Source: Actinomycetota bacterium
GTDB taxonomy: Bacteria > Actinomycetota > Actinomycetes > Nanopelagicales > Nanopelagicaceae
Reading direction: 5' to 3'
Assembly (NCBI GenBank): GCA_947372165.1
Contig: CANBSP010000001.1
Coordinates: forward strand, 124,001-188,000
Length of the DNA: 64,000 nt
The notes under the pieces were generated by a model that did no database searches, was not told where the DNA came from, and worked only from the letters and a program-made list of their open reading frames with translations. A program made the position numbers and the translations under genes. The number at the start of each line of letters is the position of its first letter. Position 1 is the stretch's first letter. This document shows positions 1 through 64,000 of the stretch, piece by piece.

Positions 1-51
1 GAATTAAGGAAATCTGGCGCAAAATCCAAGGATCAGTGCTTAGATATCGAC

Positions 52-1551
52 ATGGCAACCTTAAAGAGCTCTTTTAAGAGCACATCAGAATCCCTTGTTC
101 TCGGCCTTGCAACCAAAGATGGCAAGCTGGTTATCGAATCCGGCGCATCAACCATTGCGACCAAATCATTGATCACTATTCTCGAAGATCTTGGCGCAAC
201 GGGTCAGAGAGAAGAGATCGTTAAAGTTCCTGCACCTGCAGGTACAAGTGCTCGACTCATTATCTTTACCGGTCTAGGTGATGCTGCATCTGGATCTCGT
301 TATCCTCATGAGGTTTTGCGACGCGCAGCAGGGGCAGCAACCCGCGCCCTTTCGGGTAAGAAGAGTGCAGATTTTGCACTCCCTCACACAACGGCCGTTG
401 AATTGTCTGCGATCGCTGAAGGAATTGGCCTTGGCTCATATTCTTTTATCGAACATCGTGGTGCATCAAAGGCCGAACAGAAAGCACCGCTGGCATCTGC
501 GATCATTATCTCTAAGTTAGCCGAAAACGCTGATGTTAAGGCGGCACTCAAACATGCCACTGTGGTCAGTAAGTATGTAAATATTGTTCGCGATCTCGTC
601 AATACTCCAGCGAACCACCTCTCACCAGTGAAGTTCGTGACGAAGATGAAAGCGCTCACTACCTCGCTCGGAGTTAAAGTAGAAGTTCTCGACGAGAAAG
701 CACTGAAGAGCAAGGGTTACGGCGGCATTTACTCTGTTGGGCAAGGGTCTGCCAACCCACCTCGCTTGCTCCATATTTCTTACAGTCCCCCAAAGGCGAA
801 GAAGCGCTATGCATTCGTCGGTAAGGGAATCACATTTGATACCGGTGGATATGCGCTTAAGCCTGCTGCTGGTATGGATGCAATGAAGACCGATATGGCT
901 GGCGCCGCCTCCATCATTGCCGCTGCATTAGCAATCGCAGAGTTGAAGATTCCCATCTCCATCAACGCTTATGCCTGCATGGCTGAAAATATGATTAGCG
1001 ATAATGCCACCCGTCCAGGCGATGTCATCACCACCTTGAGCGGAAAGACAGTTGAGGTCCTCAACCCAGATGCCGAGGGTCGACTCGTTATGGCAGATGG
1101 CCTCACTCGCGCGATCGCAGATGGAAAGAAGGCGGGTGGACTCGATGGCCTCATCGATGTCGCAACTCTTACTGGCGCCCAGGTGGTCGCCCTTGGAATT
1201 CGCACCTCTGGCTTGATGACCAATAATGATGGCTTCAGCAAGGAGTTCCTCGCAGCCGCCGAGACCACTGGCGAGCTCTACTGGCCGATGCCGCTGCCAG
1301 ATGAACTTCGCGCCACACTCGATACACCGGTGGCTGATATTGCCAATGTCGGCGATAAGAGTGGTGGCATGCTCGTCGCAGGCGTATTCCTGCGCGAATT
1401 TGTCGAGCCAGGCGTACCGTGGCTGCATGTCGATATCGCTGGGCCTTCCTATGTGGATAAGACCCCATTTGGCTACAACGCCATCGGCGCGACCGGCGTC
1501 ACCGTCCGCACCTTGGTCGCGCTGGCCGAGTCGGCAGCATCACAGGGCTAA
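52..1551 (+). CDS. pepA: Leucyl aminopeptidase (M17 family)
   Basis: Cytosolic metallo-aminopeptidase that releases N-terminal residues from peptides. The protein has 499 residues, the usual length for the family. The C-terminal catalytic half holds the metal-binding stretches GKGITFDTGG (about residue 260) and DAMKTDMAGA, and the family signature NPDAEGRL (about 338), where many relatives have NTDAEGRL. The N-terminal third is the less conserved macro-like domain. It precedes lpd and sucB, as in Streptomyces, but a strong hairpin separates it from lpd. The ATG is the first in frame. Upstream is only a partial promoter match (TTAGAT six bases before the ATG). Confidence 0.95.
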   Translation: MATLKSSFKSTSESLVLGLATKDGKLVIESGASTIATKSLITILEDLGATGQREEIVKVPAPAGTSARLIIFTGLGDAASGSRYPHEVLRRAAGAATRALSGKKSADFALPHTTAVELSAIAEGIGLGSYSFIEHRGASKAEQKAPLASAIIISKLAENADVKAALKHATVVSKYVNIVRDLVNTPANHLSPVKFVTKMKALTTSLGVKVEVLDEKALKSKGYGGIYSVGQGSANPPRLLHISYSPPKAKKRYAFVGKGITFDTGGYALKPAAGMDAMKTDMAGAASIIAAALAIAELKIPISINAYACMAENMISDNATRPGDVITTLSGKTVEVLNPDAEGRLVMADGLTRAIADGKKAGGLDGLIDVATLTGAQVVALGIRTSGLMTNNDGFSKEFLAAAETTGELYWPMPLPDELRATLDTPVADIANVGDKSGGMLVAGVFLREFVEPGVPWLHVDIAGPSYVDKTPFGYNAIGATGVTVRTLVALAESAASQG

Positions 1552-1570
1552 GAGCCAAAATTGACCTGAA

Positions 1571-1599
1571 AATCCTGTCACGGAATTCGTGGCAGGATT
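1571..1599 (+). terminator. Hairpin after pepA
   Basis: Twelve-base arms (1571-1582 and 1588-1599) pair with one G-U wobble around a five-base loop. No clear T run follows, so it is either an actinobacterial-style terminator without a U tract or an RNA stabiliser for pepA. Confidence 0.6.
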
Positions 1600-1668
1600 A
1601 GCCTGTATCTATGAGACACATGGTTGTGGCTCTCACGCGGTAGTTAAAGATTCCTGAAGGGTCGGTTC

Positions 1669-3036
1669 GTGGCTGATTTTGATCTCGTAATTCTCGGTGG
1701 AGGATCTGGCGGATATGCCGCTGCTCTCCGTGGCGCTCAACTAGGACTTTCGGTCGCATTGATCGAGAAGGACAAGCTCGGCGGAACATGCCTGCATCGC
1801 GGCTGCATTCCCACCAAGGCTCTCCTCCATGCCGGTGAGATCGCAGATAATTCTCGTCACGCATCAGAGTTCGGTGTCAACGCACAGTTCATCTCCATGG
1901 ATATGGTCGCTGTCAACGCCTACAAGGATGGTGTCGTCTCTAAACTCCATAAGGGTTTGCAAGGCTTAGTGAAGTCACGAAACATCACCTATGTAGAGGG
2001 AACTGGCCGCCTCGTCTCCCCTAATACTGTTCAAGTGAACGGTGAAAATTACACCGGTAAGAATCTCATTCTTGCTACAGGTTCATACCCACGCACGCTC
2101 CCAGGCCTAGAGATTGATGGCACGCAGATCGTCACATCCGAAGAGGCGATGGCTTTCACTCATGTCCCAAAGAGCGTCATCGTTTTGGGCGGCGGAGTTA
2201 TTGGGTGCGAATTTGCATCCGTCTGGAACTCATTCGGCGCAGAAGTAACGATCATCGAAGGTCTACCTCGCCTTGTTGCACTCGAGGATGAGTCCTCAAG
2301 CAAACTTCTTGAGCGCGCTTTCCGTAAGCGTAAGATCAATTTTGTAACTGGTGTGCGCTTTGCATCAGCAGTAAAGAGCCCAACCGGAGTGACTGTCACT
2401 CTCGAAGATGGCACCACGCATACCGCGGATGTTCTGCTTGTCGCCGTTGGTCGCGGACCAGTAACTGCTGGAATCGGTTACGAAGAGCAAGGCATTGCAA
2501 TGGACCGTGGCTACATCACAGTCGACGATAAGTGCCGAACCAATATCCCCGGCATTTGGGCTGTTGGTGACATCATTCCAACGTTGCAGTTAGCGCACGT
2601 AGGCTTTGCCGAAGGAATCATGGTCGCCGAAGAGATCGCCGGTCTTAATCCCCGCCCGATCAACTATGACGGCGTCCCTAAGGTCACCTATTCCGAGCCA
2701 GAGGTAGCCTCTGTCGGCCTCTCAACTGCTGTAGCAAAAGAGCGTGGTTACGATGTCGTCGAGTTGAGTTATGACCTAGCCGGCAACGGCAAGGCCAATA
2801 TCCTCAAGACTTCTGGGTCGATCAAGCTTGTCGCACAAAAGGATGGTCCAATACTCGGTATTCACATGGTTGGTTCACGTGTTGGCGAGCTTCTCGCCGA
2901 AGCACAACTGATCTTCAACTGGGAAGCTGAAGCTTCCGATGTTGCACAACATATTCACGCTCATCCAACTCTCTCTGAGGCGATGGGCGAAGCGCACATG
3001 GCACTTGCAGGCAAACCACTTCACGCACACGGTTAA
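1669..3036 (+). CDS. lpdA: Dihydrolipoyl dehydrogenase (E3)
   Basis: Flavoprotein that reoxidises dihydrolipoyl groups on the E2 proteins of 2-oxo acid dehydrogenase complexes, passing electrons to NAD+. The 455-residue protein shows the FAD-binding GGGSGG at the N-terminus, the redox disulfide in GGTCLHRGC (Cys41 and Cys46), the NAD-binding GGGVIGCE near residue 175, and the C-terminal HAHPTLSEA with the His/Glu catalytic pair. The start is GTG, supported by GAAGGG upstream. The E2 gene follows 15 bases downstream with its own AGGAG, so the two are very likely co-transcribed. Confidence 0.97.
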   Translation: MADFDLVILGGGSGGYAAALRGAQLGLSVALIEKDKLGGTCLHRGCIPTKALLHAGEIADNSRHASEFGVNAQFISMDMVAVNAYKDGVVSKLHKGLQGLVKSRNITYVEGTGRLVSPNTVQVNGENYTGKNLILATGSYPRTLPGLEIDGTQIVTSEEAMAFTHVPKSVIVLGGGVIGCEFASVWNSFGAEVTIIEGLPRLVALEDESSSKLLERAFRKRKINFVTGVRFASAVKSPTGVTVTLEDGTTHTADVLLVAVGRGPVTAGIGYEEQGIAMDRGYITVDDKCRTNIPGIWAVGDIIPTLQLAHVGFAEGIMVAEEIAGLNPRPINYDGVPKVTYSEPEVASVGLSTAVAKERGYDVVELSYDLAGNGKANILKTSGSIKLVAQKDGPILGIHMVGSRVGELLAEAQLIFNWEAEASDVAQHIHAHPTLSEAMGEAHMALAGKPLHAHG

Positions 3037-3051
3037 TAGGAGCATATCGAC

Positions 3052-4683
3052 ATGACCTTTTCAGTAACGATGCCAGCACTCGGCGAATCAGTCACCGAAG
3101 GAACAGTTACCCGTTGGCTTAAGAATGAAGGCGATATGGTCGCCATGGATGAGCCGCTACTCGAAGTTTCAACTGACAAGGTTGATACCGAGATCCCATC
3201 CCCTGTTGCTGGAATTCTCCAAAAGATCGTTGTTCAGATTGATGCCACTGTCGCAGTTGGCGCTGAGTTAGCAGTGATTGCTACTGATGCATCATCTGCT
3301 CCAGTTGCTGCTCCAGTTGCTGCTCCAGTTGCTGCTCCTGCTCCAGTTGCTGCTCCAGTCGGTACTCCTGCTGCGACAACCCCATCGGCCGGCGTTGTCG
3401 TCTCTATGCCAGCCCTCGGCGAATCGGTTACCGAAGGAACAGTTACTCGTTGGCTAAAGAACGTTGGAGATACCGTCACGGTTGATGAGGCACTTCTCGA
3501 AGTATCTACCGACAAGGTTGATACCGAGATTCCATCACCTGTCTCAGGAACCATCCTCTCTATTGATGTACCGGTTGATGCCACTGTTGCAGTTGGCGCA
3601 CGACTTGCACTGATTGGATCTGATTCCGCTGCCCCTGCTTCAGTTGCTTCTCCCGCTCCTGTTGCAACTCCAGCAGCCCCACCAGCTCCTGTTGCAACTC
3701 CAGCACCAGTAGCCGCACCTGCTCCCGTTGCAACTCCAGCTCCAGTAGCCGCACCTGCAGCCAATGCAGATGCTTATGTCACACCTATTGTTCGCAAACT
3801 TGCGGCAGAAAATGGTGTCGATCTTTCACGCGTTCAAGGAACCGGTGTCGGTGGTCGAATCCGCAAGGAAGATATCTTGGCTGCTAAGCCAGCACCAGTA
3901 GCTGCGACACCTTCACAAGCACCAGCACAGAGTGCAAGCAAGCCAGCAGCAGTTACTGTCTCACCGCTTCGTGGAACCACAGTTCAGATGTCTCGTCTGC
4001 GTAAGGTCATCGCCGAGCGTATGGTCGAATCTCTTCAGGTGGCGGCACAGCTCACCACCGTCATCGAAGTAGATGTCACAAAGATTGATCGTCTTCGCCA
4101 ATCTGCAAAGGGCACCTTCGAATCACGCGAAGGCGTCAAGCTCACCTTCTTGCCATTCTTTGCTGTTGCAGTCTGCGAAGCACTCAAACAGCATCCAGTG
4201 CTCAACGCCTCCATCAATGGCGATCAGATCACTTACCATGGCGCAGAACACCTTGGCATTGCCGTAGATACCGAGCGAGGTCTCCTTGTTCCAGTTATCC
4301 GTGATGCCGGCGATCTCAATATGGGTGCCGTTGCTCGCAAGATTTCTGATGTCGCTGCACGAACTCGCGATAACAAGATCACTCCTGATGAACTCGGTGG
4401 CGGAACATTTACCATCACAAATACCGGAAGTCGCGGAGCGCTCTTCGATACACCGATCATTAATCAACCTCAGGTTGCAATCCTTGGTCTTGGTGCAGTC
4501 GTAAAGCGTCCAGTAGTCATGAAGGGTCCAGACGGCGGAGAGACAATCGCGATTCGCTCTATGGTCTATCTTGCACTCTCTTACGATCACCGCATTGTTG
4601 ATGGCGCAGATGCTGCACGATTCTTGGTTACTTTGAAAGAACGCCTCGAAGGTGGAAATTTCGAATCCAACCTCGGGCTCTAA
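3052..4683 (+). CDS. sucB: Dihydrolipoamide acyltransferase E2 (actinobacterial SucB/DlaT type)
   Basis: Lipoylated core enzyme of a 2-oxo acid dehydrogenase complex. Order of domains in 543 residues: lipoyl domain 1 (about 1-76, lipoyl Lys43 in STDKVDTE), Ala/Pro/Val linker, lipoyl domain 2 (about 115-190, same STDKVDTE), long Ala/Pro linker, peripheral-subunit-binding domain (about 243-277), linker, and catalytic domain with DHRIVDG (His about 513, Asp about 517). Pipelines call this family SucB, but in actinobacteria it is thought to serve mainly as pyruvate dehydrogenase E2, since the 2-oxoglutarate enzyme (Kgd) carries its own acyltransferase domain. The lipB and lipA genes that would lipoylate it lie 5 kb away. 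Confidence 0.94.
3298..3359 (+). repeat. 12-bp coding repeats in first E2 linker
   Basis: Unit GCTCCAGTTGCT is repeated with one six-base partial unit, encoding Ala-Pro-Val-Ala blocks of the flexible linker between lipoyl domains. The period is a multiple of three, so gain or loss of units keeps the frame. Confidence 0.85.
3685..3756 (+). repeat. 36-bp direct repeat in second E2 linker
   Basis: Two adjacent 36-base copies (3685-3720 and 3721-3756) differ at two positions and encode the same Ala/Pro/Val/Thr linker segment. A partial third copy precedes them from about 3655. Confidence 0.85.
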
Positions 4684-4707
4684 CTGCGGGCGAAAGAGTC
4701 ACACCTC

Positions 4708-5598
4708 ATGCCAGACAATATGCAACGTATTGCGATCAGTGGAGCAAGTGGCCTCATTGGCACAGCTCTTGTAGGTCATCTTCGCTCAGAGGGCCACACC
4801 GTTCAACGTCTGGTGCGCCGCAAGGCAGCAGCTCCTGATGAGATCCAGTGGGATCCTGCAAGCGATAGCGTCGACCTTGATGCTCTTGCCGGCGTAGATG
4901 CGATCATCCACCTTGCAGGTGCGAATGTTGGCGATCATCGCTGGACCAAGAAGTATCGCGCAGAGATTTTGAACTCTCGTTTGCTTGGCACGACTGCAAT
5001 CGCTCACGCAGTCTCAGCAGTAAAACCTAAAGTTTTTATCTCGGCGAGTGCAATTGGTTACTACGGCGAGACCGGCAATCGTGCCGTCGTTGAAGCAGAC
5101 CGCGGTGGCGATGATTTTCTCTCAGCTGTCTGTCGTGAATGGGAGGCAGCTGCAGATCTCGCAGCGCCGACTCGAACTGTAAAGATTCGAACTGGGTTGG
5201 TCTTAGAACCAACTGGCGGAGCACTTGGTCGCATGTTGCCTCTCTTCCGCTTTGGACTCGGCGGAAAATTAGGATCAGGAAAACAGTGGTGGTCTTGGAT
5301 CACACTCCACGATCACATCCGAGCCATCTGTCATATTTTGGAGTCTGATATCTCAGGACCCGTTAATCTCACCTCGCCAAATCCGGTCACCAATCAGGAG
5401 TTCACGGCAGCACTTGCTCGCGCGGTTCATCGTCCGGCACTTCTGCCCGTGCCAGGCTATGCTCTCAAACTTGTTCTTGGTGGGTTCTCAACAGAGATCT
5501 TAGGTTCTAAGAAGGTTATGCCTCAGGTTCTCCTCGAATCTGGATTTACCTTCGACTATCCGCACCTTACTGACGCTCTCCCAAGCCTCGCGCAATAA
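4708..5598 (+). CDS. TIGR01777/SDR39U1-family NAD(P)-binding protein
   Basis: Extended short-chain dehydrogenase-like protein of the TIGR01777 family, whose reaction is not established. In 296 residues it has the N-terminal nucleotide-binding GASGLIG, the family-typical HLAGANVGDHRW, SASAIGYYGE in the position of the SDR active site, and a C-terminal DUF1731-like part. It follows sucB by 24 bases, as in other actinobacteria, so co-transcription is likely. No clear Shine-Dalgarno precedes the ATG; the ATG four codons on is an alternative. Its 3' end overlaps the convergent oxidoreductase gene by 32 bases. Confidence 0.85.
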   Translation: MPDNMQRIAISGASGLIGTALVGHLRSEGHTVQRLVRRKAAAPDEIQWDPASDSVDLDALAGVDAIIHLAGANVGDHRWTKKYRAEILNSRLLGTTAIAHAVSAVKPKVFISASAIGYYGETGNRAVVEADRGGDDFLSAVCREWEAAADLAAPTRTVKIRTGLVLEPTGGALGRMLPLFRFGLGGKLGSGKQWWSWITLHDHIRAICHILESDISGPVNLTSPNPVTNQEFTAALARAVHRPALLPVPGYALKLVLGGFSTEILGSKKVMPQVLLESGFTFDYPHLTDALPSLAQ

Positions 5599-6601
5599 TC
5601 TTCTTAGCGGCAATCTTGCCACTCTCCATCGCGCCTTGTTGAGATGGATATGCGCGATGGTCACCGATCACAAATAGCCTTGGATTAATTTCGACTTCAG
5701 AGTAAAGCGGCTTGCCTTGCGGGTGAGAAGGCAGGCTTTGCTTGATCTCATATTGAGCTACAAATTCCCACTGAGAAGTATCCCTACCCCAAATGCGAGC
5801 TAACTCCCGGCGAACTTCACTCTCCGAAATAACCGAAAGCGTGGTCGATGAGAAGAGCTGGCTCCCATTCGTTGAGTAAGAGGGCTTTACATCCGAGATA
5901 GCAAAGGAATTGATTAAGGGGCCTTCGGTCGTAACTGCTAACCGACCCGCACCCGCAACTCTTTCCTTGGTTGAGTGATACCACGTCGTAGAGGAGTGCA
6001 TTCGGACGATATCCATCTCTGAAACGAGCTGGGTGGCAGTAACGGGATCTGTCGCAACAATCACTGTGGCCGCCTGATAACTCCGATGATCGGTAATCAC
6101 TGTCGTGCCTTCTATGCGATGCACCGTCTCGCTGAAATGAATATCTGACAAGCTCGCTGCAAGTGCATCTGAAAAGGCTGAAGCTCCCCCGTCAACTAAA
6201 CCAGGACGCCCCTTGATGAAACTTTTGTAGATCTCGAACCGAACTGATCGGCTGACATTCTTTGGCTCCGTGAGAAATACGCCCCTGAGAAATGGAGTAA
6301 GTAGGTCTTGAGGAGATCTCACTCCACCAACCACTCGAAATGGTGGCAGACCAGTCTTGATCGAAGTGAACCCCAAAGTTGGAAGAAGTTCGGTATTTTT
6401 AATATTTGGATAACTCGGATTGAAAACCTGAAATCCGTGATCCAGTGTGAAACCATCAATGAGGTCACTCTTTACTCGGCCACCAGGTCTATCGCTTGAC
6501 TCAATGATGAGTGTGGATATGCTGGCGCTCTGCAGGTACCTTGCCGCCGTTAATCCGGCAAGACCAGCTCCAACAATAATGACGTCGAAGTCGTTACTCA
6601 T
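5567..6601 (-). CDS. FAD-dependent amine oxidase/desaturase-like oxidoreductase
   Basis: A 344-residue flavoprotein of the amine-oxidase/phytoene-desaturase-like superfamily. The N-terminal GAGLAGLTAARYL binds the ADP part of FAD, followed by the dinucleotide motif around SSDRPGGRV. The C-terminal FVIGDHRAYPSQQGAMESG is the second FAD-contact region. The substrate cannot be told from sequence; carotenoid-related or protoporphyrinogen-like reactions are possible. It overlaps the upstream oxidoreductase gene by four bases (ATGA), so the two form one operon. The 3' end overlaps the plus-strand gene by 32 bases. Confidence 0.75.
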   Translation of the reverse strand: MSNDFDVIIVGAGLAGLTAARYLQSASISTLIIESSDRPGGRVKSDLIDGFTLDHGFQVFNPSYPNIKNTELLPTLGFTSIKTGLPPFRVVGGVRSPQDLLTPFLRGVFLTEPKNVSRSVRFEIYKSFIKGRPGLVDGGASAFSDALAASLSDIHFSETVHRIEGTTVITDHRSYQAATVIVATDPVTATQLVSEMDIVRMHSSTTWYHSTKERVAGAGRLAVTTEGPLINSFAISDVKPSYSTNGSQLFSSTTLSVISESEVRRELARIWGRDTSQWEFVAQYEIKQSLPSHPQGKPLYSEVEINPRLFVIGDHRAYPSQQGAMESGKIAAKKIIARGLGERQ

Positions 6602-7611
6602 CGTATAGAGATCGCTCGAGCTTCATCGATAATCTTTGCAACAGCGATGATCTGATCAATACTCACGGGCCATGGTGCTTCGCCCTTCATGGCTGCAAGG
6701 ACTTGGACATAGAAGGATTGGTAACTTCCTGCTTCGCTTGGATAATTCTCAACCACATCGCCACGATAGATAAGTGCGGGACTCGTTACATCTTCTTTCC
6801 AGAGTCCATCAATTGGCTTCTTTCCGGCACGGAGCAAGCCTTCTTGCGGATCAAGATCGCTGATGACGAGTGAAGCAAGATCACCATTTACCCGAACCCT
6901 GGGCCCCGGTGCGCCAATGATCGCACTCGCTGAGAGATATGAATCAACACCTGACTCATGTTTGAGAACCAGGACGACATCATCATCGGCATAACCACGG
7001 ATAGATCGCACGGATGCGCTCACAAGCTTGGCTGGTCCAAAGAGGTGAAGAGCGGTTGAAACCATATGTGGCTGTAAATCTAAGAGGTTTCCCCCACCCT
7101 CATCTGGAGTCGAACGTTCTCGCCATGATGAGGGATTCGGTTCTGGCCGAAAGCGTTCAAATCGAGAATCGAATCTAAAGACCTTGCCAAGATCTCCTTG
7201 CGTGAGTGCCTTTTTGATCGTCAACGTATCGCTATCCCATAACCGATTGAAATACGTTGTTACGGGAAGGCCAGTCTTCGTTGCAACCTTAATGATCTCT
7301 TCGGTTTCAGCGAGAGTTCTACCCATCGGCTTATCAACAACAACGGGTACGCCTGCGTTAAGGCCAGCAATTGCATCCGAGGCATGCGAGGAATTGCCAC
7401 TTGCAACGACCAATAGATCAATTCCTAGCGCAAGGAGTTCTTCAATCGTTGAGACTGCTTGGGCACCCGGAAAATCAATGGCTAAGTGAGAAATTCGGTC
7501 CGAATTTCTAGTCACAGCACCGACTACATCGAAACCGACTGCCCCCAAGAGGGCCCCGTGAAAGTACCGACCAGCCAGACCAAACCCCGATATTCCTACT
7601 CGAACACTCAT
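6598..7611 (-). CDS. Gfo/Idh/MocA-family oxidoreductase
   Basis: NAD(P)-dependent sugar- or inositol-type oxidoreductase, 337 residues. The N-terminal GISGFGLAGRYFHG is the Rossmann fold, and VDKPMGRT holds the lysine typical of the family's EKP motif. The C-terminal alpha/beta domain is of normal size. I place the start at the ATG at 7611: translation could run further upstream, but it would enter the MMPL gene, family similarity begins here, and TACAGT lies seven bases ahead, suggesting a leaderless mRNA. It is translationally coupled to the FAD enzyme. Substrate unknown. Confidence 0.8.
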   Translation of the reverse strand: MSVRVGISGFGLAGRYFHGALLGAVGFDVVGAVTRNSDRISHLAIDFPGAQAVSTIEELLALGIDLLVVASGNSSHASDAIAGLNAGVPVVVDKPMGRTLAETEEIIKVATKTGLPVTTYFNRLWDSDTLTIKKALTQGDLGKVFRFDSRFERFRPEPNPSSWRERSTPDEGGGNLLDLQPHMVSTALHLFGPAKLVSASVRSIRGYADDDVVLVLKHESGVDSYLSASAIIGAPGPRVRVNGDLASLVISDLDPQEGLLRAGKKPIDGLWKEDVTSPALIYRGDVVENYPSEAGSYQSFYVQVLAAMKGEAPWPVSIDQIIAVAKIIDEARAISIR

Positions 7612-7618
7612 GAGAGTT

Positions 7619-7624
7619 ACTGTA
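7619..7624 (-). promoter_or_regulatory. Candidate leaderless -10 box for the Gfo/Idh gene
   Basis: TACAGT on the minus strand, seven bases before the ATG at 7611. It supports that start. Confidence 0.45.
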
Positions 7625-7639
7625 GTTGGATTAGCGAGA

Positions 7640-9808
7640 TTAGTCCTGCAACTTCGATGGCCACCAAATCTTGGAGCCAAATTGATGAACCAGCGCCGGT
7701 ACGAGGATCGAGCGAACGACGAGAGTATCGAGCAATACACCGAATGCGACTGAGAAGCCGATTTCAGCAAGGAAGACCAATGGCAGAATGCCAAGAACGG
7801 TGAAGGTCGCGGCGAGAACGATTCCTGCAGATGTAATGACACCACCTGTGACGGTGACGCCCTTTGTCATTCCAGCGCGAGTTCCAAGCTTCTTTGCCTC
7901 TTCACGAACGCGAGTCATAAGGAAGATGTTGTAATCAATACCCAGCGCCACGAGGAAGATGAAGGCAAAGAGTGGGAAGCCTGAATCTTCACCAGCAAAG
8001 TGGAAGATGTGATGGAAGACCAGAGCACATACCCCAAGGGTCGCAAGGTATGAGAGAACGACTGTCACCAAAAGCATCAATGAGGCGAAGACACTTCGCA
8101 ACAGCACTCCCAAAATAAGAGCGATCACTATGAGAACGACCGGGATGATTACTGCCTGATCGCGGGTAGCTGCCTTTGCAGTGTCGTAATAGACCGCAGA
8201 AGTTCCACCGACCAAACTTGTTGGGTCAATGGCATGAACCACAGCACGAATACCAGGAATCATATTCTTTGCTTCATTGGAATCCGGAGTAGGAATAAGA
8301 GTTGCGTTAATGATCATATGGCCATCAACGATCTTTGGCGCCTGACTCATTGGTCCATCTGTTGCGGCCGCTACTGATGCGACACCTTTAGTGTGCGTCA
8401 ACTTCGCAATTACTGCATCTGCAGTTCCAACAGTTGTCCAAACCTGAGTTGGTTGACCTTCGCCGCCAGAGAAGTGAGTCAGAAGAAGGTTCTGCGCCTT
8501 TACTGAATCAGGAACCTTTGTAAAGCTCTGCGCTGTAGAGATACCAGTTGCATGAAGCGTTGAGGCAAATCCAGCAAAGACGACGAGGAGCAAGCCAGTA
8601 GCTGCCCAATATTGACGTGGCTTACGAGCAGTTGCATTGCCGATCTTCGACCAGAGTCCTGCGAGCTTTTCATCTTCAGAACCATAATGAGGAATACGAG
8701 GCCAGAAAATCCAGCGCCCAAAGAGAACGAGGGCCGCTGGTAGCAATGTAAGAATAGTGATTACTGCACATGCAATACCGATTGCTCCAACTGGGCCGAG
8801 GCCACGGTTGTTCGAGAGGCTGGCAAGCAGGAGCAGAAGAAGTGCTATTGCGACGGTTGATCCAGAAGCCACGATTGGCTCCACAACTCCGCGCCAAGCA
8901 TTCTTCATGGCATCAAAGCGTGACTCTTCATGATGGAGCTCTTCGCGATAGCGCGCGATAAGAAGCAGCGCGTAATCGGTCGCCGCGCCCAAAACCAGAA
9001 CGGAGAGGATTCCTTGTGATGCACCATCTAGCGCAATGATGTTGTTCTTTGCCAATTCATAGACCACGGCACCTGCAAAACTAAGTGCGATGCCCGCTGC
9101 AAAGAGCGGCAAGATCCATAGAACGGGTGAGCGATAGACGATGATGAGAATGATCGCAACTACAAGTCCAGTTGTGAGAAGCAGGCTTGAATCGAGGGAT
9201 CCAAAGGCACCAAAGAGATCAGCAAGGATCGCTGCGATTCCAGTAACGTGTGAAGTCAGTCCATTTTTGGCGGCAAACTGTGCTGAGTAGAAGCGAATTG
9301 CATCTGTCACTGCAGGAAGTGCCGGTTGCTTGTTAGAGAGATTGACTCCTGTTTGATCAGAATTAAAGGGAACGTTTGCCAGAATTGCTTTGCCATCTTG
9401 AGAAGGGAATGCGGCAAGAGGGGTGGCTGGATCGAGGAAATCTGAGATCCTCGCGCTCACACCAGGAATTGCTTTGCCATTCTTATCGACGAGAGGCATT
9501 GACCCAATTGTCTGAAGGAAGGCGTTGGTCGCCCCAACGCTCTCAGGAGTCGCGTTGCCGACAAAGAGGATGAGTTCAGGCAGCGACTTATTCGCGCCCG
9601 ACGAGAAGGATGCAGAAGCAACATTGAATCGCTCGGTCTCAGAAGAGCTTGGCAGGAACTTTGAGTTGTCATTCTTCTGCACCGTCGAAAGTTGCCCGAA
9701 GAGCGGTCCAGTGACGCCAGAGACCATGAACCAACCAAGCACAAGGACGATTGCCAGCCACATCGGCTTGCGATGGGAAGGGCGCTTGAGTGATTCCTGT
9801 GTAGTCAT
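7640..9808 (-). CDS. MMPL-family membrane transporter
   Basis: RND-superfamily permease of the MMPL type, 722 residues. There is one N-terminal membrane helix, a large extracytoplasmic loop (about 45-190), a block of five to six helices (about 195-370), a second extracytoplasmic loop and a second helix block near the C-terminus (about 540-720). Acidic residues lie within helices (GAATDYALL and ALGIDYNIFL), the usual proton-relay positions. MMPL proteins export lipids, siderophores or drugs; the substrate here is unknown. The ATG at 9808 gives MTTQES; a TTG at 9856 would add 16 residues. Neither has a good ribosome site. Confidence 0.88.
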   Translation of the reverse strand: MTTQESLKRPSHRKPMWLAIVLVLGWFMVSGVTGPLFGQLSTVQKNDNSKFLPSSSETERFNVASASFSSGANKSLPELILFVGNATPESVGATNAFLQTIGSMPLVDKNGKAIPGVSARISDFLDPATPLAAFPSQDGKAILANVPFNSDQTGVNLSNKQPALPAVTDAIRFYSAQFAAKNGLTSHVTGIAAILADLFGAFGSLDSSLLLTTGLVVAIILIIVYRSPVLWILPLFAAGIALSFAGAVVYELAKNNIIALDGASQGILSVLVLGAATDYALLLIARYREELHHEESRFDAMKNAWRGVVEPIVASGSTVAIALLLLLLASLSNNRGLGPVGAIGIACAVITILTLLPAALVLFGRWIFWPRIPHYGSEDEKLAGLWSKIGNATARKPRQYWAATGLLLVVFAGFASTLHATGISTAQSFTKVPDSVKAQNLLLTHFSGGEGQPTQVWTTVGTADAVIAKLTHTKGVASVAAATDGPMSQAPKIVDGHMIINATLIPTPDSNEAKNMIPGIRAVVHAIDPTSLVGGTSAVYYDTAKAATRDQAVIIPVVLIVIALILGVLLRSVFASLMLLVTVVLSYLATLGVCALVFHHIFHFAGEDSGFPLFAFIFLVALGIDYNIFLMTRVREEAKKLGTRAGMTKGVTVTGGVITSAGIVLAATFTVLGILPLVFLAEIGFSVAFGVLLDTLVVRSILVPALVHQFGSKIWWPSKLQD

Positions 9809-9907
9809 GACGATCCATTCATAAGGTCTATTGGGGCTGATGGACTGCTTCTTCAAACCTCAGCAATCCTGCGAAGTTCTAAGTTTAACGCCCTTACCTC
9901 CTCGATT

Positions 9908-9919
9908 CCTCTCGAGAGG
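9908..9919. promoter_or_regulatory. 12-bp perfect palindrome in the MMPL/lipB divergent region
   Basis: CCTCTCGAGAGG lies in the 228-base gap between the MMPL gene (minus) and lipB (plus), about 117 bases before lipB. It may be an operator; nothing else is recognisable in the gap except a five-base inverted repeat GCGAA/TTCGC near 10003-10021. Confidence 0.35.
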
Positions 9920-10024
9920 GGGTATTTTGGGCGTGATCCTGGCTCCCCTTCCCCTCCCGCTCTCATCCTGCTCACATCACCGGCAGCGAGTTCTCATTAT
10001 TTAGCGAAAGTTCACTTCGCCAAT

Positions 10025-10030
10025 TAGGCT
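10025..10030 (+). promoter_or_regulatory. Candidate leaderless -10 box for lipB
   Basis: TAGGCT, six bases before the GTG start. The same hexamer and spacing recur before marC, efeU, the thioesterase gene and ffh. Confidence 0.6.
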
Positions 10031-10036
10031 TACAAG

Positions 10037-10690
10037 GTGACCCTCTCCTCAAAGACATCGGCAGGGCTTGCGCTCAAGAGTTTGGGGCTCGTCCCCTATG
10101 AGGATGCGCTCGCCGGCCAACGCAGGATTCATGCCGAGGTCGTAGCGGGGACTCGAACAAATACCTTGATTCTCCTTGAGCATCCTGCGGTCTACACCGC
10201 AGGCCGACGCACCACACTGGAAGAGCGCCCAACCGATGGCACTCCAGTCGTTGATGTCGATCGTGGCGGAAAAATCACCTTTCATGGCCCGGGCCAAATT
10301 GTCGGCTACCCCATTATTCGGTTGAAGAATCGAAATGAAGTTGTCGGCTTTGTACGCGAGATTGAGAGCGCACTCGTAGAAGTCTGTAAGGAACTCGGCT
10401 TGGCTGCCACTACTTATTGCGAGAGGTCTGGCGTCTGGCTTCGTGACGAGAAGGGTGATCGCAAAATTGCCGCAATTGGCATTCGCGTTGCACAAGGTGT
10501 CACGATGCATGGTTTTGCACTAAACGTCTCCCCTGATCTCTCCGCATTTGATCGCATTATTCCGTGCGGGTTTACAGATACTGGAGTTACCTCACTATCC
10601 CGTGAACTAGGACGAGAAATAACTATTGATGAAGTGACTCCAACGTTGGAGCGACACCTCTTTGAAGCTTTGAATCGAGTAAGCGCATGA
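10037..10690 (+). CDS. lipB: Octanoyl-[acyl-carrier-protein]:protein N-octanoyltransferase
   Basis: Moves octanoyl groups from acyl carrier protein to lipoyl-domain lysines, the first step of lipoate assembly. The 217-residue protein has the conserved [12 protein letters not shown] segment, catalytic Lys143 (in DRKIAAIG) and the acyl-thioester Cys177 (in [10 protein letters not shown]). The GTG start is supported by TAGGCT six bases upstream, which suggests a leaderless mRNA. It overlaps lipA by four bases, so the two are coupled. The likely targets are the lipoyl domains of the nearby E2 protein. Confidence 0.97.
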
Positions 10691-11631
10691 CAATCGACCG
10701 CATCAATATTGCCCCAGAAGGTCGCAAACTCTTACGCATCGAGGCGCGCAATGCGGCTGTCCCGATCGAGAAGAAGCCAGAATGGATTAAGACGAAGGCG
10801 AAGATGGGCCCTGAGTACACGGCGCTACGATCACTCGTTGTTCGTGAAGGGCTTCATACCGTCTGCCAAGAAGCTGCTTGCCCAAATATCTTTGAATGCT
10901 GGGAAGATAAAGAGGCGACCTTCCTTATCGGCGGTGAACGCTGTACAAGACGCTGCGACTTCTGCAATATCGATACTGGCAAACCACTTCCAGTCGATCG
11001 TGATGAACCACGTCGAGTCGCTGAATCTGTCCAAGCAATGGGTCTTCGTTACGCGACGATCACAGGCGTCACTCGTGATGATCTTGACGATGAGGGTGCT
11101 TGGCTCTACGCCGAAACCATTCGTGTTGTCCACGATGTGAACCCTGGCGTCGGGGTTGAGATGCTCGCTCCAGATTTCAGCGGAAATCCTGACCTTTTGG
11201 GCCAAGTCTTTGAAACTCGTCCAGAAGTTTTTGCTCACAATCTTGAGACAGTTCCTCGTATCTTTAAGGAGATCCGCCCAGCCTTCACTTATGAGCGCTC
11301 TCTAGATGTTATTTCGCAGGCTCGTGCTTTCGGCCTGATCACAAAATCAAATCTCATTCTGGGAATGGGTGAGACCCGCGAGGAGATCACGCAGGCACTC
11401 AAGGATCTTCATTCTGCAGGGTGTGATTTGATCACGATCACGCAATATCTTCGCCCAACTCCATTGCACCATCCGGTCATTCGATGGGTAAAGCCAGAGG
11501 AGTTTGTCGAACTCTCGAAAGAGGCGGATGAGATTGGATTCCTCGGCGTAATGAGTGGCCCAATGGTTCGCTCGTCCTATCGCGCTGGTCGTCTCTACAA
11601 GCAAGCTCAAGAAAAGCGCGCATCGCTCTAA
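10687..11631 (+). CDS. lipA: Lipoyl synthase (radical SAM)
   Basis: Inserts two sulfur atoms into protein-bound octanoyl chains. The 314-residue protein carries the auxiliary-cluster motif Cys60-x4-Cys65-x5-Cys71, the radical-SAM motif Cys86-x3-Cys90-x2-Cys93, and the C-terminal RSSYRAG serine that ligates the auxiliary 4Fe-4S cluster. The ATG overlaps the lipB stop and the gene's own stop overlaps the next ATG by one base, so lipB-lipA-plsC form a tight operon. Confidence 0.98.
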
Positions 11632-12419
11632 TGGCAGATCTCGTTTACCCTCCAGTCATCTTTACGGTGAAAGCATTTTGGAAGTATCTCGGTTTGAAAT
11701 TTGATTTTCGAGGCCAAGAACATCTCCCACATGCAGGAAAGAGTGGCGGTGCAGTTCTTGCAATTAATCACATTGGTTATCTCGACTTTGCCCTCGCTGG
11801 CACAGCTGCTCTTCCCATGAAGCGCTACATCCGATTTATGGCGAAGAGTGAAATCTTCGATCATAAAATTGCCGGACCTCTTATGCGCGGTATGCATCAC
11901 ATCAGCGTCGACCGCGCTGCTGGATCAAGCGCCCTTGCCGCAGCTCTTCGAGCCCTTCGATCTGGTGAAATTATTGGCATCTTCCCTGAAGGTACGATCT
12001 CGAGAAGCTTTGAGATCGCCGAGATGAAATCAGGTGCTGTTCGTCTAGCCCAAGGTGCGGGAGTCCCCGTCATTCCAGTCGCCGTGTGGGGTAGCCAACG
12101 TATCGTCACTAAAAAACGTAAACCCGACTTTAAACGCCACAAGCATCCGATCTCCGTAACCTTCGGTGAGCCAATCTTCATCCCCAAAGGCGCTGATATC
12201 GCCGCGGAAGAGATAAAACTCAAAGAAGCGATGCTCGCGCTTCTCTATGAGGCCCAAGCCAACTACCCTGATGACCCTCAAGGCCAGTGGTGGGCACCAG
12301 TCCGCCTTGGTGGAACGGCCCCGACACCCGAACAGGTGGCGCGAGAGTATGAAGAATACAAAACGTTAAAGGCGTTAAAGGCTCAAAAGCAGAGTGACTT
12401 GAAGAATGAGAAGGAGTAG
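11631..12419 (+). CDS. plsC: 1-acyl-glycerol-3-phosphate acyltransferase-like protein
   Basis: Membrane-associated PlsC/LPLAT-family acyltransferase of 262 residues, expected to acylate lysophosphatidate or a related lipid acceptor. Block I is NHIGYLD (His-x4-Asp) near residue 46; block III is FPEGTIS near 119. The C-terminal 50 residues are a charged tail ending in Lys-Leu-Lys-Ala repeats coded by a short 9-base period (12366-12391). It starts on the last base of the lipA stop. A second PlsC-type gene lies at 32315-33019, so substrate division between the two is open. Confidence 0.88.
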   Translation: MADLVYPPVIFTVKAFWKYLGLKFDFRGQEHLPHAGKSGGAVLAINHIGYLDFALAGTAALPMKRYIRFMAKSEIFDHKIAGPLMRGMHHISVDRAAGSSALAAALRALRSGEIIGIFPEGTISRSFEIAEMKSGAVRLAQGAGVPVIPVAVWGSQRIVTKKRKPDFKRHKHPISVTFGEPIFIPKGADIAAEEIKLKEAMLALLYEAQANYPDDPQGQWWAPVRLGGTAPTPEQVAREYEEYKTLKALKAQKQSDLKNEKE

Positions 12420-13166
12420 ATGATGTTTGGAAAATCTAAAAAAGCTAAGACAGAGAAGGCGGCGAATGCAGCGGCGGCCAGCACGTCAAAGGGCGCAAAG
12501 GGCGCAAAGGATGCACCTGCAAAGCAGAGCCAACTCGCTGTCCTTAAAGATGCCTTCCGACTCGTCAAAACTCACAAGCCACTCGCCCTGGTCTGGTGCG
12601 CAGTCGGCTTTGTTATTGCCGAAACTCTTGCAATAACTTTTGGTAACTCACTTCATCATCCGGTCTACTTTGCAATCCTCGGTCTGCCACTTGGATTACT
12701 CGTCGCATTCTTTACCTTTACTCGCTTTGCAAATACTGCCGCTTTTGCCTCTATCCAAGGTCAACTTGGAGCAGGTGCCAGCGTCTTGATGAGCATCCGT
12801 CGCGGATTCTCAACCACTCCTGCAGTGAACGTTGCCCGCAATCAAGATATGGTGCACCGTACTGTTGGGCGTCCCGGAATTATTCTTGTCGCCGAAGGTT
12901 CATCATCAGTGCGTCAACTTCTGATCGATGAGAAGAAGAAGATGGAACGTTTCCTTCCTGGTGTCCCAGTCACTGAAATCATTGCTGGTGATGGTGAGGG
13001 CAGAGTCGCGCTGAAGAAGTTACAGAAGACTCTCAAGAAGCTACCTAAGAAACTCTCAAATAATCAGGTCCGTGAAGTTCGCGCACGCCTTAAGGGTGTC
13101 GGTGGACTTTCCATGCCTATCCCTCAAGGCCCGCTGCCTAAGGGTGTAAAGATGCCGAAACGTTAA
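12420..13166 (+). CDS. DUF4191 membrane protein
   Basis: Actinobacterial protein of the DUF4191 family, 248 residues, function unknown. A Lys/Ala-rich N-terminus (about 1-38, including Lys-Gly-Ala repeats coded by a 9-base period) is followed by two membrane helices (about 58-75 and 80-100). The conserved soluble part includes RTVGRPGIILVAEG. It starts directly after the upstream stop and is preceded by GAAGGAG, so it belongs to the lipBA operon. The lipA-DUF4191-RDD-glnA order is shared with Streptomyces. The last four bases overlap the convergent RDD gene. Confidence 0.85.
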   Translation: MMFGKSKKAKTEKAANAAAASTSKGAKGAKDAPAKQSQLAVLKDAFRLVKTHKPLALVWCAVGFVIAETLAITFGNSLHHPVYFAILGLPLGLLVAFFTFTRFANTAAFASIQGQLGAGASVLMSIRRGFSTTPAVNVARNQDMVHRTVGRPGIILVAEGSSSVRQLLIDEKKKMERFLPGVPVTEIIAGDGEGRVALKKLQKTLKKLPKKLSNNQVREVRARLKGVGGLSMPIPQGPLPKGVKMPKR

Positions 13167-13519
13167 CGTCTAACGACCACACTCTTGCAGATGTAGTCGT
13201 GATAAGAGATGCCATCTTTTTTAAAGAGGGCCGGCACGACCAGAACGATGAGAAGTGTGCGGATCAGCACGCGCAGTGGTGGAAGCGCCCCACCAGTGTT
13301 CTGGTCAACTACCTTGAGGCGAAAAACGCGCTGACCAGCGGATGAACCCATTAACGCCGTGAGTAAGGTGACCTCAGCAAAGAAGATCAGCAACCGCTCC
13401 CCTTCGTAGCCATAGTTTTGATGCACGATGCCGGTGACGATCAGGCTCGCACCGAGCCAGTCGAGCATCAGGGCGGCAAATCTCACGCCCATTCCGATAG
13501 GGGCAGCATTCTGCGTCAT
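13163..13519 (-). CDS. RDD-family membrane protein
   Basis: Small membrane protein of 118 residues with an RDD-like domain: the N-terminal helix GVRFAALMLDWLGASLIV contains the conserved Arg and Asp, and RVFRLKVVDQNTGG is the typical inter-helix loop. The function of the family is poorly defined; some members act in cation exchange. The ATG has TACCCT exactly six bases upstream, pointing to a leaderless transcript. It sits between DUF4191 and glnA as in other actinobacteria. Confidence 0.78.
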   Translation of the reverse strand: MTQNAAPIGMGVRFAALMLDWLGASLIVTGIVHQNYGYEGERLLIFFAEVTLLTALMGSSAGQRVFRLKVVDQNTGGALPPLRVLIRTLLIVLVVPALFKKDGISYHDYICKSVVVRR

Positions 13520-13525
13520 GGATCA

Positions 13526-13531
13526 AGGGTA
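13526..13531 (-). promoter_or_regulatory. Candidate leaderless -10 box for the RDD gene
   Basis: TACCCT on the minus strand, six bases before the ATG at 13519. Confidence 0.5.
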
Positions 13532-13550
13532 TCGCCTGGGTGCGCGAGGA

Positions 13551-13573
13551 AGCCTCAATCCAACCTTGAGGCT
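13551..13573. promoter_or_regulatory. Inverted repeat between RDD gene and glnA
   Basis: Perfect eight-base arms (AGCCTCAA and TTGAGGCT) around a seven-base spacer. It lies beside the GlnR-like site and about 20 bases above the RDD -10 box, so it could be an operator for either gene. Confidence 0.45.
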
Positions 13574-13575
13574 AT

Positions 13576-13613
13576 GAAACCTGACCGTAACATTTGGGTT
13601 ATGGCATTTTCAC
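13576..13613 (+). promoter_or_regulatory. GlnR-like site upstream of glnA
   Basis: Half-sites GAAAC (13576), GTAAC (13587), GTTAT (13598) and TTCAC (13609) stand exactly 11 bases apart, separated by six-base spacers. The Streptomyces GlnR consensus alternates GTnAC and GAAAC with six-base spacers. The first two half-sites fit well, the last two loosely. The site is 84 bases before the glnA start. Confidence 0.55.
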
Positions 13614-13696
13614 GAGAAAGCCTTAGATTTCACGCATACAAGTTGGCCCCGGCGATGCGGTCCCCTTGAAATAGACCCTCACTGTTACGGAGAAGC

Positions 13697-15127
13697 ATGT
13701 TTAAGAACTCAGCTGAAATCTTCGATTTCATCAAGAAGAACGATGTCAAACTTATTGACGTTCGCTTCATTGATCTTCCAGGTATCCAACAGCACTTCAA
13801 CGTTCCTGTTGAATCATTTGACGAAGCAGTCTTCACCGACGGCTTGATGTTCGATGGTTCATCTATCCGTGGTTTCCAAGCGATCCACGAATCAGATATG
13901 AAGTTACTTCCAATTCCATCGAGCGCATTCATCGATCCATTCCGTGCTGAGAAGACTCTCGTTATCAACTTCTCTGTTCACAACCCAATCGATGACACAC
14001 CGTACTCACGCGATCCACGTGGCGTGGTTGCCAAGGCCGTTGAATATTTGAAGTCAACGGGCATCGCTGATACTGCATTCTTCGCACCAGAAGCTGAGTT
14101 CTATCTCTTTGATGAAGTGAACTTCTCTACATCACAGAACGCATCCCACCACTTCATCGATTCGATCGAAGGCGCCTGGAATACCGGAGCCTCCCTCGAA
14201 GCAGATGGCACTCCAAACCGTGGTTACAAGACACGTTTCAAGGGCGGCTACTTCCCTGTTTCACCAACTGATCAACTCGCTGATATCCGCGATGAGATGG
14301 TTATGACTCTCGGCAAGGTTGGATTACTCGTTGAGCGCTCACACCACGAAGTCGGTACTGCAGGTCAGATGGAGATCAACTATCGCTTCTCTGACATCTT
14401 GACCGCTGGTGACGATGTCATGAAGTTCAAGTACATCATCAAGAACGTTGCTTGGAAGAATGGCAAGACTGCAACCTTCATGCCAAAGCCTCTCTTCGGT
14501 GATAACGGTTCTGGTATGCACGTTCACCAATCACTCTGGAAGGATGGCAAGCCACTCTTCTTCGGTGATGGCTATGGCGATCTCTCAGATATGGCTCGTT
14601 GGTATATCGGTGGTCTCCTGAAGCATGCACCTTCACTTCTAGCCTTCACTAACCCAACTGTGAATTCATATCACCGTCTGGTTCCAGGTTATGAAGCGCC
14701 AGTAAACCTTGTTTACTCAGCACGTAATCGTTCTGCCTGTATCCGTATTCCAATCACTGGTTCGAATCCAAAGGCAAAGCGCATCGAGTTCCGTTGCCCA
14801 GATCCATCAGCTAACCCATACCTCGCATTCGCTGCGATGTTGATGGCTGGTATCGATGGCATCCAGAACAAGATCGAACCTCTAGCCCCAGTCGATAAGG
14901 ATCTCTACGAACTCGAGGGTGCAGATGCTGCAGCTATCCCACAGGTTCCTGGTTCACTTCCAGCAGTTCTCGACGAGCTCGAAGCCAACCACGACTACCT
15001 CACTAAGGGTGGCGTCTTCACACCAGATCTCATCGAGACTTGGATCGCTTACAAGCGCTCTGCTGAAGTGGATTATGTCCGTCTTCGTCCACATCCAGCT
15101 GAGTTCGAGCTCTACTACGACATCTAA
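13697..15127 (+). CDS. glnA: Glutamine synthetase, type I
   Basis: ATP-dependent synthesis of glutamine from glutamate and ammonium. The 476-residue length fits the dodecameric GSI-beta type. Visible landmarks are the N-terminal [24 protein letters not shown], the metal-binding [24 protein letters not shown], and the adenylylation-loop tyrosine Tyr404 in KDLYELEG, so covalent control by GlnE is possible. GGAGA precedes the ATG. Regulation is probably by GlnR through the upstream repeat. A strong terminator follows. glnB, glnD and amt at the far end of the window complete the nitrogen set. Confidence 0.98.
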
Positions 15128-15147
15128 GGGATCTAGACCCTGAAATA

Positions 15148-15184
15148 TGAGAAAAGCCCTCGCTTCATGCGGGGGCTTTTCTCA
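15148..15184 (+). terminator. Rho-independent terminator after glnA
   Basis: Sixteen-base arms (15148-15163 and 15169-15184) with one wobble and a five-base loop. The stem contains GAAAAGCCC/GGGCTTTTC, so the T run is built into the 3' arm. Confidence 0.9.
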
Positions 15185-15225
15185 TTTCAACTCGCACCAC
15201 ATTCCAGGTTCGGATAAAGTTCCAC

Positions 15226-15242
15226 TTGCAAACAATTTGCAA
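15226..15242. promoter_or_regulatory. Nur-type (nickel) operator before the NiCoT gene
   Basis: TTGCAA, five bases, TTGCAA. This equals the Streptomyces coelicolor Nur-box consensus tTGCaa-N5-ttGCAA exactly. It lies 42 bases before the nickel/cobalt permease start. Nur is a nickel-responsive Fur-family repressor; the regulator itself is not in the window. Confidence 0.7.
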
Positions 15243-15284
15243 CTAGTCATCTAGCTACTCATCTTTACTTAGGGGCGTCAGCCA

Positions 15285-16472
15285 TTGAATCAATCCACCC
15301 AACACAAGGCCCAAGGATCGTTCTTGGCTGCCCTCTCTCGGGATGAGCGCAGACGTCTTGCGGCAATGTTCGGTGTGATCTTCTTCCTGCTTATTGGTGG
15401 AACTCTCTTGATGTGGGCCGCCACGTCCGGGCATTACAAACTCGCAGATGGCACTCTATTTGGTTGGGGTACCGGTTTCCTGGCTCTCACACTCGGAATG
15501 CGCCATGCATTTGATGCAGACCACATCTCTGCGATCGATAACACCACTCGCAAATTGATGTCCGAAGGAAAACGCCCACTCGGCGTCGGCTTCTTCTTCT
15601 CACTCGGCCATTCATCTGTTGTTACCTTCTTAGCCATTGTCTTAAATTTCGGAATTAAATCACTCGGTGTCCAGGTTAAAGATGAGAACTCCTCTCTTCA
15701 CCACTACACAAGCTTGATCGGAACATCAGTAAGCGGCGCCTTCCTGATGCTCATCGCTTTGCTCAACCTGGTGGTCCTCCTCTCTGTTGTAAAGGTTTTT
15801 AAGGCGATGCGAGAGGGCCTCTACAACGAGGACGAACTTGAGAAGCATTTGAACTCGCGCGGTTTCATGATGCGCTTCTTTGGTCCAATTGCACGGCGCA
15901 TTGATACGAGTTGGAAGATGTATCCGCTTGGCATCCTCTTTGGCCTTGGCTTCGATACCGCTACCGAAGTTGCCTTGCTCGTCCTGGCAGGTTCATCAGT
16001 TGTTGCCGGCTTACCTTGGTGGGCAATTCTCAGCCTGCCTATGCTCTTCGCTGGGGGAATGAGTCTGCTCGACACTATTGATGGTTCCTTTATGAATTTT
16101 GCCTACGGTTGGGCATTCTCTCGCCCGGTTCGCAAGGTTTACTACAATATCGTTATTACTGGCCTATCAGTTATCGTCGCAATCTTCATTGGTGGCTTGG
16201 AAGTTGCTCAAGTCTTTGCGACACAACTTAACTTCACCGGCGGCTTCTGGAATTACGCACTTGCCTTCAATATTAATAAGGCCGGTTTCATCATTGTTGC
16301 GATGTTTGTAGCGGTCTGGGCCTTCGCCCTTCTCTTATGGCGTTTTGGCAATATTGAACAACGCTGGCATGACCAAGCTCATGCAGCACAACTCGCGCGT
16401 GGTGAAAACACCGACCATGTTGCCGCTGGTATCGAACTCGGGGCAATTAAAGATGGCTTCGTCATCGATTAA
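15285..16472 (+). CDS. Nickel/cobalt permease, NiCoT family
   Basis: High-affinity Ni2+/Co2+ uptake permease of the HoxN/NixA type, 395 residues and about eight membrane helices. The signature His-x4-Asp-His is His74 to His80 in RHAFDADHISAID; the second family motif is LGFDTATEVALL; a third conserved stretch is AGGMSLLDTIDGS. The start is TTG with AGGGG nine bases upstream. A perfect Nur-type box precedes it, so nickel-dependent repression is likely. No nickel enzyme lies nearby, so the user of the metal must be elsewhere. Confidence 0.93.
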   Translation: MNQSTQHKAQGSFLAALSRDERRRLAAMFGVIFFLLIGGTLLMWAATSGHYKLADGTLFGWGTGFLALTLGMRHAFDADHISAIDNTTRKLMSEGKRPLGVGFFFSLGHSSVVTFLAIVLNFGIKSLGVQVKDENSSLHHYTSLIGTSVSGAFLMLIALLNLVVLLSVVKVFKAMREGLYNEDELEKHLNSRGFMMRFFGPIARRIDTSWKMYPLGILFGLGFDTATEVALLVLAGSSVVAGLPWWAILSLPMLFAGGMSLLDTIDGSFMNFAYGWAFSRPVRKVYYNIVITGLSVIVAIFIGGLEVAQVFATQLNFTGGFWNYALAFNINKAGFIIVAMFVAVWAFALLLWRFGNIEQRWHDQAHAAQLARGENTDHVAAGIELGAIKDGFVID

Positions 16473-16478
16473 CTCCGC

Positions 16479-16484
16479 TAGGCT
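16479..16484 (+). promoter_or_regulatory. Candidate leaderless -10 box for marC
   Basis: TAGGCT, six bases before the ATG at 16491, overlapping the end of the NiCoT stop region. Confidence 0.55.
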
Positions 16485-16490
16485 TTACCA

Positions 16491-17111
16491 ATGCACAATC
16501 TCGCTTCGCTCACTGCAGTTGGTTTTGGACTCCAAGCTTTCGTCACCTTGCTTGTAATCCTTGATCCACCTGGCGCTACCCCATTCTTCTTAGCGCTTGT
16601 TGGCGACCGCACTCCTAAAGAGCGAATTAAACTTGCTTGGCAAGCTGCGGGCGTCTCATTCTTCGTCATCACCATCTTCGCGCTCTTTGGAAAAGCTGTT
16701 CTCGGATACCTTCATGTATCGATCTATGGCTTGCAAGGTGCAGGTGGTCTCCTCCTCCTTTTAATCTCTCTTGAACTTCTGACTGGCAAGGACAACCCAG
16801 ATCTGGACGCTCCAAAGGGAAATGTCGCACTCGTTCCACTTGGGACTCCCCTACTCGCAGGACCAGGGGCGATCGTCACAACGATGCTCTATGCCAATTA
16901 CGCTCACGGAAGTGCTCGCATCGGATCGCTCTTCCTTGCGATCGCTGCCACTCACGTGGTTATTGGAGTCACCTTGATGTTCTCGACGAAGATCCTTGGC
17001 CTCATTAAGGAGTCGGGGGTCACACTCTTTGCTCGAATCGCCGGTCTATTGCTCGCTGCCATCGCTGTCGAGATGATTGTCGCCGCTATCAAGGGTTTCT
17101 TTAATCTCTAG
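16491..17111 (+). CDS. MarC-family integral membrane protein
   Basis: Six-helix membrane protein of 206 residues in the MarC (UPF0056) family; the biochemical role is not settled despite the name. Family marks are LVILDPPGATPFFLAL in helix 1, GGLLLLLISLELL in helix 3, and PLGTPLLAGPGAIVTTM before helix 4. It starts 18 bases after the NiCoT stop but has its own TAGGCT box, so it may be transcribed alone as well as by read-through. Confidence 0.88.
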   Translation: MHNLASLTAVGFGLQAFVTLLVILDPPGATPFFLALVGDRTPKERIKLAWQAAGVSFFVITIFALFGKAVLGYLHVSIYGLQGAGGLLLLLISLELLTGKDNPDLDAPKGNVALVPLGTPLLAGPGAIVTTMLYANYAHGSARIGSLFLAIAATHVVIGVTLMFSTKILGLIKESGVTLFARIAGLLLAAIAVEMIVAAIKGFFNL

Positions 17112-17132
17112 TCACTGTGCGAGAATGCCTTA

Positions 17133-18731
17133 GTGATTGCGACCCAGAGTGTTGAACTTCGTGCCGGAGCTCGCCTACTCGTAAAAGATGTCACCGTTCG
17201 CATCAATCACGGTGATCGCATCGGCTTTGTTGGTCGAAATGGTGCTGGCAAATCAACGTTGGCAAAGGTGCTGGCTGGTGAAACTCTTCCCGCGGGCGGC
17301 CAAGTAGTTCGCACAGGGTCAATCGGTTATCTGCCCCAAGATCCACGTACCGGCGATCAAGGTGAATTAGTCCTCAATCGGGTTCTCTCTGCTCGCGGGC
17401 TCGATCAAATCGCGATCCGTATGAGCAAGGTTGAAGAAGAGATGGCCAATGCCACTCCCGAAGAGCTCGAAAAGGTTTTAGATAGATATACCCGAGTGAG
17501 CGCTGAATTTGATTCAGCAGGTGGTTATGCGGCTCAAGCCGAGGCAGAATCAATCGCCACAAATCTTGGACTCCCCGAGCGAATATTTACGCAAACTTTA
17601 GATGGACTCTCTGGTGGTCAGCGCCGCCGGATCGAACTTGCCCGCCTGCTCTTTGCAGGATCAGAGACGTTGATTCTCGATGAGCCTACTAACCACTTGG
17701 ATGCAGATTCCATTATCTGGCTCCGCGAATATCTCATTAAATACTCTGGCGGCCTTGTTATCATCTCTCACGATGTGAATCTGATTGAAACTGTAGTAAA
17801 CAAGGTCTTCTATATTGATGGTAATCGAAATGTTATCGATGTCTACAACATGGGTTGGAAGAAGTATCTTCAGCAACGCGAAGATGATGAGCACCGTCGC
17901 AAGAAGGAACGCGCGAATGCAGAGAAGAAGGCCGCGATCCTTGCCAAGCAAGGTGAGAAGATGCGTGCCAAGGCTTCAAAGGCAGTTGCTGCCCAAAACA
18001 TGTTGAAGCGATCTGAACGCCTCCTCTCAGGACTTGAGGATGTTCGCAAATCTGACAAGGTCGCAAAGCTTCGCTTCCCTACCCCGGCTCCTTGCGGGAA
18101 GACCCCGCTCATGGCCGAGGGCCTATCAAAGTCTTACGGTTCACTGGAAATCTTTACCGATGTATCCCTTGCGATCGATCGCTCATCTCGAGTTGTCATT
18201 CTTGGGCTCAACGGTGCAGGAAAGACCACGCTTCTCAAGATTTTGGGTAGCGCGCTCGAATCAGATACTGGCGAGATCCTTCCAGGTCATGGCCTGAAGA
18301 TTGGTTACTACGCGCAGGAGCACGAGACCCTCGATTTTGAGAGAACAATTCTTGAGAACATGCTCTCCTCTGGTGAGAAGATCACAGAACAACAGGCACG
18401 CCAGGTACTTGGCTCATTCCTTTTCGTGGGAGATGATGTTGCAAAGCCGGTCAAGGTCCTGAGCGGTGGAGAGCGAACGCGTCTTGCACTTGCAACTCTC
18501 GTCGTTGGCTCTGCCAATGTGCTCTTGCTGGATGAGCCAACGAACAACTTGGATCCAGCATCCCGCGATGAAATTCTTGCCGCCCTCGGTGAATACCAAG
18601 GCGCAGTCGTTATGGTGAGCCACGATGAAGGCGCCGTCCGCGCCCTCAAGCCCGAGCGCGTCTTACTCTTGCCCGATGGTGATGAAGATCTTTGGAATGA
18701 CGAATACTTCGATTTGATCGCCCTCGAATAG
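17133..18731 (+). CDS. ABC-F family ATPase
   Basis: Soluble twin-ATPase protein of the ABC-F class, 532 residues, with no membrane domain; such proteins act on ribosomes in translation control or antibiotic protection. Domain 1 has Walker A GRNGAGKST, signature LSGGQRRRIELA and Walker B LILDEPTNHLD. A charged linker of about 80 residues (about 240-315) follows. Domain 2 has GLNGAGKTT, LSGGERTRLALA and LLLDEPTNNLD. The GTG start has GAGAAT six bases upstream and no Shine-Dalgarno, suggesting a leaderless transcript. The subfamily cannot be fixed by eye. Confidence 0.92.
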   Translation: MIATQSVELRAGARLLVKDVTVRINHGDRIGFVGRNGAGKSTLAKVLAGETLPAGGQVVRTGSIGYLPQDPRTGDQGELVLNRVLSARGLDQIAIRMSKVEEEMANATPEELEKVLDRYTRVSAEFDSAGGYAAQAEAESIATNLGLPERIFTQTLDGLSGGQRRRIELARLLFAGSETLILDEPTNHLDADSIIWLREYLIKYSGGLVIISHDVNLIETVVNKVFYIDGNRNVIDVYNMGWKKYLQQREDDEHRRKKERANAEKKAAILAKQGEKMRAKASKAVAAQNMLKRSERLLSGLEDVRKSDKVAKLRFPTPAPCGKTPLMAEGLSKSYGSLEIFTDVSLAIDRSSRVVILGLNGAGKTTLLKILGSALESDTGEILPGHGLKIGYYAQEHETLDFERTILENMLSSGEKITEQQARQVLGSFLFVGDDVAKPVKVLSGGERTRLALATLVVGSANVLLLDEPTNNLDPASRDEILAALGEYQGAVVMVSHDEGAVRALKPERVLLLPDGDEDLWNDEYFDLIALE

Positions 18732-18850
18732 CGCTCTCTTCTCCTTCCCTTAACGCCCCATTCACCTCAATATTGCCCTTGGGTCACTTCGTCTCCATAT
18801 TTTTCTCCTACGCGTGATTGGGTAATTGCGCCGTAACCATAGGAGCCTTC

Positions 18851-19894
18851 GTGAAGATTTCACAAAAAATTTCACTAGCAGCAGTTGCAATCGCAACTGT
18901 ACTTGCTGGTTCAATCTCGCCTGTAGCTCATGCTGCGGACGCGCTTCAGCTTTATGCTGCTCTCGATTATTCAACGGATGTCGCGACAGCTTTCACAGCC
19001 AAGACTGGCATTCCAGTCAACGTAACAGCACTTTCAACAGGACCATTGCTCGCAAAGATCACAGCCGAGAAGAACAACCCTCAGTGGGGCGTTTACTGGG
19101 CAGATGGAGCAGAACCTTGCGCAGCGTTTGATTTGGATAAGCAACTCTTGCATTACAAGTCACCGGGTGCACACCTGAACGCGATCGGCGCTCAGCTCGC
19201 TCCAAAGACCACTGCCTACCAGGTTCCAGGATTCACTGAGATGGTCGGAGTTGTCTATAACTCTTCCAAGGTCCGCAAGCCAACATCATGGGATGACCTC
19301 GCAAGCGCTGATTTCAAGAACCAAGTTGGCATGAACAATCCATCAGTCTCAGGCCCAACATTCCCATTCATCGCAGGCCTTATTCAGCAGCTTGGAAGCC
19401 AAGATGCGATGAAGGCTTATCTCTTGAAGTTGAAGTCAAACGGTCTTCGTGCCTTCGATAAGAATTCAAAGACTCTTGCAGCACTTAACACTGGTGTGAT
19501 TAACGTAGGACTTGTTCAGTCTTCAGCAGCCATCACCGAAGTTAACAACTATAAGGCGAAGCCAGTTGCAGGCCTTACGCCTGCAGTAACTTATCTTGAT
19601 AAGACAACTGTTCTTCCTTCATGCCTAGCAATCGACGGTAAGGCTTCGGCTTTCCAGCAATCAGCGGCTAAGAAGTTTGCTGATTTCGTCATGAGCTCTG
19701 AGGCAGTTGCAATCATGGTGAAGTCCAACTCTGGAGATTCACTCTTCTGGCCTACTCTTGTTGGTCGCACACCATCGACTGCAATCACATCCATGCCTGC
19801 GATCTCATCTGGCAAGGTTCAGATTGTTGATCCATACAAGTACGCACTGATCCAAGGTGAAGTCCAGGATTGGTTCACTAAGAACGTCGCTTAA
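18851..19894 (+). CDS. ABC transporter substrate-binding protein (Fe3+/thiamine/phosphonate type)
   Basis: Extracellular solute-binding protein of the family that includes FbpA-type ferric-binding proteins. The GTG at 18851 follows AGGAG by five bases; an earlier in-frame start adds 11 non-signal residues and is rejected. The signal peptide ends at AHA-AD (about residue 28). No lipobox cysteine is present, unusual for a Gram-positive binding protein. Two cysteines in the mature chain (EPCAAF, LPSCLA) could form a disulfide. The Tyr-Tyr iron ligands of FbpA are not obvious, so the substrate is inferred only from the FTR1-like neighbour. Confidence 0.85.
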   Translation: MKISQKISLAAVAIATVLAGSISPVAHAADALQLYAALDYSTDVATAFTAKTGIPVNVTALSTGPLLAKITAEKNNPQWGVYWADGAEPCAAFDLDKQLLHYKSPGAHLNAIGAQLAPKTTAYQVPGFTEMVGVVYNSSKVRKPTSWDDLASADFKNQVGMNNPSVSGPTFPFIAGLIQQLGSQDAMKAYLLKLKSNGLRAFDKNSKTLAALNTGVINVGLVQSSAAITEVNNYKAKPVAGLTPAVTYLDKTTVLPSCLAIDGKASAFQQSAAKKFADFVMSSEAVAIMVKSNSGDSLFWPTLVGRTPSTAITSMPAISSGKVQIVDPYKYALIQGEVQDWFTKNVA

Positions 19895-19917
19895 GTAATA
19901 CAAAGGCGATATCTATA

Positions 19918-21672
19918 ATGTCTAAGAATAGAGAGCTCGAGGCTGCATTGCCTCGGGCTCTCTCTTTTGTTCGTGCAAAATTCTCACCCATGACCGCCTT
20001 TTGGCTCATCATCATCAGCATTCTTGTCCTTCCCATAATCCTCTTTCTTGCAGTCGCCTTCAGTCCCAAACTTCTTGATCAAGGCCCTCAGTGGTTTACC
20101 TTCAATAGTTTTAAGGCTGCAGCAGATCCCTACTTTGTCAGATCTATCTGGCACTCCTTTCTCCTTGGAGTGATCTCCGCTATCGCCGCAACCTCCATCG
20201 CAGTTGGAGTGGCATGGATTGTGTTGCGTACCAACGCCTCTGCTCGCAAGATCTGGAACCTTTCAATCTTCGCCCTTCTCCTTGCGCCTTCTTATCTCAT
20301 CGCCTTGGGATGGGAGCGAATTTTTGAACGTGCTGGTGTTCTCAACATTATTGGCATAGATCTGCCTCAAGTGAGAGACCTCCTCTATGGACCGGTTGGC
20401 ATCGGCATGATCCTCACCTTTAAAGGAATTCCCTTTGCCTACCTCGTCATCTCCAACGCAATGCGTGGCCTGGGTGAAGAGTTTGAGCAGGCAGTACGTG
20501 TACATGGTGGATCCCGCCTTCAAGCCTTCAAGATGATGGTCACACTTCTCCTCCCAGCGCTCTGGTCTGGTATCGCAATCGTCTTCGCTGAAAGCATCAG
20601 TGATTTTGGTGTCGCCTCCCAGCTCTCCTCCCCTGGCCGATACTCGGTGGCAACCTTCACGCTCTATAAATCTGTGATGTCGATACCAGTTTCATTCCCT
20701 CTCTGCGCCGCCATCTCCATCATCCTTCTCGCACTCGTGGTGCTCGCCCTCCTTGCGCAGGCAAAGGCGCTACGAGGTAGGTCCTTCCGCGTACTCAGTG
20801 GCCGAACTAGGCCGGTGACGCGCCACAAACTCTCTCGCCTTGGCGCGGTGGGTTCCAACTCGGCAATTTACGGGCTGCTATTTCTTACCTTAGGAATCCC
20901 AGTCTTTGGTGCCATCTCTGCCTCGATGATTCAAGGTCTTGGAACAGTGATTACCAATTATCAATTTAACTTTGATAACTACCTTCGCGTAATCAAGAGC
21001 CCACTTCTTCGTTCCCCGCTCCTCTTCTCTGCCGAGGCAGCGCTCATCACGGCCACGGTCGCCGTAGTCCTTGCAGCCGTCTCCTCCAAAATGCTTGTTT
21101 CAACCAAAAATGGTGCCGGCAAGAAGTTTCTCGACTTCTTCCTACTCGCCGCAGTTGGACTACCCGGAATCGTCTTTGCGATCGGCTACATCTTCGCCTA
21201 CAACCTCCCAATTGCTCAGAAGTATGGGTTCCATCTCTATGGAACGGTTGCGCTCTTAGTCTTGGCCTATATCGCCACGGCTCTCCCATCGACGACTCGA
21301 TCACTTGTCGGAAACATGAATCAATTCCAGGAATCCCTCTCTGAGGCATGTCGAGTACATGGCTTCAATGCAATCAAAACCTGGATCGCAGTCGTCCTTC
21401 CTCTGATCTCACGTCCACTCTTAGCTGCCTGGTGCCTCACCTACTGCGGCACACTCCTCGAACTACCCGTAAGTCAGATTCTCTACCCACCAGGGCATGC
21501 CCCGCTTGCTGTAGGTATTGATCGCGCCCTTGGAAACTATGACTTTGGAGGAGGAACTGCGATGGAGGTCTTTGCCATTATCTCGGCTTTGATCGTAGTA
21601 GCGATCATGTTTGCTCTCTATGAATTCTTCGCACCTCAAGGGTGGAAACAACTAGGAAAGGCACGTCAATGA
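19918..21672 (+). CDS. ABC transporter permease, two fused membrane domains
   Basis: Permease of 584 residues with two BPD_transp_1-type halves in tandem, like FbpB or ThiP. There are about twelve helices, with a cytoplasmic EAA-like loop in each half: FEQAVRVHGGSRLQAFK (about 180-196) and LSEACRVHGFNAIKTW (about 472-487). These contact the ATPase. It starts 23 bases after the binding-protein gene and overlaps the ATPase gene by four bases. The fused architecture is usual for Fe3+, thiamine and 2-aminoethylphosphonate importers. Confidence 0.92.
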   Translation: MSKNRELEAALPRALSFVRAKFSPMTAFWLIIISILVLPIILFLAVAFSPKLLDQGPQWFTFNSFKAAADPYFVRSIWHSFLLGVISAIAATSIAVGVAWIVLRTNASARKIWNLSIFALLLAPSYLIALGWERIFERAGVLNIIGIDLPQVRDLLYGPVGIGMILTFKGIPFAYLVISNAMRGLGEEFEQAVRVHGGSRLQAFKMMVTLLLPALWSGIAIVFAESISDFGVASQLSSPGRYSVATFTLYKSVMSIPVSFPLCAAISIILLALVVLALLAQAKALRGRSFRVLSGRTRPVTRHKLSRLGAVGSNSAIYGLLFLTLGIPVFGAISASMIQGLGTVITNYQFNFDNYLRVIKSPLLRSPLLFSAEAALITATVAVVLAAVSSKMLVSTKNGAGKKFLDFFLLAAVGLPGIVFAIGYIFAYNLPIAQKYGFHLYGTVALLVLAYIATALPSTTRSLVGNMNQFQESLSEACRVHGFNAIKTWIAVVLPLISRPLLAAWCLTYCGTLLELPVSQILYPPGHAPLAVGIDRALGNYDFGGGTAMEVFAIISALIVVAIMFALYEFFAPQGWKQLGKARQ

Positions 21673-22748
21673 AGAGCGGTCATTCAATTCGAATTGTTGA
21701 GGCACGGAAAAATTATGGTTCCTTGGCGGCGCTCAATGGCCTCTCCCTCGAAATTCAAGCCGGTCAATTCACAGTGCTTCTTGGGCCTTCTGGCTCTGGA
21801 AAGTCCACATTAATCAGATCCCTAGCGGGAATTGAGAAACTCGACTCTGGTTCAATCTTCTTCGGCGATCGCGAGGTTAATAAGGGTCCACTCAACCTTG
21901 CTCCAGATAAGCGTGATCTTGCGATGGTCTTCCAAGATTACGCACTCTGGCCACACCTCAGTGCCTTCGACAATATTGGATATGCACTCAAGCGCCGCAA
22001 GTTGCCGGCGGAGGAGTCCACAAAGAAGATCAACCAAGCGCTCGCACAAGTTGGGCTTGGAACAAAAGGAGCTAACTACCCGCATCAACTCTCCGGTGGT
22101 GAACAACAACGTGTTGCACTCGCTCGCGCAATCGTCGCTGACCCAGCGTTACTGCTCTTTGACGAGCCGCTCTCCAATCTCGATGCTGATCTACGCGAAA
22201 GATTACGTATCGAAATCTCTACATTGACTCGAGAGATCGGCGCATCAGCTCTTTACATTACTCACGATCAATCTGAGGCCTTTGCTCTTGCTGATCGTAT
22301 CGGTGTCATCAATAAGGGCTCCATCGAGCAAATTGATACCCCAGAAGCCATCTACAACACACCGGCAACTCGCTTTGTCGCGACCTTTACGGGCACGGCA
22401 GGAATCTTTACCGGTGTGGTGAAATCCGTTGGCGAGGAGAGTTGCATCGTGACCCTCGGAAATGAAGAACTCACGGCTCGTCACACAGTCGCTATCTCTG
22501 TTGGGCAAGAGGTCGACCTACTTGTTCGCCCTGCGGCAACGAGTTTCACCGATAAGGACAAGAACCGCATCTCCTCCACCATCACAGATATTGCCTACCG
22601 CGGTCGAGGATATGAGCATGCGATTGAGACGAAATACGGGTCCCTGACTGGCGTATTCGATACGATGTCACATCCGCGTGGTCGAACCATGGAGGTCTCC
22701 ATCGATCCCGAGCGTTGTATTGCTTTCCCGCACCAACCAAAGAATTAA
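21669..22748 (+). CDS. ABC transporter ATP-binding protein
   Basis: ATPase of the FbpC/PotA type, 359 residues. Walker A is GPSGSGKST (about 39-47), Q-loop VFQDYALWPH, signature LSGGEQQRVALA, Walker B LLLFDEPLSNLD, switch His in YITHDQSEA. A C-terminal TOBE-like regulatory domain follows (about 240-359). The ATG at 21669 overlaps the permease stop and has GGAAAGG upstream; an in-frame start nine codons earlier is unlikely. It belongs to the same operon. Confidence 0.93.
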   Translation: MKSGHSIRIVEARKNYGSLAALNGLSLEIQAGQFTVLLGPSGSGKSTLIRSLAGIEKLDSGSIFFGDREVNKGPLNLAPDKRDLAMVFQDYALWPHLSAFDNIGYALKRRKLPAEESTKKINQALAQVGLGTKGANYPHQLSGGEQQRVALARAIVADPALLLFDEPLSNLDADLRERLRIEISTLTREIGASALYITHDQSEAFALADRIGVINKGSIEQIDTPEAIYNTPATRFVATFTGTAGIFTGVVKSVGEESCIVTLGNEELTARHTVAISVGQEVDLLVRPAATSFTDKDKNRISSTITDIAYRGRGYEHAIETKYGSLTGVFDTMSHPRGRTMEVSIDPERCIAFPHQPKN

Positions 22749-22789
22749 CCCTGACAAATTTTGACAAATTCTGAAAAATAAGGAGACTC

Positions 22790-23821
22790 ATGTTTCACTC
22801 ACTCAGCGGCAATGACATCGCCCTTTTCGTATCTGTCTTTCTTGCCTGTGCGGTCGAAGCAGTTGAAGCAGTCACCATCATTCTCGCCGCCGGCACCTCA
22901 CGTGATTGGCGCTCAACATTTCAAGGCGTTATCTCAGGGCTGGTAGTTCTTGCAGGTCTGATCGTCGTTCTCGGACCAAGTATCGACAAGCTTCCTAAGA
23001 GCACCTTGCGGTTAATGGTTGGCGGATTACTTCTCGTCTTTGGTATGCAGTGGCTACGCAAAGCTGTCCTGCGCGCCAGTGGCTTCAAAGCGTTACACGA
23101 CGAAGAGAAGATCTTCAAGGATGAAGTTGCAGCGGCTCAAGGTGTTGCGAGAGTCTCTCGCTTTGCTGTCACTGACTGGTATGCCTTCACTCTCTCCTTC
23201 AAAGGAGTATTGCTTGAAGGCTTAGAGGTCGTCTTCATCGTTGTTACATTTGGAATTATCCAAAAAGGTTCAAACCCTCAAGCATTCTCACTCGCTGTCT
23301 GGGCTGCGGCCATCGCAGTGGTGATTGTTGCTATTGCAGGATTTGCTATCCATAAGCCACTCTCCCGTGTTCCCGAGAACACCATGAAATTTGTCGTCGG
23401 GACTTTGCTTACCTCGTTCGGAATATTCTGGGGGGCAGAGGGCGCGGGTGCGACCTGGCCTCATGCTGACCTCTCACTCCTTGCCATCATTCCATTTGTT
23501 CTTCTCGCCTGCTTTGGATTGATAACCATCCTGAAAGCTCGCAAGGCGAAGAACCTTCCTATCCGCAAGCTAAACCTTCCAACTTTTAGTGAGCCATCCA
23601 AAGATGCTTCGTTGCCTATTCGCTACCTCGGGGGCTTCCTCTTCTTCTGGTATGACTTCATTATTGGCGACGATTGGCGCGTAGCTGCCGGTGTCGTTCT
23701 TGGCTTCTTTGCCACACATGCCATCGGCTTATCTGGCTGGTGGCTCATGCCAGTAGTCGTTGCCTTGATGTTGGTCTATACCTTGCATGAAGCCACTCGC
23801 CCAGCAAAGGTCGCGGCTTAG
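22790..23821 (+). CDS. Divergent FTR1-like membrane protein with C-terminal two-helix extension
   Basis: Membrane protein of 343 residues related to the iron permease FTR1/EfeU, with about seven helices in the first 240 residues. The two Arg-Glu-Gly-Leu-Glu motifs of true FTR1 are altered: the first reads VEAVEA (Glu23, Glu26) and the second LEGLE (142-146), both without the arginine. A separate C-terminal part (about 270-343) holds FWYDFIIGDDW and two more helices not found in EfeU. AAGGAG precedes the ATG. It is the last gene of the ABC cassette, so it probably shares the substrate, perhaps iron or another metal. Compare the canonical EfeU at 41464-42300. Confidence 0.75.
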   Translation: MFHSLSGNDIALFVSVFLACAVEAVEAVTIILAAGTSRDWRSTFQGVISGLVVLAGLIVVLGPSIDKLPKSTLRLMVGGLLLVFGMQWLRKAVLRASGFKALHDEEKIFKDEVAAAQGVARVSRFAVTDWYAFTLSFKGVLLEGLEVVFIVVTFGIIQKGSNPQAFSLAVWAAAIAVVIVAIAGFAIHKPLSRVPENTMKFVVGTLLTSFGIFWGAEGAGATWPHADLSLLAIIPFVLLACFGLITILKARKAKNLPIRKLNLPTFSEPSKDASLPIRYLGGFLFFWYDFIIGDDWRVAAGVVLGFFATHAIGLSGWWLMPVVVALMLVYTLHEATRPAKVAA

Positions 23822-23828
23822 GTTTTGA

Positions 23829-25220
23829 TTAGGCGCGGAGAGCTACTGCAATCTCGCGAAAATCTTCAACGAGAAGATCGATCTCTCTCTGGGTATGTGC
23901 AAGGCTGATCAGCCATTGTTCATCCAGTCCCGGGGGTGTGATGATTCCGCGATTGAGTGACCAGAGCCAAGAGAGTTCTGCAATCTCAAAGTCCGTCGCT
24001 TTGTAATCACGATAGTTGCGCACTGGATCGATTGACCAGGTAATGCAACCCTTGACGCCGAATCCAACCGTATGCGCAGGAAGTTCGTACTCATTGATGA
24101 TATCTGTGATGCGATCAAGGGCATTGTGATTGAGACGTTCTGCCTCAGCTAACGCTTCTGCTGTCGCGACCATATCAACTCCGCGGATTCCAGCCATCGC
24201 GAGCGGACTACCGTTGAAAGTTCCGTAATGAGGCATGCGGTTATCAGTAATTGCATCCATAAATTGCTTCTTGCCTCCGAATGCTGCAACCGGCATTCCG
24301 CCACCAATTGATTTTGCAAGAGTGATGAGATCAGGTTGGACACCGAGTCTGACCGCAGCCCCATGAGGTCCCGCTGTCAGGCCAGTCTTTACCTCGTCAA
24401 ATATGAGAACGATTCCATATTGATCACAGAGCGCACGAACTCCTTCGAGATATCCATCATCTGGCAGAACAATCGCAAGATTCTCAAGAACTGGCTCGAC
24501 GATAAAGCAAGCAATCGAAGCATGATCGCGAGCGAAAACCTTCTCTAGCGCAGGAAGATCATTGAACGGCACCACAAAGACAACGCCCGGACTGGTTCCA
24601 TTTTGCACAACGGAATATGGCTCATCCGCAGGTCCTGCCTCACTGAGTGCGGGCTTTCCAGAGACCGTCATTGAATCCGAGCTGCCGTGATATCCGCCCT
24701 CGACTTTAACGATCGCATCCTTACCGGTGTAGGCCTTCGCGGTACGAACTGCATACATTGTGGCCTCTGTGCCTGAGTTTGCGAAGCGCACCTGATCGAT
24801 GTGGAAACGCTTGCAAAGGCGTTCGCCTGCATCACGAGATATTGGTGATGGTGTCACAAAGAGCATGCCAGTCTCGAGGGCTTTCTGCGCCTCGGAGACA
24901 ACGGTTGGATTGAGATGACCAGCGAGCATTGCACCAAATCCCATTGAGAGATCTAAGAGTTGACGACCGTCGACATCGGTCATGTAGGCACCTTTAGCAG
25001 ACGCTATAGAGATGGGATATGGATCCCAATGCTGAAAGCTTGAGACAACGCCCATCGGCATGCTCTGCTTGGCAACATCAAATTCCTTAAGTGAGGCTCC
25101 AGTATCGCGAGTAAAGCGATCCCATTCAGCAGCCATTAACTTTGCAACGATGGACTTATCAACCGGACGTGTCTGTGAAGCGGTCCTTGTATATTTATTG
25201 GGATTCAGTGAATTTTTCAT
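23829..25220 (-). CDS. Class-III aminotransferase (glutamate-1-semialdehyde aminomutase-like)
   Basis: PLP enzyme of the aminotransferase class-III fold, 463 residues from this start. It has the phosphate-binding NSGTEATMYAVRTA, GGYHGSSD, the cofactor Asp in IFDEVKTG and the Schiff-base Lys in TLAKSIGGG. It resembles HemL, but the long N-terminus and isolation from heme genes make a different amino substrate likely. I prefer the ATG at 25220, preceded by TGATACCTT (extended -10) seven bases upstream; an ATG at 25256 would add 12 residues. It converges on the FTR1-like gene with a seven-base gap. Confidence 0.8.
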   Translation of the reverse strand: MKNSLNPNKYTRTASQTRPVDKSIVAKLMAAEWDRFTRDTGASLKEFDVAKQSMPMGVVSSFQHWDPYPISIASAKGAYMTDVDGRQLLDLSMGFGAMLAGHLNPTVVSEAQKALETGMLFVTPSPISRDAGERLCKRFHIDQVRFANSGTEATMYAVRTAKAYTGKDAIVKVEGGYHGSSDSMTVSGKPALSEAGPADEPYSVVQNGTSPGVVFVVPFNDLPALEKVFARDHASIACFIVEPVLENLAIVLPDDGYLEGVRALCDQYGIVLIFDEVKTGLTAGPHGAAVRLGVQPDLITLAKSIGGGMPVAAFGGKKQFMDAITDNRMPHYGTFNGSPLAMAGIRGVDMVATAEALAEAERLNHNALDRITDIINEYELPAHTVGFGVKGCITWSIDPVRNYRDYKATDFEIAELSWLWSLNRGIITPPGLDEQWLISLAHTQREIDLLVEDFREIAVALRA

Positions 25221-25227
25221 TTGTGCC

Positions 25228-25233
25228 AAGGTA
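25228..25233 (-). promoter_or_regulatory. Candidate leaderless -10 box for the aminotransferase gene
   Basis: TACCTT with an upstream TG (extended -10), seven bases before the ATG at 25220 on the minus strand. Confidence 0.4.
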
Positions 25234-25289
25234 TCAGAAGGCTGAAAAAGAGTCATTTTTCACTCTAACTATGCGTGTTGATATTGGAC

Positions 25290-25323
25290 GTTTATCTGAA
25301 ATTTTTCAAAGAGAGAGATAAAC
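25290..25323. promoter_or_regulatory. Inverted repeat in the aminotransferase/MFS divergent region
   Basis: Perfect eight-base arms GTTTATCT (25290-25297) and AGATAAAC (25316-25323), 18 bases apart. A possible operator for the divergent pair. Confidence 0.4.
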
Positions 25324-25325
25324 TT

Positions 25326-25339
25326 AACGAAGTATCGTT
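25326..25339. promoter_or_regulatory. Second inverted repeat before the MFS gene
   Basis: AACGA, four bases, TCGTT, 58 bases before the MFS start. Size and place fit a TetR- or MarR-type operator, but no regulator gene adjoins. Confidence 0.4.
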
Positions 25340-25397
25340 CACCTATTGAACATCCTCACTTTTAACCCTAAAACGTAGAACATCCGAAAGGTAAATC

Positions 25398-26861
25398 ATG
25401 TCTAAAAAAGTTGCAGAAGTTGGCTTGGATCCAAATCGATGGCGCGCACTCGCAGTTATTGCGATCGCACAACTGATGGTAGTTCTCGACGCATCCATTG
25501 TTAATATCGCGATCCCAAGTGCCCAGCGAGATCTTCATATCTCAGCCGCAAACCGCCAGTGGGTCGTCACTGCTTATACTCTCGCTTTCGGTTCACTCCT
25601 CCTTCTTGGCGGTCGTATCGCTGACGTTGTCGGACGGAAGAAGATCTTTATCGTTGGGTTGGTCGGATTCGCCGGCGCTTCAGCAATTGGTGGAATTGCC
25701 TCAACTCAGGCGCTCCTCTTTGCAGCTCGTGGTCTTCAGGGTGTATTCGGTGCGCTTCTCGCTCCGGCTGCACTCTCTCTTATCAACGTCACTTTCACAC
25801 TTCCTAAAGAGCGCGCAAAGGCATTTGGTGTCTATGGCGCGATTGCCGGCGGAGGCGCTGCGATTGGTCTCATCATGGGTGGAACTCTCACGCAATACGC
25901 TTCATGGCGCTGGTGCTTGGGCGTAAACGTCCCCATTGCACTCGTCGCAGTAGCGATGGCTCTTCCTTGGCTCCACGAATCCCATGCCGAAGGTGAAAAT
26001 AGCTACGACATTCCAGGTGCGGTCACAGTCTCACTCGGACTTCTCTCACTCGTTTACGGATTGAGCCAAGCAGCAACAAAGGGCTGGGGAAAGAGTTCGA
26101 CTTATCAGTACTTCGTTATTGCCGCAGTGCTCATAGTTCTCTTCTTCATCATCGAGTCACGCGTGAAGCATCCATTACTTCCAGTCCGAGTACTTGCTGA
26201 ACGTAATCGTGGTGGCTCATATCTTGCGACCCTGCTTATCGGTTCTGGGCTCTTCACAATGTTCCTCTTCTTGAGTATCTACTTCCAAAATGTTCTTGGA
26301 TATAGTGCGTTGAAGTCTGGCTTTGCCTTCTTGCCATTCTCAGTTGGAGTCATCACCTTTGCTGGCGTTGCCTCCACTTTGCTACCAAAGGTCGGCGCTC
26401 GGCCATTGATGCTCACCGGTCTATTGATGGCAACGATTGGACTCTTCTTCCTCTCTCGCTTTACACCACATTCTTCCTATCTCACCGCGATTCTCCCAGC
26501 GCTCATCATCATGAGTACCGGTCTTGCCCTTGTCTTTATTCCAAGTGCAACTACTGGTCTTCATGGAATCGGTGGACGTGATTCGGGTGTGGCATCAGCG
26601 ATGATCAACACAAGTCAGCAGATTGGCGGCTCACTTGGAGCGGCTCTTCTTAACACTGTCGCAGTGACCGCATCTACCTCTTTTGCCGCGAGCCATACTT
26701 CACTTGGTAAGGCGCTGCCAGCATTTGCGGCAGTACACGGCTTCTCAGTTGCCTTCCGTTTCGGTGCGATCTTCTTATTGTTGGCAGCGATCATCATCGC
26801 GCTCACCATCAATGTGGGTAAGCATGCATCGGATTCAGCTGAAGGAGTTGTCCTTCACTAA
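25398..26861 (+). CDS. MFS exporter, DHA2 (EmrB/QacA) family
   Basis: Drug:H+ antiporter-type exporter of 487 residues with about 14 membrane helices. Helix 1 contains VVLDASIVNIAIP, motif A is GGRIADVVGRKK between helices 2 and 3, and motif C-like GAIAGGGAAIGLIMGG lies in helix 5. AAAGG precedes the ATG. The substrate is unknown. The upstream 177-base region with two inverted repeats is shared with the divergent aminotransferase gene, so the two could be regulated together, for example as synthesis and export of one compound. Confidence 0.9.
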   Translation: MSKKVAEVGLDPNRWRALAVIAIAQLMVVLDASIVNIAIPSAQRDLHISAANRQWVVTAYTLAFGSLLLLGGRIADVVGRKKIFIVGLVGFAGASAIGGIASTQALLFAARGLQGVFGALLAPAALSLINVTFTLPKERAKAFGVYGAIAGGGAAIGLIMGGTLTQYASWRWCLGVNVPIALVAVAMALPWLHESHAEGENSYDIPGAVTVSLGLLSLVYGLSQAATKGWGKSSTYQYFVIAAVLIVLFFIIESRVKHPLLPVRVLAERNRGGSYLATLLIGSGLFTMFLFLSIYFQNVLGYSALKSGFAFLPFSVGVITFAGVASTLLPKVGARPLMLTGLLMATIGLFFLSRFTPHSSYLTAILPALIIMSTGLALVFIPSATTGLHGIGGRDSGVASAMINTSQQIGGSLGAALLNTVAVTASTSFAASHTSLGKALPAFAAVHGFSVAFRFGAIFLLLAAIIIALTINVGKHASDSAEGVVLH

Positions 26862-26864
26862 CGA

Positions 26865-27371
26865 CTACTTTCGTCGGTAGATAAAGATCCCGAAGAGCAG
26901 ACCGAAGACGATCAAGGTCGTCGAAGTTGCAATCTGGGCAAGATTCTTCTGACTTCCATGGTGCGGTTGTTGCGTCGTATACGGCGTAGCAACCGCACTA
27001 TTTTCTTGGCTCTTGTAGATGAATGAGTACTCCCCGTCGAGAACATGGCCATCGGCTGCCGCTATCCGATAATTCACAAGCACTGGGCCATCGACATCAT
27101 TGGGCGATACGGCAACAGTAAGAACTGAGCCTTCAACCGTTGTTGAACCTTCAAGTGATTGAGCGTTCGCGTTGGTGACGCTCACCTTATTGATCTGCGC
27201 ACCCGCTAAAACTTGAAGTGGTTCGCCAAAGGTAAGAGTGAGGTGGTCAGGCCAACTTTGGATAGTTGTATCGTGCGAAGGATCGCTCGATATGAGCGTT
27301 GTGTGAGCTTGGGCGATCTGCGGCATGGCAAGGAAGGCCATTGAGAGAACTGCGGCGAGAAACTTCTTCAT
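26865..27371 (-). CDS. CopC-domain copper-binding protein, membrane anchored
   Basis: Exported copper-resistance-type protein of 168 residues. The signal peptide ends at AQA, leaving His as mature residue 1 (HTTLISSDPS), the usual Cu2+-binding N-terminus. The DGHVLDGEY segment supplies the second conserved His. A C-terminal helix (about 145-163) ends in YRRK, so the domain is anchored outside the cell. No CopD or YcnI gene adjoins. TAAGAT lies six bases before the ATG and overlaps the SDR stop, so it has its own leaderless promoter although it sits nine bases behind the SDR gene. Confidence 0.88.
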   Translation of the reverse strand: MKKFLAAVLSMAFLAMPQIAQAHTTLISSDPSHDTTIQSWPDHLTLTFGEPLQVLAGAQINKVSVTNANAQSLEGSTTVEGSVLTVAVSPNDVDGPVLVNYRIAAADGHVLDGEYSFIYKSQENSAVATPYTTQQPHHGSQKNLAQIATSTTLIVFGLLFGIFIYRRK

Positions 27372-27377
27372 ATCTCG

Positions 27378-27383
27378 ATCTTA
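27378..27383 (-). promoter_or_regulatory. Candidate leaderless -10 box for the copC gene
   Basis: TAAGAT on the minus strand, six bases before the ATG at 27371; its first bases are the stop codon of the upstream SDR gene. Confidence 0.5.
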
Positions 27384-28211
27384 GTCGAGGAAGAAATCGA
27401 GCAAGAAATCTGTTGTTCCGGGCTTAACGGAGTACTTCTCTAGATCAGTAATTCCTTCTGAGGCCAAGACCTCGTCATCAACAAAGAAGTTAGCCGTCGT
27501 CGACTTCGCGTCACGAGTAAGGATGATGTAGGCCGAATCCGAGAGTATCTCTGGGGTGCGACAGAAATCCGTATCGATGCCAGGAATCATGGCGAGTGCA
27601 GCGGTATCAATCGCGGTTCGCGGCCAGAGCGCATTCACGCCAATGCCATCTCGTTTGAACTCTTCCGAGAGCCCGAGAACGCACATACTCATTCCATACT
27701 TCGCCATCGTGTAAGCAAGATGTGGCTTAAACCATTTTGCCTTCATTGAGAGCGGTGGTGAGAGGGTAAGGATATGAGGGTTTCGGCCAGCTTTTGCCGA
27801 CTCTTTAAGATGAGGAAGTGCTGCTTGAGATGTAAGGAAGGTGCCGCGAACATTCACATCAAACATCAGATCAAAGCGCTTTGCTGGCGTAGCAAGTGTG
27901 GGGGTGAGATTGATTGCACTCGCATTGTTGATCAAGATATCAATGCCACCAAAAGTTTCTACCGTCTTTGCAATCGCCGCATCAATCTGAACCTCATCGC
28001 GAATATCGCATTGAATGGCCAGACCCTCTCCCCCAGCAGCATTGATCTGCTCCACTGCGGTGTAGATAGTCCCTGGCAGGGTTGGATGCGGTTCAGTGGT
28101 CTTGGCTGCAATGGCAACCTTTGCGCCATCTTGTGCTGCGCGTAGAGCTATAGCAAGTCCGATACCTCGGGATCCACCCGTAATGAAGATTCGTTTTCCA
28201 GCGAGTGACAC
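27381..28211 (-). CDS. Short-chain dehydrogenase, HSDL2-like
   Basis: NAD(P)-dependent SDR of 276 residues. Cofactor motif TGGSRGIGLA is at the N-terminus, the NNAS motif near residue 92, and the active site is Ser in LTLSPPLS with YTMAK supplying Tyr and Lys. The spaced FKRDGIGVNALWPR and C-terminal part match the hydroxysteroid dehydrogenase-like 2 group, usually linked to fatty-acid metabolism. The GTG directly follows the stop of the crotonase gene, so the two are co-transcribed. Confidence 0.87.
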   Translation of the reverse strand: MSLAGKRIFITGGSRGIGLAIALRAAQDGAKVAIAAKTTEPHPTLPGTIYTAVEQINAAGGEGLAIQCDIRDEVQIDAAIAKTVETFGGIDILINNASAINLTPTLATPAKRFDLMFDVNVRGTFLTSQAALPHLKESAKAGRNPHILTLSPPLSMKAKWFKPHLAYTMAKYGMSMCVLGLSEEFKRDGIGVNALWPRTAIDTAALAMIPGIDTDFCRTPEILSDSAYIILTRDAKSTTANFFVDDEVLASEGITDLEKYSVKPGTTDFLLDFFLD

Positions 28212-28955
28212 TTAATCCTTCTTCCGTGAGGTCATGAACTTCATGAACGCGCCTTGCGTCTCATCAGATTGCAATGCAATGCGGAACATCTCACCCTCAG
28301 CCTGCATCAGGCTCTCTACTGCGATGTGGGAACCGCTTTTCAATAAGGCTTTAGTGTTGAGAACAGCGCTCGGAGGTTGCTCGGAGATAACCTTGGCAAG
28401 TTCAAGCGCCTTCGCAACCGCGTCAGCCTCAATTCCATTGATCAGACCCATCTCTTGCGCCTCGTCAGAACCAAAGCTGCGGCCGGTCAAGAAGATCTCA
28501 GAAGCCTTGGCGTGGCCTACAAGTCGTGGGAAGAGCAGGCTTGAGCCTGCCTCTGGAACCAAGCCAAGTGTCACAAAGGGCATCGAAAAGATGGTGTCAG
28601 GTGCTGCAAAGACGAGGTCACAGTGCATGAGCATTGTTGTGCCAATGCCGACCGCATTGCCTTGAACGGCAGCGATCAGTGGTTTAGGGAAATCGTGGAG
28701 AGCTTTGAGAAAGTGGAAGACAGGAGAAGACATTGTTATCTCTTCATTCATGAAATCCATGATGTCGTTACCTGCTGTAAAAGCTCGGCCCTCACCAGAG
28801 ATCACGACAGAACGGATTGCGAAATCCCCTGCTGCGCTATTGAGGTTATTGGCGAGCGTGGCATACATCGCCTGAGTGATCGCATTCTTCTTCTCTGGGC
28901 GATTAAGTCGCAGATGGAGAGTTTGGTCGATCTGTTCAATCAGAATCTCAGACAT
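28212..28955 (-). CDS. Enoyl-CoA hydratase/isomerase family protein
   Basis: Crotonase-fold enzyme of 247 residues. It shows the CoA-binding GRAFTAGNDI (oxyanion hole 1), GNAVGIGTTMLMHCD (oxyanion hole 2) and FVTLGLVPEAGSS, with Glu in the catalytic helix. It acts on an acyl-CoA, most simply in beta-oxidation or branched-acid breakdown. The ATG has TAGTAT six bases upstream, indicating a leaderless mRNA for a crotonase-SDR operon. Confidence 0.88.
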   Translation of the reverse strand: MSEILIEQIDQTLHLRLNRPEKKNAITQAMYATLANNLNSAAGDFAIRSVVISGEGRAFTAGNDIMDFMNEEITMSSPVFHFLKALHDFPKPLIAAVQGNAVGIGTTMLMHCDLVFAAPDTIFSMPFVTLGLVPEAGSSLLFPRLVGHAKASEIFLTGRSFGSDEAQEMGLINGIEADAVAKALELAKVISEQPPSAVLNTKALLKSGSHIAVESLMQAEGEMFRIALQSDETQGAFMKFMTSRKKD

Positions 28956-28961
28956 GATCGA

Positions 28962-28967
28962 ATACTA
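28962..28967 (-). promoter_or_regulatory. Candidate leaderless -10 box for the crotonase gene
   Basis: TAGTAT on the minus strand, six bases before the ATG at 28955. Confidence 0.5.
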
Positions 28968-28987
28968 CTGAGCAGTAACACATAAAA

Positions 28988-29015
28988 GAAGCCCCCACGG
29001 TGAGGTGGGGGCTTC
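28988..29015 (-). terminator. Rho-independent terminator after ino1
   Basis: Perfect 11-base arms (28988-28998 and 29005-29015), G+C rich, six-base loop, followed on the minus strand by TTTTATG. It ends the PadR-ino1 transcript. Confidence 0.92.
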
Positions 29016-29051
29016 CATGGTAAGTCGTAGGGCAACTCGCCTGAAGTGGCT

Positions 29052-30137
29052 TTAGCGCTCGAGCTCTCCGCGAATAAATGCTTCAGTCTTCTCATGTGCC
29101 TGCTCATCTGTGTATTGAGTAGGAGGAGTCTTCATGAAGTAACTTGAAGGTGAGAGCAATGGTCCGCCAATTTTGCGATCCAATGCAATCTTCGCGCAGC
29201 GAAGTGCATCGATGATGACGCCAGCTGAGTTTGGTGAATCCCATACTTCGAGCTTGTATTCAAGGTTTAGAGGTACATCGCCGAAGGCGCGACCTTCGAG
29301 GCGGACATAGGCCCACTTGCGGTCATCGAGCCATGGAATGTAATCCGAAGGCCCAATGTGAACATTCTTTGCACCCATATCGTGATCAAGTTGTGATGTC
29401 ACTGAATTGGTCTTTGAAATCTTCTTAGATTCAAGGCGATCGCGCTCAAGCATGTTCTTAAAGTCCATATTTCCACCAACATTGAGCTGGTAGGTGCGAT
29501 CGAGGTGAACGCCACGATCCTGGAAGAGCTTGGCCATAATGCGGTGGGTGATGGTTGCACCAACCTGTGACTTGATGTCATCGCCAACGATAGGCAATCC
29601 AGCCTTTGTGAACTTATCTGCCCACACTGGATCGGATGCGATGAATACAGGAAGCGCATTGACGAACGCTACGCCAGCATCGATTGCACATTGTGCATAG
29701 TACTTCGCAGCATCTTCTGATCCCACTGGGAGGTAGCAGATGAGAACGTCAACCTTCTCCTCTTTAAGGCGGGCGACGATATCTACCGGTGCGGCCGTTG
29801 ATTCAGTGATGGTCTCTTTGTAGTACTTGCCAAGACCATCAAGTGTGTGACCGCGTTCTACAGTAACGCCAGTCTTCGCTACATCTGAGAATTTAATGGT
29901 GTTGTTTTCGCTCGCCCAGATTGCATCAGCGAGATCGAGACCGACCTTCTTCGCATCAACATCGAAGGCTGCAACAAACTTCACATCGCGGACATGGTAT
30001 CCACCGAGGACGGCGTGCATAAGTCCTGGGATCTCAGTATCGGCTGATGCATCCTTGTAATAGGTAACGCCTTGAACGAGCGAATTGGCGCAGTTTCCTA
30101 CTCCAATTATCGCTACGCGAATATCTTTTGTGGTCAC
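29052..30137 (-). CDS. ino1: Inositol-3-phosphate synthase
   Basis: NAD-dependent isomerisation of glucose 6-phosphate to myo-inositol 3-phosphate, the entry to phosphatidylinositol and mycothiol. The 361-residue actinobacterial form has [13 protein letters not shown] at the N-terminus and the conserved [15 protein letters not shown] and [12 protein letters not shown]. The GTG at 30137 has AAAGGA upstream and fits the family N-terminus; an in-frame start 27 codons earlier is a read-through of the PadR gene. It overlaps the PadR gene by four bases (GTGA), the same pairing as Rv0047c-ino1 in M. tuberculosis. Confidence 0.96.
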
Positions 30138-30685
30138 GAGGATTTCCTTTCGGTATTGATCATTTCTTGTAGCCAAGCGATCTCTCGCTCCGCCGATTCC
30201 AATGAATGGCGGCGCCACTCAACTAAGTATTTATCGAATCCGGCTGGGGACTTTTCGAGTTCGTCGCGAAGGATTGCTGCCTTCTCAACGAGTCGACGAA
30301 GTCGCCCTTCCAAGATCTGTAGACGGTTCCCTTGTGGGGTTGGTCCGAAGAATGCGAAGCGGACCTCGAAGCTCTCGTCATCCCAGGCCTCAGGGCCAGA
30401 GGTTGCCGTTAACTCCTCGAAACGCTTTCGCCCATCCGCGCTGATTGCATAGACGATTCGTGATCTACGAGAGAGGCCACCTTGGTCTGAGAGTGACTCC
30501 TCAATTAACTTGCCCTCCAGCATCCGGTGGAGCTGGGGGTAGAGAACTGAGAAGCTCAGAGCCCGAAATGGTCCATAGATTGCGATCATCCGCTTGCGTA
30601 GCTCGTAGCCATGCAGTGGGCCCTGTGAGAGCAGCCCAAGGAGGGCGAACTCGAGGGATTCACCGCGTGAGCGCACGAAGACCAC
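30134..30685 (-). CDS. PadR-family transcriptional regulator
   Basis: Regulator of 183 residues: N-terminal winged helix with [18 protein letters not shown] and [17 protein letters not shown] (about 12-65), then a Vir-type C-terminal helical domain (about 95-175) for dimerisation. It is coupled to ino1 and probably controls it and itself through three palindromes just upstream. The GTG at 30685 has GATGCT six bases ahead. A GTG three codons on (30676) has GGAAAG at good spacing and is an alternative start. Confidence 0.9.
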
Positions 30686-30715
30686 TTTCCAAGCATCGGT
30701 TGATTGGGTTAGATC

Positions 30716-30759
30716 TATCGATTCGATACATCTATCCGATAGTTAACTCGATATATCGA
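30716..30759. promoter_or_regulatory. Cluster of three palindromes upstream of padR-ino1
   Basis: TATCGA-T-TCGATA (30716-30728), CTATC-C-GATAG (30732-30742) and TCGATATATCGA (30748-30759) stand 15-17 bases apart centre to centre. The first would overlap the -35 region of the padR gene. They are likely PadR operators and may also act on the divergent lysE gene. Confidence 0.65.
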
Positions 30760-30821
30760 AACGATGCAACTCCGACACGCCTGCCCACCTGAACCCCAAA
30801 TACCCCCACTGCACCGCCCAC

Positions 30822-30827
30822 TAGCAT
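30822..30827 (+). promoter_or_regulatory. Candidate leaderless -10 box for the lysE-type gene
   Basis: TAGCAT, six bases before the ATG at 30834. Confidence 0.5.
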
Positions 30828-30833
30828 GCATCT

Positions 30834-31487
30834 ATGTCGATCGTGATCCCCTCCAGGCTCTGGGAGTACTCGGTCGCCGCCTTCCTCATCATCCTGGCGC
30901 CAGGCCCCAGCGTCCTCTTTACGATCGCTCGAGCGATCGCTTGGGGTCGAAAGACCGCCCTTCTGACCGTCTTGGGAAATGTCCTCGGGATGTACACGAT
31001 GTCGGTCTTTGTCTGCTTTGGCCTTGGTCCCATCCTCTCCCGGTCACACCCGATCTTCAACCTCGTTCAATGGGGTGGCGGCTTCTACCTGATCTACCTC
31101 GGCTACTCGGCAATTAAAGATAGTCCGACAGATGCCGAAGGGATGCGCCAAGTAGTCGATGAGAAGCCAGGTTCGCTCCAAACGATCCGCCAAGGCTTTG
31201 CTGTTGGATCTCTTAATCCAAAAGGCATGGTCTTCTTTGCGGCGATCGTGCCACAGTTTGTCGATCGAGCTAAAGGTCAGATCACAGTACAAATGCTGAT
31301 CATGGCAACCATCTTCGCAGTTATTGCACTCCTCTCAGATGGTAGTTGGGGGTTGCTCGCCGGCACCATCCGTGAATGGTTCGCTCGAGATATCAAACGC
31401 CTCATCCGTATGCGCATCAGTGGCGGCGCCGTCATGATCCTTTTAGGCGCTCTCACTATCGGACAGTCACTTCTCCATAAGTCCTAG
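30834..31487 (+). CDS. LysE/RhtB-family amino acid exporter
   Basis: Membrane exporter of 217 residues with six helices. The family motif LIILAPGPSVLF is in helix 1, and GFAVGSLNPKGMVFFAAIVPQF is the conserved segment before helix 4. Substrates in the family are amino acids or related small molecules. It is divergent from padR, with three palindromes between, so PadR control is possible. The first 60 codons look more G+C rich than the rest. Its TAG stop lies inside a 9-base tandem repeat. Confidence 0.9.
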   Translation: MSIVIPSRLWEYSVAAFLIILAPGPSVLFTIARAIAWGRKTALLTVLGNVLGMYTMSVFVCFGLGPILSRSHPIFNLVQWGGGFYLIYLGYSAIKDSPTDAEGMRQVVDEKPGSLQTIRQGFAVGSLNPKGMVFFAAIVPQFVDRAKGQITVQMLIMATIFAVIALLSDGSWGLLAGTIREWFARDIKRLIRMRISGGAVMILLGALTIGQSLLHKS

Positions 31488-31521
31488 AAGTCCTAGAAGT
31501 CCTAGAAGTCCTAGAAGTCCT
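31481..31521 (+). repeat. 9-bp tandem repeat containing the lysE stop codon
   Basis: Four perfect copies of GTCCTAGAA plus GTCCT. In the gene's frame each unit reads Ser-stop-Lys, so four in-frame TAG codons follow one another, nine bases apart (31485, 31494, 31503, 31512). Any change in copy number keeps the same protein end. Confidence 0.95.
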
Positions 31522-31631
31522 GAGCGAGCTTTCTCAGAGATCCGTGGCGATCCCACCCAATGTCGGTGGCACCTGTTTTAATAGAGGTAGATCAAGGAAA
31601 ATAAAAATCTAAAAAGTGGGAGCGTCGAAAA

Positions 31632-32318
31632 ATGGGTGAGAGAAGAGTTAATTTAAGTCCGAGCGACCTAACCTTTTCATGGGATGGTTGCCATCGTGAA
31701 TTGTGGTTGTACTACAACCATCAAGTGAAGGCCCCTATGTTCATGCCTACTGTGGCCGAACTCGCTGAATCGCAAGAGAGCTACTTCATGAATAAGAAAG
31801 AGCCGCTGAGCACATCAGCGATGCATCCAGATATTCCGTTGGGCGACATTGTTGACCATGGTGGTTGGGTTCTCTCAAAGCCAATCCAGATAAATGGCGT
31901 AGATAGCCATCTATCCATCCGCGGAAAATATGACCTGCTCGTGAAATTCCCGGATGGCACATACGGCATCATCGATTGCAAGATGCAGGCGCGCACTTCA
32001 GATAAATCTGGCTTCTACTCCCCTCAACTTGAGGCCTATGCTTATGCACTCGAAAATCCAGCTAAAGGTGAACCAAAGAAGATTTCCATGATTGGTATCT
32101 ACTCGTGGTCGGTACCTCAAGCATGGGGCAATGTGAATGCGGGCTTTGGTTACCGTGTGAATGCAAACTGGTATCCAGCAGAGCGCGATCCGCAAGCACT
32201 TCAGGCGAGATTCGAAGAGTTCATCACCATGATCAATGGCGATTGTCCGCCATCGAAAGATGGCTGTGAACATTGCCGATACCTCGACGCGCGCGAAGAG
32301 ATTTTGAAGAGAGCTTAA
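31632..32318 (+). CDS. Cas4/RecB-like PD-(D/E)XK nuclease with probable Fe-S cluster
   Basis: Protein of 228 residues not linked to any CRISPR or RecBCD genes here. Residues 8-20 (LSPSDLTFSWDGC) match the entry segment of RecB/Cas4-type domains with Cys20. Active-site candidates are Asp101 (RGKYDLLV), Asp115-x-Lys117 (IIDCKMQ) and Gln132-x3-Tyr136 (PQLEAYAYAL). Cys205, Cys212 and Cys215 near the C-terminus would complete a four-cysteine cluster with Cys20. GGGAG precedes the ATG. Likely a DNA exonuclease in repair; the target is unknown. It ends in a four-base overlap with the convergent plsC gene. Confidence 0.75.
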   Translation: MGERRVNLSPSDLTFSWDGCHRELWLYYNHQVKAPMFMPTVAELAESQESYFMNKKEPLSTSAMHPDIPLGDIVDHGGWVLSKPIQINGVDSHLSIRGKYDLLVKFPDGTYGIIDCKMQARTSDKSGFYSPQLEAYAYALENPAKGEPKKISMIGIYSWSVPQAWGNVNAGFGYRVNANWYPAERDPQALQARFEEFITMINGDCPPSKDGCEHCRYLDAREEILKRA

Positions 32319-33019
32319 TCCCCCTTCTCCTCATCCTGGAGATAGTTGCGCTTCTTCATGAGTTCGGCCTTTGCCTCTGAGGCATACATCTCTACATACT
32401 CTTGCCCCGAGATCTTCTGGATGGCGTTCATAATCTCATCAGTAGCCTGTCGCAAAACCTGCAGGTCACGTGAATCGCCAGTAAAGAAGAGTGGCTCGCC
32501 GAATACCATCTCGACGCGACGCACCTTTGGAACGATCTGACCGGTAGGTTGAATCTCGGCTGTATTAAACATTGCTACTGGAACAACGGGGCAACCTGAT
32601 TCGATCGCCATGCGGGCGATACCGGTGCGACCCTTGTAGAGACGTCCATCTGGTGAACGTGTGCCTTCTGGGTAGATACCGATGCAATCGCCGGCTTTGA
32701 GAAGTTCGAGCCCGGTCAAAATTGCTGCTTCGCTGCGACGACCGCCAGCACGATCAACAGGGACTTGACCGAGGGCGATAAAGGTCAGCTTCTTGATAAA
32801 ACCTTTGATGCCTGGCGATGTGAAGTACTCGCTCTTTGCAAGAAATGTGACCTTACGAGGCACGACCAACGGCATAAAGATCGAGTCGCTAAAGGAGAGG
32901 TGGTTTGAGGCGATAATGACGCCGCCATTGTGTGGCACCTGCCGCAACCCCGTCACTTTCGGACGGAAGAAGAGCATCAAGATCGGAGTCAAGAAAGACT
33001 TGAGGAAGGTGTAAGCCAC
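32315..33019 (-). CDS. 1-acyl-glycerol-3-phosphate acyltransferase-like protein (second copy)
   Basis: PlsC/LPLAT acyltransferase of 234 residues. Block I is NHLSFSD (His-x4-Asp) near 39, block II around GQVPVDRAGG, block III YPEGTRSPDG near 120. The N-terminal 20 residues are hydrophobic and probably membrane-embedded. The GTG start has TAAATT six bases upstream. In mycobacteria a plsC-like gene lies near fadD15 and pimB, as here, so a role in phosphatidylinositol-mannoside or phospholipid acylation is plausible. Confidence 0.88.
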   Translation of the reverse strand: MAYTFLKSFLTPILMLFFRPKVTGLRQVPHNGGVIIASNHLSFSDSIFMPLVVPRKVTFLAKSEYFTSPGIKGFIKKLTFIALGQVPVDRAGGRRSEAAILTGLELLKAGDCIGIYPEGTRSPDGRLYKGRTGIARMAIESGCPVVPVAMFNTAEIQPTGQIVPKVRRVEMVFGEPLFFTGDSRDLQVLRQATDEIMNAIQKISGQEYVEMYASEAKAELMKKRNYLQDEEKGD

Positions 33020-33025
33020 GGGAGT

Positions 33026-33031
33026 AATTTA
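33026..33031 (-). promoter_or_regulatory. Candidate leaderless -10 box for the second plsC gene
   Basis: TAAATT on the minus strand, six bases before the GTG at 33019. Confidence 0.5.
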
Positions 33032-33065
33032 GGGGTTAGAGGCCCTCTTGTGACACCATCTGAGC

Positions 33066-34187
33066 GTGGCCGATATCGAAAATTCTCAATCTTTCACCCT
33101 CCCAGGGGGAAAAGTGGGCATCCTGATGATTCATGGCTTCACTGGATCACCAGCAACGGTTGCGCCTTGGGCTAACGGCTTGGCAGAACTTGGATATACC
33201 GTCAGCGTCCCTTGTCTACCTGGCCATGGAACTCGTTGGGAAGATCTCAATGAGACGCAGTGGCACCAGTGGTATCAAGGAGTAGAGAGCGCATTTCTCG
33301 ATCTTCTGAAAATTTGTGATCGCATCTTCATTGCTGGGTTTAGTGTCGGTGGAGCTCTCGCTCTCAAACTCGCCCAAGTTCGCGGAAGTGAGATTGAGGG
33401 AATGATTTTGCTCAATGCTTCGATCTTCGATGAGCGCAAAAGTTATTACCTCCTACCCGTTATGAAATTTCTCATTCCCTCTCTCAAGAGTGGTGCGATG
33501 GATGTAAACAAGCCTAATTCGGTGCGGCATAGTTATGGTCGTCTTCCACTCAAGGCGCTCGACTCGTTGAGGTCACTCTGGAATACGGTAGAACGAGATC
33601 TCTACCTGGTGAATACCCCACTCATGGTTGCTTACTCGGTCAATGATCATGTCGTCGATCCAAGAAATTCTGAGACGATCATCGACAATGTCTACTCGGC
33701 AGATATTCGTGAAGTGATCTTCGAACGTTCATTTCATAATGTTGCCCTTGATTATGAAGCCGACATCTTGATCGATGAGAGTGCACAATTCATTCAGGAT
33801 GTATTGAGTGGTGAGATTTCGCGGCAAGATGGAGATGATGAGCGTGATCTCATTGATGCTGAATTTGAAGCGATCGTCTCTGGACTCTCACTTGATCAAT
33901 CTTCACCGACGACATATCTCGATGAACTTGATCGCCCTCAGGCGGATGACTTTTACGAACCAAACCCGAAACTGCCCACACTCTCTGAATCAAATCGGAT
34001 TGCAATCTGGCTGCTCTCTGGTGGATCGCTCTCAATTTTGCTCTACATTTTTATTGGTTTTGATCTCTTCGGCACAGGTGCCTGGCCTGGTGTCGTTGCA
34101 ATTATTGCGGGCCTCGGCCGAATCATCTGGAATACCGCCCGCCGAATTGACCAGAGTGAAGAGGGCGATGATGGAGCAGTTCTGTAG
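33066..34187 (+). CDS. Alpha/beta hydrolase with C-terminal membrane anchor
   Basis: Serine hydrolase of the carboxylesterase/monoacylglycerol-lipase type, 373 residues. The oxyanion region is HGFTGSP (about 23-29), the nucleophile Ser93 in GFSVGG, with Asp in NDHVVD and His in SFHNVALD (about 226-233). After residue 255 comes an acidic linker of about 60 residues, then two membrane helices (about 318-358) and a charged tail. The anchor is an unusual addition. The GTG start has only a weak CACCAT box six bases upstream. It stands head-to-head with plsC and ends four bases from the glucokinase gene. Confidence 0.8.
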   Translation: MADIENSQSFTLPGGKVGILMIHGFTGSPATVAPWANGLAELGYTVSVPCLPGHGTRWEDLNETQWHQWYQGVESAFLDLLKICDRIFIAGFSVGGALALKLAQVRGSEIEGMILLNASIFDERKSYYLLPVMKFLIPSLKSGAMDVNKPNSVRHSYGRLPLKALDSLRSLWNTVERDLYLVNTPLMVAYSVNDHVVDPRNSETIIDNVYSADIREVIFERSFHNVALDYEADILIDESAQFIQDVLSGEISRQDGDDERDLIDAEFEAIVSGLSLDQSSPTTYLDELDRPQADDFYEPNPKLPTLSESNRIAIWLLSGGSLSILLYIFIGFDLFGTGAWPGVVAIIAGLGRIIWNTARRIDQSEEGDDGAVL

Positions 34188-34191
34188 ATTC

Positions 34192-35136
34192 CTAAAGACG
34201 TGCGAGGGATGCCGCACCAACCAGGCCAGCATCATTGCCTAAGGTTGCGGCAACGATTCGTGGAGTTGGATGCTTCCCGCTGAAGGGCATATATCGATCG
34301 AGTGCGACGCGGGTAGGCGCAAGAAGAATTTCACCGGCATCAATGACTCCACCCCCGATCACCACGCAGGCAGGGTCAAAGAGAACACTCAGCGATGCGA
34401 TTCCCGCGCCAAGCCATTGTGCAGTCGTATTGAAGCCGGCGAGGGCGATTGGGTCGCCATCTCTCGCCGCCTCCGTAATGTGATGGCCAGATAGCCCTGC
34501 AACAGTTCCATCGCCACGTGAGAGGAGATTATGCGCAGCATCAGGAGAGGCATTAATCGCTTCTCGGACATGGCGCATCAAAGCATTACCTGATGCATAT
34601 TGTTCGAAACAGCCTCTTGCACCACAACCGCAGAGATGTCCTTCTGGAACTACGCGGAGATGACCGAACTCTGCTGCGATTCCAAATGCACCTCGATGAA
34701 GTTTTCCTTCAATCACTGCACCGCCACCGATTCCAGTTCCGACAGTGATCATCATCATCTGATCTTCGCCGACGCCTGCACCATAGACAGCTTCGCCCCA
34801 TGCCGCGGCATTTGCATCATTTTCGATCACAATCGGTAGATCGACTAACTTCCCGAGTTCCTCTTTCAGGTTTACACCGTTCCACCCAGAAATATTGGGA
34901 GTGGCCAACATCGTCTCGCGATCCGAACTTACAAAGCCGGCTGCAGAGACTCCGATTGCAACTGCAGGATGATCCTTGAGCAAAACTTGCGCAACGTGAG
35001 CAATTGTTTCAGTGAGCGCACTTCCGCCCTCTTTGGGAGTGGCTTCGCGATGAGTCGCCAGAATTTTCCCCGATGCATCAACAACGCCGCCAAGGACCTT
35101 GGTTCCACCGATATCAATTCCGATAGTGAGAGACAT
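34192..35136 (-). CDS. glkA: ROK-family glucokinase
   Basis: Sugar kinase of 314 residues, most likely glucokinase. The ATP-binding DIGGTK is at residues 8-13, the sugar-binding ENDANAAAWGE near 107, and the zinc motif CGCGARGCFEQYASG near 167, all standard for ROK kinases. GGAAG precedes the ATG. It starts two bases after the SRPBCC gene, so the two form one transcript; the same pair occurs in Streptomyces near glkA. Confidence 0.92.
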   Translation of the reverse strand: MSLTIGIDIGGTKVLGGVVDASGKILATHREATPKEGGSALTETIAHVAQVLLKDHPAVAIGVSAAGFVSSDRETMLATPNISGWNGVNLKEELGKLVDLPIVIENDANAAAWGEAVYGAGVGEDQMMMITVGTGIGGGAVIEGKLHRGAFGIAAEFGHLRVVPEGHLCGCGARGCFEQYASGNALMRHVREAINASPDAAHNLLSRGDGTVAGLSGHHITEAARDGDPIALAGFNTTAQWLGAGIASLSVLFDPACVVIGGGVIDAGEILLAPTRVALDRYMPFSGKHPTPRIVAATLGNDAGLVGAASLARL

Positions 35137-35138
35137 GC

Positions 35139-35576
35139 TTACGCTTCCAGTTTCTCTTTCAACTCCTTGAGTGCAAGATCAATCGTGTCGCGTTCAGCCT
35201 TTGTTCGCATCATGGCAGGTACGGGCATTGAGAGCGCAACTGTCAACGCATATTCGACTGTCGTCGTATCGTCGCCGTTATCCGTCAAGGTGTAACCACC
35301 AGACATCTCGGTCAACATATCCGCATCATCGAGTGAGAAGGTCAATGAAGAAGGTGCCGAACTCCAGTCGTAATCCAAAATCACGCGATCTTTGACCTGT
35401 CCGGCCTTGATCATCATCTCGATCTTGGTCGCTCGCCCCTCACCATCTTTTTCAAGGACGTTTGCGCTCTTGATGGCAGTGGACCACGTTGGGTAGCCAG
35501 CGGGGTCGAAGAGCAAGGCGGCGACATCGGCCACAGGGGCATCGATCTGGATGGAGTTTTTAGATGCATCAGACAT
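35139..35576 (-). CDS. SRPBCC-family (polyketide cyclase/START-like) protein
   Basis: Small helix-grip-fold protein of 145 residues, similar to the conserved mycobacterial protein Rv2185c near fadD15. The pattern of beta strands around FDPAGYPTWSTAIKSANV and the final amphipathic helix (DTIDLALKELKEKLEA) fit a hydrophobic-ligand-binding START domain. Ligand unknown. TAACCT lies six bases before the ATG. It is divergent from the acyl-CoA synthetase gene with a 62-base gap. Confidence 0.82.
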   Translation of the reverse strand: MSDASKNSIQIDAPVADVAALLFDPAGYPTWSTAIKSANVLEKDGEGRATKIEMMIKAGQVKDRVILDYDWSSAPSSLTFSLDDADMLTEMSGGYTLTDNGDDTTTVEYALTVALSMPVPAMMRTKAERDTIDLALKELKEKLEA

Positions 35577-35582
35577 GCCCGT

Positions 35583-35588
35583 AGGTTA
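35583..35588 (-). promoter_or_regulatory. Candidate leaderless -10 box for the SRPBCC gene
   Basis: TAACCT on the minus strand, six bases before the ATG at 35576. Confidence 0.5.
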
Positions 35589-35626
35589 GCGCGCCCAACC
35601 TCTAGCCGAAGTCACAACTCCCCCGC

Positions 35627-35632
35627 TACCGT
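35627..35632 (+). promoter_or_regulatory. Candidate leaderless -10 box for the acyl-CoA synthetase gene
   Basis: TACCGT, six bases before the ATG at 35639. Confidence 0.45.
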
Positions 35633-35638
35633 TACCGC

Positions 35639-37423
35639 ATGAATGAATTCTCGACCCCGGCCATCGTGCCTGCCGCCACGGCAGGAAACCTCACCAATCT
35701 CGTCGCTGAACGCGCCTGGTTTGAGCCACAACGAGTCATGCTCTCCCGCCCACTGGGTGAAGGCTGGCAGCCTGTTACCGCACGAGAGTTTGAAGAAGAA
35801 GTTCGAACAGTTGCCAAGGGACTCATCGCCTCGGGTATCGCCATTGGCGACCGCGTCGCAATCATGGCGAAGACTCGCTACGAGTGGACGATCTTAGATT
35901 TCGCAATTTGGTTTGCGGGAGCAATTTCTGTCCCAATTTATGAGACGTCAAGTGCCGAGCAAATTCAATGGATCCTCGAAGATTCGGGTGCGGTCGCTCT
36001 CATTGTTGAGACACCAGCTCTCGCTGAGGTTGCTGGCCCGGTTTTGGGTTCGCATTGCACGCGGGTCTGGACGATCACAGAAGATGCGATCGCCCAACTT
36101 GTTACCGCCGGCGCCGGTGTGAGCGATGATGAGATCAACCATCGTCGCAATAGCCTCAATCCTGATTCACTTGCTACCTTGATCTACACATCAGGCACGA
36201 CTGGCAAGCCCAAAGGTGTTCAACTTACTCACGGAGGTTTTCTCGCTGAGTGTGGCAATGTCGTTCAGGGCGCCTCAGATCTCTTCCTCAAGCCAAATGG
36301 TTCGACCTTACTCTTCTTGCCGATCGCACATGTCTTCGGTCGGATGGTTCAGATCGGTGCCATCACAGCGGGATTGCATCTCGCACATTGCAGCGATATC
36401 AATCGCTTGCCACAAGATCTCGCTTCATTTAAGCCGACCTTCGTTCTCGCTGTCCCGCGTATCTTTGAGAAGATCTATAACGGAGCCGAAGCTCGTGCAG
36501 ATGCAGCTGGCAAAGGCAGCATCTTCCGCAAGGCAGCCGACACTGCCATTGCATACTCGCAAGCTCTCGATTCAGGTCGCGTGAGCCCACTTCTTCGCGC
36601 CAAACACGCTCTCTTCAACAAGCTCGTCTACTCCAAGATCCGCGCGGGAATGGGTGGCGCAGTCGAGGCTGCTATTTCTGGTGGTGCCCCACTCGGAGCT
36701 CGCCTAGGCCACTTCTATCGTGGTGCTGGAATAAATATTCTTGAAGGATATGGACTGACTGAAACTACTGCCGGCGCAACGCTCAACCTCACCCAGGCTC
36801 AAAAGGTCGGATCAGTTGGCAAACCGTTACCAAGCACAACCATTCGGATCGCCGAAGATGGCGAAGTATTAATTAAGGGTCCAATCATCATGCGCGGTTA
36901 CTGGCAGAACGATGCCGCCAATAACGAAGTCTTCACTGAAGATGGCTTCTTCCGTTCGGGTGATCTCGGCACACTTGATGCAGATGGCTTCCTCTTCATC
37001 ACCGGCCGTAAGAAGGAATTGATCGTCACGGCTGGCGGAAAGAATGTTGCGCCTGCAGTATTGGAAGATCGAGTTCGCGCTCATCCACTTGTCAGTCAAT
37101 GCATGGTCGTTGGAGACAACAAGCCCTTTATTGCTGCGCTTGTCACGCTCGATGTCGACGCAGTGAAAGGTTGGTCCGCGGCAAATAAGAAATCTGGGAC
37201 CTCAATCGCCGATCTTGCAAAAGATCCTGCTCTTATTGCCGTCATCCAAACTGCAATCGATGATGCGAATAAGGCAGTGAGCCGTGCAGAATCAATCCGT
37301 AAGTTCACGATTCTTCCGGTTGATTTCACGATCGCGGATGGTCAATTAACGGCGAAGTTATCGGTAAAGCGGCATGTTGTTGCAAACCAATTCGCCCGCG
37401 AAATCAACGAACTCTTTCTCTAA
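35639..37423 (+). CDS. Long-chain fatty acid-CoA ligase (AMP-forming, FadD15-like)
   Basis: Adenylate-forming ligase of 594 residues that activates long-chain fatty acids. The P-loop YTSGTTGKPKGVQLTH is near residue 182, the adenine-binding GYGLTETTAGATLN near 365, the RSGDLGTLDADG hinge aspartate near 441, and a C-terminal domain contains GRKKELIVTAGGKNVAP. It matches the FadD15 group by length and by its neighbours (SRPBCC, PimB). The ATG fits a leaderless start. A short LuxR-type gene follows after 24 bases. Confidence 0.92.
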   Translation: MNEFSTPAIVPAATAGNLTNLVAERAWFEPQRVMLSRPLGEGWQPVTAREFEEEVRTVAKGLIASGIAIGDRVAIMAKTRYEWTILDFAIWFAGAISVPIYETSSAEQIQWILEDSGAVALIVETPALAEVAGPVLGSHCTRVWTITEDAIAQLVTAGAGVSDDEINHRRNSLNPDSLATLIYTSGTTGKPKGVQLTHGGFLAECGNVVQGASDLFLKPNGSTLLFLPIAHVFGRMVQIGAITAGLHLAHCSDINRLPQDLASFKPTFVLAVPRIFEKIYNGAEARADAAGKGSIFRKAADTAIAYSQALDSGRVSPLLRAKHALFNKLVYSKIRAGMGGAVEAAISGGAPLGARLGHFYRGAGINILEGYGLTETTAGATLNLTQAQKVGSVGKPLPSTTIRIAEDGEVLIKGPIIMRGYWQNDAANNEVFTEDGFFRSGDLGTLDADGFLFITGRKKELIVTAGGKNVAPAVLEDRVRAHPLVSQCMVVGDNKPFIAALVTLDVDAVKGWSAANKKSGTSIADLAKDPALIAVIQTAIDDANKAVSRAESIRKFTILPVDFTIADGQLTAKLSVKRHVVANQFAREINELFL

Positions 37424-37447
37424 CTTCATCAGATCATTGACTTCCCC

Positions 37448-37831
37448 ATGACTGAAAAGAAGATTCGAACTGTTGCAAAGGTCGTCTCACATGACCTCTC
37501 TGCAATCGGGTTACGTGTTGATCAGGCGATTGGTCGTAACGCGACCAATGCCATTACACGTTCTGCGCTTCGTGAGATCCGATCGGCAATTGATGCCCTC
37601 TCTGGAAAAATCCACGACCTCACAAAGAGTACGGAGTTGCTGACTAGACGTGAGAGTGAAATCCTCGAAGCTCTTGCAACCGGGAAGACAGCCGCCGCAA
37701 TTGGAATCGATCTCTCTATCTCTGAACCAACTGTGAAGAGCCATATGGCGGCAATTTATAGAAAATTGAATGTCACGAATAAGACGAGCGCCCTTTCAGA
37801 GGCGAGGAAACTCGGCTTACTTTCCAAATAG
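37448..37831 (+). CDS. LuxR-type HTH regulator without receiver domain
   Basis: Protein of 127 residues. Residues 1-65 look helical with a short coiled-coil-like stretch. Residues 66-125 are a GerE/LuxR helix-turn-helix: LLTRRESEILEALATG, ISEPTVKSHMAAIYRKL and the closing helix SALSEARKLGLL. There is no phospho-acceptor domain, so the signal is unknown. It follows the acyl-CoA synthetase gene closely and is probably co-transcribed. Its last 15 bases overlap the convergent pimB gene. Confidence 0.85.
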   Translation: MTEKKIRTVAKVVSHDLSAIGLRVDQAIGRNATNAITRSALREIRSAIDALSGKIHDLTKSTELLTRRESEILEALATGKTAAAIGIDLSISEPTVKSHMAAIYRKLNVTNKTSALSEARKLGLLSK

Positions 37832-38959
37832 CGCCTTACTAAATCGCTCTCCCCACAACTTCCAACTCCATTCTGCAACCGCCCATTCGCGCCCCTTTGC
37901 AGACATCGAGGCCAGCAATTGCGGATCTTTCAACATCTCGATCGCCTTCCTCGCAATCGCATCAACATTTGTGCCATCGACAACATAGCCAGTCTGGCCA
38001 TCAAGGACTGCATCAGGAGCACCGCCGGAAATTCCACCCAGGACGGGTATACCTGTGGCACTTGCTTCGAGATAGACAATCCCGAGACCTTCTACTTCCA
38101 AACCGAAGAAGCGAGAACGTGATGGCATAGCAAAGATATCGCCAAGCCGTAGGTATCGGGGAAGATCTGAATACTGGAGGCGTCCTACGAAACGAACATG
38201 ATCTTCAAGGTGATCTTTGGCTACCAAGGATTCCAACGTTGATTTATACGGTCCCTCTCCCACAAGAACGAGCACGGCATCAGGGATCTGTTGGAGAATC
38301 TTTGGTAGCGCTTGAATAAGTCGATCTTGACCTTTGCGATGTACCAATCGACCAACGCAGATAATCACGTCTTTATTCTCGAGACCCAACTCAGCAACGA
38401 GGAGCGGATCTTTCGGACCGGGAGTGAAATGATTAATGGCAATACCAGGTGCAATGCGAATAGCCTCGGCCTTGCTTCCAATTATTGGTTTAAGCGCATT
38501 ATGGGTGAATTCTCCAAGATAGGTGATGACATCAAGGTGGCGGGTGATCGCACGCATAATCGAGGAGAACGGCCAGAGTTTTGACCACCAGACTTCGTGT
38601 CCATGTGTGAGGGATATCTGACGCTTGGCACCTCTGCGATGCAAGAGTCCAGACATCCAGCCAAGTGGTGCAGCAGCGCCGTACCAAATGATCTCTGACG
38701 AGTGCCGAGCCATCACGTCCGCAACTGCACGATTGACGCGAGGCGTCGGCAAGAGCACTTTGCACTTATCGCGATAGATAATGACGCCAAATCTCCTATT
38801 TAGCTCGTGGTCGAATTGGAACGACCCCTCCTGCGAGGATGTATAAATAACAATCTGATTACCATCTAATTCCCCGAGTAACCCCAAGATAAAACTCTCG
38901 ATACCGCCAGCACGCGGACCAAGGTCATTGGTCACGAGAAGAATTGGGCGTTGATCCAC
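37817..38959 (-). CDS. pimB: Glycosyltransferase family 4, PimB-type mannosyltransferase
   Basis: GT-B enzyme of 381 residues that by family adds the second mannose to phosphatidylinositol monomannoside at the inner membrane face. It shares with mycobacterial PimB' the N-terminal PILLVTNDLGPRAGGIESF, IIWYGAAAPLGWM, THGHEVWWS, CVGRLVHRKGQDRLIQALP, and the donor site EGLGIVYLEASATGIPV. The start is GTG at 38959, chosen because TAGCCT stands six bases upstream; a TTG two codons earlier (38965) is the alternative. ino1 in this window supplies the inositol. Confidence 0.88.
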   Translation of the reverse strand: MDQRPILLVTNDLGPRAGGIESFILGLLGELDGNQIVIYTSSQEGSFQFDHELNRRFGVIIYRDKCKVLLPTPRVNRAVADVMARHSSEIIWYGAAAPLGWMSGLLHRRGAKRQISLTHGHEVWWSKLWPFSSIMRAITRHLDVITYLGEFTHNALKPIIGSKAEAIRIAPGIAINHFTPGPKDPLLVAELGLENKDVIICVGRLVHRKGQDRLIQALPKILQQIPDAVLVLVGEGPYKSTLESLVAKDHLEDHVRFVGRLQYSDLPRYLRLGDIFAMPSRSRFFGLEVEGLGIVYLEASATGIPVLGGISGGAPDAVLDGQTGYVVDGTNVDAIARKAIEMLKDPQLLASMSAKGREWAVAEWSWKLWGERFSKALFGK

Positions 38960-38965
38960 CTGCAA

Positions 38966-38971
38966 AGGCTA
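38966..38971 (-). promoter_or_regulatory. Candidate leaderless -10 box for pimB
   Basis: TAGCCT on the minus strand, six bases before the GTG at 38959. It shares two bases with the opposite-strand box for the next gene. Confidence 0.5.
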
Positions 38972-38975
38972 TCGT
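38970..38975 (+). promoter_or_regulatory. Candidate leaderless -10 box for the RibD-like gene
   Basis: TATCGT, six bases before the ATG at 38982, overlapping the pimB box by two bases. Confidence 0.5.
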
Positions 38976-38981
38976 TCTCTT

Positions 38982-39488
38982 ATGGCAGTCATTGCAAATC
39001 TCGTCGTGGGATCAAATGGCGGCACAACCCTTGATGGCCGATCTCGAGGATTAAGTACACCGGCAGACCGCGAACGCTTCCATGAACTTCGCAAACGGGC
39101 CGATGCCATTGTGATTGGCGGGCAGACATCTCGATTCGAGCCCTATTCGAAGACACCGGTGCCGCTGATCGTTTTAACGCGTTCGCCAACTTTGCCGGGT
39201 TCTGCTGCAACCAATCCACAAGCGATTCTTTCCGGAGGAGATCTCGCCGAGACATTGGCACATTTTTCGCCGATCTACCCCGTGATCTTGATTGAAGCTG
39301 GGGCCACTCTTGTCGTGGTTGCCCTGCAATCTGGCTTGCTTGATGAACTCTTTCTCACAGAGGTCAAAACATTCGGAGGTGAACCCTTTCTCACTAGTTG
39401 CCCGGAAGATTATGGGCTTGTTCTCCTTGAGGAGAGTCAATCGCAGCAAGAACGCTTTCTTCATTATGCGCGCCTTCCCGCAAGGTAG
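38982..39488 (+). CDS. RibD C-terminal-domain-like reductase
   Basis: NADPH-dependent dihydrofolate-reductase-fold protein of 168 residues, a stand-alone RibD_C domain. The N-terminal segment has NGGTTLDGRS, then FHELRKRADAIVIGGQTSRF, which is the conserved nucleotide-contacting helix-strand pair. There is no deaminase domain, and it is not near riboflavin genes, so the substrate is open. It heads a plus-strand run with DUF3000 and RNase D. Its start is only 22 bases from the divergent pimB start. Confidence 0.82.
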   Translation: MAVIANLVVGSNGGTTLDGRSRGLSTPADRERFHELRKRADAIVIGGQTSRFEPYSKTPVPLIVLTRSPTLPGSAATNPQAILSGGDLAETLAHFSPIYPVILIEAGATLVVVALQSGLLDELFLTEVKTFGGEPFLTSCPEDYGLVLLEESQSQQERFLHYARLPAR

Positions 39489-39500
39489 CCGACGAGAAAT

Positions 39501-39506
39501 TAGAAT
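39501..39506 (+). promoter_or_regulatory. Candidate leaderless -10 box for the DUF3000 gene
   Basis: TAGAAT, six bases before the GTG at 39513; it supports the GTG over an ATG 11 codons downstream. Confidence 0.55.
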
Positions 39507-39512
39507 AGCGAG

Positions 39513-40085
39513 GTGGCATCACCAAATAACTCAAATAAGATTTCAATGCGCTCTTGGGATGAGATTGTCACCGAAATTCGTGCCATCACTGTGCGTAACG
39601 AGATTGTTCTTGAGGAAGTGCCGGCACCACAGAAACTTGCACCACATGCCATTGCTCTCACTGCCGATGTAGATATTGATGTTGCCACGGGTCGCTTCGT
39701 TCTCCTCCATGATCCAGCAGGACAAGAAGGCTGGTCTGGCGAGTACCGCTGTGTCACTTTTGCTCGAGCTGCCATTGAAGAAGAACTAGCAAACGATCCA
39801 TCGCTCTGCGATGTCAGCTGGTCTTGGTTATTGGAATCACTTCGCGATTGCGGAGCTGAGTATGGACACCCAAGCGGAACTGTGACTCGAGTCGCGAGCT
39901 CTTCCTATGGCGAACTCGATGGCCGTGATGAAGATTCTGAGGTTGAAGTTCGAGCTTCGTGGACTCCTATTGATGGCGACTCTCTCCTCGCACATGTCTT
40001 GGCATGGGTCTCATTGCTAGAGAAGATATCTGGACTCGAGCCACTCCCCCATGGCGTAACCCAATTACCTCTCAACAAACGTTGA
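39513..40085 (+). CDS. DUF3000 protein
   Basis: Actinobacterial family DUF3000, 190 residues, function unknown. Conserved stretches visible are APHAIALTADVD, GRFVLLHDPAGQEGWSG and DVSWSWLLESL, with a C-terminal VLAWVSLLEKISGLEPLP. It lies directly before RNase D, the arrangement seen in Mycobacterium (Rv2680-Rv2681) and Streptomyces, which suggests a link to RNA processing, though none has been shown here. The GTG start has a leaderless box. Confidence 0.87.
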   Translation: MASPNNSNKISMRSWDEIVTEIRAITVRNEIVLEEVPAPQKLAPHAIALTADVDIDVATGRFVLLHDPAGQEGWSGEYRCVTFARAAIEEELANDPSLCDVSWSWLLESLRDCGAEYGHPSGTVTRVASSSYGELDGRDEDSEVEVRASWTPIDGDSLLAHVLAWVSLLEKISGLEPLPHGVTQLPLNKR

Positions 40086-40122
40086 ACTCACTCGTAGAGC
40101 CCACTGGAAATTACTGACGAAG

Positions 40123-41403
40123 ATGGCCGAACTACTTCTTGCTCCGCGTTATGGAGTACCAACCCTTATCGACAGTGACGAAGGCTTGCGCGCTGCTATC
40201 CAAGAACTTGCGTTAGGGACCGGCCCGATCGCTGTCGATGCAGAACGGGCATCGGGATATCGTTACAGCCAACGAGCGTATTTGATTCAGATCTATCGAC
40301 GCGGCGGTGGCCTCCACCTCATCGACCCAATTGCTGCCAATAACCCATCAACCTGGGCGTTGATGGATGAGACTTTTAAGGAGTGTGAATGGATCATTCA
40401 CGCCAGTACTCAAGATCTTCCCTGCTTAAGAGAGCTAGGCATATCGCCAAAGAGCCTATTTGATACTGAGTTGGGCGGCCGAATTGCTGGATGTGAACGT
40501 GTGGGACTCGGTGCGCTCTCCGAAGAACTCTTAGAGATTCAATTGACAAAGGAACATAGCGCGGTGGATTGGTCGATCCGACCATTGAAAGAAGAATGGC
40601 TTGTCTATGCAGCACTCGATGTCGATGTCTTAGTTGATCTCCGTGATGCTATGGAAGAGCTCTTGAAATCTCGTGGGTATCTTGATTACGCCCGCGAAGA
40701 TTTTGCTGCCATCCTCGTTGCTCCCCCATCTCCTGCAAAGCGCGACCCTTGGCGAAAGACATCTGGGATGCACAAGATTCGAGACCGCATGACACTTGCG
40801 ATTGTTCGCGATCTTTATGCTGCTCGTGATCTCTATGCTCGCAAAGTTGATGTGGCTCCCGGGCGAATCTTTAATGATGATGCGCTCGTTGAGATTGCAA
40901 CAAAACGCCCACTCACAGTGGATCTCTTTGGCAAGATGATTACTCGCAGATCGCGGATTAAAGATCAGCCGATCGCAGAGTGGTTTGATATTTATCGCAG
41001 AACTCAACAATTGCCAAAGGAAGAACTTCCCGAACTTCGACTCGCGGCTACTGGCTTACCTCCGCAGAAGTTGTGGAAGGATCGAAATCCGCAAGGATAT
41101 GCACGGTTAACGCATGCACGTGCCGCAGTCATAGAGCGAGCGCAAGAGATGGGAATGCCCGCTGAGAATCTGATCTCACCAGAGGCAGTTCGACAGGCGA
41201 TGTGGAACAACCCCGATCCTGAAGCTGGCAAGTCCTATATCGAAGAGAAATTGCAGGCCGCAGGCGCTCGTCCGTGGCAGATTGAGAATATTGCGACTCA
41301 CCTCGTTAAGGCGTTGCATGAAAAAGAACCCCTCCCGCCGCCACCTGAACCAGAGAGTGCGGCTGAGTCAGAGGCTCACTTAGCTTCTAGTCCAGAGAAT
41401 TAG
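40123..41403 (+). CDS. rnd: Ribonuclease D-like 3'-5' exonuclease with HRDC domain
   Basis: DEDDy exonuclease of 426 residues. The exonuclease motifs are IAVDAERASG (Asp and Glu, about 36-45), HASTQDLPCL (Asp) and YAALDVDVLVDL (Tyr and Asp, about 165). An HRDC domain follows (about 218-295). A further C-terminal part of about 120 residues, ending in a Pro/Glu tail, is typical of actinobacterial members. It acts in RNA 3'-end trimming. It follows DUF3000 by 37 bases; ATTACT seven bases before the ATG is a weak promoter match. Confidence 0.92.
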   Translation: MAELLLAPRYGVPTLIDSDEGLRAAIQELALGTGPIAVDAERASGYRYSQRAYLIQIYRRGGGLHLIDPIAANNPSTWALMDETFKECEWIIHASTQDLPCLRELGISPKSLFDTELGGRIAGCERVGLGALSEELLEIQLTKEHSAVDWSIRPLKEEWLVYAALDVDVLVDLRDAMEELLKSRGYLDYAREDFAAILVAPPSPAKRDPWRKTSGMHKIRDRMTLAIVRDLYAARDLYARKVDVAPGRIFNDDALVEIATKRPLTVDLFGKMITRRSRIKDQPIAEWFDIYRRTQQLPKEELPELRLAATGLPPQKLWKDRNPQGYARLTHARAAVIERAQEMGMPAENLISPEAVRQAMWNNPDPEAGKSYIEEKLQAAGARPWQIENIATHLVKALHEKEPLPPPPEPESAAESEAHLASSPEN

Positions 41404-41411
41404 GAGGGTAT

Positions 41412-41435
41412 TTACGCAACGTTCGAGTTGCGTAA
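41412..41435. promoter_or_regulatory. 24-bp inverted repeat before efeU
   Basis: Perfect nine-base arms TTACGCAAC and GTTGCGTAA around GTTCGA. The right arm covers the expected -35 place of the efeU promoter (its -10 is at 41452-41457), so a repressor operator is likely. No T run follows, which argues against a terminator for rnd. Confidence 0.65.
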
Positions 41436-41451
41436 TTCCCAAGACCGGCCA

Positions 41452-41457
41452 TAGGCT
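41452..41457 (+). promoter_or_regulatory. Candidate leaderless -10 box for efeU
   Basis: TAGGCT, six bases before the ATG at 41464. Confidence 0.6.
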
Positions 41458-41463
41458 TGCCCC

Positions 41464-42300
41464 ATGTTGAGCACTTTCTTGATCGCCCTCCGTGAGGGTC
41501 TTGAGGCTTCGCTCATTGTCTCTATTCTCGTCGCCTACCTCTCCCGCACTGGTCGTAAGAGTTTCGCCAGGTATATCTGGATTGGCGTGGGATGCGCAGT
41601 AGCGCTCAGCTTTGGCCTAGGCGCACTCCTCTCATTCACCACCACAACGCTCTCCACCCGTTCGGAAGAGCTCTTTGCCGGCGTTACCTCAATCCTTGCT
41701 GTCGCATTTGTCAGCACGATGGTCTTTTGGATGAAGCGCACTGCCAGAGGCCTAGGTAAGGAGCTGCAAGGCAAGGTCGATCAGGCCCTTCCGCTCGGTG
41801 CATTTGCTCTCATCGCCACCGCCTTCTTTGCTGTCGCCCGAGAAGGCCTAGAGACCGCTCTCTTTATCTATTCCAACTTCCGTACTGTGAACTCATCTTC
41901 TGCCCCCTCGCTCGGCCTCATTCTCGGCCTAGTGAGCGCTATAACCCTCGGCGCATTGATCTACCGAAGGACGGTCAAGCTCAATCTTGGAAAATTCTTC
42001 ACTGTCACCGGTTATGGCCTCATCATCGTTGCGGCAGGCGTCCTCTCTCACGCTGTGAGTGAGTTCCAGAGCCGTGGCAACCTTCCTGGCGCCTCCTCCT
42101 TTGCTTGGAACCAGAGTTCTGGCTCGCAGACGCTCTGGACGATCATTGATGGTTCAATCGGAATTGGTTCAAGCCTTACTTGGCTCCAACTCGTTATCTG
42201 GGCGATCTACCTCATCCTGATGATCTCGCTCTATCGCAGGCCGCAGAAGGTAGTGAGAGCTGCTCCCTTAGCCGCACCTGCCACCGCACCGCTCTCGTAA
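41464..42300 (+). CDS. efeU: FTR1/EfeU-family iron permease
   Basis: Membrane permease of 278 residues with seven helices, taking up iron. Both Arg-Glu-Gly-Leu-Glu motifs are intact: residues 10-14 in helix 1 and 126-130 in helix 4. Length and motifs are canonical for EfeU. The usual partners EfeO and EfeB are not adjacent; the next gene is a thiolase. The ATG follows TAGGCT at six bases, and a 24-base inverted repeat covers the -35 region, so metal-dependent repression is plausible. Confidence 0.93.
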   Translation: MLSTFLIALREGLEASLIVSILVAYLSRTGRKSFARYIWIGVGCAVALSFGLGALLSFTTTTLSTRSEELFAGVTSILAVAFVSTMVFWMKRTARGLGKELQGKVDQALPLGAFALIATAFFAVAREGLETALFIYSNFRTVNSSSAPSLGLILGLVSAITLGALIYRRTVKLNLGKFFTVTGYGLIIVAAGVLSHAVSEFQSRGNLPGASSFAWNQSSGSQTLWTIIDGSIGIGSSLTWLQLVIWAIYLILMISLYRRPQKVVRAAPLAAPATAPLS

Positions 42301-42325
42301 CTCCCCCGCTGGTTCACATTTACCC

Positions 42326-42337
42326 TACTGACGAGTA
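42326..42337. promoter_or_regulatory. Short inverted repeat before the thiolase gene
   Basis: TACT-GACG-AGTA, 73 bases before the thiolase start. It could be part of a fatty-acid repressor site, but the arms are only four bases. Confidence 0.25.
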
Positions 42338-42366
42338 ACCTTTCATCAGGTGAACTCCTCTGGCCA

Positions 42367-42399
42367 GTTCAGAGTGAGTTCTGATTGAGTTCTGAGTGA
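42367..42399 (+). repeat. Three 11-bp direct repeats before the thiolase gene
   Basis: GTTCAGAGTGA, GTTCTGATTGA and GTTCTGAGTGA are head-to-tail, one helical turn apart, ending 10 bases before the ATG and running into the ribosome site GAAGGG. Such spacing is typical of sites for OmpR-type regulators. Confidence 0.7.
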
Positions 42400-42409
42400 A
42401 GGGTCTTCT

Positions 42410-43612
42410 ATGAATCGCGTCGTCCTCGTTGATGCAGTCCGATCTCCATTTGGCAAAGCTGGCAGCCTCTATCAAGGTACCCGCGCGGATGACATCATGG
42501 TCCGGGTCATGCGTGGTCTCTTCGAACGAAACCCCAACCTTCCGCTTGATCAGATTGATGATGTGGCGATTGCTGCAGCCACGCAGACCGGCGATCAAGG
42601 AATGAATATTGGTCGAAGTGCGTCACTCCTTGCCGGAATCCCAAACACAGTTCCTGGCTACTCGGTGGATCGTTGGTGCGCAGGTGCGATGACCTCAGTC
42701 ACGACACTCTCTGGTGCGATTGCTATGGGCACATATGACATTGCAATCGCTGGTGGCGTTGAACATATGGGCAATCATCCAATGGGTGAATTGATGGATC
42801 CCAACCCACGCTATCTCGCTGAAAAATTGGTTGAGGGCGATGCGCTCGCTATGGGAAATACCGCCGAGCGACTCCATGACAAATTCCCACACCTCACCAA
42901 AGAGCGTTCGGATGCTTATGCGCTCGCCTCACAACAGAAGACTGCAGCCGCATATGCAGCAGGTGAAATTCAACGCGATCTTATTCCCGTTGCAGTGCGC
43001 AACCCAGAACTCGGCTATGCCGTTGCCACACTTGATGAAGCACCTCGTCCCACCACAACAATGGAAGGTCTCGCAGGGCTCAAGACACCATTTAGAGCAG
43101 CTGGTCGAGTCACTCCTGGAAATGCGTCGGGTCTCAACGATGGCGCTACTGCAGCGATCCTCGCAAGTGAATCGAAGGCGCTCGAGCTTGGCCTTCCGAT
43201 TAAAGCAAAGTTAGTCACATTCGCATTCGCCGGAGTTGAGCCGGAGATTATGGGTTATGGACCAGTCCCCTCAACAATAAAGGCGCTTAAGAAAGCCGGT
43301 CTCGATATTTCCGATATTGGTCTCTTTGAAGTCAATGAGGCATTCGCTATTCAGGTTCTCGCCTTTCTCGATCACTTTGGGATCGCAGATGATGATCCAC
43401 GAGTTAATATCCACGGTGGCGCAATTGCTGTCGGCCATCCGCTTGCATCATCAGGTATTCGCCTCATGCTCAACCTCGTACGTGGTTTCGAACTCCATCC
43501 AGAGGTGCGTTATGGATTAACCACAATGTGTATCGGTCTAGGTATGGGTGGAACCGTTATCTGGGAGAACCCACATTTCACTGGATCTTCTACCGCTGGA
43601 AAGGGCGCATAA
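42410..43612 (+). CDS. fadA: Acetyl-CoA C-acyltransferase (thiolase)
   Basis: Thiolase of 400 residues, last step of beta-oxidation. The acyl-accepting Cys is in RWCAGAMTSV (about 86), the C-terminal GGAIAVGHPLASSG has the catalytic His, and CIGLGMGGTVIW the second Cys. The start is ATG with GAAGGG at good spacing. The stop shares one base with the ATG of the multifunctional fadB gene, so the two subunits of a trifunctional-type complex are translated together. Confidence 0.95.
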   Translation: MNRVVLVDAVRSPFGKAGSLYQGTRADDIMVRVMRGLFERNPNLPLDQIDDVAIAAATQTGDQGMNIGRSASLLAGIPNTVPGYSVDRWCAGAMTSVTTLSGAIAMGTYDIAIAGGVEHMGNHPMGELMDPNPRYLAEKLVEGDALAMGNTAERLHDKFPHLTKERSDAYALASQQKTAAAYAAGEIQRDLIPVAVRNPELGYAVATLDEAPRPTTTMEGLAGLKTPFRAAGRVTPGNASGLNDGATAAILASESKALELGLPIKAKLVTFAFAGVEPEIMGYGPVPSTIKALKKAGLDISDIGLFEVNEAFAIQVLAFLDHFGIADDDPRVNIHGGAIAVGHPLASSGIRLMLNLVRGFELHPEVRYGLTTMCIGLGMGGTVIWENPHFTGSSTAGKGA

Positions 43613-45732
43613 TGTCTGCAGATACCGTCATCACACTTCCAGAGGGTGCGCCAGAAGAAGTTGTTACCCATTCGTTCTTGCGCGAAGTTGATCTCTCGGC
43701 TTTTGGGGCAAAGGGAACACTCGCTCTCATCACGTTAGATAACGGCTTGGATCACAACCGTCCAAATACGCTAGGGCCAAAGACCCTCATCGAACTCAAT
43801 GAACGAATCACCGAGGCGATGAACTCTTCGGCAGTTGCAATTGCCATCATCGGCAAGCCATTTATCTTCGCCGCCGGCGCCGATCTCTCTGCGATCTCCT
43901 TCGTCTCCGATCGATCACAGGCTCTTGCCATCGGAAAACTTGGACATGATGTACTTCGTCGCCTCCACGAAAGTTCAAAGCCGACCTTCGCCTTTATCAA
44001 TGGGCTCGCACTCGGCGGCGGATTAGAGATCGGCCTACATTGCAATTACCGCACAATTTCGGCGACTGCATTTACTGCCCTGCCAGAGGTCTTTCTCGGA
44101 CTCGTTCCTGGCTGGGGTGGAGCCACGATCTTGCCACAATTGATCGGGCCCGAGAAAGCGGTTCAGGTCATCATGGTGAATGCTCTCAATAACAACACCA
44201 TGCTTCGCGCAAAGGATGCAACTGCGCTTGGCATCACCGATGCGATCTTTGAACCAGCAGATTTCCTTGAGAAATCTGTTCAATTTGCAGCCGATATTGT
44301 GAGCGGCAAGAAGAAGTTTGAACGCCAAGACCATTCCAGCGATGCCGCGGCCTGGGATGCAGCGATCGCTACTGGTGAAGCTGCGATGCGTAAGAAATAT
44401 GGCGCCGCAGATATAGCTTCACCTCGCAAGGCGTTAGATCTCATCAAATCGGCGCGAACCTCTTCCCGTGGCGAAGGCTTTGATGCGGAGGACACTGCGC
44501 TTACTGATCTTGTCATGTCTGATCCACTTCGAGCCTCTCTCTACGCCTTCAATCTCATTCAGAAGAAGCGGAAGAAGGTAGAGGGCGCTCCTAAGGCAGC
44601 GCTCGCCCGAAAGGTGACAAGGGTTGGCGTTGTTGGAGCCGGTTTGATGGCTTCGCAATTGGCACTCATCATTCTCCGCAACCTTAAAGTCCCGGTAGTC
44701 ATTACCGATCTAGACCAAGAGCGCGTAGATAAAGGCCTGGCCTACATCAATGCCGAACTACAGAAATTAGTAGAGAAGCGTCGCCTCTCCCCTGAAGGTG
44801 CTGCTCGTCTATCTGCATTGGTCTCCGGATCGACAGATAAGAAGGCCTATGCCGGATGCGACTTCATCATCGAAGCAATCTTCGAAGAACTCCCCCTCAA
44901 GCAGAAGCTCTTTGCTGAGTTGGAGACGATCGTTTCACCAGAGTGCATTCTTGCAACCAACACTTCATCTCTATCAGTCACCAAGATGGCAGAGGGATTG
45001 AAAAATCCAGAGCGTGTCATCGGCTTCCACTTCTTCAACCCAGTCGCTGTCATGCCGCTTCTTGAAATCGCTCGCACGCAGTCCACAGATGACGCAACTA
45101 CAGCCACTGCAGTTGCCATCGGAAAAGAACTGAAAAAGACGATGGTGATTGTGAAAGATTCACCTGCCTTTGTCGTCAATCGACTTCTCACACGTTTCAT
45201 GGGCGAGATCACCGATGCCATAGATGAGGGCACTCCCCCTGAGATTGCTGATGCTGCGATGACTCCACTCGGCTTGCCGATGTCATCACTTCAGCTCCTA
45301 GGTCTGGTCGGTCCAGGCGTCGCGCTTCACGTCGCAGAGACTCTTCATGGCGCTCTTGGTGAGCGCTACAAGATCTCACCAACTATGCAGGCCTTCGTCA
45401 CTAACGGAGTTCGCACCTTCTACATCAAAGATGGCGACGGCAAGCAGATCGTTAATCCTGATGCCCTAGCACTCATTCATGCCGGCGATAAGGCTTCAAC
45501 CGTTGAGGAGGTGCGCAACCGCGCACTCACCGCTCTAGCGCAAGAGGCGCGAATGATGCTTGATGAGGATGTCGTCGCAACTGCGGCAGAGATAGATCTC
45601 TGCATGCTGCTCGGTTGTGGTTGGCCGCTCCACCTCGGCGGAATCTTGCCTTACTTGGACCGTGAAGGATTTAGCGAGAGCGTTGCTGGTCAGAGATTCC
45701 ATCCTGCGGGAGTGGCATCGCTTCCAAAGTAG
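43612..45732 (+). CDS. fadB: Multifunctional 3-hydroxyacyl-CoA dehydrogenase/enoyl-CoA hydratase
   Basis: Beta-oxidation alpha subunit of 706 residues. The enoyl-CoA hydratase part is N-terminal (about 1-290; [15 protein letters not shown] and [14 protein letters not shown] form the oxyanion hole). The dehydrogenase part begins near residue 342 with the NAD motif [13 protein letters not shown], has [15 protein letters not shown] with its catalytic His, and [12 protein letters not shown], ending in two 3HCDH C-domains. The ATG at 43612 overlaps the thiolase stop; an in-frame start 28 codons earlier lies inside fadA and is rejected. The last 62 bases overlap dxs on the other strand. Confidence 0.95.
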
Positions 45733-47605
45733 TACCGGCGGTGGAGAGTGAACTCCACTCCACGAGTGAACGCGTGATCGCCTGAATTGAGATACCAATC
45801 TCGGCAAGGATGTCATTGCGTTTTGCATGATCGAAGAATCGAAGCGGCACGCCAATAGAGTGCACTGGAATTGTCATCTCATGCTCGCGGAAGAGTTCAG
45901 AGATTGTGCTGGCGATTCCACCATGCTCGATACCATCTTCAAGTACAACGACACTCTTGTAACGACCAGCCATAGTGATCAGAGATTGTGGCAGAGGCTT
46001 AACCCAACGAGGATCAATCACAGTAACGCCCACGCCTTCACGATATGCCTGCGCTGCAGCCTCAACGGCGATATGTGCAAGTGCGCCAACACTCACAAAG
46101 AGAATATCTGCACTCTCACCACGATAGAGAACATCGATACCATCTCTGCGCTCAAAGGCCGGAATATCTGAAAGAACAGCGCCTTTAGGGAAACGGACCA
46201 CACTCGGGCCATCGCTGATCTCAACGCTCTCACGGAGCAACTCACGAAGGCGAGAGCCATCTCGCGGTGCAGCAATGCTAAGACCAGGCACGATGCCCGC
46301 TATAGCCAGATCCCACATGCCATTGTGCGAGGCGCCATCATCACCGGTAATGCCAGCGCGATCTAAGACAAAGGTAACTCCAGCTTTATGAAGTGCGACA
46401 TCGAGAAGAAGTTGATCAAAAGCGCGATTTAAGAAGGTTGAGTAGACGGCAACGACTGGATGGAGTCCAGCGAATGCCATGCCAGCGGCTGCTGCTACGG
46501 CGTGCTGCTCTGCGATGCCAACATCGAAGATTCGATCTGGGAACTCTTTTGCGAATGGGTCCAGACCAGTGGGCCCTTGCATTGCTGCAGTCAACGCCAC
46601 AACATCAGCTCGAGCACGACCTATCTTTACTATCTCATCAGAGAAGATAGAGGTCCACGACGTAGCTGATTTCGACAGTGGAAGACCAGTTGCTGGATCA
46701 ACCACCCCAACTGCGTGGAACTTCTCTGCCTCATCCATAATCGCAGGGGCGTGGCCGCGTCCTTTTTCAGTGATGACATGAACGAGTACTGGTGCTCCAA
46801 AAGCCTTTGCAAGTTTGAGTGAATCCTCGATCGCAGAAATATTATGGCCATCCACTGGTCCGATGTATTTGAGGCCGAGATCCTCGAACATGCCTTGCGG
46901 AGCGACAATATCCTTGATTCCCTTCTTTACACCATGAAGGGTCTCGTAGATCGGCTGACCAACCACCGGAGTGCGTTCAAGTACGCCCTTTCCCCAATCC
47001 AAGAATTTCTCATATCCACTCGTTGCGCGCAGCGTGGAGAGATATGTCGCGACGCCACCAATTGTTGGTGAGTAACTTCGTTCATTATCGTTCACAACAA
47101 TAACGAGAGGTAGTTCATCATTTGCGGCGATGTTATTGAGCGCCTCCCAAGACATTCCGCCGGTGAGAGCGCCATCTCCGACAAGTGCAACTACTTTCCG
47201 ATCTTTAATCCCCTGGACTTTAAAGGCGGTTGCGATTCCACTTGCCCACGAAAGCGCGCCGGATGCGTGAGAGTTTTCGACGACATCATGGACAGACTCG
47301 CTCCGGCTGGGATAGCCAGAGATTCCACCCGCTTGTCGCAACGTGTCGAATTGATTGGCACGACCTGTGAGCATCTTGTGGACATAACTCTGATGACCGG
47401 TATCGAAGACAATGACATCATGTGGTGAATCAAAGACGCGATGCATGGCGATCGTGAGTTCGACGACTCCGAGATTTGGTCCTAAATGACCACCACTCTT
47501 AGACACCTTCTCAATGAGTAGGGTACGAATCTCTGCGGCAAGGTCGATGAGCTGCGCCTCGGTAAGACCCAGAAGGTCCGATGGCTTCTTGATCTCATCC
47601 AACAT
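45671..47605 (-). CDS. dxs: 1-deoxy-D-xylulose-5-phosphate synthase
   Basis: Thiamine-diphosphate enzyme of the MEP isoprenoid pathway, joining pyruvate and glyceraldehyde 3-phosphate. It has 644 residues from the ATG at 47605. The cofactor motif [17 protein letters not shown] is near 150; the transketolase-type [18 protein letters not shown] is near 415; a C-terminal transketolase domain follows. The ATG is favoured over a TTG two codons earlier because TAGACT stands exactly six bases ahead. The C-terminus runs 62 bases into fadB antisense. Confidence 0.97.
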
Positions 47606-47611
47606 AGTCAA

Positions 47612-47617
47612 AGTCTA
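47612..47617 (-). promoter_or_regulatory. Candidate leaderless -10 box for dxs
   Basis: TAGACT on the minus strand, six bases before the ATG at 47605. Confidence 0.55.
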
Positions 47618-47670
47618 ATCTCCGAAGCCTAACTTCGCCCCATCAAGAGGCAAAAAGATCTACCTCTTGA

Positions 47671-50328
47671 TTACTTAAGGAGCGAGCGGAGCACGTACTG
47701 CATGATTCCGCCGTGGCGATAGTAATCAGCCTCACCCGGCGTATCGATGCGAAGCAAGGCTTGGAAGCTCTTGCCATCTGCAAGGACGGTCACGGTCTTA
47801 GGAGTAGACCCATGATTGAGTTCGGTCACTCCTTGAATCTCGAAGGTCTCGTGGCCTGTGAGTCCAAGTGATGCGGCGCTCTCCCCTGGCAAATACTGCA
47901 GTGGAAGTACTCCCATTCCAATCAAGTTAGATCGGTGGATGCGTTCAAAGGACTCGGCAATAACTGCCTTGACTCCCAGGAGCGCAGTTCCCTTCGCCGC
48001 CCAGTCACGCGATGATCCTGATCCATACTCTTTACCAGCAAGGATCACGAGCGGAATGGCATTTGCTTGGTACTCCATCGAGGCATCGTAAATTGTTGAT
48101 TGCTCACCGTTCTGAAGGAAGTTACGAGTGAATCCACCCGAGACATCATCAAGAAGGAGGTTCTTGAGGCGAATATTTGCAAAGGTACCGCGGATCATGA
48201 CTTCGTGATTTCCTCGGCGAGAACCATAGGAGTTGAAATCAGCGCGTTCGATACCGTGCTCGGCCAAATATTTACCAGCAGGTGAATCAGCTTTGATATT
48301 TCCTGCAGGTGAGATGTGGTCAGTTGTGATCGAATCACCAAGGACTGCAAGTACACGGGCTGACGAAATATCGGTGACCGGCTTTGGTTCGCGCGGCATG
48401 CCATCAAAATACGGCGGCTTACGAACATAGGTCGATTGCTGATCCCATTCAAAGGTCTTGCCGGTTGGTGTGGCAAGTGACTTCCAGCGGTGATCGCCAT
48501 CAAAGACTGTTGAATAATCTTTGATAAACATGTCGGAGGAGATCACTGAGTCGATAACGGCCTGGATCTCGTTCTGAGATGGCCAGATATCTTTGAGATA
48601 GACAGGCGCACCGCTCTGATCAGTACCGATTGGATCCTTTTCAAAGTCATGATCCATCGTGCCAGTAAGTGCGTAGGCAACAACGAGTGGTGGTGATGCC
48701 AAGTAGTTCATCTTTACATCTGGGCTAATGCGACCCTCGAAGTTCCGGTTACCCGAAAGAACAGCAGTCACAGCAAGGTCATTCTCATTGATCGCTTTGC
48801 TAATCTCGATTGGCAGTGGGCCAGAGTTGCCGATACAGGTTACGCAGCCATAACCTACAAGATTGAATCCAAGGCCCTCGAGGTACGGGGTGAGGCCTGA
48901 CTTATCAAAGTAATTGGTAACAACTTTTGATCCTGGGGCAAGGGATGTCTTAACCCATGGCTTTGCAGTGAGACCTTTTTCAATCGCCTTCTTCGCAAGC
49001 AGCGCTGCGCCGATCATCACCGAAGGGTTAGAGGTATTTGTGCACGAAGTAATAGATGCAATAACAACGGCGCCATTCTTAAGCTCGGCTGAAGTTCCGG
49101 CATGGGTATAAGGAACAGCGGTCGTTGTGGTCTTCTCTGTGATGTAAGAAGGGAGAATCTTCTCAAAGGAAGGCTTCGAGGCGCTCAGTGAGATGCGATC
49201 CTGCGGACGCTTAGGGCCCGAGATTGACGGCACAACCGTCGAGAGATCAAGTTCGATCGTTTCGGAGAAACGAGGTGCAATATCAGTGTTATGCCAGAGC
49301 CCATTTGTCTTCGCATATTTTTCCACGAGTTCGATCTGATCATCACTTCGTCCAGTTAGGCGCAAATATTTCAGAGTCTCTTCATCGATTGGGAAGATTG
49401 CGCAGGTCGAACCATATTCTGGCGCCATATTTCCAATTGCTGTTCGAGTCGCCATGGAGAGGGCAGTAACTCCAGGACCATAGAACTCAACAAACTTTCC
49501 AACGACGCCAAGCTTGCGCAGCATCTCGGTAATGGTCAGGACTAAATCAGTTGCGGTTGTTCCGACTGGCAAATCGCCAGAGAGTTTAAATCCGACAACT
49601 TGTGGAATGAGCATTGATACCGGCTGACCAAGAAGCGCAGCTTCAGCTTCAATTCCGCCAACACCCCAACCAAGCACACCAAGGCCATTCACCATTGTTG
49701 TGTGAGAGTCTGTGCCAACTACCGTATCTGGATAGGCGCGAAGTTCGCCATCAACAACTCGAGTCATAACTACTCGCGCTAGGAATTCGATATTGACCTG
49801 ATGGACAATGCCTGTGCCAGGTGGAACAACTTTGAACTCATCAAAGGCAGTCTGTCCCCAGCGCAAGAATCGGTAACGCTCTTGATTGCGGCCATACTCG
49901 ATATCTGTGTTCTCTTCGAAGGCAGTCTTAGTACCGAAGACATCGGCAATGACTGAGTGGTCAATAACAAGTTCGGCGGGTGCGAGTGGATTGACCTTCG
50001 TTGGATCTCCCCCGAGATCTGCGATCGCTTCACGCATGGTTGCAAGATCGACGATGCAAGGAACACCGGTGAAGTCCTGCATGATGACTCGAGCTGGCGT
50101 AAATTGAATTTCAGTATCTGGGGTTGAGGCTGGGTTCCATTGAGCGAGGGCCTTGATCTGATCGGCGGTGATATTCGCGCCATCTTCGGTACGAAGCAGA
50201 TTCTCCAAGAGGATCTTCAAGCTGTAAGGCAAGTCCTGTGATCCCTCCAACATCGTAATGTCGAAGATCTCGTAGCTCTTGCCTGCTACTTCAAGGGATT
50301 TCTTGGCGTTAAAGGAGTTCTTGCTCAT
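47671..50328 (-). CDS. acnA: Aconitate hydratase A
   Basis: TCA-cycle enzyme converting citrate to isocitrate, 885 residues, AcnA/IRP type. The 4Fe-4S ligands are Cys in [13 protein letters not shown] and two in [13 protein letters not shown]. The substrate motif [21 protein letters not shown] lies near 210, and the mobile C-terminal domain with [13 protein letters not shown] near 775. The ATG has TAAGAT six bases upstream and a GAGG between. It precedes dxs on the same strand by 65 bases. Confidence 0.98.
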
Positions 50329-50334
50329 GTCCTC

Positions 50335-50340
50335 ATCTTA
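50335..50340 (-). promoter_or_regulatory. Candidate leaderless -10 box for acnA
   Basis: TAAGAT on the minus strand, six bases before the ATG at 50328. Confidence 0.5.
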
Positions 50341-50349
50341 GTGAATCGC

Positions 50350-51609
50350 CTAAGCCAGATTAAATCTCACGACCGTTTCGATGTGTTGGGTCATAGGAAA
50401 GAGGTCAAAAGCCACGATGGAATCCATCGTGTAGCCCCCTTCTGTGATCCATTTCGCATCCCGAGCCAGTGAGGCTGGGTCACAGGAGACATAGACGATC
50501 GTTGTGGGGCGCAATTTGAGAAGGCTCAGAACGACCACTTCGCCAGCACCGGTCCTTGGCGGATCCAGGAGTACGAGATCGGCCTTATCAATCTTCGGGA
50601 GCTGCTGTTCAACCATTCCGGCATGGATCTGGACGTTGGAATTGTTCTTAAAAATATGTGCGGCATCAGCCAATGCACGTCGATCAGATTCGATCAGGTG
50701 AACGCGCCCCTTTGATCCCACCGCTTGAGCAAGTGCACCGCTGAACAAACCAGCACCACCATAGAGATCGCAGACAGTATCGCCGGGGCGAACATCCATC
50801 ATCTGCATAACATGATCCACCAATGTTGACGGTGCGCTCTTGTGGGCCTGCCAGAAAGTTGCGGGCGAGATTGTGTAGGTCATACCTTCAACAACCTCGT
50901 GAAGTTGGGTCGGACCAGAAAGGCTTCGTCCGCCACGAGAGACATTGGTCTCCCCTGAACTAGAGGTCGCTACCTCAATTCGGGCATCGCCATTCCATGT
51001 TCGAGAGGCAAGTGAAGCAACATTCATCTCATCCACTGCAATGAGACAATCATCAATCTCCTGAACTTCTTTACTTCGATTCTTGTAAAAACCAATCTTG
51101 CCAAAATCCGAGATGGCAAAATCCATCCGGGTACGCCAGTGAAGACCGTTTTCTGGTTCAACTGCGCGAACTTCGCAGGTTAGCCCGAGATCGGCGAGTT
51201 TGATTTTGCCAAGCCGCTCGAATTGTTCGGTGATGATCGCAGCTTTCAATTCGCGCTGATGAGAGATCTCGATATGTTGGAAGTCGCATCCGCCGCATCC
51301 ATCTGGCCGAGCAAAATCACATGGGGCCGGGACGCGGTGCGTGGATGGCTCGAGAACCTCGACAACATCTGCCCGAGTCACCTTCGAAGCGACAGAAGAG
51401 ACCTCAACGACGACGCGTTCACCGGGGATCGCATGGCGCACAAAGAGAACTTGACCTTCATGGCGAGCGATGAAATGGCCACCATGGGCTGCAGCCAAGA
51501 TATCGACAGTGACGCGATCGCCCACTTCTAGACCTTTTTGACCTGCCTGATCCAGTACAGGACCTAGGTGCTGCTCTCTCGACTCTTGATCCAGACTCTC
51601 ATTTTCCAT
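50350..51609 (-). CDS. TRAM-domain RNA uracil-C5 methyltransferase (TrmA/RlmD family)
   Basis: SAM-dependent RNA methyltransferase of 419 residues. An N-terminal TRAM domain (about 25-90) is followed by a cysteine cluster CDFARPDGCGGC (about 97-108), suggesting an Fe-S site. The SAM-binding VCDLYGGAGLFSGALA is near 285, and the catalytic Cys in IVYVSCDPASLARD near 375. It methylates uridine in rRNA or tRNA; the exact site is unknown. The ATG has TAGGGT six bases upstream. It is divergent from trkA with 38 bases between starts. Confidence 0.92.
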   Translation of the reverse strand: MENESLDQESREQHLGPVLDQAGQKGLEVGDRVTVDILAAAHGGHFIARHEGQVLFVRHAIPGERVVVEVSSVASKVTRADVVEVLEPSTHRVPAPCDFARPDGCGGCDFQHIEISHQRELKAAIITEQFERLGKIKLADLGLTCEVRAVEPENGLHWRTRMDFAISDFGKIGFYKNRSKEVQEIDDCLIAVDEMNVASLASRTWNGDARIEVATSSSGETNVSRGGRSLSGPTQLHEVVEGMTYTISPATFWQAHKSAPSTLVDHVMQMMDVRPGDTVCDLYGGAGLFSGALAQAVGSKGRVHLIESDRRALADAAHIFKNNSNVQIHAGMVEQQLPKIDKADLVLLDPPRTGAGEVVVLSLLKLRPTTIVYVSCDPASLARDAKWITEGGYTMDSIVAFDLFPMTQHIETVVRFNLA

Positions 51610-51615
51610 TTCCCA

Positions 51616-51621
51616 ACCCTA
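51616..51621 (-). promoter_or_regulatory. Candidate leaderless -10 box for the TRAM gene
   Basis: TAGGGT on the minus strand, six bases before the ATG at 51609. Confidence 0.5.
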
Positions 51622-51635
51622 ACCCAGATTCGCGG

Positions 51636-51641
51636 TAAGGT
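51636..51641 (+). promoter_or_regulatory. Candidate leaderless -10 box for trkA
   Basis: TAAGGT, six bases before the GTG at 51648. Confidence 0.5.
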
Positions 51642-51647
51642 TTCCTT

Positions 51648-52310
51648 GTGCATGTTGTCATCATGGGTTGTGGTCGAGTTGGATCTGGTTTAGCGCTCGA
51701 ACTCGAAGCGGCTGGCCATACCGTCGCCATCATTGATCAAAATCGTGAATCATTCCGCCGATTAGGGCCGAACTTCAATGGTCGAACCGTCGCAGGTGTT
51801 GGCTTTGATCGAGATACCTTGCTTGAGGCAGGCATCGCAGAAGCTCATGCCTTCGCCGCTGTCTCTAACGGTGATAACTCAAATATTCTCGCAGCTCGCG
51901 TCGCCCGCGAGACCTATGGCGTTGAGAATGTCGTAGCCCGTATCTACGATGCTGGCCGCGCAGAGATCTACCAACGACTTGGCATTCCGACCGTCGCAAC
52001 CGTCCTCTGGACCACAGATCAGATCCTGCGCAGACTTGTTCCGGAAGGTTCACGGTCCGAGTGGCGCGATGCTAGTGGTCTCATCCAACTCTGTGAAGTC
52101 CATCTTGAAGCAAGTTGGTATGGTCGTCCTGCCTCTCTTATCGAAGAGTTAACTCCTGCGCGCTTGGCATTTATCACCAGATTGGGTGAAGGCCTCATTC
52201 CTGATGATAAAACCGTTCTCCAAGAGGGCGATCTCGTACATGTCATGGTCACTGAAAAGGATCTTGCACAGGTCGACGCTACCCTCGCACAAACACCAGA
52301 GGGACACTAA
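51648..52310 (+). CDS. trkA: TrkA-type potassium uptake regulatory protein (first copy)
   Basis: Cytoplasmic NAD(H)-binding KTN/RCK subunit of 220 residues that gates a K+ transporter. TrkA-N: VIMGCGRVGSGLALELE with the acidic IIDQN after strand 2. TrkA-C covers about 135-215. It corresponds to mycobacterial CeoB. Its TAA and the next ATG share one base. The APC-type permease that usually stands beside this pair in actinobacteria is absent. Confidence 0.94.
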   Translation: MHVVIMGCGRVGSGLALELEAAGHTVAIIDQNRESFRRLGPNFNGRTVAGVGFDRDTLLEAGIAEAHAFAAVSNGDNSNILAARVARETYGVENVVARIYDAGRAEIYQRLGIPTVATVLWTTDQILRRLVPEGSRSEWRDASGLIQLCEVHLEASWYGRPASLIEELTPARLAFITRLGEGLIPDDKTVLQEGDLVHVMVTEKDLAQVDATLAQTPEGH

Positions 52311-52969
52311 TGCGTATTGCAATTGCTGGAGCGGGAAATGTTGGACGAGCGATCGCGCGCGAACTTTTAGGTAATGGCCACCATGTCCTCTTGATCGATC
52401 GCGACCCTAAAGCGCTCAAGATGGACTCTGTTCCCACCGCCGAATGGCTCCTCGCTGATGCCTGCGAAATCGCATCTCTTGATAATGCCAAACTCGATGG
52501 CTGCCAGGTGCTCGTCGCAGCCACCGGCGATGACAAGGTCAATCTTGTCTGCTCACTCTTAGCTAAGACGGAGTATGGCGTTCCCCGCGTCGTGGCTCGC
52601 GTCAACCACCCAAAGAATGAGTGGCTCTTTGACTCCTCATGGGGCGTTGATGTTGCAGTATCCACACCACGAATCATTAGTGCACTCGTTGAAGAAGCGG
52701 TATCTGTCGGCGATGTTGTCCGCCTCTTCTCGCTTCGAAAAGGTGAAGCTAACCTCGTAGAAATCACTCTTCCAGATGGCGCAATGGCATGTGGCAAGAC
52801 CATTGGTGAGATCGCCTTCCCAACGAATTCTTCACTTGCAGCCATCGTTCGTGATGGACGCGTTATCTCCCCTGAATCTCATATGCTTTTAGCTAGCGGA
52901 GATGAGCTCCTCTTTGTTGCAACATCAATTGCAGAGGGCGAATTGAAGAGTTGCCTGCTGGGCAATTAA
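52310..52969 (+). CDS. trkA: TrkA-type potassium uptake regulatory protein (second copy)
   Basis: Second KTN/RCK protein of 219 residues, the CeoC equivalent. TrkA-N: IAIAGAGNVGRAIARELL and VLLIDRD; TrkA-C about 135-215 with ITLPDGAMACGKTIGEI. It probably forms a mixed ring with the first copy. Its last two codons and stop (Gly-Asn-stop) are the first unit of a fivefold 9-base tandem repeat. Confidence 0.94.
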   Translation: MRIAIAGAGNVGRAIARELLGNGHHVLLIDRDPKALKMDSVPTAEWLLADACEIASLDNAKLDGCQVLVAATGDDKVNLVCSLLAKTEYGVPRVVARVNHPKNEWLFDSSWGVDVAVSTPRIISALVEEAVSVGDVVRLFSLRKGEANLVEITLPDGAMACGKTIGEIAFPTNSSLAAIVRDGRVISPESHMLLASGDELLFVATSIAEGELKSCLLGN

Positions 52970-53006
52970 GGCAATTAAGGTACTTAAGGTAATTAAGGTA
53001 ATTAAG
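52962..53006 (+). repeat. 9-bp tandem repeat containing the trkA stop codon
   Basis: Five units of the form G(C/T)AATTAAG, the third reading GTACTTAAG. In the gene's frame each unit gives Gly-Asn-stop (Gly-Thr-stop in the third), so five in-frame TAA codons follow at nine-base intervals from 52967. It is the same design as the repeat at 31481-31521 with a different sequence. Confidence 0.95.
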
Positions 53007-53021
53007 CAGAGTCTTCTCTTA

Positions 53022-53666
53022 TTATTCGATCGAGTCAGCAACCTTCACTGAGGGTACGCGGCGCAATATCTGCCAACTCCCCCACAAGACAATGAGATAG
53101 AGCGGATAGCCCAAGAAGAAATTCGCGATACCCAGGGCATTTAATTTATTGGCACGATAGAGCGGATATTGAATCGCAATTCTCAGTGCAAACATTCCTA
53201 CCCAGAGCCATCCAGCATTGGTGTACGCACTACGGCGTGCCGAATTCTTACGCCATTCTAAATTCTCGCCAATGATCGGCCCAATTATGAGTCCGAGGAG
53301 TGGGAAACGAAGCAGATTCGCGCCACCGTAAATAATGAGGAAGGCGATGTTCTTATAGATGCTCGGGAGGTAGAAGGCTGAAGCTTTACCGCTATGGCCG
53401 GCAAAGAGTGCACAGATTGCAATTCCAAAGAGTCCGCTCAAGGCATGTTGTAGAGATTCTCGTTTCACCAAACGATATGCGGTGAGAACCAATGAGAGCG
53501 CAATCGAGGCGAAGAGTGCTGGATGAAGATGGTGGCCAAAGTTGAAGACAACGAGAAATAGTATCGAAGGCAGACCGCTGTCGATCAAGCCGCGCTTACC
53601 ACCCAGTGCTGCCAGAATCTTCGCCCGATCTTCATGATGGCTCTCGTGAGCTGCTTCAGTGCTCAT
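53022..53666 (-). CDS. DUF3159 membrane protein
   Basis: Actinobacterial DUF3159 protein of 214 residues with about six membrane helices; function unknown. A His-rich N-terminus (STEAAHESHHED) precedes LGGKRGLIDSGLPSILFLVVF, the family opening. Conserved polar residues lie in LLRFPLLGLIIGPIIGE. It overlaps dut by four bases and sits between trkA and dut, its standard place. Some neighbours usual elsewhere (DUF3710, an OB-fold protein) are missing. Confidence 0.87.
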   Translation of the reverse strand: MSTEAAHESHHEDRAKILAALGGKRGLIDSGLPSILFLVVFNFGHHLHPALFASIALSLVLTAYRLVKRESLQHALSGLFGIAICALFAGHSGKASAFYLPSIYKNIAFLIIYGGANLLRFPLLGLIIGPIIGENLEWRKNSARRSAYTNAGWLWVGMFALRIAIQYPLYRANKLNALGIANFFLGYPLYLIVLWGSWQILRRVPSVKVADSIE

Positions 53667-54103
53667 GCGCGTCCAGTACTTCCCAGCCCCCCGACACCAC
53701 GATCAGTGCCAGGAAGTGATTGGACTTCAACAAAATCTGCACGCTCTACTTTTTGAATCACCATCTGAGCGATTCGATCACCCGTTACGAAGGAGATCGA
53801 CTCATGAAGGTCGTGGTTGATCAAGATAACTTGAAGCTCGCCTCGAAAGGCGGCATCTACAGTGCCTGGTGTATTCACCATTGAAACTCCATGTTTGATC
53901 GCAAGGCCAGATCGTGGATGAAGGAAGGCCGCATACCCATCGGGAAGGGCAAGAGATAAACCGGTTGGAACGAGCGCCCGTTCGCCAGGGGCAATCGTTA
54001 TATCAATCCGAGTGCAGATATCAGCACCGGCATCACCAGGCTTTGCATACCGTGGAAGTGGCACGCTCTCATCCAATCGCGTGATCAGAACTTGCAGCGT
54101 CAT
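53663..54103 (-). CDS. dut: dUTP diphosphatase
   Basis: Trimeric dUTPase of 146 residues that keeps uracil out of DNA and supplies dUMP. All five motifs can be seen: AKPGDAGADI, HPRSGLAIKHG, NTPGTVDAAFRGEL, VTGDRIAQMV and the C-terminal RGVGGLGSTG. It overlaps the thioesterase gene by four bases at its start and the DUF3159 gene at its end, forming a three-gene minus-strand operon. Confidence 0.97.
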   Translation of the reverse strand: MTLQVLITRLDESVPLPRYAKPGDAGADICTRIDITIAPGERALVPTGLSLALPDGYAAFLHPRSGLAIKHGVSMVNTPGTVDAAFRGELQVILINHDLHESISFVTGDRIAQMVIQKVERADFVEVQSLPGTDRGVGGLGSTGRA

Positions 54104-54684
54104 GGATTGATCTCGAAATCTGGATCGACGAAGGCGAGAAGTTCGGGATGTGCGGTCACGTGATCAAGATAAGCCTTTGGCGCATTCTCCAAGAAGTGAG
54201 CCATAGGGACGATGATAAAGAGTGCCGATGATTTCACTGCGACTGGTCCATCGAGTGAGCCGATATGGCCTTCTGCTGCTACATATACTTTGCGGCGAAC
54301 TTGCCCAGCGATCCATGCGCGAATGTGGAGTTCGGTGCCAATCGGGACAGGAAGAAGAAAATCTGTCTCCAGGCGAGCCGTTACCGCCGGTGAACGAATC
54401 AGCCACATCAATTTTCCAAGGGCCTCATCAAAGGCGAGTGAAAGGAGCCCTCCGTGGGCGAGGCCAGGTGCTCCTTGGTGATTCTCAGTCACCGTAAATA
54501 CTGCGGTGAGATCTTGGCCCTCACCAACATGTGCAACGAGATGAAGTCCGGTTGGATGCAATTCCCCGCAACCAAAACAGTGGCCAAAGTGCGAAGGGAT
54601 CTTCGTCCCAGATGGCGGCGCTTTAGGATGTCGAGGTGGGATGGTTGCCTCTTCTGGCGCAACGGTGCTCGGAACTCTGCTCAC
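54100..54684 (-). CDS. Hotdog-fold acyl-CoA thioesterase (PaaI/4HBT family)
   Basis: Thioesterase-superfamily protein of 194 residues. The hotdog helix segment is GAPGLAHGGLLSLAFDEAL (about 78-96), with strands following from RLETDFLLPVPIGTEL. The N-terminal 55 residues are Pro-rich and include HFGHCFGCGELHPTGL, with two cysteines and histidines usual for this subgroup. Substrate unknown. The GTG start has TAGGCT six bases upstream, so it probably heads the thioesterase-dut-DUF3159 operon. Confidence 0.85.
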   Translation of the reverse strand: MSRVPSTVAPEEATIPPRHPKAPPSGTKIPSHFGHCFGCGELHPTGLHLVAHVGEGQDLTAVFTVTENHQGAPGLAHGGLLSLAFDEALGKLMWLIRSPAVTARLETDFLLPVPIGTELHIRAWIAGQVRRKVYVAAEGHIGSLDGPVAVKSSALFIIVPMAHFLENAPKAYLDHVTAHPELLAFVDPDFEINP

Positions 54685-54690
54685 AGAGTT

Positions 54691-54696
54691 AGCCTA
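54691..54696 (-). promoter_or_regulatory. Candidate leaderless -10 box for the thioesterase operon
   Basis: TAGGCT on the minus strand, six bases before the GTG at 54684. Confidence 0.6.
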
Positions 54697-54713
54697 CCCA
54701 TAACCTCTAGGGG

Positions 54714-54719
54714 TAAGTT
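54714..54719 (+). promoter_or_regulatory. Candidate leaderless -10 box for the DUF3093 gene
   Basis: TAAGTT, six bases before the GTG at 54726. Confidence 0.5.
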
Positions 54720-54725
54720 GATCTC

Positions 54726-55178
54726 GTGAGGCAAACTACTTCGACTTTTCGATCACACGATCGCTGGCCGATCTGGCTCTGGCTCTTCTGCATCTTCCTT
54801 GCCGGCTCTCTAGCCATCGCAGTAGAAGCGGCTCTCGGCAATGGCGCCGGCCTCGTCACCTTCCTGCTTCAGATCGCCTTAATTTCCTGGGCTGCGATGA
54901 GCACCCCACTTCACATTGTCGTGGATGAGCAGACTCTCAGAGTTGGCAAGGCAACAATTGATCGCCACTTCATCACCGATCTCATTCTGCTAAATCCGCA
55001 AGAGATGGCGCTCCTACGTGGCCGCGACGCTAACCCACTCTGCTGGATGGCTCTTCGTTTCTGGGTAAGCCGTGGAATGAAGATCGAGATCAATGATCCA
55101 AGGGATCCGACTCCTTATTGGCTAGTAAGCACAAAGAGGGCGGCTGCTCTCGCAACCGCCCTCCGTACAAATCCTTAG
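54726..55178 (+). CDS. DUF3093 membrane protein
   Basis: Actinobacterial DUF3093 family, 150 residues, function unknown. Two membrane helices (about 14-32 and 38-58) are followed by a soluble domain with VVDEQTLRVGKATIDRHFI and a C-terminal PTPYWLVSTKRAAALATAL. GTG start with a leaderless box. It is divergent from the thioesterase-dut operon and convergent with DUF4193 (25-base gap holding a small AT-rich CTCTTAAAGAG palindrome and a T run). Confidence 0.87.
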   Translation: MRQTTSTFRSHDRWPIWLWLFCIFLAGSLAIAVEAALGNGAGLVTFLLQIALISWAAMSTPLHIVVDEQTLRVGKATIDRHFITDLILLNPQEMALLRGRDANPLCWMALRFWVSRGMKIEINDPRDPTPYWLVSTKRAAALATALRTNP

Positions 55179-55203
55179 AACCGACTCTTAAAGAGACTTT
55201 TTA

Positions 55204-55500
55204 CTATTCGCAATCCTTACAGACTGCTTTAGCTCCTTCACCCTTTGCCAGCTGGGTGATGTGATGAACTAAGAAACAACGCGAGCAGGTGAATTCATCT
55301 TCTTGCTTAGGAACCACGCGCACTGCCAACTCTTCACCAGAGAGATCTGCACCTGGGAGTTCTAGGCTCTCGGCTGCTTCCTCTTCATCAATATCTACTT
55401 GGCCAGATTGTGCATCTGCCCTACGGGCCTTGAGTTCTTCGAGCGACTCTTCATGTAACTCTTCATCCGTTTTTCGCGGGGTGTCGTAATCGGTTGCCAT
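55204..55500 (-). CDS. DUF4193 zinc-ribbon-like protein
   Basis: Acidic protein of 98 residues in the actinobacterial DUF4193 family, function unknown. The first 65 residues are rich in Glu and Asp; the last 30 hold two Cys-x2-Cys pairs (CSRCFLVHH and VCKDCE), probably binding zinc. AGGAGG stands at good spacing before the ATG. About 200 bases of untranslated DNA upstream carry repeats. Its place next to DUF3093 and dut is conserved. Confidence 0.9.
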   Translation of the reverse strand: MATDYDTPRKTDEELHEESLEELKARRADAQSGQVDIDEEEAAESLELPGADLSGEELAVRVVPKQEDEFTCSRCFLVHHITQLAKGEGAKAVCKDCE

Positions 55501-55520
55501 GGCACCTCCTCCTACTTCCT

Positions 55521-55633
55521 ATTACTGCCTCATACTGCGTGAGTACCACGTGAGAGCCACGTGAGTTCCTCATCAAAACCGTTAGCGGCCGATTGGCCGT
55601 ACAGGGCGGATAGTGTCGTATTACCGCCTCATA
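55521..55633. repeat. Repeats upstream of the DUF4193 gene
   Basis: Three 11-base direct repeats (CGTGAGTACCA, CGTGAGAGCCA, CGTGAGTTCCT at 55538-55570) contain two CACGTG palindromes one helical turn apart. A 14-base sequence ATTACTGCCTCATA (55521) recurs with one change at 55620. Between them is an inverted repeat CGGCC-GATT-GGCCG (55586-55599). The region lies in the 202-base gap between the desaturase stop and the DUF4193 start. Confidence 0.6.
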
Positions 55634-55702
55634 TGCCAATGAACGCTCGGCGTGTTGCATTTATTCCCTGCCGCAGGCTCTCAGACTCCTGAATAACGGC
55701 AG

Positions 55703-56671
55703 TTAACGAGTCAGGCGTAGCGTCTCGATGCCTCGAGCCTCAAGCCTGGAGAAATGCACCTCGCGCTTATCGTTAAAGATTTCAACGTCGTCAGCAGACT
55801 TCTTCAAAAAGGCTGACAACTCATCTCGAGCTGCGGCGCCATCGCCCGTGAGGGTCGTTAATTCAAAGATTCCCCATGCTCGCAGTACTGGCATGACGAC
55901 ATCCTCAAGGTGAAGTTGGAGGTCATAGATTCCAGCGAGTGCGATCTGGACTGATTTGCGTCCCCAGCCCGGCATCCCAGCGCCCGGCATCTGAAAGTTC
56001 AGAAGTACATCGGTGATGGCACGCATCGCATGATTGGGTTCGAGTTTGAGAGCCTCAGCAAGCAAGTTGCGATAGAAAAGCATATGAAGATTTTCATCTA
56101 GTGCAACGCGGGCGAGCATTCCCTCGCAGATAGCATCATTAGAGATACGGCCGGTGTTGCGATGGGATATGCGAGTAGCAAGTTCCTGGAAAGTTACATA
56201 TGCAACAGTGTGCAACATATCGTTTGGAAACGGCGTCTGATACCCAACCTGCATATGTGCCATGCGTAAATCTTCGAGCTCATCGGGATCAACGCCACGA
56301 GTTGCCATGAGATAGTCCCGCAGCACAATACTGTGGCGCGCCTCTTCGGCGGTCCAACGATTAATCCAGGTATTCCATGCGCCGTCGCGCGACATCGAAT
56401 TAGCAATTTCGGTGTGATATGAAGGAAGGTTATCTTCAGTCATTAAATTGAGAATGAGTGAATCCTGCGCGACGGTTGTTAGCCGAGAATCCTTCGCCTC
56501 CCAGGCATCGCCATTGAGCGGGCCGGCAAAGGTGCGACCCTCCGACCATGGGACATACTCATGCGGATACCAATTTTTTGTCGTGCTGATGTGACGTTCG
56601 AGTTCGATCGCAACTGCCGGTTCGAGGTCGCGAATTAACCGAGATTGAATTGCTGGATCTAACTCTTTCAT
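55703..56671 (-). CDS. Acyl-[acyl-carrier-protein] desaturase
   Basis: Soluble diiron desaturase of the FA_desaturase_2/DesA type, 322 residues, introducing a double bond into ACP-bound fatty acids. Iron ligands are in WTAEEARHSIVLRDYL (Glu-x2-His, about 128) and DENLHMLFYRNL (Glu-x2-His, about 211), with further glutamates near 70 and 178. The ATG has TACCTT six bases upstream. It directly follows trmD, where rplS and lepB usually lie in actinobacteria. Confidence 0.92.
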   Translation of the reverse strand: MKELDPAIQSRLIRDLEPAVAIELERHISTTKNWYPHEYVPWSEGRTFAGPLNGDAWEAKDSRLTTVAQDSLILNLMTEDNLPSYHTEIANSMSRDGAWNTWINRWTAEEARHSIVLRDYLMATRGVDPDELEDLRMAHMQVGYQTPFPNDMLHTVAYVTFQELATRISHRNTGRISNDAICEGMLARVALDENLHMLFYRNLLAEALKLEPNHAMRAITDVLLNFQMPGAGMPGWGRKSVQIALAGIYDLQLHLEDVVMPVLRAWGIFELTTLTGDGAAARDELSAFLKKSADDVEIFNDKREVHFSRLEARGIETLRLTR

Positions 56672-56677
56672 GTGAGG

Positions 56678-56683
56678 AAGGTA
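56678..56683 (-). promoter_or_regulatory. Candidate leaderless -10 box for the desaturase gene
   Basis: TACCTT on the minus strand, six bases before the ATG at 56671. Confidence 0.45.
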
Positions 56684-56709
56684 CCCTGTAAAGGGAGGTT
56701 ACTCGCGAG

Positions 56710-57417
56710 TTACTCCTGCAGTTTCTTGGTACGAATCTCTGATTGCTGGGTACGCCAGCGAGCAATCTCACCATGATTTCCAGAGAGTAGGACTGCTGGG
56801 ACTTCTAAACCACGCCACTCTTGTGGCTTTGTATAACTTGGGTACTCCACGAGTTGTTGATCACTCCCATTTCGAATCGAGTGCGACTCTTCTTCGAGTG
56901 AGGCAGGATTACCAATAACGCCAGGAATGAGGCGAATAATTGCTTCCAGGATCACTAAGGCAGCAACTTCTCCCCCATTGAGGACATAATCTCCAATAGA
57001 GATCTCCCGTACCGTAAAGGTAGATTGGGTCCGGTAGTGCTCGGTGACGCGAAAGTCGATCCCCTCATAACGTCCGCAGGCGAAGATCAGGTGTTCTTTC
57101 GATGCCAACTCATAAGCAGTGGCTTGATCAAACTTCTTTCCAGCTGGAGTCAAAATAATCAATTCGTGAGGTTGATCAACCTTCTCCGCAACGCTATCGA
57201 TCGCGCTAGCCCAAGGCTCTGGCGCCATCACCATGCCAGCGCCACCGCCATATGGGGTGTCATCGACAGATTTGTGGACTCCTGTTGCAAAGTCACGGAG
57301 ATCATGAACGTTAATATCAATCAATTCATTCTCTTGTGCTTTTCCAACGAGCGATAGCGACAGTGGGGCGAGGTAATCGGGAAAGATCGTAATGACATCA
57401 AAACGTGGCTTACTCAT
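56710..57417 (-). CDS. trmD: tRNA (guanine-N1)-methyltransferase
   Basis: SPOUT methyltransferase making m1G37 in tRNA, 235 residues. The knot region includes GGAGMVMAPEP, IFACGRYEGIDFRV and ISIGDYVLNGGEVAALV, the SAM site. The ATG at 57417 overlaps the rimM end by eight bases; in-frame codons further upstream lie inside rimM and are not part of the family. The last gene of the rpsP-khpA-rimM-trmD operon. Confidence 0.97.
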   Translation of the reverse strand: MSKPRFDVITIFPDYLAPLSLSLVGKAQENELIDINVHDLRDFATGVHKSVDDTPYGGGAGMVMAPEPWASAIDSVAEKVDQPHELIILTPAGKKFDQATAYELASKEHLIFACGRYEGIDFRVTEHYRTQSTFTVREISIGDYVLNGGEVAALVILEAIIRLIPGVIGNPASLEEESHSIRNGSDQQLVEYPSYTKPQEWRGLEVPAVLLSGNHGEIARWRTQQSEIRTKKLQE

Positions 57418-57985
57418 CGTGGCTCTCCCTTTCTGCAGATCCTTCTGCAGATCCCTCTGCAACGGCGAGGATGGCATCTGCACTGTTGAGTAATCCTGGC
57501 GGCGGCACAATCGTCACAATGCCACTCTCTAAATCGATATCTGGGACGATCTCATAGACAAAGGGAATGAGAATCTCGCCATTCGCAGTCTCTACTGCAA
57601 GGAGATCTTGACCGGGAAGATTGAGCACATCCGTTAATGTTCCAACTTCAACCCCGTCATCGGTGAGAACTTTGAGCCCGATCAACTGTTGAACGTGGAA
57701 TTCATCCTCGTGCAGGTTCTCTTGCGACATATCTACCTCTGCCTTGAGCAAGGTGTCGCGAAGCTTCTCAATGGTGTTGCGATCATGAGCCTCTGCAAAT
57801 TTAAGGAGCAAAATCCCGTTGTGATCTCGGGCTGAGGTGATTGTGAGCGGGCCATTTCCTTCTGGCTCAGTCAAAAGTTTCGCACCGATGTAGAACCGTT
57901 CATCCGGCACATCGGTGCGAACTTCAATAGTTGCCTCGCCCAAAACTCCATGCGCGCGGCCAATACGACCAACGACTAGGAGCAC
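57410..57985 (-). CDS. rimM: Ribosome maturation factor RimM
   Basis: 16S rRNA-processing factor of 191 residues that binds S19. The RimM N-terminal barrel (VVGRIGRAHGVLGEATIEV, about 4-80) is followed by a PRC-barrel domain (about 95-170; LIGLKVLTDDGVEVG). The C-terminus is an acidic tail with Ala-Glu-Gly-Ser repeats coded by a 12-base tandem repeat. GTG start, two bases after the KH gene stop. Confidence 0.96.
   Translation of the reverse strand: MLLVVGRIGRAHGVLGEATIEVRTDVPDERFYIGAKLLTEPEGNGPLTITSARDHNGILLLKFAEAHDRNTIEKLRDTLLKAEVDMSQENLHEDEFHVQQLIGLKVLTDDGVEVGTLTDVLNLPGQDLLAVETANGEILIPFVYEIVPDIDLESGIVTIVPPPGLLNSADAILAVAEGSAEGSAERESHDE
57431..57461 (-). repeat. 12-bp coding repeat at the rimM 3' end
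   Basis: TTCTGCAGATCC (plus strand) twice plus seven bases, encoding the repeated Gly-Ser-Ala-Glu tail of RimM and lying just before the trmD start. Confidence 0.9.
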
Positions 57986-57987
57986 TA

Positions 57988-58236
57988 TTAACGAGCCCCA
58001 GAACCCTCATCGGCTTCGATGAGATCGACTCGGACAGAGCGACCCGCAAGGGCGCTGACAACTGTGCGGAGTGCACGCGCTGTACGACCATTACGACCGA
58101 TCACTTTGCCGATATCTTCTGGGTGAACACGAACTTCAAGCGTTGTTCCGCGACGATGGTTCTTCTCAGTAATGAGAACATCCTCCGGATTATCGACGAT
58201 CCCTTTTACGAGATGCTCGAGCGCTTCGTCAATCAT
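57988..58236 (-). CDS. khpA: KH-domain RNA-binding protein KhpA
   Basis: Single KH domain of 82 residues that binds RNA and, by family, acts in small-RNA or cell-division control. The signature loop is VIGRNGRTARALRTVV with the GxxG in GRNG. The ATG shares one base with the rpsP stop, so it is translated with the ribosomal protein. Confidence 0.95.
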   Translation of the reverse strand: MIDEALEHLVKGIVDNPEDVLITEKNHRRGTTLEVRVHPEDIGKVIGRNGRTARALRTVVSALAGRSVRVDLIEADEGSGAR

Positions 58237-58781
58237 TATTCAGCTGGTGTCTCAACAGGTGCAACCTCGGCTGCTGCTTCCGCAACAACTTCAGCCGCAG
58301 CTTCTTCAGCAACTGGGGCAGCTTCTTCTGCAACAGCGGCTGGAGCTTCAACGACCTCTTCAACTGCTGGAGCCGACTTTGCAGCTAACTTATCTGCAGC
58401 CTTCTTCTTGGCAGTAGTTGCGCCATCTGCTGGCTCAGCCATCGCTTCCTTCACTGCTGCTTCGTATGCGACACGCTTGTGTGGCTTCTCGGCTGCAACG
58501 CGGAGAGTTCCTTCTTGTCCAGGAAGACCCTTGTGCTTCTGCCAGTCACCAGTAATTTTGAGAATTGCCTCTACTGCTTCAGTTGGCTGTGCGCCGACGC
58601 CGAGCCAATATTGCGCACGTGCTGAATCAACCTGAATAAATGAAGGTTCTGATCCAGGGTTGTAGCGACCGATCTCTTCAATTGCGCGTGAGTTACGAGC
58701 AGTGCGAGCGTCTGCGACAACGATGCGGTAATGCGGGGTGCGAATCTTTCCGAGACGCATCAACTTAATTTTTACAGCCAC
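58236..58781 (-). CDS. rpsP: 30S ribosomal protein S16
   Basis: S16 of 181 residues. Residues 1-82 are the normal protein ([21 protein letters not shown]). The rest is a long Ala/Glu/Val-rich extension of low complexity, seen in many actinobacterial S16 proteins. The GTG start has AAGGAG ten bases upstream, marking a leadered mRNA, unlike many neighbours. Heads the rpsP-khpA-rimM-trmD operon. Confidence 0.97.
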
Positions 58782-58886
58782 GTAGGTGGTACTCCTTGAA
58801 TGATTCGGATAGAAGACTTTCCGCTCAGTGGGAGCGAGCAGTTAGATCTTCTTCCATAGTGGATTTCGGTTGCGATCGGGGTAGAG

Positions 58887-58905
58887 GGCCCTCCCGCAGG
58901 GGGCC
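58887..58905 (-). terminator. GC-rich hairpin between ffh and rpsP
   Basis: GGCCC and GGGCC arms with further partial pairing inside, in the 162-base ffh-rpsP gap. No T run follows. It may end the ffh transcript or sit in the rpsP leader. Nothing else in the gap is recognisable except the rpsP ribosome site. Confidence 0.35.
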
Positions 58906-58943
58906 AATCTTGCCATCTTGTAACTCAGACCCCAAATTGGCGG

Positions 58944-60401
58944 TTAAGCCTCTTCGGCAGCTCGCTTGGCCGGATTTCCCGATTTCGACTTCTTCTTAGG
59001 GGTGACCTTCTGTTGCATCGGTGCCGGTAGCCCCATACCAGGACCGCCCATTCCGCCCATGGCAGGCATCCCGGGTAACCCAGGAATCCCCTTCCCCGAA
59101 CGCATCTGCTTCATCATCTTCTGAGCCGCGCTGAAACGATCGACCAGATTATTTACCTCTGAGACCTGACGGCCACTGCCCTTGGCGATTCGAGCTCGAC
59201 GTGAGCCATTGAGCAACTTCGGATCATTCCGCTCTGCTGGAGTCATCGACTCGACGATCGCTTGCGTTCGAATTAATTCATTATCGTCAAAGTTCTCAAT
59301 CTGCTTCTTTATTGCGCCTGCACCAGGAAGCATTGCCAGCATCTTCGACATCGATCCCATATTTTTCATCGCCTGCAATTGCGCGAGGAAGTCGGTGAGA
59401 GTGAAATCTTCGCCCTTGGCAAACTTCTCTTCCAACCGGGACGTCGTCGCGCCATCCATCGCGCGTTTGGCCTGCTCTGCCAGAGTCTGAATATCTCCCA
59501 TGCCCAGGATGCGTGAAGCCATGCGATCTGGGTAGAAGATATCGAAATCTTCAACCTTCTCACCCGTTGAAGCGAAGAGAATCGGCTTCCCGGTCTTCTC
59601 AAGAATAGAGAGCGCTGCGCCACCACGAGCATCACCATCGAGTTTTGTGAGTACTACGCCATCAAAGCCAACACCCTCTTGGAAGGCAGTTGCTGTACGG
59701 ACGGCATCCTGACCCACCATTGCATCAACGACAAAGAGTAATTCATCTGGTGAAACAGCATCTCGAATACGAATCGCTTCACGCATTAATTCTTGGTCGA
59801 CACCAAGGCGGCCAGCTGTATCAACGATGACGATGTTGTGGAACTTCTCTTGCGCGAATTTTAAACCAGCTTTTGCGACAGCAACTGGATCGCCAACGCC
59901 ATTGCCAGGTTCGGGGGCAAAGACTGGCACATTGATCGATTCACCAACTGTTTGAAGTTGAGTGACTGCATTGGGGCGTTGAAGATCGGATGCAACAAGA
60001 AGCGGCGTATTGCCTTCCTTTTTGAGATGGAGTGCTAATTTTCCGGCAAGTGAAGTTTTACCAGCGCCTTGAAGACCTGTGAGCATAATGACTGTAGGCG
60101 GCTTCTTAGCCAGAGTGATTCGGCGACTATTCCCACCCAAGATTGCAGTGAGCTCTTCATTAACAATCGTAAAGATCGCTTGAGATGGATTCGTTCCGCG
60201 ATTAACTTCTTCTAACCGATCAAGGGATCGCTCGGTAATTCTCTCGGCAAAGGAAGCGGCAACATCAAGTGCCACATCCGATTCGATGAGAGCGGCCTTG
60301 ATTTGATCTGCAATCTCCGAGATATCCCCGCTCTTTAACCGACCCTTAGCGCGAAGGGAAGAGAAGGCCGAGGCGAACTTTGCAGAGAGGTTGTCGAACA
60401 C
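58944..60401 (-). CDS. ffh: Signal recognition particle protein Ffh
   Basis: SRP54-type GTPase of 485 residues that targets nascent membrane proteins. N domain 1-88; G domain with GLQGAGKTS (about 107), DTAGR (about 190) and TKLDGDARGG (about 246); methionine-rich M domain from about 300 with Met/Gly/Pro-rich end (about 425-465) binding signal sequences and SRP RNA, then a Lys-rich tail. The GTG start has TAGGCT six bases upstream. It lies between glnD and rpsP as in Streptomyces. Confidence 0.97.
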   Translation of the reverse strand: MFDNLSAKFASAFSSLRAKGRLKSGDISEIADQIKAALIESDVALDVAASFAERITERSLDRLEEVNRGTNPSQAIFTIVNEELTAILGGNSRRITLAKKPPTVIMLTGLQGAGKTSLAGKLALHLKKEGNTPLLVASDLQRPNAVTQLQTVGESINVPVFAPEPGNGVGDPVAVAKAGLKFAQEKFHNIVIVDTAGRLGVDQELMREAIRIRDAVSPDELLFVVDAMVGQDAVRTATAFQEGVGFDGVVLTKLDGDARGGAALSILEKTGKPILFASTGEKVEDFDIFYPDRMASRILGMGDIQTLAEQAKRAMDGATTSRLEEKFAKGEDFTLTDFLAQLQAMKNMGSMSKMLAMLPGAGAIKKQIENFDDNELIRTQAIVESMTPAERNDPKLLNGSRRARIAKGSGRQVSEVNNLVDRFSAAQKMMKQMRSGKGIPGLPGMPAMGGMGGPGMGLPAPMQQKVTPKKKSKSGNPAKRAAEEA

Positions 60402-60407
60402 AGGCAG

Positions 60408-60413
60408 AGCCTA
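60408..60413 (-). promoter_or_regulatory. Candidate leaderless -10 box for ffh
   Basis: TAGGCT on the minus strand, six bases before the GTG at 60401. Confidence 0.6.
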
Positions 60414-60424
60414 CAACCCCGAAC

Positions 60425-62686
60425 TCATTGGGTGATCAGATGCCGTTCGATCTGAGTGGCAAGGGTCTTTGCCCGCTCTTCGCTCAACGCTCCCCCTTGT
60501 GGGTCTGTTATGTAAAGGGTGTCGAAGGCTTCTGCGCCAAGGGTCGCAACGATCGCGGCACGGATATCTACGCCGAATCGGGAGATCACCTTTGTCACGC
60601 TATAGAGAACACCTGGACGATCGTGCATGCGAACCTCGAGGATCGTGGCATCGGTTGCAATGTCATTAGTTGCCGTCACGAGTGGTGGCGGGACTGGGAT
60701 GCCGGGAAAACGTCGATAATTTCGGATCCGCTCATCAATTTTGGCATTGATGTCTAGTTCGCCCGCCAAAGCCCGTTCAAGTGAGGCAAGGAGTTGCTCC
60801 TCACTTGGGGCGGGAGCGTGGACATCGAGTGCAACGAGCCAGGTCATGACAGCGATATCGTCGACAGTTCTTGTGCGAGCAGATCGGAGATCTAACCTAG
60901 AGATTGAAAGTAGACCTGCAACGATTGAGAGCAGTCCCATGCGATCTGGTGAGATGATTTCAATTTCAAAACTATCTTCTCTCGGTCTGATCTCAATGGA
61001 TAATTGACCGCTCTTCATTTTGCGAAGCTGCGCCTCGGTGAGTTCGAGCGTCTTGGCAGGTGCAGCACCCTTCATCGCGTTCAGCGTTCGATCGACGAGA
61101 TCTTGAACCAAGCCCGCTTTCCAGGCAGACCATGCTGTTCTTCCCGTTGCTTCACCATCGGCGATGCTGAGCGCATGTAAGAGTTCGAGTGAATCTGGAT
61201 CTGGGATGAGCGCTAAGACTGCTGCAATCGTCTGTGGGTCATCGAGGTCACGTCTGGTAGCAATCGCCGAGAGCAGGAGATGGTGGCGAACCATCAGCGC
61301 CAAGGTCTGAACATCTGCCTCTGAGAAACCTAATCTGCGGGCGAGTGGAATGATGAGTTCTGCACCGTAATCCGAGTGATCCTTCCCAACGAACCCCTTG
61401 CCGATGTCATGAAAGAGCGCACCTACCAGGAGTAAATCCGGTCTACGCACCTGGCGCGTCAAGGCCGCCGCTTTCACTGCAGTCTCGAGCATATGGCGAT
61501 CCACTGTGTGGTGATGAAGCACGTTGCGCTGTGGCAAGAATCGCACATGCTCCCACTCTGGAATCCAACGACCAATTACTCCTTCTTGATCGAGCGCCTC
61601 AAAAACTTGAACCATCTGAGCACCAGCACCTATGAGTGCCACTAAATCTTCGCGGGATTGGCGAGGCCACGGAATGGGTAGATCTGTGAAGTTTTCAGCG
61701 AGAGCGATACATGCTTCGATTGAGAGAGGGATACCCCGTTGAGCAGAGAGCGCGGCAGCGCGCAGACCAAGAGATGGGTCACCTGCAATATCGAATCCGC
61801 TCTCAATGACGAGCTCGTTGTTCTCTTCCTGCAAGCCCTTCCCGATATCTATCGCTTCCGAACGTTTAAACCAGCTTCGTTTTACTGAATGATTCAATCG
61901 ATGCCAGGTGAGATCCATAACGTAATCAACCGAACGTGCCGCCTTCGCCACTTCAAACATCAAAATATCGGCATCGGCATAACCAAGATCTGCCGCCACC
62001 GCATCTTGTTCTGTTAATAGAAGGTGATCACGATTGCGACCAGAGATTGTATGAAGTGAATCTCGGACTGTCGTAAGTAATGACTCGGCTACTGCTACGC
62101 GATCAAAGGCAACTTCAACAGATTGACTCTTCATGATCGCGCGCAGTGTCGTGATATCGCGCAGACCGCCTCGGGCTTCCTTTAAATCTGGCTCTAAGAG
62201 ATAGGCAAGCTCACCAGATTGTTCAGCACGTTCGATAGTTGCCGCATGCAGACTGGTCTTGTACTTCTGAAAGTTGCGAATCCAATTCTCTCGACTCTCG
62301 GTAGCTACGGTTTCAATGAGCGAGAGATCGCCACAGATCGGCCGGATATCAAGAAGCCCCAGAGCAACACGGATATCTGATTGAGCATTGGCCAGCGTCT
62401 CGGCTCGCGTTCGAACCGAGTGATCAACAGCGCGAGATTGATCCCAAAGCGGGTAGAGAATTGCATTGACGAACTCTTTCAGACCCTCTTCCCCGATACT
62501 GCCGTCGTGGAGAATAAGGAGATCAATATCTGAACCAGGCGAGAGTTCGCCTCGTCCATAGCCTCCGACCGCAGCTAGCGCCACTGACTCTGCAGCTATT
62601 CCAGAGATGCGAAGAGCGTCGAGATAGAGAGATGTAATCTCCCGATCGATCTGATCAGATCGATCTCGACGCTCTCGAGTTCCCAT
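60425..62686 (-). CDS. glnD: PII uridylyl/adenylyltransferase GlnD
   Basis: Bifunctional nitrogen sensor of 753 residues that modifies and demodifies PII. The nucleotidyltransferase site is GGYGRGELSPGSDIDLL (about 41-57); an HD domain with HHTVDRHMLETAV and GALFHDIGKG follows (about 395-440); two ACT domains end the protein (about 573-650 and 680-750) and sense glutamine. In Streptomyces and Corynebacterium the enzyme adenylylates rather than uridylylates. TAGGCT stands seven bases before the ATG, giving it a promoter apart from amt-glnB. Confidence 0.96.
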   Translation of the reverse strand: MGTRERRDRSDQIDREITSLYLDALRISGIAAESVALAAVGGYGRGELSPGSDIDLLILHDGSIGEEGLKEFVNAILYPLWDQSRAVDHSVRTRAETLANAQSDIRVALGLLDIRPICGDLSLIETVATESRENWIRNFQKYKTSLHAATIERAEQSGELAYLLEPDLKEARGGLRDITTLRAIMKSQSVEVAFDRVAVAESLLTTVRDSLHTISGRNRDHLLLTEQDAVAADLGYADADILMFEVAKAARSVDYVMDLTWHRLNHSVKRSWFKRSEAIDIGKGLQEENNELVIESGFDIAGDPSLGLRAAALSAQRGIPLSIEACIALAENFTDLPIPWPRQSREDLVALIGAGAQMVQVFEALDQEGVIGRWIPEWEHVRFLPQRNVLHHHTVDRHMLETAVKAAALTRQVRRPDLLLVGALFHDIGKGFVGKDHSDYGAELIIPLARRLGFSEADVQTLALMVRHHLLLSAIATRRDLDDPQTIAAVLALIPDPDSLELLHALSIADGEATGRTAWSAWKAGLVQDLVDRTLNAMKGAAPAKTLELTEAQLRKMKSGQLSIEIRPREDSFEIEIISPDRMGLLSIVAGLLSISRLDLRSARTRTVDDIAVMTWLVALDVHAPAPSEEQLLASLERALAGELDINAKIDERIRNYRRFPGIPVPPPLVTATNDIATDATILEVRMHDRPGVLYSVTKVISRFGVDIRAAIVATLGAEAFDTLYITDPQGGALSEERAKTLATQIERHLITQ

Positions 62687-62693
62687 AAGCGTT

Positions 62694-62699
62694 AGCCTA
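62694..62699 (-). promoter_or_regulatory. Candidate leaderless -10 box for glnD
   Basis: TAGGCT on the minus strand, seven bases before the ATG at 62686. Confidence 0.5.
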
Positions 62700-62727
62700 C
62701 TTAACTCCGCGCTGCTTTATTACTTCT

Positions 62728-62744
62728 TGATAAATAATTTATCA
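62728..62744. promoter_or_regulatory. 17-bp AT-rich palindrome between glnB and glnD
   Basis: TGATAAAT-A-ATTTATCA is a perfect palindrome about 29 bases upstream of the glnD -10 box, just above its -35 place. It may be an operator for glnD or a weak intercistronic hairpin. Confidence 0.5.
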
Positions 62745-62766
62745 CTGCTTTCTTGCTACTTTCTAG

Positions 62767-63117
<351 letters not shown>

Positions 63118-64000
63118 TTACTTAGTCTGGGTGAAGTTTGAGAGGAAACGTGAACCATCAGAGTATGACGAGTTCTCGTAGGCAGTCTCAGCATGCTGAG
63201 AGAGATCAAGGCCAGCCTGTTCGGCATCTTCTGAAACGCGAAGGCCGATTGTCTTATCAAGAATCTGAGCCAAGATATAGGTGACGATGAATGAGTACGC
63301 AACGACAGCCAATACTGCAACCACTTGGTGACCCATGAGTGTCCAACCACCCTTATAGAAGAGGCCATTAGAGCCAGCAGAATTTGTCATCTTGGTCGCG
63401 AAGAGTCCGATGAGAAGTGCGCCGAGAACGCCACCGACAAGGTGAACGCCGACGACATCAAGTGCATCATCGAAGCCGAACTTATTCTTCAAACCAACTG
63501 CAAGAGCACAGATGACGCCTGCGGCGAAACCGATAGCGATCGAGCCCATTGGGGAGACAAAGCCGCACGCTGGTGTGATTGCTACGAGTCCTGCAACGGC
63601 TCCGGATGCTGCGCCAAGTGTTGTCGCATGACCGTCGCGAATCTTCTCCACAATGATCCAGGCCAAGAGAGCGGCGCCTGTTGCGGTATTTGTATTCACG
63701 AAAGCGAATGCTGAGAGCGTATTCGCTGAGAGAGCTGATCCGGCGTTAAATCCGAACCAACCGAACCAGAGAAGGCCTGCACCAAGGAGAACGAATGGCA
63801 CATTGTGAGGACGCATACGCTCTTTTGGCCAACCCTTACGCTTTCCAATAACAAGAATGACAGCAAGTGCGGCTGCGCCGGCATTGGCGTGAACAACTGT
63901 TCCGCCTGCAAAGTCGAGTGCGCCGAGCTTGAAGAGCCAACCGCTAGGTGAGAAGACCCAGTGAGCCACAGGTGCATAAACAACGACGAGCCAGAGCGCA
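63118..64000 (-). CDS. amt: Ammonium transporter (5' part outside the window)
   Basis: C-terminal part of an Amt/Rh channel; the reading frame stays open to the window edge, so the start lies beyond 64000. At least nine helices are visible. Conserved segments are LDFAGGTVVHANAGAAA (family signature), the pore histidine region DVVGVHLVGGVLGALLIG, and the cytoplasmic tail GLRVSEDAEQAGLDLSQHAETAYE, which contacts PII. glnB follows after 12 bases. Confidence 0.97.
   Translation of the reverse strand, partial: ALWLVVVYAPVAHWVFSPSGWLFKLGALDFAGGTVVHANAGAAALAVILVIGKRKGWPKERMRPHNVPFVLLGAGLLWFGWFGFNAGSALSANTLSAFAFVNTNTATGAALLAWIIVEKIRDGHATTLGAASGAVAGLVAITPACGFVSPMGSIAIGFAAGVICALAVGLKNKFGFDDALDVVGVHLVGGVLGALLIGLFATKMTNSAGSNGLFYKGGWTLMGHQVVAVLAVVAYSFIVTYILAQILDKTIGLRVSEDAEQAGLDLSQHAETAYENSSYSDGSRFLSNFTQTK

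What the first reader, a model, noticed from the sequence alone, without database searches (positions are those of the whole stretch)
22790..23821. Degenerate FTR1 permease fused to a new two-helix tail in an ABC import operon
True FTR1/EfeU needs two Arg-Glu-Gly-Leu-Glu motifs. Here they are VEAVEA and LEGLE, both without arginine, and the protein carries an extra C-terminal segment with a WYDFIIGDDW motif and two helices. It is the fourth gene of a binding protein-permease-ATPase operon. The canonical EfeU elsewhere in the window shows what is changed. The cassette may be a hybrid importer in which the FTR1-like part moves a different metal or gates the ABC system.
Basis: partly seen in the sequence, partly recalled or inferred. 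Interest (0 to 1): 0.6.

Follow-up and report, generated by a model that had tools for sequence, protein, structure and literature searches.

The report
Two-part metal-transporter-like protein, fused once
The gene is an intact member of a widespread, uncharacterised family of iron-permease-like membrane proteins, joined end to end with a small membrane protein that elsewhere is the next gene, so it looks like a two-subunit transporter made into one chain; the ABC importer beside it is an optional partner that probably carries a phosphorylated small molecule, not iron.

Summary
The gene and its place in a binding protein–permease–ATPase operon are real, but 'degenerate' and 'new tail' are wrong. 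P0001 belongs to Pfam OFeT_1/NCBI 'COG4280' proteins, remote kin of FTR1. The Arg-less motifs VE[AM]VEA and LEG[LM]E are the signature of the whole family (E26, E143, E146 invariant; E23 nearly so). The tail is normally a separate 64–90-residue gene starting −7 to +65 nt from the core's stop. It lies beside or fused to the core in 112 of 114 loci with enough DNA. In 296 genomes it occurs in 13, all with the core. Fusion occurred once (36 fused rows, one clade, 100/96). The ABC trio is optional (27 of 72 loci; 42 have none) and is absent from a close relative. Its binding-protein subfamily was found almost only in core-bearing genomes. Its fold is nearest AfuA/P5PA, which bind phosphorylated ligands; it lacks FbpA's iron tyrosines and keeps phosphate-contact residues. 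A ChrB_N gene is a second optional neighbour (32 of 88). Best reading: a two-subunit LysE-superfamily transporter, probably of a divalent metal, often linked to an organophosphate/phosphonate-type ABC importer. Substrate and direction are inferred. Two loci carry a ferric FbpABC instead, which favours iron.

The parts
22790..23545 (+). OFeT_1/COG4280-type permease core, residues 1-252: seven helices in a 3+3+1 plan; motif 1 VEAVEA at 22853-22870, motif 2 LEGLE at 23213-23227
   Evidence: Pfam OFeT_1 35 bits, cut-off 26.9; model pLDDT 91; 60 of 61 homologues match OFeT_1
23603..23821 (+). fused tail module (WYDFIIGDDW at 23648-23677), elsewhere a separate 64-90 aa gene; invariants F, GDD, P
18818..19894 (+). 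ABC substrate-binding protein, AfuA/P5PA-like fold, no FbpA tyrosine pair
19918..21672 (+). ABC permease with two fused BPD_transp_1 domains
   Evidence: nearest NCBIfam model PhnU2, 129.7 bits, below its cut-off
21642..22748 (+). ABC ATPase with TOBE-like end; ORF as listed starts at GTG, a later ATG at 21669 would overlap the permease stop
41464..42300 (+). canonical EfeU/FTR1 permease with both REGLE motifs, the comparison protein; not part of the cassette

Best explanation
P0001 is a two-subunit membrane transporter made into one chain. SHOWN: the core is a predicted 7-helix (3+3+1) OFeT_1/COG4280 protein with invariant Glu residues in both halves; the tail is a fused copy of a small partner gene kept with the core across phyla; fusion happened once; an ABC importer of the AfuA/P5PA fold class and a ChrB_N gene are recurrent optional neighbours. 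INFERRED: the paired ExxE motifs of the two repeats form a carboxylate site that passes a divalent cation, most likely Fe2+; the tail's GDD motif stabilises or gates this path; the ABC importer brings in a phosphate- or phosphonate-bearing small molecule whose use or chelation is linked to that metal. Direction (uptake rather than export) is the weakest step.
For: OFeT_1 above cut-off for the window protein, matched by 60 of 61 homologues. Motif glutamates invariant or nearly so. Seven core helices predicted, the 3+3+1 plan described for ILT proteins (PMC4608589). Tail beside or fused to the core in 112 of 114 loci with enough DNA, offset -7 to +65 nt when split; 13 of 13 tail genomes have the core; a small gene overlaps the core's stop in the same way in Alphaproteobacteria. 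One fusion, 100/96. Binding-protein subfamily: 3 of 3 genomes in the phylum sample have the core within 4 kb; 6 of 7 in the class sample have it, the seventh is a fragmented genome whose hit runs off its contig. Binding-protein fold: AfuA Z 34.7 (rmsd 2.5, 303 aligned), VcA0625 34.4, P5PA 34.3 versus ferric HitA 31.2. P5PA phosphate contacts T37, S147, G148 have invariant T36, S140, G141 as counterparts. Ferric FbpABC in the same neighbourhood in L110 and L171 supports iron.
Against: No member has a tested function that I could find (no papers). OFeT_1 scores are modest and some members also match GDT1 (28 of 61), so Mn2+, Ca2+ or export are open. No solved fold stands above noise. If the ABC carries an organophosphate, its link to a metal permease is only genomic. 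The ABC is gained or lost 15-16 times on the tree.
Confidence: 0.5

Rival explanations
1. The whole cassette is an iron-uptake system: the ABC trio imports an iron chelate (perhaps ferric iron with a phosphate-type ligand) and the core moves ferrous iron.
For: OFeT_1 is annotated as a ferrous-iron permease family. Two loci (L110, L171) carry FbpABC with the YHYYWY/YHYYYY site next to the core. The binding protein's profile also matches FbpA/HitA strongly.
Against: In the window's subfamily the FbpA tyrosines align with Ser/Ala and His9 is not kept; the fold is nearer to AfuA/P5PA. AfuA itself was wrongly called an iron transporter before its structure was solved (PMC4546632, PMC8427247).
Confidence: 0.25
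2. The core plus tail is a metal exporter (like GDT1, MntP and other LysE-superfamily members).
For: GDT1 match for the window protein (28.4 bits, cut-off 27) and 28 of 61 homologues; NCBI names relatives TMEM165/GDT1 family; a ChrB_N gene, known from chromate resistance, is a frequent neighbour.
Against: No E-x-G-D-[KR]-[TS] motif in the protein; OFeT_1 scores higher and covers nearly all members.
Confidence: 0.17
3. One reading: a degenerate FTR1 in a hybrid importer, moving another metal through or gating the ABC system.
For: Operon position; the ABC binding-protein subfamily is almost confined to core-bearing genomes.
Against: Core and tail without ABC genes in 42 of 72 loci; ABC absent in L061 beside an 89% identical core; motifs family-wide, not decayed.
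Confidence: 0.05

Closest known systems
Pfam PF16955 OFeT_1 / NCBI 'COG4280 domain-containing protein'
   Same: Above-cut-off match for the window protein, 60 of 61 homologues match; seven helices in 3+3+1 order; acidic motifs in both repeats
   Different: This clade carries the tail module fused on; no described function or partner was found for it
FTR1/EfeU iron permeases (PF03239)
   Same: Glu-x-x-Glu spacing of both motifs; remote profile similarity
   Different: No Arg in either motif in any aligned homologue; FTR1 score below cut-off; extra tail module; other neighbours
GDT1/TMEM165 (PF01169, CaCA2)
   Same: Just-above-cut-off match over residues 13-85; same LysE superfamily per PMC4608589
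   Different: Lacks the E-x-G-D-[KR]-[TS] motif
AfuABC / P5PAB (hexose phosphate, pyridoxal phosphate ABC importers)
   Same: Nearest fold of the binding protein; phosphate-contact Thr/Ser/Gly positions kept
   Different: Ring-binding His/Asp not evident in the alignment; fused double permease; only about 20-23% identity
PhnS2/T2/U2 putative 2-aminoethylphosphonate importer
   Same: Best-scoring NCBIfam models for all three ABC genes
   Different: All three score below the equivalog cut-offs

Membership tests
FTR1/EfeU | two Arg-Glu-x-x-Glu (REGLE) motifs | tested here: not met
   VEAVEA and LEGLE; no Arg at either place across the alignments; EfeU in the same window has both
FTR1/EfeU | Pfam FTR1 score above cut-off | tested here: not met
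   15.2 bits, cut-off 25.3
OFeT_1 / COG4280 | Pfam PF16955 score above cut-off | tested here: met
   35.0 bits, cut-off 26.9; 60 of 61 homologues match at E<=0.01
OFeT_1 / ILT | seven helices in 3+3+1 order | tested here: met
   predicted model, pLDDT 91; plan from PMC4608589
OFeT_1 / ILT | FGX(K/R)XL in helix 3 (shared by ILT and CaCA2 in PMC4608589) | tested here: inconclusive
   helix 3 has FGMQWLRK: FG and L kept, Q where K/R is expected
OFeT_1 / ILT | transport of iron or lead | not testable with these tools
   needs an assay
GDT1/TMEM165 | E-x-G-D-[KR]-[TS] motif | tested here: not met
   absent from the sequence
FbpA ferric-binding proteins | adjacent tyrosines (Tyr195/Tyr196) and His9 | tested here: not met
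   aligned to Ser/Ala and not His; L110 and L171 proteins do have the tyrosines
AfuA/P5PA organophosphate-binding proteins | fold and phosphate-contact residues | tested here: met
   Z 34.3-34.7, rmsd 2.4-2.7, 302-304 residues aligned; T36, S140, G141 invariant against P5PA T37, S147, G148; T149 is Pro here
AfuA/P5PA organophosphate-binding proteins | ligand-ring residues (AfuA His205, Asp206, Glu229; P5PA Tyr103, His203) | tested here: inconclusive
   no clear counterparts, but the alignment there has gaps

The most novel reading that the evidence does not exclude
Core and tail are the two obligatory subunits of an undescribed metal transporter, and the ABC trio imports a phosphorylated metal ligand (a small phosphate or phosphonate chelator), so that metal and ligand enter by paired routes under ChrB_N control.
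Probability: 0.15. Interest if true: 0.7.

Novelty: new variant of a known kind. Interest (0 to 1): 0.45.

Why it matters
It turns an apparent decayed permease into a testable two-subunit transporter present in freshwater and soil actinobacteria, with a similar gene pair on rhizobial plasmids. The small GDD partner has no meaningful Pfam match and sits unnoticed as a 'hypothetical protein'; its strict co-occurrence with the core predicts an obligatory subunit. The link to an AfuA-like importer offers a substrate lead for a binding-protein subfamily that would otherwise be annotated as iron or phosphonate transport.

Tried and rejected
Degenerate FTR1: rejected, motifs are family-wide. New domain born at the C-terminus: rejected, split partner gene in 65 loci. 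Obligatory ABC-permease hybrid: rejected by ABC-free loci. Ferric-binding protein in the window: not supported. Solved fold for the core: Foldseek found nothing at E<=0.001 and VIA-align gave only common-arrangement scores up to 8.4, so no family is inferred. Profile comparison of the family with the window's EfeU was weak (probability 0.3%), though it lined up motif 1 with EfeU's second motif. The promoter scan found fewer sites than shuffles; terminator-like hits exceed shuffles (14 against 6.1) but lie inside coding sequence and were not pursued. Papers on COG4280 and PF16955: none found. ABC presence does not follow fusion: in 7 independent pairs differing in ABC, fusion never differed. 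The downstream class III aminotransferase is kept only in close relatives and was not taken as part of the system.

Full report
OBSERVATION. The ORF at 22790-23821 encodes P0001, 343 aa, with VEAVEA at 22-27, LEGLE at 142-146 and WYDFIIGDDW at 287-296. It follows a binding protein, a double-domain permease and an ATPase on the same strand. A canonical EfeU with LREGLEA and AREGLET lies at 41464-42300.

FAMILY. Pfam places P0001 in OFeT_1 (35.0 bits, cut-off 26.9), marginally in GDT1 (28.4, cut-off 27) and below cut-off for FTR1 (15.2, cut-off 25.3). Of 61 homologues, 60 match OFeT_1, 28 GDT1 and 12 FTR1 at E<=0.01. NCBI annotates plasmid relatives as 'COG4280 domain-containing' or 'TMEM165/GDT1 family'. 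E26, E143, G144 and E146 are invariant and E23 nearly so; Arg is absent from both motifs in the sequences aligned. The missing Arg is thus a family trait, not decay. The model (pLDDT 91) has seven core helices in 3+3+1 order, a charged loop after helix 3, a linker, then three tail helices, the plan described for ILT proteins (PMC4608589).

TAIL. In 65 of 118 loci the tail is a separate ORF starting -7 to +65 nt from the core stop; in 47 it is fused; 4 of the remaining 6 loci end at a contig edge, and only L092 and L093 lack it. That is 112 of 114. The 118 loci include some genomes fetched twice by two routes. Tail invariants are F19, G22, D23, D24 and P50 of the aligned tail. In 296 genomes of the phylum the core occurs in 17 and the tail in 13, all 13 inside the 17, and the tail lies within about 45 nt of the core in each (one further tail copy in G098 lies by a fragmentary core hit). 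In Rhizobium, Thioclava and Bradyrhizobium plasmids a small gene overlaps the core stop by 4 nt, and its product keeps an acidic pair in two of the three; its kinship to the actinobacterial tail is my reading, not a scored match. On a tree of 101 cores the 36 fused rows form one side of a branch (100/96), so one fusion explains all.

NEIGHBOURS. Of 72 non-redundant loci with at least 4.2 kb upstream, 27 have the full ABC trio upstream and 42 have none of it; the tree needs 15-16 changes for the ABC. Within the window's own genus, L061 has the core 24 nt after the ABCF gene with no ABC trio, while L059, L060 and L062 have it. In the reverse direction, the binding-protein subfamily (E<=1e-40) was found in 3 genomes of the phylum sample, all with the core within 4 kb, and in 7 of the class sample (the window's genome again among them), 6 with the core; G059, fragmented, has a hit that runs off its contig and no core found. 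In G648 the binding-protein contig also ends before the core could be seen. A ChrB_N protein (160 bits) lies within 2 kb in 32 of 88 loci, usually convergent and downstream, and in some loci divergent upstream of the binding protein; none was found in the genus loci examined.

ABC SUBSTRATE. NCBIfam's nearest models are PhnS2, PhnU2 and PhnT2, all below cut-off. The binding-protein model (pLDDT 92.7) is nearest to AfuA (Z 34.7, rmsd 2.5, 303 aligned), VcA0625 (34.4) and P5PA (34.3), with ferric HitA at 31.2 (rmsd 2.6, 297 aligned). FbpA's tyrosine pair aligns with Ser/Ala. P5PA holds phosphate with T37, S147, G148, T149 and S183 (PMC8427247); T36, S140 and G141 here are invariant counterparts, T149 is Pro with Thr next, and T181 may match S183 (my reading of the alignment). 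So an organophosphate or phosphonate is the better guess. Against this, L110 has FbpABC with YHYYWY directly upstream of the core and L171 has FbpABC with YHYYYY divergent from it, with ChrB_N between: two loci that favour iron as the common theme.

MECHANISM. Inferred: the two ExxE motifs, one per three-helix repeat, form a cation site; the tail's GDD may stabilise or gate it; the ABC supplies a metabolite linked to that metal. Direction is unproven.

VERDICT. A real, conserved two-module protein of a known but uncharacterised family; the fusion is derived and single in origin; the ABC is a frequent, non-obligatory partner.

Noticed in passing
41464-42300: EfeU stands without EfeO or EfeB directly beside it; its immediate neighbours are an RNase D-like exonuclease and a thiolase.
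   Followed up: partly
L103, L111, L138, L161, L187 and others: A stand-alone ChrB_N protein lies next to the cassette, convergent downstream or divergent upstream; role unknown here.
   Followed up: partly
L110 upstream of core; L171 -4727 to -830 relative to core: Ferric FbpABC operons in the usual ABC trio position or next to the core.
   Followed up: partly
L073, L074, L075 (minus strand, about 1.2 kb past the core gene): A second AfuA-like binding protein gene, convergent with the cassette.
   Followed up: no
L101:8657-8836 (+): A second tail-like segment without a core beside it, in Frankia sp. AgB1.9.
   Followed up: no
L092, L093 (family f39): Core genes with no detectable tail nearby.
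   Followed up: no
15285-17111: A NicO-type nickel transporter and a MarC/NAAT-family protein, both families of the LysE superfamily per PMC4608589, lie upstream of the cassette.
   Followed up: no
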